Source: a virus
Reading direction: 5' to 3' (one strand)
Length of the DNA: 24,390 nt
Virus record (IMG/VR): IMGVR_UViG_3300009447_000049
Span: 1 to 24,390 of that record
Position 1 is the stretch's first letter. The number at the start of each line of letters is the position of its first letter. A program made the translations under genes and the position numbers. Below are positions 1 to 24,390 of the stretch, one piece after another. The notes under the pieces are model-generated. The model made no database searches. It was not told the origin of the DNA and worked only from the letters and a program-made list of their open reading frames with translations.

Positions 1-59
1 GCTTGGGCCTTGTATCCCGTCACTTTTTCAAGATCACTTTCACTTATTAAATCATTCAT
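1..59 (-). CDS. DUF4224-like protein, N-terminal fragment
   Basis: The gene is cut by the left edge; only about 19 residues are visible, beginning MNDLISESDLEKVTGYK. The pattern of a hydrophobic start, then E-x-D-L-x-x-x-T-G-Y/R, is typical of the short DUF4224 proteins of phages, as remembered from that family. Its ATG overlaps the TGA of the upstream 62-aa gene (ATGA), which argues for translational coupling and a real gene. DUF4224 genes commonly sit directly before a tyrosine integrase gene, so an integrase may lie just outside the window. The function of the family is unknown. Only the N terminus is available, so the family call is moderate. Confidence 0.6.
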   Translation of the reverse strand, partial: MNDLISESDLEKVTGYKAQ

Positions 60-244
60 TTTCTGCAATCCATTTCTTCAATTATTGTGCTTGGGCTTAA
101 ACCTAGCTTTACCCAATCTTTAGGTTTGTGTTCTTTTACATCTTCATCAGGCTTGCCAAAGATTCTGTCAAAGTTATTACGAAAATTGTCGTTAGCAACC
201 CTGCTCTTTAGCTTATCGCCTGTAACGTCATTAGTTGCAGCCAT
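56..244 (-). CDS. Small hypothetical protein (62 aa)
   Basis: A 62-residue hydrophilic protein with no membrane segment and no recognised domain; it is rich in Asp, Lys and Asn. The N-terminal half carries a charged stretch (residues about 10-40), and the end (residues 44-60) looks like a helix. It starts inside the last codons of the 56-aa gene and its stop overlaps the next ATG (ATGA), so it is an internal member of the leftward early operon. Its place next to a DUF4224-like gene and probably an integrase suggests an early accessory or lysogeny-related role, but that is only positional inference. Confidence 0.6.
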   Translation of the reverse strand: MAATNDVTGDKLKSRVANDNFRNNFDRIFGKPDEDVKEHKPKDWVKLGLSPSTIIEEMDCRK

Positions 245-401
245 GCAGCCTTTCCTCGCTTTGTGCAGCCTTGCAAGGCTCTTTTAAAGCCTTACGCACC
301 CACTTAACCAGCTTGCCACGCCTATTTAACTCGTTCAGCAAATCTTCATCAGACTGCATTGTTATAGGCACTGGCACTTGCACTTGCACTTTATAAGTCA
401 T
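231..401 (-). CDS. Small hypothetical protein (56 aa)
   Basis: A 56-codon frame begins at the ATG at 401-399, which overlaps the TAA of the 113-aa gene (TAATG), and ends with TAA at 233-231. The start of the product is MTYKVQVQVPVPITMQSDED, followed by a basic helix-like stretch (LNRRGKLVKWVRKALKEP) and a Cys-containing tail. It overlaps the following gene by 14 bases. The alternating hydrophobic/polar N terminus suggests a beta strand. No family is recognised. Its tight fit between two coupled genes is the main evidence that it is real, and it lies below common gene-length cut-offs. Confidence 0.55.
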   Translation of the reverse strand: MTYKVQVQVPVPITMQSDEDLLNELNRRGKLVKWVRKALKEPCKAAQSEERLHGCN

Positions 402-742
402 TAAGCGGCCTCTTTAACTCCAAGTAATATGCGAGTAAGCCAGCCCAACTTATTAACAGTAATGATATTGTGCCGCCCCTCGTAGCTGTAAGATTTCAAT
501 ACAGGTTTAGCCAGAACTGGCATAGCAGAACCAATGGTTGTTTTGCGCTTACGAACTGTTTTTACTGCCAATTTCTCTGCTGCCATTTTTTTGTTTAAGC
601 TGTATTTTTTCATTGAACAAGCGTGAGCAGTTCGGTTCAACTTTTTAGCAACCTTTGACATTTTTAAAGTGCTGGTCATAACCAAATGTATATCTTCTGG
701 CGACCATGCTTGATTTTGATTTTTAGCTTTCATTGATAACAT
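401..742 (-). CDS. Possible Myb/SANT-like HTH protein (113 aa)
   Basis: Residues about 13-50 read W-S-P-E-D-I followed by KVAKKLNRTAHACSMKKY. This resembles the tri-helical HTH of Myb/SANT-like and GcrA-like phage regulators: an initial W-[ST]-x-E-[DE], then a K-[IV]-A-x-x-L-x-R-T turn and a recognition helix. The rest is very basic (KTVRKRKTT) with a C-terminal hydrophobic stretch, which fits a nucleic-acid-binding protein. It starts at 742; Met4 is an alternative start. The downstream gene is coupled through TAATG. The HTH assignment is by eye and could be coincidental; the target is unknown. Confidence 0.5.
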   Translation of the reverse strand: MLSMKAKNQNQAWSPEDIHLVMTSTLKMSKVAKKLNRTAHACSMKKYSLNKKMAAEKLAVKTVRKRKTTIGSAMPVLAKPVLKSYSYEGRHNIITVNKLGWLTRILLGVKEAA

Positions 743-773
743 CCTATAAAATTAATTTTTGTTTTCTTTAAAA

Positions 774-1013
774 CTACCTTGCTTGGTACATTTGATCGTC
801 ACGCAATGCCTCTGGGTGATTCCAAGTAAAATCTTCATGCTTTACTGGCATATTGCAGTCAGAACAATAGTGTTCATCTACATACGAAAGAGCAGCGTCA
901 ATAGCATCATGGGCCTTTTGGTGGTACTCACCTCGATAAATCTCATTGCTAAATTCATCTAAAACGATGGGCAAGTAGCCCACCCCGTCCACTTTCTTAA
1001 TCATGTAATCCAT
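774..1013 (-). CDS. Hypothetical protein with a Cys pair (79 aa)
   Basis: A small acidic protein, beginning MDYMIKKVDGVGYLPIVLDE. A short strand-rich N terminus is followed by a helix around residues 30-47 and a C-S-D-C pair (residues 50-53) with nearby His (residues 48 and 59), so a small metal site is possible but incomplete. A purine-rich GGGGGA lies just before the ATG at 1013; Met4 is an alternative start. It overlaps the upstream 65-aa gene by 17 bases. No family is recognised and no function is proposed. Confidence 0.55.
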   Translation of the reverse strand: MDYMIKKVDGVGYLPIVLDEFSNEIYRGEYHQKAHDAIDAALSYVDEHYCSDCNMPVKHEDFTWNHPEALRDDQMYQAR

Positions 1014-1194
1014 AATTCCCCCTTAATTTCACAAGTTCATCGTCCATTTTGTCGTACAACTCGCTAAGTCGGTCATACTGCTTTTTTAAGGCGGTATGCT
1101 CTGCATTTAATTTGTTCCAAGAGGCATGACGTTTGTTAACTTTAGGTGCTTTTAGCATTGAATGAACGCTGCACATTTTTCCAACTTTGCTCAT
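997..1194 (-). CDS. Small coiled-coil protein (65 aa)
   Basis: A 65-residue basic protein. From about residue 27 onward it has a heptad-like run of Leu, Tyr and Met positions (LNAEHTALKKQYDRLSELYD and on), predicting a coiled coil and so an oligomer. The N-terminal third is basic (KAPKVNKRH). Its ATG overlaps the TGA of the 146-aa gene (ATGA). No known family is recognised. Small coiled-coil proteins in leftward early operons often act on host proteins, but no partner can be named from the sequence. Confidence 0.55.
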   Translation of the reverse strand: MSKVGKMCSVHSMLKAPKVNKRHASWNKLNAEHTALKKQYDRLSELYDKMDDELVKLRGNYGLHD

Positions 1195-1631
1195 TTTGGT
1201 TCTCCGCTATACATAAATATAGGTTCTAAATCTTGAATAACGTGCATTGATGCGGCTGCTAATAGTCGCAAAGAAGGGTCACGCCAAAAAGGTTCCCAAT
1301 CACCATCAGAACTTATTTTGATTGAATCTCGATGTGTCATTTCTATAAATTGAAGAATTGCCATACATACATCGTCATACGGCTTTCGGTTTGTTTTGCA
1401 AAACTTGTCACATGGTATGCGAGTAAAAACAAAACTTTCGCTATCTTCTCCTAAGTAAGCGCAGCCATTAATAGAAATTTCATCGTTATTAATTGTAGGT
1501 TTTTCTTTACCAGCCGCATTACGAATAATAATCCCTGATACTGAAATAACGTGTTTAGCCATATTAGTAATGACATTCCACTCAGATGATGTAAATTCGC
1601 GGTCAGTTCTAAAATAGTTGGTATACCCCAT
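1191..1631 (-). CDS. Conserved phage protein of the MGYTNYF type (146 aa)
   Basis: The protein opens with MGYTNYF, then an F-T-x-x-E-W motif, a glycine/proline turn with a KPTINNDEISINGCAYLG stretch, and FCKTNRKPYDDVCMAILQF (residues about 77-95). This combination is familiar from a widespread small phage and bacterial family of unknown function (MGYTHYW-like start, FCKT-x-KPYD core). The start at 1631 is supported by the family N terminus and an upstream AAGGA. Its stop overlaps the start of the coiled-coil gene. It is soluble, with no membrane segment. Its place in the early operon with ERF and SSB-like genes gives only a weak hint of DNA metabolism. Confidence 0.65.
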   Translation of the reverse strand: MGYTNYFRTDREFTSSEWNVITNMAKHVISVSGIIIRNAAGKEKPTINNDEISINGCAYLGEDSESFVFTRIPCDKFCKTNRKPYDDVCMAILQFIEMTHRDSIKISSDGDWEPFWRDPSLRLLAAASMHVIQDLEPIFMYSGEPK

Positions 1632-1664
1632 ATCTTTTTCCTTTTTTTAGTTATTATTTAACCT

Positions 1665-1964
1665 CTAAAACGGAATATCATCGTCAAAATTATCTGGCCC
1701 TTTATCCATACCAGCCATGACCGCTTCTTTAGCCTGCGCCATTTGTGTTGACTGTTGCGGTGGCTGTCGGTGTGCCTGCGTTTCTTTAGGTGTAAAACTA
1801 AACTTCATTGCTGGCGCATTAGGGTTGCCGTCCTTGTTGCGTAGCCAACCGCTAACCCAATAGTCAATGCCACCCACTTCTGCATTTCCTTTGAAGTGTG
1901 GGTGTGTATCACTTTCACGCTTATCGTTTTTCCAAATACCGCCCTTGTTTGAGTACTGACTCAT
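1665..1964 (-). CDS. SSB-like protein with acidic DDDIPF tip (99 aa)
   Basis: The N-terminal core (residues about 9-58) has the pattern N-D-K-R, then HPHFKGNAEVGGIDYWVSGW and FSFTPKE. This is the layout of small phage OB-like proteins of the form x-HP-x-[FY]-x-G-x-[AI]-x-[IV]-x-G-x-x-Y-W-[IV]-S-x-W. A Gln-rich linker leads to a C-terminal DDDIPF, the acidic tip used by bacterial SSB proteins to recruit partners. The start overlaps the end of the ERF gene (ATGA). An ssDNA-binding partner next to an annealing protein makes functional sense. It is shorter than cellular SSB, so a non-SSB member of the DNA-metabolism family is the alternative. Confidence 0.7.
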   Translation of the reverse strand: MSQYSNKGGIWKNDKRESDTHPHFKGNAEVGGIDYWVSGWLRNKDGNPNAPAMKFSFTPKETQAHRQPPQQSTQMAQAKEAVMAGMDKGPDNFDDDIPF

Positions 1965-2686
1965 GCTGCTTCTCCTTTGCCAAAATAGGCCTCTTTAAAT
2001 TCAGTGGTTCTAATTAACTTTTGTTCTTCTGTTGTGAATACTCCACCTTTTGAATAGGCTTTCCACAACCCCATTTGATCGTCCTCTGTAAGCTCAAACC
2101 AAGCTTCTGCTGCTGCTGTAATCTCGCCTGACTCAATGCCAGCCTTTACACATTCAATAGTCTTAGAGTGCTTTGTAGCTAGATCGTTGTAGACTATATT
2201 GGCCTCTTCTTTTGACATATTTGGTTCTGTGCTGGCTGGCTGGCTTGCTATGCCCTCTAAAGACATATCTGGTTCTGTGTTAGCTGGCGTTCCACCTCTA
2301 AACATACCCAACTCACCATCATCATCAACGCTTGGAATACCAGCAAGTGACTGCAATGCGTAACGTCTAGCGTATGTGATCGCGCTACCAGCCGCCTGTG
2401 GGTCGCGTTTAGTCATAGGCAACATATACTCGCTTTGTAACCATTCACCCGATGTGTGCATCAGCATGGTTGTTACGCCAACGTATGTTTCACCCGATAC
2501 AGGTAGCTGTACAAAAGACAATCCGTTATCAGCAAATGGCTCTTTAACCACTTTAATAACGCTTGTCAGATCAGCGTAGCTAGACTTAAAAAACGGGTTT
2601 TTACTATCTTTAACAGCACCGCCCATTGCGGCTTGGGCTAGGCACAATGCCGTAGCCAGTTCTTTAATTGATTCACTTTGATTCAT
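1961..2686 (-). CDS. erf: ERF-family ssDNA annealing protein
   Basis: ERF superfamily proteins anneal complementary ssDNA during phage recombination and genome circularisation; P22 Erf is the type. Here residues about 5-128 form the ERF core: AxxAMGGAVKDSKNPFFKS, then YADLTSVI, VTTMLMHTSGEWLQSE, and the signature GSAITYARRYALQSLAGI followed by DDDGE. The C-terminal half is variable and contains a short near-repeat (TEPDMSLE and TEPNMSKE). It is coupled by ATGA overlaps on both sides, upstream to a 51-aa gene and downstream to the SSB-like gene, forming a recombination unit. Length (241 aa) fits the family. No frameshift is seen. Confidence 0.93.
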   Translation of the reverse strand: MNQSESIKELATALCLAQAAMGGAVKDSKNPFFKSSYADLTSVIKVVKEPFADNGLSFVQLPVSGETYVGVTTMLMHTSGEWLQSEYMLPMTKRDPQAAGSAITYARRYALQSLAGIPSVDDDGELGMFRGGTPANTEPDMSLEGIASQPASTEPNMSKEEANIVYNDLATKHSKTIECVKAGIESGEITAAAEAWFELTEDDQMGLWKAYSKGGVFTTEEQKLIRTTEFKEAYFGKGEAA

Positions 2687-2838
2687 ACATCACCTCTTTT
2701 TATTTCATCAACAATTTTTAATGCAGCTTCTTTGTAAGCCAAGTGCTTTTCAGCGTTTAGGTTTTTACAATACGGGTTTTGGTATTCCCACAATTTGTGA
2801 AAGTCGCTCAAAGCCTCTAAATAAATATCAACATTCAT
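2683..2838 (-). CDS. Small hypothetical protein (51 aa)
   Basis: A 51-residue soluble, Tyr-rich, helical protein starting MNVDIYLEALSDFHKLWEYQ. The frame could extend 14 codons upstream, but the start at 2838 is preferred: a GGGGA sits upstream and the ATG overlaps the TGA of the 22-aa micro-ORF (ATGA), matching the coupling used throughout this operon. Its own stop overlaps the ERF start in the same way. No family is recognised; its position immediately before ERF suggests co-expression only. Confidence 0.6.
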   Translation of the reverse strand: MNVDIYLEALSDFHKLWEYQNPYCKNLNAEKHLAYKEAALKIVDEIKRGDV

Positions 2839-2903
2839 ATTTCTATCCCCGTCATTATTATTATTAAAACAAACAGCCAAACATTCATTGATGCGCGGCT
2901 CAT
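2835..2903 (-). CDS. Micro membrane protein (22 aa)
   Basis: A 22-codon frame, MSRASMNVWLFVLIIIMTGIEI, of which residues 7-21 form one hydrophobic segment long enough for a short membrane helix. The ATG at 2903 overlaps the TGA of the 31-aa frame, and its TGA overlaps the next ATG (ATGA on both sides). Spanning the space between two genes exactly through coupled overlaps is the main evidence of coding. It may instead be only a translational relay between genes. Function unknown. Confidence 0.45.
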   Translation of the reverse strand: MSRASMNVWLFVLIIIMTGIEI

Positions 2904-2995
2904 GCGGTCATGCCTAGCGTCCACCAGACGCAACAAACAACCCAAATTAAACAACCTAGCGTGTTGATGATTAGCGTTTCTTTTGAAATGTTCAT
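2900..2995 (-). CDS. Micro membrane protein (31 aa)
   Basis: A 31-codon frame starting MNISKETLIINTLGCLIWVV and continuing with a Cys- and Trp-rich hydrophobic stretch. Residues about 8-29 form one probable transmembrane helix with a short polar N terminus. The ATG at 2995 overlaps the TAA of the 139-aa gene (TAATG), and its TGA overlaps the start of the 22-aa frame. Together the two micro-ORFs fill what would otherwise be a 150-base gap in a gap-free operon. Possible roles, all inference, include membrane-acting host modulation or superinfection functions. Confidence 0.5.
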   Translation of the reverse strand: MNISKETLIINTLGCLIWVVCCVWWTLGMTA

Positions 2996-3414
2996 TACGC
3001 ACCTCGCAAGTTTAAAAATTCTAAGTTGGGCTTGGTGAATGGTGCTGGCTTTGAGTTTTGTAGGTATTTGAAGAAATCAAACACCCAAGTTTTAAAGTCA
3101 CAATCTTGAGCAAGGTCTGTTGCTGCCTCACCTTTATTCTCGTTAAACAAAGCTGCTGCAAATATGCTGGCGGCTAGGTCTGTTGTGTCAGCGTTCTCGT
3201 TAATGCGATCTAATAGAATGTCAAAGGCTGTATAGGTTGTTGGCTCAAAATGCCAAGCAGCTTGGAAGGTAACTTCACGCTTGAACATCAAGGCTGCGTA
3301 AATGTCTTTGAGAGGGGAGCAATCATCAAACACACCATCTAAGGGTGCATCGTTGGGTTCATCGGTGTAGGCGTTAATTTGGGCCGTTACATGACAGTGG
3401 TTGATTGAGTTCAT
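2995..3414 (-). CDS. First gene of leftward early operon, unknown (139 aa)
   Basis: An acidic soluble protein of 139 residues beginning MNSINHCHVTAQINAYTDEP, with two predicted helical parts (residues about 35-75 and 78-120) and aromatic-rich patches near FQAAWHFEP and KTWVFDFFKYLQ. No catalytic motif is visible and no family is recognised. AAGGA lies upstream of the ATG. As the first gene after the leftward promoter and operator, it would be made earliest and most abundantly on induction or infection, the position where phages often put host-takeover proteins. That role is positional inference. Confidence 0.65.
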   Translation of the reverse strand: MNSINHCHVTAQINAYTDEPNDAPLDGVFDDCSPLKDIYAALMFKREVTFQAAWHFEPTTYTAFDILLDRINENADTTDLAASIFAAALFNENKGEAATDLAQDCDFKTWVFDFFKYLQNSKPAPFTKPNLEFLNLRGA

Positions 3415-3449
3415 CTTAAATTTCCTTAGTCAGCTTTATGTCTGTGGTT

Positions 3450-3479
3450 ATGTTAGCTAACTCACAATCAAAAGTACAG
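3450..3479 (-). promoter_or_regulatory. Candidate leftward early promoter (PL)
   Basis: On the minus strand a TAACAT (3455-3450) can serve as a -10 box; 18 bases upstream is CTGTAC, a poor -35. The same TAACAT with an 18-base spacer occurs at the rightward promoter. It embeds the operator at 3451-3466. A start about 3443 would leave a 29-base leader with AAGGA before the 139-aa gene. The weak -35 keeps the promoter call moderate; the operator is stronger evidence than the promoter boxes. The 3415-3569 gap holds nothing else certain. Confidence 0.45.
3451..3466. promoter_or_regulatory. Left operator (repressor/Cro site)
   Basis: TGTTAGCTAACTCACA has the same two half-sites as the rightward operator read on the other strand (TGTTAGTATACTCACA); only the four central bases differ. 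Two matching 16-bp imperfect palindromes at divergent early promoters flanking a CI-like gene is the classical arrangement of lambdoid operators. It overlaps the -10 of the leftward promoter, so binding would block RNA polymerase. Consensus seen: TGTKAGNNNNCTMACA. Confidence 0.75.
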
Positions 3480-3569
3480 CTTTTTCGGAAAAACATTTAA
3501 AATGTTAGTTTTTTAATGAATTTTTAGGTAATTTTACTGATATTTTAGAGGGTATTAATAATGGTTAAA

Positions 3570-3776
3570 TTATTTACTAGGTGGGCCTTGAGGACACTGC
3601 TCGTTATTATTTTTTCCAAAGTTTGTTGCCATATTCTTAAACATGGGTTCTCTAGTACCAAAAACAGGCTTAGTGTTTGCGTACGGATCGGTATGGATAA
3701 TAAACCATTGCCATTGATCTTCTTGCATCCACGCCAACTTTCGGCTTCGATTATTATGTAAATTACAAACTAACAT
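3570..3776 (-). CDS. Small unknown gene behind the repressor (68 aa)
   Basis: The frame is open from 3803, but the ATG at 3776 is preferred: it lies one base after the repressor stop and is preceded by GAGGGA, a good ribosome site. The product is soluble, rich in Trp and Asn (WMQEDQWQWFIIHTDPYANT at residues about 16-35) with a basic C terminus. No family is recognised. Being co-transcribed with the repressor, it is likely expressed in the lysogen, so lysogenic conversion, superinfection exclusion or modulation of the repressor are possible roles (inference). A coding shadow is the alternative, but the ribosome site and spacing argue against it. Confidence 0.5.
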   Translation of the reverse strand: MLVCNLHNNRSRKLAWMQEDQWQWFIIHTDPYANTKPVFGTREPMFKNMATNFGKNNNEQCPQGPPSK

Positions 3777-3777
3777 T

Positions 3778-4407
3778 TTATCCCTCTGATTGATAAGAAC
3801 CAACTACAGTTCCTATGATCTTAGTTGATAATGAAAACTCTTTTATAGGATAGCGATCATTCAAAGGTTTTAAATGTTCAACACCACCTGTTATAACGTA
3901 TTCCCGAAAAACAGAACTTAAATTTTCAGTATCTATCGCAACAATGCGATCTCCACTTACTGGCGTTTTGTCTGGGTCAACAAAAATTAAAACACCTAGC
4001 GGATACGATCTGCCGTTACTGGCAGTCATTACTTCATCTTGCACTTCAAGCGCAAAAGAATTCTCCGATAGGTCGTATGGGCATCCTACCCAGTGCTCAC
4101 TTTCTAGCATAAATTTTCCCTCTATTATGGCTGGTAGGGAATTCCAGCTTACCACGGGGGCCTTCCGAGTGATCGGATTCAGCTTTAATCCCCCCCTCGA
4201 TTCGAGCGCATTATTTGATAATAATTGCTCTATGGTGCATCCAAAAGCCTTAGCAATGGACACTAACCCTGCCGCTTTAACTTCTGCGGTCGGATCAGTT
4301 TCTAGTTGAGCAACTCTTGCTCTTGATATTGAGGTTCGATTAGCAAAATCTTGTTGTGACCAACCTTGATCTTTACGCAATTTCTTTACTCGCTCGCCTA
4401 AATTCAT
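3778..4407 (-). CDS. cI: CI-like repressor, XRE HTH plus degenerate S24 domain
   Basis: Residues about 4-64 are an XRE HTH domain (WSQQDFANRTSISRARVAQLE). Residues about 83-205 follow the S24/LexA-CI fold: APVVSW, then SFALEVQDEVMTASNGRSYP, VDPDKTPVSGDRIVA, and EHLKPLNDRYPI. It would bind the operators at 3451 and 4531 as a dimer and keep the phage in lysogeny. The nucleophile Ser of the usual G-D-S-M-T is Val126, the catalytic Lys of T-F-K is Arg168, and the usual W-V-Q-A-G cleavage site reads WNSLPAII. Length (209 aa) is normal and the frame is intact, so loss of proteolysis looks specific rather than decay. AAGG lies upstream of the ATG. Confidence 0.9.
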   Translation of the reverse strand: MNLGERVKKLRKDQGWSQQDFANRTSISRARVAQLETDPTAEVKAAGLVSIAKAFGCTIEQLLSNNALESRGGLKLNPITRKAPVVSWNSLPAIIEGKFMLESEHWVGCPYDLSENSFALEVQDEVMTASNGRSYPLGVLIFVDPDKTPVSGDRIVAIDTENLSSVFREYVITGGVEHLKPLNDRYPIKEFSLSTKIIGTVVGSYQSEG

Positions 4408-4427
4408 TTTTTGTAACCTTAAAATTT

Positions 4428-4455
4428 ATATTAAATGTCGCAAGTAATCTTACAA
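4428..4455 (-). promoter_or_regulatory. Candidate repressor promoter (PRM-like)
   Basis: On the minus strand TTGTAA (4455-4450) is followed after 16 bases by TAATAT (4433-4428). Transcription would start about 4420 and give a short leader carrying AAGG before the repressor ATG at 4407. This is the best match to sigma-70 boxes in the divergent region in that direction, but it is not a strong consensus. Confidence 0.45.
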
Positions 4456-4474
4456 TCTAAATGTGTGAGGTTGG

Positions 4475-4491
4475 TGTCATTTTGATTGACA
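4475..4491. promoter_or_regulatory. Inverted repeat in the immunity region
   Basis: TGTCA and TGACA are separated by seven bases (TTTTGAT), giving a 17-bp inverted repeat midway between the two divergent promoters. A TGTGAG half-site begins at 4464, just to its left. It could be a second operator or a site for another regulator such as the ribbon-helix-helix protein at 4748. It does not match the 16-bp operator consensus well, so the assignment is open. Confidence 0.35.
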
Positions 4492-4517
4492 GTTTTCTAT
4501 TAATTTTAGACAGAAGG

Positions 4518-4547
4518 TTGACATTTACGTTGTGAGTATACTAACAT
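4518..4547 (+). promoter_or_regulatory. Rightward early promoter (PR)
   Basis: A perfect -35 box TTGACA (4518-4523) is followed after 18 bases by TAACAT (4542-4547). The operator at 4531-4546 lies across the spacer and -10. With this -10 the transcript would begin at or next to the ATG of the Cro-like gene at 4554, so that mRNA may be leaderless; no ribosome site at proper spacing is visible before it. Confidence 0.65.
4531..4546. promoter_or_regulatory. Right operator (repressor/Cro site)
   Basis: TGTGAGTATACTAACA is an imperfect 16-bp palindrome around AGTATACT with one mismatched pair. Its half-sites are identical to those of the left operator at 3451-3466 when read on the opposite strand. 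It covers the -10 region of the rightward promoter, so occupancy would block cro and replication gene expression. Confidence 0.75.
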
Positions 4548-4553
4548 TGAGAA

Positions 4554-4751
4554 ATGAAAGAACTTCCAGAAATACCAATTACTGATCTAATAGACGCATT
4601 TGGGACTAAAACCAAAATAGGCGAGGCTATTGGAGTTACGCATAGTGCAATCTGTCACTGGGGTGATTTTGTTCCAGCAACAAGACTTCATCAAATGCAC
4701 TATTTGTTGAATCAAATAAATCAAGCTGATAAGTCAGAGGCGGTGGCATGA
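4554..4751 (+). CDS. cro: Cro-like repressor
   Basis: A 65-residue protein with an HTH from about residue 10 to 46: DLIDAFGTKTKIGEAIGVTH, then SAICHWGDFVPATRLHQM. This is the pattern of P22-type Cro and YdaS-like proteins (D-x-[IV]-x-x-F-G-[ST]-x-x-x-[IV]-[AG]-x-A-[IL]-G-[IV], then W and P). As the first rightward gene, divergent from the CI-like gene and behind its operator, it should repress the repressor promoter and so favour lytic growth. It overlaps the next gene by ATGA. It has no convincing ribosome site and may be read from a leaderless message. Confidence 0.85.
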   Translation: MKELPEIPITDLIDAFGTKTKIGEAIGVTHSAICHWGDFVPATRLHQMHYLLNQINQADKSEAVA

Positions 4752-4936
4752 CCGAAAAACTTTCAAACACAGTGGCATCAACTTTAGATGATGATTTGTA
4801 TGAATTTGTTAAAGCTGCTGCCAGTAAAGAGGGTACTGATGTGGCTGGATACATTCGTGCTGCCATGAATCAACTCCGTAATGAGAAACGCAATGAATAC
4901 AAGTTATGGCATAGCGTTTTTGAAAGACATATTTAG
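4748..4936 (+). CDS. Ribbon-helix-helix-like small protein (62 aa)
   Basis: Residues about 8-45 read VASTLDDDLYEFVKAAASKE, then GTDVAGYIRAAMNQL, matching the strand-helix-helix layout of RHH (Arc/MetJ/CopG-like) repressors: a short strand, an L-D-D-D/E-L turn, a first helix, a G-T/S-D/S turn and a Y-I-R-x-A second helix. The start overlaps the cro stop (ATGA). In this position lambda has cII, but the fold here is different. It may regulate early transcription or the repressor promoter; the inverted repeat at 4475 is one possible target (inference). Confidence 0.6.
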   Translation: MTEKLSNTVASTLDDDLYEFVKAAASKEGTDVAGYIRAAMNQLRNEKRNEYKLWHSVFERHI

Positions 4937-4961
4937 ATGATTTAGATGATTTAGGATATTT

Positions 4962-5843
4962 ATGAGTTTATTAATTTCTGAACAGCCTTTATTGATAATG
5001 CCAAAGCTAGCGGCAAAGATTGGCTTGAACGAGGCTATTTTGGCTCAACAAATCCATTACTGGGTCGAGAAGTCTGACAAGTTTTATGACGGCAAGAATT
5101 GGATTTACAACACGCATGACTCTTGGTTAGAGCAATTTCCTTTCTGGTCTAAAGCCACTCTAAAGCGTGTGATTATCAGTTTAAAATCTCAAGGCGTTAT
5201 CTTTACGGGTAACTACAACAAAATGAAAATGGATCGGACTGTTTGGTACACGATTAACTACTCCCACCCTGTTTGTTTAGGTATCACCAAGTCTCACCAA
5301 GTCTCACCAATAATCAATGACAGTCAACAAGATCAACCATTAGATCAAATTGAGCCAAAGGTGGTGTCACATTGTTCTGATGTTGATGCCAATTTGACCC
5401 TTTCACATAAGGTCATTATGACCCCACCAATACCAGAGACTACAGAGACTACATCAGAGACTACATCAGATATTAATCATCATTATTTATCTGATGATGA
5501 ATTTAAAGATTTATGCGAAATAAGAATTGCCAATCATAAAGCTAGAAAAATGAAAGCTCCCGATATGACTCAAAGGATTGCAAACACATTAATCAATCAG
5601 ATTAGTTTAGCCATTAGTCGCGGATTTACTGTTGAAGATGTTTTGAATGAGTTTTCAACTACCACTTGGACAAGACTAAAGGCTGAGTGGTTAAAGCAAA
5701 AGCCTAGTAATGAAAACAATAATTTTATTGGAGGTCAGTATGCAGTCAATAAACCAGCTAATAACTCAGCCCCTGCAAGGGTCAGAGCAGAAAACGCAGA
5801 ACGAGAAGCGAATAGATCAAGACCTGAGCGAACGATTAATTGA
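4962..5843 (+). CDS. Replication initiation protein, lambda O-like role
   Basis: The first ~100 residues contain the winged-helix pattern of phage replication proteins: LISEQPLLIMPKLAAKIGLN, then QQIHYWVEKS, NWIYNTHDSWLEQFPFWSKA and LKSQGVI. A low-complexity linker (about residues 107-170, rich in Thr, Gln and Ser) separates it from a C-terminal helical part (175-240) that should contact the helicase loader, ending in an Asn/Arg-rich tail. The gene is followed by a P-like loader gene, as O is followed by P in lambda. Direct repeats in the linker DNA may be the origin. AGGA lies upstream of the ATG. The O-like role is by domain layout and position. Confidence 0.8.
   Translation: MSLLISEQPLLIMPKLAAKIGLNEAILAQQIHYWVEKSDKFYDGKNWIYNTHDSWLEQFPFWSKATLKRVIISLKSQGVIFTGNYNKMKMDRTVWYTINYSHPVCLGITKSHQVSPIINDSQQDQPLDQIEPKVVSHCSDVDANLTLSHKVIMTPPIPETTETTSETTSDINHHYLSDDEFKDLCEIRIANHKARKMKAPDMTQRIANTLINQISLAISRGFTVEDVLNEFSTTTWTRLKAEWLKQKPSNENNNFIGGQYAVNKPANNSAPARVRAENAEREANRSRPERTIN
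5281..5515 (+). other. Candidate replication origin inside the O-like gene
   Basis: Three consecutive 10-base units ending TCACCAA occupy 5281-5310 (GTATCACCAA, then GTCTCACCAA twice). A second cluster of GAGACTACA/GAGACTACATCA units occupies 5436-5468, and a 13-base palindrome GGTCATTATGACC lies at 5411-5423. The second cluster is followed by an AT-rich stretch to about 5515. Lambda also carries iterons followed by AT-rich DNA inside O, so this is the most likely origin. The repeats also encode a simple Thr/Ser/Gln linker, which is a non-regulatory explanation. Confidence 0.4.
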
Positions 5844-6192
5844 CCGCCTATGGGAAGTAATGACTGACCTATTTGGTCACAAGTGGACTAGCAGCCATGA
5901 TTTTTCTGATAACGGCAGTTGGACTTCTTTTCTTGAGGACTTGAACGGCAAGCAATTTAAAGCTGGCATTGATGCGCTACAAGATTGGACAGAATCATGG
6001 CCTCCATCAGCCACCGACTTTAGAAATATGTGTTTAGGCAGAGCCAGAGGCGGTGAAGAACAAAACATGATTTCTAATCAACAAGCGATACAAGCAAGGT
6101 CAGCCCCCTTAATGATTACCAAGCAGTTAACCGATGAAGAACGCGATTACGGAACACAACAAGCGGCAGCATTAAAAGGATTGTTTGCATGA
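5740..6192 (+). CDS. Lambda P-like helicase loader
   Basis: Residues about 31-104 show the conserved core of lambda P-type proteins: LIDRLWEVMTDLFGHKWTSS, then WTSFLEDLNGKQFKAGIDAL and ESWPPSATDFRNMCLG. Such proteins deliver host DnaB helicase to the origin-bound initiator. The start at 5740 is chosen because GGAGGT lies just before it; the frame is open ten codons further up. It overlaps the end of the O-like gene by about 100 bases, and the next gene begins at its stop (ATGA). The N terminus is Gln-rich. At about 150 aa it is shorter than lambda P (233 aa). Confidence 0.8.
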   Translation: MQSINQLITQPLQGSEQKTQNEKRIDQDLSERLIDRLWEVMTDLFGHKWTSSHDFSDNGSWTSFLEDLNGKQFKAGIDALQDWTESWPPSATDFRNMCLGRARGGEEQNMISNQQAIQARSAPLMITKQLTDEERDYGTQQAAALKGLFA

Positions 6193-6368
6193 AAGATTAT
6201 TTAGCAAAGCCAAAATTAAAAAGCGATTACAAAGAATTGTTACCTAGTTACAAAGGCCCAGTTCATAAAGCGAAGTGGGGCGAAAGTGGAGGCTTAACTC
6301 ACATTATCAAATCACAACTTAATCCCAGTGCAAGGGCCAAATATAACAAGCAAAGGAAAGTCGCATGA
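6189..6368 (+). CDS. Small basic hypothetical protein (59 aa)
   Basis: A 59-residue, strongly basic protein starting MKDYLAKPKLKSDYKELLPS and ending in a Lys/Arg-rich tail. It contains a K-A-K-W-G and a G-L-T-H stretch but no recognised family. ATGA overlaps link it upstream to the P-like gene and downstream to the winged-helix gene, which strongly supports coding. Its length puts it under many gene-calling limits. A nucleic-acid-binding role is plausible from charge alone. Confidence 0.6.
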   Translation: MKDYLAKPKLKSDYKELLPSYKGPVHKAKWGESGGLTHIIKSQLNPSARAKYNKQRKVA

Positions 6369-6613
6369 TTCATTCAAATAGCAGAGCCGCTTTAGCATCA
6401 ATTGCCCCCGTTACTGGTCAGGCATGTATTGAGGTGTTGAGGGTGATTAGAGAAAGCCAGCCAATTACTCGTCAAGACATTGCTGCAAATTTAGGTTGGG
6501 AGATTAATCGGGTAACGGGTCGTGTTCGTGAATTGCTTGATAAAAACAGCATTATTGAGGCTGGCAATGACACCACACATAAAGTTAAACGTGGCCTATT
6601 GAAAGTCGCATGA
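6365..6613 (+). CDS. Winged-helix DNA-binding protein (82 aa)
   Basis: The protein contains IRESQPITRQDIAANLGWEI then NRVTGRVRELLDKNSIIEAG, the helix-turn-helix and wing of small phage MarR-like proteins ([ST]-R-x-D-I-A-x-x-L-G-W-x-x-N-x-V-[ST]-G-R-[VI]-x-E-L). Residues about 24-78 form the domain. It is coupled by ATGA on both sides within the replication operon. It could be a local regulator or a replication accessory protein; no operator can be assigned to it. Confidence 0.75.
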   Translation: MIHSNSRAALASIAPVTGQACIEVLRVIRESQPITRQDIAANLGWEINRVTGRVRELLDKNSIIEAGNDTTHKVKRGLLKVA

Positions 6614-6885
6614 GTTTAACCTTAGAGCAGTGTCAGTCAATAGTTAAGCGCAAAAACGCTGGCATGTTGTCAGCAGAAATTGCCAAAAAATATGATATGC
6701 CACTTTATCATGTGACATTGATAATGAAGTGCCAGCGCAACCGATACCCATTAAACGAGTATTTGTTGATTGATAACCCTGCTTATAAATTCAGCCCGTT
6801 GCATGAAAAGAAATGCGCGTGGGATTTGCGCTTGAGTTTGCGCTTATCACGATTGCCAATGAGCAAATGGGCTGATGCAATATGA
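6610..6885 (+). CDS. Small HTH-like hypothetical protein (91 aa)
   Basis: The N-terminal half, LTLEQCQSIVKRKNAGMLSA then EIAKKYDMPLYHVTLIMKCQ, has the spacing of a simple helix-turn-helix (an A-x-[EQ]-I-A-x-x-[YF]-x-[MLV] element). The C-terminal half (residues 42-91) has conserved-looking Trp, Leu and Arg residues but no known domain. It lies in the ATGA chain leading to ninB. It might be a transcription activator in the position where lambdoid phages place late regulators, but it does not resemble Q proteins. Confidence 0.55.
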   Translation: MSLTLEQCQSIVKRKNAGMLSAEIAKKYDMPLYHVTLIMKCQRNRYPLNEYLLIDNPAYKFSPLHEKKCAWDLRLSLRLSRLPMSKWADAI

Positions 6886-7298
6886 CAGGTAACGATTGGA
6901 CAGTTAACTCAGACCCAAGTCTTGAGAACTTAATTAAACATTTGCGTGAACTGTATGCCGATAAAAAATATGTACAGGTTAAGTGGACAACAGGCAAGTC
7001 GAGAACAACGACACAGAATAGCTCACTTCACAAATACTGTGATCTATTGGCTGCTGAACTAAATGGTCGTGGCTTGGATATGGTTAAAACGCTAAAGCAG
7101 GGCGTAGATATTCCGTGGACAAAAGTAACAGTCAAAGAGCATATCTGGCGACCCGTTCAAGACGCACAGTTAGGCAAAAACTCAACGATCAAATTAGAAA
7201 GCCATGAAGTCAGTGCAGTATACGATGTAATCAATCGCCACCTGTCTGACAAGTTTGGTGTTCATGTGCCGTTTCCGAGTAAAGACAATAATGGCTAA
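6882..7298 (+). CDS. ninB: NinB recombination protein
   Basis: NinB (lambda Orf) is a recombination mediator that interacts with SSB and can replace host RecFOR in phage crosses. The full-length frame shows the family pattern: KSRTTTQNSSLHKYCDLLAA near residues 39-58, then VDIPWTKVTVKEHIWRPVQ and an S-T-I-K-L-E element before HEVSAVYDVINRHLSDKFG and the C-terminal VPFPS. Length (138 aa) is as expected. It overlaps the preceding gene by ATGA and is followed by ninG, as in lambda-type nin regions. Confidence 0.93.
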   Translation: MTGNDWTVNSDPSLENLIKHLRELYADKKYVQVKWTTGKSRTTTQNSSLHKYCDLLAAELNGRGLDMVKTLKQGVDIPWTKVTVKEHIWRPVQDAQLGKNSTIKLESHEVSAVYDVINRHLSDKFGVHVPFPSKDNNG

Positions 7299-7884
7299 CA
7301 CTAAAAAGCGTTGTAGACATTGCAAAGCCTTTGCTCTGGTGGAAGTAGGTGTAACAGTACCGCTAGGCTTTTACTGTAGCAAAGAACACGCCTTAGAACA
7401 TCAGCAGGCCAAAGCTATAGCCAGTGTGAGCAAGATTAGAGCAAAAGCCACACAATTAGCTAAGAAAAACATAAAGGCCCGTAAGCAGGCTTTAAAGAGC
7501 CTTGGTGAGCTACACAAAGAAGCGCAGCCAGAATTTAATAAGTACATCAGACTAAGAGACAAAGGAAAGCCCTGTATAAGCTGTCAACGACACCACACAG
7601 GCCAGATTCACGCAGGGCATTACAGATCGGTAGGGGCAGCAGCAGAATTGCGATACAACGAGAACAACGTCCACGCCCAATGTGCGCCCTGTAATAATCA
7701 CTTATCAGGTAACGCCATTGATTACCGCATTAATCTGATTAACAAGATTGGCATTAAAGCTGTTGAAGAATTAGAAGGGCCACAAGAGCCAAGACGTTAT
7801 AGGCGTGACGATATTATTGCGATTAAAGCTAAATACAAAGCTAAAGCAAAAGAGTTAACAGTAAAGCTAGAGGGTGCTGCATGA
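7291..7884 (+). CDS. ninG: NinG (Rap) recombination endonuclease
   Basis: NinG/Rap recognises branched DNA and Holliday junctions. Here an N-terminal zinc-ribbon-like element (C8, C11, C29) is followed by a basic coiled region (residues 40-75) and a C-terminal HNH-like module: C95-x-x-C98, the GQIHAGHY stretch (H107, H110), then C131-x-x-C134-N-N-H137 and the NIxxINKIG-type helix. The start at 7291 is chosen because it overlaps the last bases of ninB; an in-frame extension upstream would read deep into ninB. At about 197 aa it is the usual length. It closes the recombination pair with NinB. Confidence 0.93.
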   Translation: MANTKKRCRHCKAFALVEVGVTVPLGFYCSKEHALEHQQAKAIASVSKIRAKATQLAKKNIKARKQALKSLGELHKEAQPEFNKYIRLRDKGKPCISCQRHHTGQIHAGHYRSVGAAAELRYNENNVHAQCAPCNNHLSGNAIDYRINLINKIGIKAVEELEGPQEPRRYRRDDIIAIKAKYKAKAKELTVKLEGAA

Positions 7885-8072
7885 TACCTATACATCAAGA
7901 CGAAGTTAACCAAGGGGCAAACCTTATTGCGTTACTCATAAAATCTTTAGTAGAAGTCAACGATGGTCGGCTTCTAAATGAACAAGATGATTTATTAATC
8001 GCTGCGGCAGTAGTTTGGATTGATGAATACAGTGAAATAGATGTTGAAGAAATTGAAATAACGGAACATTAA
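7881..8072 (+). CDS. Small acidic hypothetical protein (63 aa)
   Basis: A 63-residue, very acidic protein (repeated Asp and Glu at the C terminus, EIDVEEIEITEH) with a hydrophobic central helix (residues about 13-25 and 38-48). The charge pattern suggests a binding partner for a basic protein or DNA mimicry, but this is speculative. ATGA overlap with ninG supports coding. It lies directly before the small terminase gene, where lambdoid phages usually have Q and lysis genes; it resembles neither. Confidence 0.5.
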   Translation: MIPIHQDEVNQGANLIALLIKSLVEVNDGRLLNEQDDLLIAAAVVWIDEYSEIDVEEIEITEH

Positions 8073-8073
8073 A

Positions 8074-8442
8074 ATGAGCAGACCAACGAAGTACACGCCA
8101 GAACTATTGGCAAAAGCTAAGGAATACTTAGAATCCTACAGTACAGCTATTCCCTCGCATATCGGGCTTGCTTATTACTTAGGCATTGCTAACTCAACGA
8201 TGTACGCATGGTCGAAAGAGGAAGGCAAGGAAGAGTTTTCGGATATGTTAGACCGAATTATGCAATTACAATTTATAGAACTAAGCGATAAAGGGCTTAC
8301 AGGCGACTTTAATGCCGCTATAACCAAGCTGGTTTTAACAAAGCACAATTACACTGACAAGGTTGACCAGACTTCCAGTGATGGGTCTATGACGCCACCA
8401 ACAACGATTAACCTAGTGGCTAAAGAATTTGGTGATCTTTAA
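8074..8442 (+). CDS. terS: Terminase small subunit
   Basis: Small terminases recognise the phage packaging site and load the motor. The protein opens with SRPTKYTPELL, followed by an HTH region around IPSHIGLAYYLGIANSTMYA then W and, further on, FSDMLDRIMQLQF and the family element L-S-D-K-G-L-T-G-D-F-N leading to T-K-L-V-L-T-K-H-N-Y-T-D-K. This is the pattern of gp3/DNA-packaging-type small terminases. The C terminus is variable and polar. The next gene, the large terminase, follows directly. Length 122 aa is normal. Confidence 0.85.
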   Translation: MSRPTKYTPELLAKAKEYLESYSTAIPSHIGLAYYLGIANSTMYAWSKEEGKEEFSDMLDRIMQLQFIELSDKGLTGDFNAAITKLVLTKHNYTDKVDQTSSDGSMTPPTTINLVAKEFGDL

Positions 8443-9753
8443 ATGTCAGAAATTGACATTGAACTGCCACCTAAATTAGTTCCAATATTCCAAGGGGAGG
8501 CGAGAATACGCGCAGCCTATGGTGGAAGGGGTGGAGCCAAGAGCCGCGCTTTTGCATTAATGACTGCGGTGTGGGGCTTTAAATTTGGCATGAGTGGTCG
8601 ATCAGGTCAGATACTTTGCTTGCGCCAGTACATGAACAGCCTCAGTGAATCATCATTTGCTGAAATCAAGAACGCTATTCAAGCAGTGCCGTTTCTCAAT
8701 AATTATTATGATTGTGGCGATCATTACATACGAAGCAAAGACGGGCGTATCAGTTACTCATTTGCAGGCTTAACACGCAACATCGACAGCATTAAGTCAA
8801 AAGCCAGAATCTTGTTAGCGTTTATTGATGAAGCCGAGACAGTAAGTGAAGAGGCTTATATGAAGCTAATGCCGTCTATTCGTGAAGAGAATAGTGAGTG
8901 TTGGGTAATATGGAACCCACAATCAAAGGATTCAGCCACACACAAACGATTTAGATTAACCACGCCTGATTCCTGCAAAATTACCGCCATAAATTGGGCA
9001 GATAACCCTTGGATGCCGAAAGTGCTAACTGAGCAACGCCTAGAGGATTTAGAGCAACGCCCAGACACTTATGGTCATGTGTGGGAGGGTGACTTTTTAG
9101 AGTTCCCAGAAGGGGCTTTCTGGCTGCGAGAAATTAACAAAGCTAATGCTGATGGTCACATAGGCAGTTTACCTGTTGTTGCTTCACACCCTTGTTTAAC
9201 TTTTTGGGACATTGGGGCGTCAGATGGTTGTGCAATATGGGTAGTGCAACAAGTCGGATTAGAGTTTAGGTGTATCCAGTTTTACGAGGCATGGAATGAA
9301 CCATATAGTCATGCGGTTAAATGGTTACAAAGTTTGGACTTAGTATTTAGTGATATGTATTTGCCACACGATGCTGATCATAAGCGTCAAGGCGAACTAA
9401 AGAATAAAAGCCCAAAGGATATGCTCAAGCAATTAATGCCAAGCGCAAGCTGGCGCATAGTGCCAAGGATTCAAGACACTTTATGGGGTATACAGCAAAC
9501 CAGTGATATGTGGCCTTACATTTGGATTGATGAAGAAAAGTGTGCAAAGGGCTTAGATCATCTAAAGTCATACAGACGCAAGTGGTCAAACAGTGAGCAA
9601 CGCTGGTCGCATATACCCGATAAGTCTGAGGGCCACAGTGAAGCCGCAGACGCATTACGACAAATGGCACAAGCCTTTGCAGCAGGGGATTTGGGCCGTT
9701 CTAAGAAAAAGAATCGTGGAGCATTAAAGCGCAACGTAAAAGGTCTGGCCTAA
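8443..9753 (+). CDS. terL: Terminase large subunit (Terminase_3 type)
   Basis: The packaging motor: an N-terminal ATPase and a C-terminal nuclease that cuts concatemers. Walker A is AAYGGRGGAKS (residues about 24-34), Walker B is ILLAFIDEAE (123-132), and the coupling region is the CWVIWNPQS element near residue 155. The nuclease core has WDIGASD (D256 region), YLPHDAD (D310), and GHSEAADALRQ (D403). All expected acidic positions are present, so it should be active. Length 436 aa fits the PBSX/Sf6-like group. It lies directly behind terS with no gap. Confidence 0.95.
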   Translation: MSEIDIELPPKLVPIFQGEARIRAAYGGRGGAKSRAFALMTAVWGFKFGMSGRSGQILCLRQYMNSLSESSFAEIKNAIQAVPFLNNYYDCGDHYIRSKDGRISYSFAGLTRNIDSIKSKARILLAFIDEAETVSEEAYMKLMPSIREENSECWVIWNPQSKDSATHKRFRLTTPDSCKITAINWADNPWMPKVLTEQRLEDLEQRPDTYGHVWEGDFLEFPEGAFWLREINKANADGHIGSLPVVASHPCLTFWDIGASDGCAIWVVQQVGLEFRCIQFYEAWNEPYSHAVKWLQSLDLVFSDMYLPHDADHKRQGELKNKSPKDMLKQLMPSASWRIVPRIQDTLWGIQQTSDMWPYIWIDEEKCAKGLDHLKSYRRKWSNSEQRWSHIPDKSEGHSEAADALRQMAQAFAAGDLGRSKKKNRGALKRNVKGLA

Positions 9754-9777
9754 TAATGTTAATTTAATTGCAAAATA

Positions 9778-9786
9778 TGGTATAAT
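9778..9786 (+). promoter_or_regulatory. Extended -10 promoter before the virion block
   Basis: TGGTATAAT gives a perfect -10 box (TATAAT at 9781-9786) with the extended TGN element. The upstream -35 region is weak (an AT-rich stretch at about 9758-9763). It lies in the only sizeable gap on the plus strand after the replication genes (9754-9812) and before the micropeptide and polyvalent gene, so it likely drives transcription of this region independently of PR. A start near 9793 would leave a roughly 20-base leader. Confidence 0.7.
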
Positions 9787-9812
9787 GCACTAACAATTTT
9801 ACGGGTGCGTAC

Positions 9813-9890
9813 ATGATTACCAAAAAGCCTAAAAAGAAAGCTGTGAAAAAGCCAGCTAAAAAGCCAGCTAAGAAAGGTTATTACTCGTAA
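9813..9890 (+). CDS. Lys-rich micropeptide (25 aa)
   Basis: A 25-codon frame, MITKKPKKKAVKKPAKKPAK followed by KGYYS; about half of the residues are Lys, with a K-K-P-A-K repeat. It follows the extended -10 promoter, and its TAA overlaps the ATG of the polyvalent gene (TAATG). The tail resembles histone-H1-like or nucleoid-like C termini, so it may bind DNA or RNA. It may alternatively act mainly as a translated leader for the next gene. Too short for ordinary gene calling. Confidence 0.5.
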   Translation: MITKKPKKKAVKKPAKKPAKKGYYS

Positions 9891-11470
9891 TGGGTTTATT
9901 AAGCACCCCAATAGGTTTAGGTGTTAAGGCTGTTCGTGGCCTTATGGATATGTCTACGCCTGCAAGAATGGCTAGGGCTAAAGAGCAGGGCTTTGATACT
10001 GATACAAAGTGGTATCATGGAACTTCAGTAGATGCAGACCCGAAAACAGGACTTCCGTTTAAGGAATTTGATAGCTCTTTGCTAGGATCATCGTCTGGTG
10101 CTAAAGACACTAGGCATGGTTTTTATTTTGCTAAGAACAGAAGTACAGCAGACGCTTATAGGCCAACAAGCGAGGTAATAAATAAAAAGAAATTTGAGTC
10201 TGAATATGGACTGAGTATTGATGATGCACAGAAGCAGAAATCAAACTCAATGGACGAGTTAAGTTTCTGGGGGTTAAGTGATAAAGAAATACAGCCTTTA
10301 AGAAGCCCTAAGAATGTTGAAAAATTACCTGATTACATGAAAGATTCAGGGTGGGACTACTCAGCAACTAATAGGAAGCTAAACCCTGCAACTTACACCT
10401 CTAACAGGCAATATAGACCTTCCGAGTGGATAAGTGAAGTTAAAGAAGGTTCAAACTTCTCAGTCAACTTAAATACTTCTAACTTTAAAGAAGTTGATAT
10501 GGGCGGTAGCTCATGGGATGCGAACATACAAGATAGTATAGCTAAAGAGGCTAAACTAGATGGGTATGAAGGTGTTATATTTAAGAATATGCAAGACTCT
10601 GGATGGTTTGGCGGTTCAGGTGTTGATGATATAGCACTTGCTTTTGAAACTAAAAACATTCGCTCCCCAGACGCAGCATTTGACCCTGCCAAGATTTCAT
10701 CATCTAACCTACTAGCATCAAACCCAGTAGCTACGGCAGCAGCAGGCGCAGGCGGTTTACTAGCTGTGACGGGTAGTGAAGATGCTGATGCAGGGGTGGT
10801 TGGTAAATCATTAGATAACATTATTAAGGCTGCTAATAAACAGGGCGTAAAGCTAGACGTATTTGAAAACAAAAAGAAGGGTGGTTTAGAGTTATCTCGT
10901 ATTGTTGTTCCTGAGAAGTCAAAGGGCGTAGGCACTTCAATAATGAATGATTTAGCCGAATATGCTGATAAAACTGGGCAGACTGTTTCATTATCACCAT
11001 CGACAGATTTTGGTGGCACTTCTAAGAGGCGACTAACAGAGTTTTACAAACGCTTTGGGTTTGTTCAGAACAAAGGCAAAAATAAAGACTATACAATCTC
11101 CAATAGTATGTATAGATCACCATCAATTAAATCCTCTAACCCAGTAGCAACAACAGGCGCAGGCTTAATGGCTAACGTAACAGGCCAACCATCTAACCTA
11201 TCATCTTATATGCAGGGTAATACAGACGCTTACCTGACTAATGCAGAAAGGCAATACCTACAAAACAAGCAAGCATTTGAAAGCAATTTCTCAGACGATA
11301 CAGGGTGGGACAGAGCAGACATATTGCCATTTAGAGTTAATGAGCAAACAGGTGAACGTGAGTTTGCAACGCCCGAAATGATTAAAGGGCTTTTAAGTGG
11401 GCTTTACGACATAGGGCAGTCAAAAAACACAAAGATAAGTAACCCTGCATCATTATTGGAATTAATTTAA
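9890..11470 (+). CDS. Polyvalent protein: ADP-ribosyltransferase-like plus GNAT domains
   Basis: Residues about 40-265 look like an ART-type ADP-ribosyltransferase of polyvalent phage proteins: WYHGT (H43), GFYFA with a following A-D-A-Y (80-90), LDGYEGVIFKNM, then AFETKNIRSPDAAFDP. A hydrophobic Ala/Gly stretch follows (279-293). Residues about 320-410 resemble a GNAT acetyltransferase: LELSRIVVPEKSKGVGTSIM (K-x-x-G-x-G acetyl-CoA loop), LAEYADKTGQTVSLSP and FYKRFGFVQN. A second SNPVAT element recurs at 416-421. Proteins of this kind may be injected with phage DNA and modify host targets. The third ART catalytic residue is not certain. It has its own upstream promoter and lies between terL and the adaptor. 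Confidence 0.75.
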   Translation: MGLLSTPIGLGVKAVRGLMDMSTPARMARAKEQGFDTDTKWYHGTSVDADPKTGLPFKEFDSSLLGSSSGAKDTRHGFYFAKNRSTADAYRPTSEVINKKKFESEYGLSIDDAQKQKSNSMDELSFWGLSDKEIQPLRSPKNVEKLPDYMKDSGWDYSATNRKLNPATYTSNRQYRPSEWISEVKEGSNFSVNLNTSNFKEVDMGGSSWDANIQDSIAKEAKLDGYEGVIFKNMQDSGWFGGSGVDDIALAFETKNIRSPDAAFDPAKISSSNLLASNPVATAAAGAGGLLAVTGSEDADAGVVGKSLDNIIKAANKQGVKLDVFENKKKGGLELSRIVVPEKSKGVGTSIMNDLAEYADKTGQTVSLSPSTDFGGTSKRRLTEFYKRFGFVQNKGKNKDYTISNSMYRSPSIKSSNPVATTGAGLMANVTGQPSNLSSYMQGNTDAYLTNAERQYLQNKQAFESNFSDDTGWDRADILPFRVNEQTGEREFATPEMIKGLLSGLYDIGQSKNTKISNPASLLELI

Positions 11471-12090
11471 TGGCTATCTCAACTTACGCAGAGTTAAAAA
11501 CATCAATCGCTAATTTCTTAAATCGTGATGATCTAACGGCTACTATTCCTGATTTCATTTCGTTGGCTGAATCGTCAATCAATAATGAGATTAGACACTG
11601 GCGCATGGAGACACGCGCTGAAACAACCATTGACAGCCAGTTTACAGGCATCCCCACCGATTGGTTATCGACTATAAGATTTCACTTGGTTACGACAGGC
11701 ACAAGCAGTTTAGATTTTATGTCGCTGGCTACTATGCAAGCAAGCCGAGCAGCGCGTAACAACTCCACAGGTACACCAACCAACTACAGCCTTAACTCGT
11801 CACAATTTGAGGTATTTCCAACGCCTGATGGTTCGTACAGCGCGATACTGATGTATTACGCCAAGATACCCACACTTTCTGATTCAGCAACCACTAACTG
11901 GTTGTTAACCCATCACCCCGATATTTATTTGTATGGTGCTTTGCTGCATAGCGCACCTTACTTAAAAGAAGATGAAAGAGCCTCAACATGGGCTGCTCTT
12001 TATTCTGCTGCTGTGGCTAGAGTTAATACCGCAAGCAGTCGATCAACCGCGAGTGGCTCTGGCCTACGCTTGAAAATAGGTGCTTATTAA
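11470..12090 (+). CDS. Head-tail adaptor, SU10-type
   Basis: Begins MAISTYAELKTSIANFLNRD and continues LTATIPDFISLAESSINNEI, with a conserved R-H-W-R-M-E-T motif. This is the start of the small phage adaptor proteins known from phiSU10-like podoviruses, which sit between portal and tail. A central strand-rich part (residues 60-140, with SLDFMSLATMQ and YYAKIPTLS) and a helical C terminus (LYGALLHSAPYLKEDER) complete the family pattern. Length 206 aa is as expected. It overlaps both neighbours by TAATG. The family name is from memory. Confidence 0.75.
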   Translation: MAISTYAELKTSIANFLNRDDLTATIPDFISLAESSINNEIRHWRMETRAETTIDSQFTGIPTDWLSTIRFHLVTTGTSSLDFMSLATMQASRAARNNSTGTPTNYSLNSSQFEVFPTPDGSYSAILMYYAKIPTLSDSATTNWLLTHHPDIYLYGALLHSAPYLKEDERASTWAALYSAAVARVNTASSRSTASGSGLRLKIGAY

Positions 12091-12473
12091 TGTCATTTAC
12101 GACTTTCTTAGAAAACGAAGTATTAGATCATGTATTCCGAAATGCGGCATACACACCACCATCTACTGTTTACATCGGTTTGTACACATCAGCCACAGGC
12201 GCAGGCGGTACAGGCACAGAAGTATCGGGCAATGGCTACACACGCAAGGCTATGGCTTTTGATGCGTCTGTATCGGGTGCTATCGACAATACTAGCGCAG
12301 TTGAGTTTCCAACGGCTACGGGTGTGTGGGGAACCATTACGCATACCGCAGTATTAGATGCAGCAACAGGCGGCAATATGCTTGCTGAGACAGCGTTGAC
12401 GGCTAGTAAGCCCATTGGCAGTGGTGACGTATTTCGGTTCCAAGCTGGCGAATTTGACATAACCCTAACCTAG
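12090..12473 (+). CDS. Phage tail fibre-like protein (127 aa)
   Basis: Begins MSFTTFLENEVLDHVFRNAA, then YTPPSTVYIGLYTSATGAG and a G-T-E-V-S-G-N-G-Y-T-R-K-A segment. This is characteristic of small beta-rich proteins in phage genomes usually annotated as tail fibre or gp80-like proteins ([FY]-R-x-x-x-Y-T-x-P-x-x-[LV]-Y-[IV]-G-L-[HY]-[TS]). The remainder is a beta-sandwich-like stretch ending in a T-L-T-like strand. Its start overlaps the adaptor stop. The precise virion position is not known. Confidence 0.75.
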   Translation: MSFTTFLENEVLDHVFRNAAYTPPSTVYIGLYTSATGAGGTGTEVSGNGYTRKAMAFDASVSGAIDNTSAVEFPTATGVWGTITHTAVLDAATGGNMLAETALTASKPIGSGDVFRFQAGEFDITLT

Positions 12474-12474
12474 A

Positions 12475-12966
12475 ATGAATGGTTATGGAGCCGCCAATTA
12501 CGGCATTAACATTTATGGTCAGGCTGCTTATGTAGATGCGGCTGCTGTTATCAATGCGGCTTCATCGGTTACGGCTACGGCTCAACAGGTTTTTCAAGCT
12601 AGTGCTGAGATTGATGCAGTATCAAGCGTTACGGCTAATGGTCAAAAGTTTGGTCACGCCAGCGCAGTAATAGAGGCTGTAAGCACTGTTACGGCTACTG
12701 GACAGGACATAGGACAAGGGCAAGCGTCTATTGAGGCGGTAAGCACTGTAACGGCTACAGGCGTATTTGCGGTGTCTGCAAGCGCAGTTATTAACGCTGT
12801 GTCGGGCTTAACGGCAAATGGTACTGCCAAGATGGGCGGTGCAGCAGTTATACAAGCGGCATCAGGCATGACAGCAACGGGTCGATATAAATACGAGCCA
12901 TTGCCGATTGATGTAGCAACATGGGCTACCAAGCCAACAGATAGCGCAACTTGGACAACCTTGTAA
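12475..12966 (+). CDS. Six-repeat Ala/Thr-rich virion protein (163 aa)
   Basis: Residues 21-140 are exactly six tandem 20-residue units of the form A-S-A-x-I-x-A-V-S-x-[VL]-T-A-x-G-Q-x-x-x-x. The units match each other at most hydrophobic and small-residue positions, so a regular beta-fold such as a solenoid or stacked strands is likely. A Gly/Tyr-rich N terminus (MNGYGAANYGINIYG) and a C-terminal tail with two [AS]-x-W-x-T elements frame the array. No family is recognised. Its position after a fibre-like gene suggests a tail or capsid decoration role, possibly in adhesion (inference). It starts two bases after the previous stop. Confidence 0.7.
   Translation: MNGYGAANYGINIYGQAAYVDAAAVINAASSVTATAQQVFQASAEIDAVSSVTANGQKFGHASAVIEAVSTVTATGQDIGQGQASIEAVSTVTATGVFAVSASAVINAVSGLTANGTAKMGGAAVIQAASGMTATGRYKYEPLPIDVATWATKPTDSATWTTL
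12535..12894 (+). repeat. Tandem 60-bp repeats, six units
   Basis: The six coding units of 60 bases each are in perfect register; codons for the conserved A-V-S-x-V-T-A core are similar but not identical. Several units carry gcGTTACGGCTAnnGG-like cores, showing recent-looking duplication with drift. The array could change length by recombination in steps of 20 residues. Confidence 0.75.
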
Positions 12967-12990
12967 AAGATTAACAAATAGGAAAGTAAA

Positions 12991-14688
12991 ATGGCAGATA
13001 CAACCACACCCAACTACGGCCTAACTAAACCAGAAGTTGGTGCTTCCGAGGATACTTGGGGTACGAAAATCAACACCAACTTAAATCTTATTGATACTCA
13101 GATGAAGGTGTCTGATGATCGTAGTGCTACTAACACAACGACTGCCAACGCTGCATTAGCCCGTTCTGGCGGCACTATGACAGGCAATCTAGCCACAGCA
13201 GGTATCAGCGCAGTCACAGCAGGTACAAGTAACTTTGTTGCAGGTGTTAACGCTGGTAATAGCATTGTGTCTGGTGGTAACTATAATACTGTCGTTGGTG
13301 ATGAAGCTGGTACTGCTATTACTACGGGGGATAACAATACAGCAGTTGGTTATAAAGCATTAGATACTGGAACTGGAACTGGAAACACAGCTATTGGTTC
13401 TGCTGCTTTAGATGCCCAAACTACAGCAAATTTTAATACAGCAGTAGGAAGTAATGCTGGAGCAGCCAATACAACAGGTGGTGAATTAGTTGCTGTAGGT
13501 AGAAATGCTTTACAAGCTAACACTACAGGAACAGCTAACACTGCGGTAGGTATGAGGGCGTTAGACGCAAATACCACAGCAGGTTACAACACTGCGGTTG
13601 GTGGAGATGCTTTAGGTGCTAACACTACAGGTGAACGCAATACTGCTATTGGTTATAGTGCTTTAGTGAGAAACACTACAGGTGGTTACAATTCTGCTAC
13701 AGGTATGTATGCCCTGCAATACAACACCACAGGTGCTAACAATGTTGCTTCTGGTTACTATTCTTTAGCGTCTAACACTACAGGTGGTGACAACACTGCT
13801 TCTGGGTACGATTCTCTAGGTGATAACACCACAGGTTCTTTCAATGCTGGTTTTGGATATGAGGCTTTGGCTCGTAACACTACGGCAAGTAATAACACTG
13901 CTATGGGTTATAGAGCTTTAAAGGTTAACACTGAAGGCGCATACAACTCTGCTTTTGGTCATGATGCTTTAGACGCTAACACTACAGGCTCATTTAACAC
14001 TGCTACAGGTAGAGCAACATTAGGTACTAACACCACAGGCCAGTTTAATTCTGCATCAGGCTATGTATCTCTATTAAATAATACTACGGGTCAGAAAAAC
14101 ACTGGTAGTGGCGCTTATACTGGCGCTAATCTTACAACAGGTATTGAGAATACGTTTATAGGTTATAACGCTGGTGGCACACGAACAACAGGTAGCAATA
14201 ACGTTTGTATTGGATACAATGCAGGGCATGACGGAACAAGTTCTAGCGATTTGTTATTTATAGCACGAAATAACACTGGCCCCTCTAACGCTGCGACTTG
14301 GATTTTTGGGGATTCTGCAGGTGCTTGTAGGCAAGGTAACAACGCAACCACATGGACACAAACCTCTGATGAAAGAATTAAGAAAAACATTGTTGATAGT
14401 CCAAATGGTTTAGCAAAGATTGATGCCCTTCAAGTTCGTAACTTTAATTACAGGACAGAAGAAGAAATAACTGTTGAAGGATTAACGGGGTGTGATGCTA
14501 CAGGATTACAAGTTGGAGTTATAGCGCAGGAAATAGAAGCAGTATTACCAGAGGCAGTGACAGAAAGTGATAGTGGGCAAAAGCAAGTACAGACTGACCC
14601 AATATTTTGGTCAATGGTCAAAGCAATCCAAGAATTATCAACCCAAAACGCAGCACTTGAAGCACGTTTAACAGCACTAGAGGCATAA
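12991..14688 (+). CDS. Tail fibre with 17-residue repeats and S74 chaperone
   Basis: The N terminus ([20 protein letters not shown], then [15 protein letters not shown]) is the common phage fibre attachment start. Residues about 100-412 are repeats of N-T-T-G-x-x-N-T-A-x-G-Y-x-A-L-x-x, with an exact 17-residue period from residue 160 to 381. The C-terminal part is an intramolecular chaperone (Peptidase_S74, endosialidase type): [10 protein letters not shown] with Ser459 and Lys464/465 as the probable Ser-Lys cleavage pair, and [19 protein letters not shown]. The final helix is a coiled coil. Such chaperones trimerise the fibre and then cut themselves off. It probably binds the host surface. 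AGGAAAG lies upstream of the ATG. Confidence 0.88.
13288..14226 (+). repeat. 51-bp tandem repeats in fibre gene
   Basis: About 18 units encoding the N-T-T-G-x-x-N-[TS]-A-x-G-Y-x-[AS]-L pattern. The period is exactly 51 bases over most of the array (about 13470-14140); the first units are 16-18 residues long. Units share ACTACAGG-like and AACACTGC-like cores. The protein repeats resemble the left-handed beta-roll repeats of bacterial trimeric adhesin heads. Length change by recombination is plausible. Confidence 0.75.
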
Positions 14689-14692
14689 AAAG

Positions 14693-14902
14693 ATGGATGA
14701 ATTAACAGCAGAACAAATCGCAGCACACTACGCAGCTTGTGGTGATTCCGTAGCATTAATCAATGGCAGTCAGCCAGAAGGTATGTCCGATGAAGATTGG
14801 GCAGACTGTGTGGCACGTAACAAGGAACATCTTGTTATTATGATTGCTAAAGATTATTGGACTGATGAAGATATGACTGCTATTACGGCTGCTGCTGCTT
14901 AA
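14693..14902 (+). CDS. Small acidic hypothetical protein (69 aa)
   Basis: A 69-residue acidic protein beginning MDELTAEQIAAHYAACGDSV, with a mid-part ALINGSQPEGMSDEDWADCV and a C terminus that includes the YWTDEDMTAITAAAA element. That last element is familiar from small proteins that follow fibre genes in marine podovirus-like genomes. A role as a fibre chaperone or accessory subunit is possible but not shown. It begins five bases after the fibre stop. Confidence 0.6.
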   Translation: MDELTAEQIAAHYAACGDSVALINGSQPEGMSDEDWADCVARNKEHLVIMIAKDYWTDEDMTAITAAAA

Positions 14903-14912
14903 AGGAACCAAC

Positions 14913-15164
14913 ATGGCTATTGATTATCGCGGTGAGAAGTTTGCAGGCTACAACAAGCCTAAAGCGTCAGCTAAAGGCGGTAAGTCTCATGTTGTTCTAA
15001 TTCAAGATAATGGTAAAGACCGCATGATTCGTTTCGGTCAGGAAGGTGCAACAGGTAGCCCCAAGGGAACTGCTAGGAATGATGCCTTTCGAGCGCGTCA
15101 CGCTAAAAACATAGCCAAGGGCAAGACTAGCGCGGCCTTTTGGTCAGCAAAGACAAAATGGTAG
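14913..15164 (+). CDS. Conserved small phage protein (83 aa)
   Basis: The sequence DYRGEKFAGYNKPKAS, then SHVVLIQDNGKDRMIRFGQE, then GATGSPKGTARNDAFRARHAKNIAKG and a final AAFWSAKTKW is a conserved pattern of small basic proteins in marine phage genomes ([YF]-R-G-[EQ]-x-F-x-G-Y-N-K-P-K at the start and R-H-A-K-N-I-A-K-G-K-x-S-A-A-x-W near the end). No biochemical function is known to me. AAGGAACC lies upstream of the ATG. Its basic nature and its place beside virion genes suggest a structural or DNA-associated protein. Confidence 0.65.
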   Translation: MAIDYRGEKFAGYNKPKASAKGGKSHVVLIQDNGKDRMIRFGQEGATGSPKGTARNDAFRARHAKNIAKGKTSAAFWSAKTKW

Positions 15165-15174
15165 GAGAAGTGTT

Positions 15175-15261
15175 ATGCCAGTAGTCAAAGGTAAGAAATA
15201 CCCATATACCGCAGCAGGCAAGAAAGCCGCAGCTAAAGCCAAAAAGAAAACAAAGAAGTAA
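15175..15261 (+). CDS. Lys-rich micropeptide (28 aa)
   Basis: A 28-codon frame, MPVVKGKKYPYTAAGKKAAA followed by a Lys/Ala tail. A GGAG lies eight bases upstream of the ATG at 15175. The M-P-x-V-K-G-K-x-[YF]-P-Y-T-[AK] start recurs in tiny basic proteins of marine podovirus-like genomes as I recall them, so this is likely a real gene of an unnamed family. Its function is unknown; DNA condensation or virion assembly are possible. Confidence 0.6.
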   Translation: MPVVKGKKYPYTAAGKKAAAKAKKKTKK

Positions 15262-15264
15262 TTT

Positions 15265-16746
15265 ATGGCATTAATACCGCTAGATTTACCAGCAGGCGTT
15301 TATCGAAACGGCACTGACTTGCAAAGCCAAGGGCGGTGGCGTGACTCTAATCTTGTGCGCTGGTTTGATAATACATTGCGCCCCATCGGTGGCTGGCGTA
15401 CTCGCAGCGATACGGCTAGTGCAGGGCAAGTGCGTGGCATGAAGTCTTGGATTGCGAATAACTCAGATCGTTGGATTGCGGCTGGTAGTTATAATAAATT
15501 ATATGCTTACAGTGGCGCAGGCGTTCAGTATGACATTACACCAGTTGGCCTAACTGCTGGCAGTGAGAACGCGCTTAACCCTGTGGGATTTGGTTCGGCC
15601 TTTTATGGTCGAGAGTATTACGGCACAGCGCGACAAGAAGCGGTCACGATTACGCCAGCAACCACATGGTCGATGGATTCATTCGGGCAGTTTTTAGTGG
15701 GCTGTTCAAGTTCAGACGGCAAGGTGTATGAGTGGCAATTAAGCCCTTCAACAAAAGCGGCTGTGGTAGCTAATGCCCCTGTTAACAATCGTGCAATCCT
15801 AGTGACAGAAGAAAGGTTCTTAATGTGTCTTGGTGCAGGCGGCAACCCTCGCTTGGTGCAATGGTCTGACAGGGAAAATAATACAGTATGGACACCAGCC
15901 GCGACTAATGAAGCTGGCAGTTTAGAACTACAAACAACAGGCCGTATTCAGTGCGGTGTGCGAGTGCAAAACCAAGCATTGATTCTAACTGACACTGATG
16001 CTCATGTGGCGACTTACAGTGGCCCACCTTACGTTTTCGGTATTGAGCGTATTGGCACATCTTGCGGAATTGTATCTAGTCAAGCTGTTGCTACAGTAGA
16101 CAAGGGCGCAGTTTGGATGGGTAGCCGTTCATTCTACACTTACAGTGGTGGTGCAGTTAGCGAGGTTAATTGCGAGGTTGCAGACTATGTATTCTCAGAC
16201 ATTAACCACAGCCAGATCAGTAAGGTTGCAGCCGTATCTAACGCAAACTTTGGTGAGATTTGGTGGTTCTACCCATCGGGCAACTCTAATGAGAATAACC
16301 GCTATGTCGTGTTTAACTACAACGATAACACTTGGGCCATAGGCGTTTTAGCTAGAACTTCTGGTGTGGACGCAGGCGTATATCGCCAACCTATTATTGC
16401 CTCTGCAACCGACAAGAAATTGTACGAGCATGAGATTGGATTTAACTACGATGGTGGTGAGCCGTTTGCAGAATCAGGCCCAATATCTATTGGTAATGGC
16501 GATAATGTAATGGCAGTCACCCAGATGATACCTGATGAAAAGACGCAAGGGGACGTTGACGCTACGTTCAAAACTCGATTTTATCCCAACGATGTGGAAA
16601 GGTCATATGGCCCGTTTAATATGGCAAACCCCGTTAGTCTACGTTTTACTGGCAGACAAGTCAGGATACGCGTTGAAGGGGTTAATGCTGATGATTGGCG
16701 CGTTGGCATTAATAGATTGGAAGTTAGGCAAGGGGGCAGACGTTGA
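15265..16746 (+). CDS. Tail hub/stabilisation-like protein (493 aa)
   Basis: Begins MALIPLDLPAGVYRNGTDLQ, then SQGRWRDSNLVRWFDNTLRP and GGWRTR. This opening, followed by many short beta-strand blocks with W-I-A-A-G and Y-x-Y-S-G-A motifs, is familiar from large beta-rich podovirus proteins that occupy the P22 gp10 (packaged DNA stabilisation, beta-propeller-like) position. Length is close to P22 gp10 (472 aa). Six or seven blade-like repeats may be present but are not aligned here. The gp10-like role is inferred from architecture and neighbourhood. Confidence 0.6.
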   Translation: MALIPLDLPAGVYRNGTDLQSQGRWRDSNLVRWFDNTLRPIGGWRTRSDTASAGQVRGMKSWIANNSDRWIAAGSYNKLYAYSGAGVQYDITPVGLTAGSENALNPVGFGSAFYGREYYGTARQEAVTITPATTWSMDSFGQFLVGCSSSDGKVYEWQLSPSTKAAVVANAPVNNRAILVTEERFLMCLGAGGNPRLVQWSDRENNTVWTPAATNEAGSLELQTTGRIQCGVRVQNQALILTDTDAHVATYSGPPYVFGIERIGTSCGIVSSQAVATVDKGAVWMGSRSFYTYSGGAVSEVNCEVADYVFSDINHSQISKVAAVSNANFGEIWWFYPSGNSNENNRYVVFNYNDNTWAIGVLARTSGVDAGVYRQPIIASATDKKLYEHEIGFNYDGGEPFAESGPISIGNGDNVMAVTQMIPDEKTQGDVDATFKTRFYPNDVERSYGPFNMANPVSLRFTGRQVRIRVEGVNADDWRVGINRLEVRQGGRR

Positions 16747-17111
16747 GCATATTAGACCAACCACCCAGACTGATTAATTTAAACTGGCTGCAATGGGCGC
16801 AGCGTACTTCTGCATGGCTGGCATTAACTCGTAGTGCATTACGTCATAAAGGCGCAAGCGAATCAGCCGCAGAGGATGGTGTATTGCTCTGGAACCAGAC
16901 AGGAGAATACCCTGTTGTTTCAGTCGATGGTGCTTATGTGCCTGTACAGATTGCGCGTGGTTATACAGTGGCGGCATTGCCTACGGGTGTGGTTGGTCAA
17001 CGGGCTTATGTGACTGACGCAGCATCACCTAGCTTTGGCGCAGCAGTCTCAGGTGGCGGTGCAGTTGTTATACCCGTATTCCGTAACGCCACAGCTTGGA
17101 TTGTCGGATGA
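16743..17111 (+). CDS. Small tail/virion protein (122 aa), TTG start
   Basis: Starts at TTG 16743, whose last two bases join the TGA stop of the preceding gene (TTGA overlap), with GGGGG about eight bases upstream, so the unusual start is well supported. The first half is SILDQPPRLINLNWLQWAQR plus a W-L-A-L-T segment; the second half has LPTGVVGQRAYVTDAASPSF then G-A-A-V-S-G-G-G-A-V-V-I-P-V-F and A-W-I-V-G, a common phage beta-rich end seen in fibre and receptor-binding accessory proteins. No enzyme motif is present. It is likely a tail component. Confidence 0.6.
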   Translation: MSILDQPPRLINLNWLQWAQRTSAWLALTRSALRHKGASESAAEDGVLLWNQTGEYPVVSVDGAYVPVQIARGYTVAALPTGVVGQRAYVTDAASPSFGAAVSGGGAVVIPVFRNATAWIVG

Positions 17112-17464
17112 ACGAGTTAGACAGATGCAGAAAATGGATAGAGGATGCGCTTGAATATTCGGGCGGCACACACACTTTTGAAGATGTTAAAAATGGTATA
17201 ATTGAGGGCAAATCACAGCTATGGCCTGCGGCTAATTCTTGTCTAGTTACAGAGATTACGCGGTTCCCTCAAAAGAAGGTTTTACACGTTTTTTTAGGCG
17301 GTGGTAATTTAGAAGAAATTAAGGGTATGCAGCCAGATTTAATCAGTTGGGCAAAGGCCCAAGAGTGTGAAAGTTTGACAATGAGCGGTCGCAAAGGCTG
17401 GTCAAAAGCATTGGCAGACATTGGTTGGAAATCCCAATTAGTGCTATTAGAAAAGAGGTTTTAG
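17108..17464 (+). CDS. GNAT-like protein among virion genes (118 aa)
   Basis: Residues 13-55 (DALEYSGGTHTFEDVKNGII, then Q-L-W and VTEITRFP), 58-81 (VLHVFLGGGNLEEIKGMQPD) and 84-108 (AQECESLTMSGRKGWSKALA, then D-I-G-W) follow the pattern of a short phage protein often linked to GNAT acetyltransferases: a Q-L-W segment, a beta strand ending in G-G-x-L-x-x-I, and an S-G-R-x-G-W turn. The canonical R-x-x-G-x-G loop is not present, so enzyme activity is unsure. The start at 17108 is preferred because it overlaps the upstream stop (ATGA). Confidence 0.55.
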   Translation: MNELDRCRKWIEDALEYSGGTHTFEDVKNGIIEGKSQLWPAANSCLVTEITRFPQKKVLHVFLGGGNLEEIKGMQPDLISWAKAQECESLTMSGRKGWSKALADIGWKSQLVLLEKRF

Positions 17465-17466
17465 GT

Positions 17467-18546
17467 ATGTCAAAAGGCGGCACAACATCAGGCAGCACAG
17501 AAATTCCAGCATGGTTGGAAAATGCAGCGATTGAAAACATCAACAAAGCGCGTGACGTATCTCAAATTGGCTATGTGCCTTATTACGGGCCTGATGTAGC
17601 AGCTTTCTCACCTATGCAGCAACAGTCTATGCAATCTACGGGTAACGCTGCTAGTGCCTTTGGATTGGCCCCACAAGGCTTTAATGCTATGGCTGGTATG
17701 CCACAAGCAGAAACCTTTGCAGGCGGCTTACAGGGCTATTCTAGTGCGCCTTTGTATGAGCAGTCATTGGATAACCTGTTTGCTAATGCGCCAGCCCAAT
17801 ATCGCGCCATGAGTGATATGTTCATCGACCCATTCACAGGGTCAGCACCAAGAAGCGGATATGGTGCTACACCTATGCAAACTGGGCAGATGATTTCTGG
17901 TGGTGGCGGTGGCGGTGGTGAAACTCCATTCCAATTCCCACAAGATCAAACAAGTGATGCTGAAATATTTGGTGTTAACCGAGCGTATAACCCTTACAAA
18001 TACTCAATGCCAACGGAAGATATTAGCGGTGATGGTGTTGTTGATTACCGAGATATGAGTTTTGGTGAAGGTGGTCGCAGAGATGTGCCAATGGGCGAAA
18101 GGATTGTTAACGGGTTATTGGGTGGCCCATTAAGAGCAGTGGATTTTGTGCAAGGCTCATTGTTTGATATGTCTGGTGCTGGCGACCCATCAATGTCTCA
18201 GGCCGAGTCAGTCAGTCAAATGAATGAAGCAAATGCTCGTTACGCAGCCAGAATGGAAGCAGATCGCGTGCAATCCGCAGCAAAGGTGCAAGCCGCTATG
18301 CAGGCAGAGGCAGACTATAATCAAGAAATGGAACGACAAGCCAGCTTGCTAGAAGATCTTAGACTAAGCGCAGTAACAACGCCTTATCGTGCGCCAGCAG
18401 TAATCACTCAAAGCACAGTTAACCGAGGCGGTGGCGGCAACCCAAACAAGGGCAATAATGCTGCTGGAGGAACGGGCGGTAATGTTCGCAGTTCAAGTGG
18501 TGTGGGCGGCTACCAAGGCATGAGTACGGGTGAAGCTGGTCGTTAA
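17467..18546 (+). CDS. Virion/ejected protein with EF-hand-like loop (359 aa)
   Basis: The N terminus (STEIPAWLENAAIENINKAR, then QIGYVPYYGPDVAAFSPMQQ) is familiar from internal virion proteins of podovirus-like genomes. A seven-Gly run sits near residue 147. Residues 185-196 (DISGDGVVDYRD) match a dockerin- or EF-hand-type calcium loop with D185, S187, D189, D193 and D196 at ligand positions. The C terminus has a coiled-coil, Gln/Ala-rich helix (about 250-300) and a Gly/Asn-rich tail. The ATG at 17467 is chosen since AGAGG lies upstream; the frame is open further into the previous gene. Proposed role: internal or ejected protein. Confidence 0.6.
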   Translation: MSKGGTTSGSTEIPAWLENAAIENINKARDVSQIGYVPYYGPDVAAFSPMQQQSMQSTGNAASAFGLAPQGFNAMAGMPQAETFAGGLQGYSSAPLYEQSLDNLFANAPAQYRAMSDMFIDPFTGSAPRSGYGATPMQTGQMISGGGGGGGETPFQFPQDQTSDAEIFGVNRAYNPYKYSMPTEDISGDGVVDYRDMSFGEGGRRDVPMGERIVNGLLGGPLRAVDFVQGSLFDMSGAGDPSMSQAESVSQMNEANARYAARMEADRVQSAAKVQAAMQAEADYNQEMERQASLLEDLRLSAVTTPYRAPAVITQSTVNRGGGGNPNKGNNAAGGTGGNVRSSSGVGGYQGMSTGEAGR

Positions 18547-18581
18547 GCACTACTAATATTTAAGATATAAGGAACAACATT

Positions 18582-19334
18582 ATGGCAGGCTCACCAACAG
18601 GCGGTTTTAACGTCAATCAAGCAGCAGCAGGCGGCATACAACAGGCAGGAATGGGTGCATCACAAGGCATGAATTATCGGCCTATGGCAATTACTGCGCC
18701 AACGCAAGATAGTTTGCAGCAGTACACTAATCCGTATGAGACACAGGTTGTGAACCAATCTCTTGCTGATTTAGAACGAAGCCGTCTTATGGCTCAGAAC
18801 GTAGGTGGCGCACAAGCAAGCGCAGCTAACGCATTTGGTGGTTCACGACAGGGCATTGCAGAAGCAGAAACCAATCGGGCCTTTGCAGATCAAGCAGCCC
18901 GTACAGCGTCAGGATTGCGGCAGACAGGCTACCAGAACGCACAGACAATGGAACGCCAAGCGCAAATGCAAAACCAGCAGGCAGGCTTATCGGGCGCACA
19001 ACAGCGTTTAAATGCAGGCCAACAGTTGGGCAGTTTGGCTAATCTAGGCTTTGGCATGGGTCAGACTATTCAAAATCGTATGGATCAACAAGGCGCAATG
19101 CAGCAAGCATTGAATCAACAGCTTATTAACGCAGGCAAGAATCAATACGCTGGCTACACTGGCGCACCAGCACAGTCATTGCAGTATTTGTTGCAGGCAG
19201 TCGGTGGCGCACCAGCACAACAGCAGCAGACAGAGACTTATGACGCAGGATTGTTTGATTATCTGACGTTAGGTGCAAAAGCATACGCTTCTAACCCTGC
19301 CAAAATAGGAAGTATGTTCGGATTTGGAGGTTAA
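18582..19334 (+). CDS. Gln-rich internal virion/ejected protein (250 aa)
   Basis: The central region (residues about 45-175) is one long Ala/Gln-rich helix with a heptad-like character, containing YTNPYETQVVNQSLADLERS and FGGSRQGIAEAETNRAFADQ. This pattern recurs in podovirus genomes next to portal and large ejected-protein genes. It has no membrane segment except a weak C-terminal Gly/Phe end. AAGGAAC precedes the ATG. It is probably packed in the head and released with DNA into the host envelope. Confidence 0.6.
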   Translation: MAGSPTGGFNVNQAAAGGIQQAGMGASQGMNYRPMAITAPTQDSLQQYTNPYETQVVNQSLADLERSRLMAQNVGGAQASAANAFGGSRQGIAEAETNRAFADQAARTASGLRQTGYQNAQTMERQAQMQNQQAGLSGAQQRLNAGQQLGSLANLGFGMGQTIQNRMDQQGAMQQALNQQLINAGKNQYAGYTGAPAQSLQYLLQAVGGAPAQQQQTETYDAGLFDYLTLGAKAYASNPAKIGSMFGFGG

Positions 19335-19335
19335 G

Positions 19336-20427
19336 ATGGGCTTATTAGACAATATTAAAGGTGGGCCTTCACCCAGTATGTCAAACAATGACAGAAGCGC
19401 ATTAGCTTTGGGCTTGGCTTCTGGTTTTGCAGGCATGAGTGGCAATCCCAACACAGCTAGTATTATGGCTGGCATTGAAGGTCAGCAGGCGTCTTTAGCG
19501 GCTAGGCGTGAAAAGGAAGAAGCTACAAAACTTCTTTCAAGCCAATCTAACGCTACTTTAATGCAGTTAAAGGCTGGCGGTGTGCCAGATGAAGTATTGG
19601 CTGTGGCTAGAACTAATCCAGAATTACTTAAAACCATTACAGGTGAGTTTGTAAAGTCTAAGTATGGCAAGAGTGATATGTTGAAGTTTACTGGTGTACA
19701 GACTGACCCAAAAACGGGCCAACAGTATACTATTATGTCAAATCCAAATGATGGGACTTCTACTAGGATAGACGTTGCTGGTGCTATAGGGCAAACCCCA
19801 ACACAAACACTTGAAATTGAGAATGCAGCTACTACTAGGCTTGCAGACATAGCAATGGCCCAGAAGAAAGGTTTTGCTGCTTTTGATCGTGCTAGTGCTA
19901 TGGATGAATCACTAGTTAAGTTAGAGTCAGCCAGAGAAGCGGTTAAGAATGGAGCCTCATCTGGATTTTTAGCAAGGTTTGTACCATCGTTTAGTGCAGC
20001 AACAACATCTTTAAGAAATACAGCCAACTCGCTTGGTATAGACATTATTAATAGTGCCACTTTTGGCGCGTTAAGCGAGAAGGAACTACAGTTAGCGTTA
20101 AGCACTGGATTAGATTTAAGTTTACAAGGTGAAGAATTAAACAAACATATTTTAGAAAAAATAGCAGCGCAAACAAAGATGCGTGATTGGCTAATTTCAC
20201 AATCTAAAATCCTAACTAAAGGTGATGTAACTTACTCTAGTTACATACAAAAATATAACGCAGAAAAGCCTAGAGCAAATCCTATTGTAAATTACGCTTC
20301 TCCACAAAACGCTGGCAGTGGTGCTACTGGTACTGGTGGGTTAGTTTTGTCTAAAAAACAAATTGATATAATGACTCCAAAGCAAAAAGCTGCATTTGAG
20401 CAATTAACTGGCGTTAAGCTACCGTAG
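19336..20427 (+). CDS. Internal virion/ejected protein (363 aa)
   Basis: Begins MGLLDNIKGGPSPSMSNNDR, then SALALGLASGFAGMSGNPNT, a glycine-rich hydrophobic stretch, followed by a long charged helical region (residues 50-90) and a second helix-rich part (190-330). GGAGGT directly before the ATG at 19336 decides the start over an in-frame ATG four codons upstream. The middle stretch ITGEFVKSKYGKSDMLKFTG, T-D-P-K-T-G-Q-Q-Y is a recurrent beta-hairpin-like element in phage internal proteins. No enzymatic motif is seen. Confidence 0.6.
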   Translation: MGLLDNIKGGPSPSMSNNDRSALALGLASGFAGMSGNPNTASIMAGIEGQQASLAARREKEEATKLLSSQSNATLMQLKAGGVPDEVLAVARTNPELLKTITGEFVKSKYGKSDMLKFTGVQTDPKTGQQYTIMSNPNDGTSTRIDVAGAIGQTPTQTLEIENAATTRLADIAMAQKKGFAAFDRASAMDESLVKLESAREAVKNGASSGFLARFVPSFSAATTSLRNTANSLGIDIINSATFGALSEKELQLALSTGLDLSLQGEELNKHILEKIAAQTKMRDWLISQSKILTKGDVTYSSYIQKYNAEKPRANPIVNYASPQNAGSGATGTGGLVLSKKQIDIMTPKQKAAFEQLTGVKLP

Positions 20428-20440
20428 TTAGGGAATATTT

Positions 20441-22354
20441 ATGGCATTAACAGATGAGCAGTTTGAGCAATTATTAGGTCAATTAGACGAGATTCAGCCA
20501 GACGATCAGGTTGCAAGATTAATAGCACAGGGCGCGTCATTAGGCTTTAGTGATGAAATTGAAGCTCTAGCTCGCGCACCATTCCAAAGTGAAAGTTACA
20601 TTGAAATACGCGATGAATTGCGTAGGAAAATAAACGCGCACAGAGAACGTAGCCCGTATCAAGCTATGGCTTATGAGGCAGCAGGGGCAATGATACCTAC
20701 TGTTGCCACAATGGGAGTCTCTTCACCAGTATCAGTTGTTAATGCCGCTAGGCCAGTAGTAAGGGCTTTGCAACTTGGCGCAGCAGAGGGCGGTGCTGCT
20801 GCTGTTGGTTTAAGTGAGCGTGAAGGTGTTGCAAGTCTAAAAGATGCCCCATTAGGGGTTGCTCTTGGTGCTGGCGGTGGTGTAGGAGGATTATACGCTG
20901 GTAAGTTTATGGGCGGTGTTGCAGATAAATTTTTAGAGTTTGTGCGCCAGCGTGGTAAAGGTCGAATGGGTACAGTTGTTGAAAATGAACTAAACCGCCT
21001 AGCAGATCAGACAGGAATGTCGCGTGACGAACTTTTTGAAAGAATAGCTAATGGCGAAACAATGTCAGACAATCAAAGCCTGCACAGCACAGTAAGGTCT
21101 TATATGTCTCAAGGTGGGCCACCAGAGTCTATGATAAGAACTGCTGTTCCAGAAAGGGCAACCGCAGCTAGATTAGCAGCTAAAGAAGATGTTCAAATTG
21201 GTCTAACTGGCGGCACAGAGGGTAACGTACTTAAATACGCCAATATGAAGGAAACTGATTGGAAAAAAGCATTAGGTGATGCTTACAATAAAGTATTCTC
21301 TAAAGCTGGTGAAGTAAATACTGATTTGACTAGGCAGGCTTTAGAAGTAGTTCAGCGCGTACCAGAAGCACTAACTGAGTTAAATAAAATTTACAATGTG
21401 CGTAACTTAGTGCCATTGTTTAAGACTGCTGATAATGGTGCTTTAGAAATGTCTCGTATTCCTACGTTAGAAGATGTAGAAATAATTAGACGTATGGCAA
21501 ATGAGCAGGCGCAAGTTGCTGGTCGTGAAGGCCGAGGCACATTGAAGTCTGAACTTATGGTGCTAGAAGATAATCTAAGAACCAACATTGATGAATTTAG
21601 CCCAGAGTTAAAAGATACTCGCGCAGGTTGGTCAAGAATGGCTGATGCTAGGGATGCTTTTGATAGTGGCAAGAAAGCATTTACAGGTGATGTTGAAGCG
21701 TTTGAAATTCTTGCAGAGCAAATAATGGCTTCTGGTGATACCGCTAAAATTAGTGCGTTTCGTGAAGGTATAATGTCTAGCATTAACAACAAAATGTCTA
21801 CTAATGGCTCTAAGCGTTTCTTAGCTAAACTGGCTAACCCAGAATTACGTGAGGGTAAAGTATTTGCTAACGTATTCCCAGAAGATAAACAAAAGTCTGC
21901 ACTTGTTAAATTAGCATTACAAGGTAAGACCCAGTTATCTTATGAAAAGATTATTGAAGGCCCAAGTACGGCATTAACTGATGCAGCAACTAAGCAGCAG
22001 GGATTGGGTGTTGGTGCAGATGAATTACTAGCTATGTCTTATGGAAACGTAGCTGCTGGTATTGGTGTGGGTATGAAAGCTATTAAAGCCCTTGCTCCCA
22101 AACTAACTGACAGCCAACGCAGGCAGATAACAGAAGTTCTTTTAAGTGAAGATCCACAGTTTGTTAAGTCGGCACTGGCCGATAGTGGTAAAATGGCTCA
22201 ACTACAAAATAGAGTTAAAAAATTGGCTGATATGATTACTACTGGAAGTCAAAGTGCTGGCGGCTATACAGGCGGCAAGGCTGCTGAGTTTGGCATGAGA
22301 GGCTTGCTTAGTGAAGTACAACCAGAAAGTACAACGCAACAAGGTGCAATGTAA
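20441..22354 (+). CDS. Large ejected/internal virion protein (637 aa)
   Basis: Starts MALTDEQFEQLLGQLDEIQP; residues about 30-45 read GASLGFSDEIEALARA, then a SPYQAMAYEAAGAM segment and two glycine-rich hydrophobic stretches (about 80-115 and 135-160) that could insert in membranes. G-x-[SA]-x-G-F-x-D-E-[IA] followed by E-A-x-G-A is familiar from large proteins ejected by podoviruses to form a channel, equivalent in role to P22 gp16. The rest is helix-rich and charged. The next gene, portal, overlaps its stop (TAATG). No protease motif is seen. Confidence 0.7.
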   Translation: MALTDEQFEQLLGQLDEIQPDDQVARLIAQGASLGFSDEIEALARAPFQSESYIEIRDELRRKINAHRERSPYQAMAYEAAGAMIPTVATMGVSSPVSVVNAARPVVRALQLGAAEGGAAAVGLSEREGVASLKDAPLGVALGAGGGVGGLYAGKFMGGVADKFLEFVRQRGKGRMGTVVENELNRLADQTGMSRDELFERIANGETMSDNQSLHSTVRSYMSQGGPPESMIRTAVPERATAARLAAKEDVQIGLTGGTEGNVLKYANMKETDWKKALGDAYNKVFSKAGEVNTDLTRQALEVVQRVPEALTELNKIYNVRNLVPLFKTADNGALEMSRIPTLEDVEIIRRMANEQAQVAGREGRGTLKSELMVLEDNLRTNIDEFSPELKDTRAGWSRMADARDAFDSGKKAFTGDVEAFEILAEQIMASGDTAKISAFREGIMSSINNKMSTNGSKRFLAKLANPELREGKVFANVFPEDKQKSALVKLALQGKTQLSYEKIIEGPSTALTDAATKQQGLGVGADELLAMSYGNVAAGIGVGMKAIKALAPKLTDSQRRQITEVLLSEDPQFVKSALADSGKMAQLQNRVKKLADMITTGSQSAGGYTGGKAAEFGMRGLLSEVQPESTTQQGAM

Positions 22355-24390
22355 TGCCTAAAATGTCACAACAAGATATTCAAAGTGCAATTAAAACCGC
22401 TATTCAGTCAGCCATTGATTACGTTGACAGCGACATAGCAGATCAACGAGAACGAGCTCAAAGCTACTTTGACGGAAATGTTGACTTAGAGCATGAAGAG
22501 GGTCGTTCTAGGGTAGTGTCTACTAAAGTGCGTGATGTGGTGCGTGGTGCTAAACCTAGCCTAATGCGTATCTTTATGAGCAATAATAAGTTTGTGGAAT
22601 TTACGCCCAAAGGCCCAGAAGATGTGGCTAATGCAGAACAAGCGACAGCCTACACGCATTGGGTGTTTAACAAAGTAGGTGGCTATAACGTCTTATCTAA
22701 TGCAATCCATGATTCATTAGTGAAGAAAGTCGGCATTGTGAAAGTCTGGTGGAACCAAGAAACAATCGCTAAAACGTACACTTATGAAAACTTGTCAGAT
22801 CAAGAAGTACAGGTATTGGTCAACAAAGAAGGTGTTGAAGTTGTAGAACATCGACAAGAAATAGAAATGGAAATGGACGAGTTCGGCTTAGATGTTGAAC
22901 GCAATGTTCACAGTATGGTTATTACGCACAAGTATGAAGAGGGCGAAATGGTCATTGAGGGGATTCCCCCAGAAGAGTTTTTCATTGATGGTTCGGCTAA
23001 GTCGATTGATGATGCGTATATTTGCTGCCACAGAAGCGAGAAACGCGCAGGCGATTTAGTGGCTATGGGTATTGATCAAGACGTTGTTGATAACCTAAAC
23101 GGCTCAGACAATGATTCATTGATTGGTAATATTGAAAAAATACAGCGTTTTGGCGAGTCTATTACAGACGATGAAGATGTAGACAATGACCCATCAATGC
23201 GCCAAGTTTTAGTCACAGAGGCTTATCTACGCATTGACGCAGAAGGTGACGGCATACCCACTTTGCACAAGTTCTTATGTGGCGGCACTGATTACGAAGT
23301 GCTTGAGATGGAGCCGTGGGATAAAGCCCCGTTTGCTGATTTCCACGTTGACCCAGAACCCCACGCTTTTTATGGTCGCTCACTGGCTGAGTTAGTGATT
23401 AACGATCAAGATACAACCACTAGCGTACTGCGTGGAATATTGGATAACGTAGCGTTAGTAAACACCCCACGTTTAGAGGTCAATGAAGATTTGGTGGAAA
23501 TGGACGATGTGCTGAATAACGAGATCGGTGCAATCATTCGCAGTGAGCAAATAGGGTCGATTAACCCATTAACAGTGCCTTTTGTAGCAGGTTCCACACT
23601 GCCAGCATTGCAATATCTTGACATGCTGGTTGAAGAGAAAACAGGCATTAGTAAAATGAGCATGGGCCTTAACCCCGATATGTTGCAGAACACCTCTGCC
23701 ACCGCAGCCGCATTGACCGCACAAGCTGGCGCAGGCCAAGTTGAAGTCATGGCTAGAAACCTCGCAGAAGGCACTAAGCGGTTATTTCAACTAATGCTAC
23801 ACGTTGCCGTTAAAAACTCGCCAGACGAGCAAATGATGCGCCTCAATGGACAGTTTGTACCTGTTGACCCTGCCATTTGGGATAGCTCAATGGACATGGA
23901 AATTAATGTCGGGTTAGGCACAGGGCAAGAAGATGCCAAGGCCGCAGCACTGATGCAGACTTTCCAAACTCAGCAGCAAATTTGGCAGACCTACGGGCCT
24001 CAGAATGGCTTAGTTTCAATGACACAAATGCGTAACACTTTATCAGATACTTTGGCATTAAGTGGGTTCAATGACGCTGATCGTTATTACGCGCCTATGA
24101 ACCCAGAAAGTGAGGCTCAGTTAATGGCTCAAATGGCAGAGCAAGCCGCACAAGCAGCACAGGGTCAGCAGGGCGACCCAATGGCACAGGCACTTATTGA
24201 GGCTGAACAGATCAAGGCTCAAGCTAAGATGCAGGGCGACCAGATGAAGATGCAAGGGAAAATGCAGGGCGATCAAATTAAGATGCAAGCTGATATGCAA
24301 GTAAAAGCCGCACAAATGCAATCTAAGCAGGGCCAAGAACTGGCTGAATTGCAGCTTAAATATCGTGAATTGCAGGCCAGTGATGATTTA
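22354..24390 (+). CDS. Portal protein, C terminus cut by window edge
   Basis: The frame runs from an ATG overlapping the previous stop (TAATG) to the right edge with no stop, so at least 679 residues exist. The N terminus has YFDGNVDLEHEEGRSRVVST then KVRDVVRGAKPSLMRIFMSN, followed by VEFTPKGPEDVANAEQATAY and KKVGIVKVWWNQE. These are hallmarks of P22-family portal proteins of podovirus-like genomes. The region near residues 540-560 is the usual portal core. The C terminus is a long Met/Gln/Lys-rich coiled coil that would form the portal barrel. The portal is the head vertex ring through which DNA passes. Confidence 0.88.
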   Translation, partial: MPKMSQQDIQSAIKTAIQSAIDYVDSDIADQRERAQSYFDGNVDLEHEEGRSRVVSTKVRDVVRGAKPSLMRIFMSNNKFVEFTPKGPEDVANAEQATAYTHWVFNKVGGYNVLSNAIHDSLVKKVGIVKVWWNQETIAKTYTYENLSDQEVQVLVNKEGVEVVEHRQEIEMEMDEFGLDVERNVHSMVITHKYEEGEMVIEGIPPEEFFIDGSAKSIDDAYICCHRSEKRAGDLVAMGIDQDVVDNLNGSDNDSLIGNIEKIQRFGESITDDEDVDNDPSMRQVLVTEAYLRIDAEGDGIPTLHKFLCGGTDYEVLEMEPWDKAPFADFHVDPEPHAFYGRSLAELVINDQDTTTSVLRGILDNVALVNTPRLEVNEDLVEMDDVLNNEIGAIIRSEQIGSINPLTVPFVAGSTLPALQYLDMLVEEKTGISKMSMGLNPDMLQNTSATAAALTAQAGAGQVEVMARNLAEGTKRLFQLMLHVAVKNSPDEQMMRLNGQFVPVDPAIWDSSMDMEINVGLGTGQEDAKAAALMQTFQTQQQIWQTYGPQNGLVSMTQMRNTLSDTLALSGFNDADRYYAPMNPESEAQLMAQMAEQAAQAAQGQQGDPMAQALIEAEQIKAQAKMQGDQMKMQGKMQGDQIKMQADMQVKAAQMQSKQGQELAELQLKYRELQASDDL

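What the first reader, a model, noticed from the sequence alone, without database searches (positions are those of the whole stretch)
9890..11470. ART-GNAT polyvalent protein between terminase and structural genes
One 526-residue protein appears to join an ADP-ribosyltransferase-like module (WYHGT, GFYFA, NIRSPDAAFDP) and a GNAT-like acetyltransferase module (VVPEKSKGVGTS, FYKRFGFV) around an Ala/Gly hydrophobic segment. Two group-transfer activities in one virion-linked protein suggest an injected effector acting on host transcription, translation or defence. The combination is not one I can name as described.
Basis: partly seen in the sequence, partly recalled or inferred. Interest (0 to 1): 0.75.

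Follow-up and report, generated by a model that had tools for sequence, protein, structure and literature searches.

The report
Phage effector built from swappable modules
A marine bacterial virus carries, next to its DNA-packaging gene, a protein joining an ADP-ribosyltransferase-like and an acetyltransferase-like enzyme; that pairing was already described in 2017, but close relatives carry different enzyme modules in the same slot, exchanged at short repeated linkers.

Summary
ORF 9890-11470 (526 aa) has an ADP-ribosyltransferase (ART) module (about 35-270; H43-Y79-I248, PARP10-like) and a minimal GNAT module (about 309-412), separated by an Ala/Gly linker. The GNAT fold is secure; its best structural match is the anti-CRISPR acetyltransferase AcrVA5 (Z 10.3, 93 of 95 residues). 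The ART fold is supported by profiles and motifs, but its model is of low confidence.

The novelty claim fails: Iyer et al. 2017 (PMC5512222) describe a GNAT family in phage polyvalent proteins that typically neighbours an ART in the same polypeptide; I find 17 such proteins among 55 non-redundant GNAT proteins.

More interesting is the locus. In about 20 related viral contigs this ORF lies between terminase and adaptor genes. It keeps an N-anchor, a C-anchor and a repeated linker, while the modules between are swapped: ART subtypes, a second GNAT, PBECR5 RNase, ParB-C-like. Relative L006 lacks the GNAT cassette: its sequence equals our linker for 51 nt, then our C-anchor (1 mismatch in 350 nt), switching at a shared repeat.

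Best reading: a modular polyvalent effector, probably injected, modifying host proteins to blunt defence. Packaging, activity and targets are inferred, not shown.

The parts
9890..11470 (+). 526-aa modular polyvalent effector (N-anchor, ART, linker, GNAT, C-anchor)
9890..10051 (+). N-anchor, residues 1-54 (MGLLSTP...RGLMDMSTPARMARAKEQGFDTD), conserved in orthologues and recurring before internal ART modules of L009, L019, L104
9992..10699 (+). ART-like module, residues 35-270; putative NAD-site motifs WYHGT (H43), GFYFA (Y79) and DDIALAF (I248 at the usual Glu position)
10685..10819 (+). linker, residues 266-310 (FDPAKISSSNLLASNPVATAAAGAGGLLAVTGSEDADAGVVGKS); shared by relatives and repeated between modules
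10718..10747 (+). direct repeat, copy 1 (5' edge of the GNAT cassette)
11135..11164 (+). direct repeat, copy 2 (3' edge of the GNAT cassette), 417 nt from copy 1, in frame
10814..11125 (+). minimal GNAT module, residues 309-412; acetyl-CoA loop KSKGVG (G346, G348), FYKRFGF (Y386), NKGKNKD...MYR
11105..11467 (+). C-anchor, residues 406-526, found only in this viral clade; no confident fold
9778..9800 (+). conserved promoter-like block: extended -10 TGGTATAAT followed by GCACTAACAATTTT
9813..9890 (+). 25-aa Lys-rich peptide ORF (MITKKPKKKAVKKPAKKPAKKGYYS); its stop overlaps the effector start (TAATG)
8443..9753 (+). terminase large subunit (upstream neighbour in all contigs that reach it)
11470..12090 (+). 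SU10-type adaptor / head-tail connector (downstream neighbour)

Best explanation
The ORF is a small, modular polyvalent effector of a temperate podovirus-like marine phage. Conserved N- and C-terminal anchors (presumably for folding, packaging or delivery) hold one to several exchangeable enzyme modules joined by a repeated Ala/Gly linker; the copy here holds a PARP-like mono-ADP-ribosyltransferase and an AcrVA5-sized GNAT. The protein is made with the packaging genes, enters the particle and goes into the cell with the DNA, where the ART puts ADP-ribose and the GNAT puts acetyl on host proteins (defence, transcription or translation factors) early in infection. Modules are gained and lost by recombination between the short in-frame linker repeats, plausibly helped by the phage's own Erf/NinB/NinG recombination genes, so each lineage fits its effector to its hosts. 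Shown: the anatomy, the GNAT fold, the module swapping, the repeat-bounded natural junction, the fixed position. Supported but not proved: the ART fold and catalytic residues. Inferred: packaging, injection, activities, targets.
For: ART and GNAT assignment. Fixed slot between TerL and adaptor across about 20 contigs. Relatives with TerL and adaptor of 97-99% identity share only the anchors and linker of the effector (L018 against L104: 44/51% of the effector alike, only at residues 1-48, 224-286 and 434-573 of L018; null 0%). Other modules in the same slot: ART-PolyVal (E 6e-26, 8e-25), PBECR5 RNase (E 2e-21), Acetyltransf_CG-like GNAT, ParB-C-like (E 1e-36). Order reversed (GNAT-linker-ART) in L012. 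Natural crossover in L006: equal to window linker 10670-10728, then equal to the C-anchor with 1 mismatch in 350 nt. Erf annealase, SSB, NinB, NinG in the window. Isolated relative OANV2 has a TAATG-coupled basic small ORF and an ART protein (gp6) in the same slot. Precedent for packaged ARTs near terminase/portal genes: PMC9503650, PMC5512222.
Against: No proteomics or assay for this virus or its near relatives; the OANV2 paper has none. The ART model is weak and the ART lacks the usual third Glu. A conserved promoter-like element fits separate expression as well. The C-anchor resembles no known packaging domain. Recombination through the phage's own enzymes is not shown; only the products of recombination are seen.
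Confidence: 0.55

Rival explanations
1. An accessory ('moron'-type) gene expressed from its own promoter in the lysogen or early in infection; it never enters the particle and serves to protect the lysogen, for example by superinfection exclusion or by damping host defence.
For: Exact conservation of TATAATGCACTAACAATTTT upstream of the effector in loci of several lineages; a CI-type repressor shows a temperate lifestyle; the slot content is variable as for accessory genes.
Against: Strict location inside the packaging/neck gene block; the two small basic ORFs are TAATG-coupled to it; related domains elsewhere lie in ejection-protein-like positions and ART genes are often virion-linked. An extended -10 alone occurs by chance (3 seen, 1.4 expected).
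Confidence: 0.25
2. A phage-borne polymorphic toxin, like MuF toxins, whose variable modules poison host or competitor bacteria and require an immunity gene.
For: Variable modules on fixed ends, next to packaging genes, in a temperate phage, as in MuF toxins (PMC5576092); PBECR5 RNase-type modules.
Against: No MuF domain in the Pfam scan; modules are swapped inside the protein, not only at the C-terminus; no immunity gene travels with the module: the ORF is followed at once by the adaptor gene in all contigs.
Confidence: 0.1
3. A mainly structural neck/packaging protein in which the enzyme-like folds are degenerate and do not catalyse.
For: The ART lacks the third-motif Glu (I248); position beside terminase and adaptor; Lys in place of the usual Arg/Gln in the GNAT loop.
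Against: GNAT loop glycines, Tyr386 and Arg381 are invariant in 28 relatives and selection is purifying; H-Y-I is the triad of active mono-ARTs such as PARP10 (own knowledge); whole modules differ between near relatives, unlike a structural protein.
Confidence: 0.1

Closest known systems
Polyvalent proteins of phages and conjugative elements (Iyer et al. 2017, PMC5512222), especially the ART + GNAT family-1 architectures
   Same: Two or more effector domains in one polypeptide, ART next to GNAT, phage packaging/structural context, mosaic module content
   Different: Much shorter than most; fixed clade-specific ends, a repeated linker at the module borders and a traced natural junction are not described there (the H. 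pylori jhp1044 mosaicism is the nearest case)
AcrVA5 anti-CRISPR acetyltransferase (PDB 6iuf)
   Same: Minimal GNAT of about 95 residues lacking the usual N-terminal part; best structural match (Z 10.3, 93 of 95 aligned)
   Different: No significant sequence similarity (E 0.4-0.8); here one module of a larger protein; target unknown
PARP10/PARP12-type mono-ADP-ribosyltransferases; ART-PolyVal (PF18760)
   Same: YHGT ... GxYFA ... hydrophobic residue at the usual Glu position (H-Y-I)
   Different: Long helical insertion between motifs 2 and 3; below the Pfam gathering score; activity untested
MuF polymorphic toxins of temperate phages (Jamet et al. 2017, PMC5576092)
   Same: Variable effector domains on a fixed part, in the packaging module of temperate phages
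   Different: No MuF domain, internal rather than C-terminal variation, no immunity gene, not Firmicutes-type phage
T4 Alt
   Same: ART proposed to be injected with phage DNA
   Different: No sequence relation found; packaging is proved only for Alt (PMC5512222)

Membership tests
Polyvalent proteins (Iyer 2017) | two or more distinct effector domains in one polypeptide | tested here: met
   ART-like and GNAT modules in one ORF; 1-4 modules in orthologues
Polyvalent proteins (Iyer 2017) | encoded by a phage in packaging/structural context | tested here: met
   between TerL and adaptor in the window and its relatives
Polyvalent proteins (Iyer 2017) | transferred into the host with the DNA | not testable with these tools
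   needs virion proteomics and a translocation assay
GNAT superfamily | beta4-loop-alpha3 acetyl-CoA motif and GNAT fold | tested here: met
   invariant G346-x-G348 and Y386 in 28 relatives; structural neighbours are GNATs, AcrVA5 Z 10.3
GNAT superfamily | acetyl/acyl transfer | not testable with these tools
   no assay
Iyer GNAT family 1 | ART neighbour in the same polypeptide; gammaproteobacterial and uncultured marine phages, solo forms in Firmicutes/Actinobacteria | tested here: met
   searches agree with the described context; the paper's own sequences were not compared
ART superfamily / PF18760 | Pfam gathering score | tested here: not met
   21.3 against 31.2 bits; other modules of the same slot pass it
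ART superfamily / PF18760 | ART fold | tested here: inconclusive
   all structural rows are ART-fold but Z 6.7-7.3 and pLDDT 63; sequence-profile hits are all ART-fold
ART superfamily / PF18760 | H-Y-[E/Q/D or hydrophobic] triad | tested here: met
   H43, Y79, I248 as in mono-ART PARPs; the Glu variant is absent
AcrVA5 anti-CRISPR family | minimal GNAT fold | tested here: met
AcrVA5 anti-CRISPR family | detectable sequence relation | tested here: inconclusive
   E 0.83 and 0.4 by profile
AcrVA5 anti-CRISPR family | acetylates and blocks Cas12a | not testable with these tools
   needs an assay as in PMC9114340 or PMC10799925
MuF polymorphic toxins | N-terminal MuF domain | tested here: not met
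   no MuF match in the Pfam scans

The most novel reading that the evidence does not exclude
The terminase-adaptor interval of this marine phage clade is a dedicated effector-building slot: in-frame module cassettes flanked by a conserved linker repeat are inserted, deleted and reordered by short-homology recombination with phage-encoded annealing proteins, giving each virion its own set of injected ART, GNAT and RNase activities, one of which (the AcrVA5-like GNAT) disables a host defence protein.
Probability: 0.3. Interest if true: 0.7.

Novelty: new variant of a known kind. Interest (0 to 1): 0.47.

Why it matters
ART + GNAT in one phage protein is known, so the headline is not new. What is useful is a compact, well-bounded system (one gene, 353-987 aa, fixed ends, traced exchange junction) in which near-identical phages differ almost only in their effector modules. 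That makes the open question of what polyvalent effectors do, and how they are assembled, testable by comparing modules in one background, and it names an isolated phage (OANV2, gp6) with an ART protein in the same slot.

Tried and rejected
Novelty of ART + GNAT: rejected by PMC5512222 and by 17 other fusions. Host: two scans of genome collections with the C-anchor and the GNAT gave no prophage (none; one distant Neobacillus locus); nearest isolated relatives by TerL and portal infect Paracoccus, Sulfitobacter and Octadecabacter at 40-48% identity, so the host stays unknown. Sigma-70 scan with -35: nothing above chance. Rfam: no match. NCBIfam: no match for this protein. Foldseek on the ART model: no match with E below 0.35, hence the reliance on profiles and motifs. 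A first BLASTP-based coverage table understated shared anchors because long low-identity alignments swallowed them; replaced by ungapped windows. Full-length alignment A4 misaligned ART fragments and was not used for folding. MuF toxin and purely structural readings: see rivals.

Full report
Observation. The window is a 24,390-bp IMG/VR virus record. ORF 9890-11470 (+) encodes 526 residues exactly as described. Pfam gives ART-PolyVal at 41-91 (E 4.8e-4, below its gathering score) and GNAT at 344-392 (E 0.05); PHROG 10691, a 3,925-position polyvalent-type family, matches 295-429 at 5e-33.

GNAT half. A scan of viral contigs with a four-sequence alignment found 144 relatives (80 kept). In 28 aligned members the residues P341, G346, G348, A359, D360, P370, G375, R381, L382, F385-F391, N394, G396, M407 and R409 are invariant; G346-x-G348 is the acetyl-CoA pyrophosphate loop and Y386 is at the place of the usual general acid (established knowledge of GNATs). 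The AlphaFold model has block pLDDT of about 84-96 over the domain. Foldseek finds Naa50 and GCN5 (E about 1e-3); VIA-align puts AcrVA5 first (Z 10.3, 3.1 A, 93 of 95 residues), ahead of the next at 8.9. AcrVA5 is a 92-residue-class GNAT that acetylates Cas12a (PMC9114340), and a structure-based relative without sequence similarity was shown to inhibit Cas12a too (PMC10799925). The likeness here is of fold and size; sequence relation is not established (E 0.4-0.8), and GNATs of this fold have many targets.

ART half. Motifs WYHGT (H43), GFYFA (Y79) and DDIALAF (I248 at the place of the catalytic Glu) match the PARP10 type H-Y-I arrangement (own knowledge). Third-motif residues vary among the modules of this slot and other phage ARTs (I, V, N, H, T, E). 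Profile search against PDB sequences returns ART-fold enzymes only (32 of 32 up to E 1). The model is weak (mean pLDDT 63); VIA-align rows are all ART-fold (NatT, MbcT, ParT, PARPs; Z 6.7-7.3), a range where chance matches occur, so I call the ART fold probable rather than shown.

The combination is known. Iyer et al. 2017 write that one GNAT family of polyvalent proteins, seen in gammaproteobacterial (pro)phages and an uncultured Mediterranean phage, typically has an ART as neighbour in the same polypeptide. My own survey agrees: 17 of 55 non-redundant GNAT proteins hold an ART, before it in 9 and after it in 8 (Pfam support).

A slot with swapped modules. Orthologous contigs all have TerL - effector - adaptor where both sides are present. 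The shared parts of the effector are residues 1-54, 248-310 and 406-526 of the window protein. The rest changes: L014 ART only (353 aa), L009 ART-linker-ART, L018 ART-linker-ART, L012 GNAT-linker-ART, L013 PBECR5 RNase-linker-ART, L007 a different GNAT, a ParB-C-like part and an ART (987 aa), L019 an unknown domain and an ART. L018 and L104 have TerL 97% and adaptor 99% identical, yet share only the anchors and linker of the effector. The linker (SNLLASNPVATAAAGAGGLLAxTGSEDxxAGVV) recurs between modules.

How exchange happens. In the window the start of the linker and the start of the C-anchor form a 30-nt direct repeat (80%), 417 nt apart, which is 139 codons, so loss or gain of the unit keeps the frame. 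The natural contig L006 shows that state: 51 nt exactly equal to the window linker, the shared octamer AACCCAGT, then the window C-anchor with 1 mismatch in 350 nt, whereas its match to the linker breaks down right of the octamer and its match to the C-anchor breaks down left of it. Left of the 51 nt the two phages carry different modules. This is a recombination junction at the repeat. The window also encodes an Erf-type annealing protein, SSB, NinB and NinG; that these do it is inference.

Context and expression. The virus has a CI-type repressor, O-like replication protein, TerS/TerL, adaptor, S74-type fibre and, at the far end, the portal (22354-24390). Upstream of the effector lie an extended -10 block conserved letter for letter in several relatives and a 25-residue Lys-rich ORF whose stop overlaps the effector start. 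The isolated podovirus OANV2 (Octadecabacter Antarctic DB virus 2) has the same gene order, a basic small ORF coupled by TAATG, and an ART-containing gp6 in this slot; its paper reports no virion proteomics.

Mechanism. Most likely a virion-delivered, modular protein-modifying effector (confidence 0.55 for the whole chain; about 0.9 for anatomy, 0.85 for module exchange at linkers, 0.5 for packaging, 0.4 for counter-defence as the purpose). Rivals are listed with their tests.

Noticed in passing
9778-9800: Promoter-like block TGGTATAATGCACTAACAATTTT between terminase and effector, exact in relatives of several lineages.
   Followed up: partly
9813-9890: 25-aa Lys/Pro/Ala-rich, histone-tail-like peptide ORF coupled to the effector by TAATG; relatives carry a second small basic ORF (MAKGVKHYLKNG...) that the window lacks; OANV2 gp5 is similar in kind.
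   Followed up: partly
L019:1405-3561: N-terminal module with HDFQGH motif, matching PHROG 3170 of unknown function, another occupant of the slot.
   Followed up: no
L105, L106, L107: A more distant branch of the slot with a different C-anchor start (GIGQEAQGLAAHAQGNTDAYLT) and modules that match no Pfam family.
   Followed up: no
17425-22354: Four consecutive proteins (373, 250, 367, 637 aa) before the portal, Ala/Gln/Gly-rich, probably ejection or internal virion proteins; two have no PHROG match.
   Followed up: no
12991-14685: Fibre with many TAVG/TTG-type repeats and a C-terminal S74 chaperone domain; its middle is exchanged in relatives while the first ~68 residues stay.
   Followed up: no
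L121:4630-10575 and L122:6060-13604: The same GNAT family sits in 1,981- and 2,514-residue proteins beside a transglycosylase or tailspike gene, a position usual for ejection proteins.
   Followed up: partly
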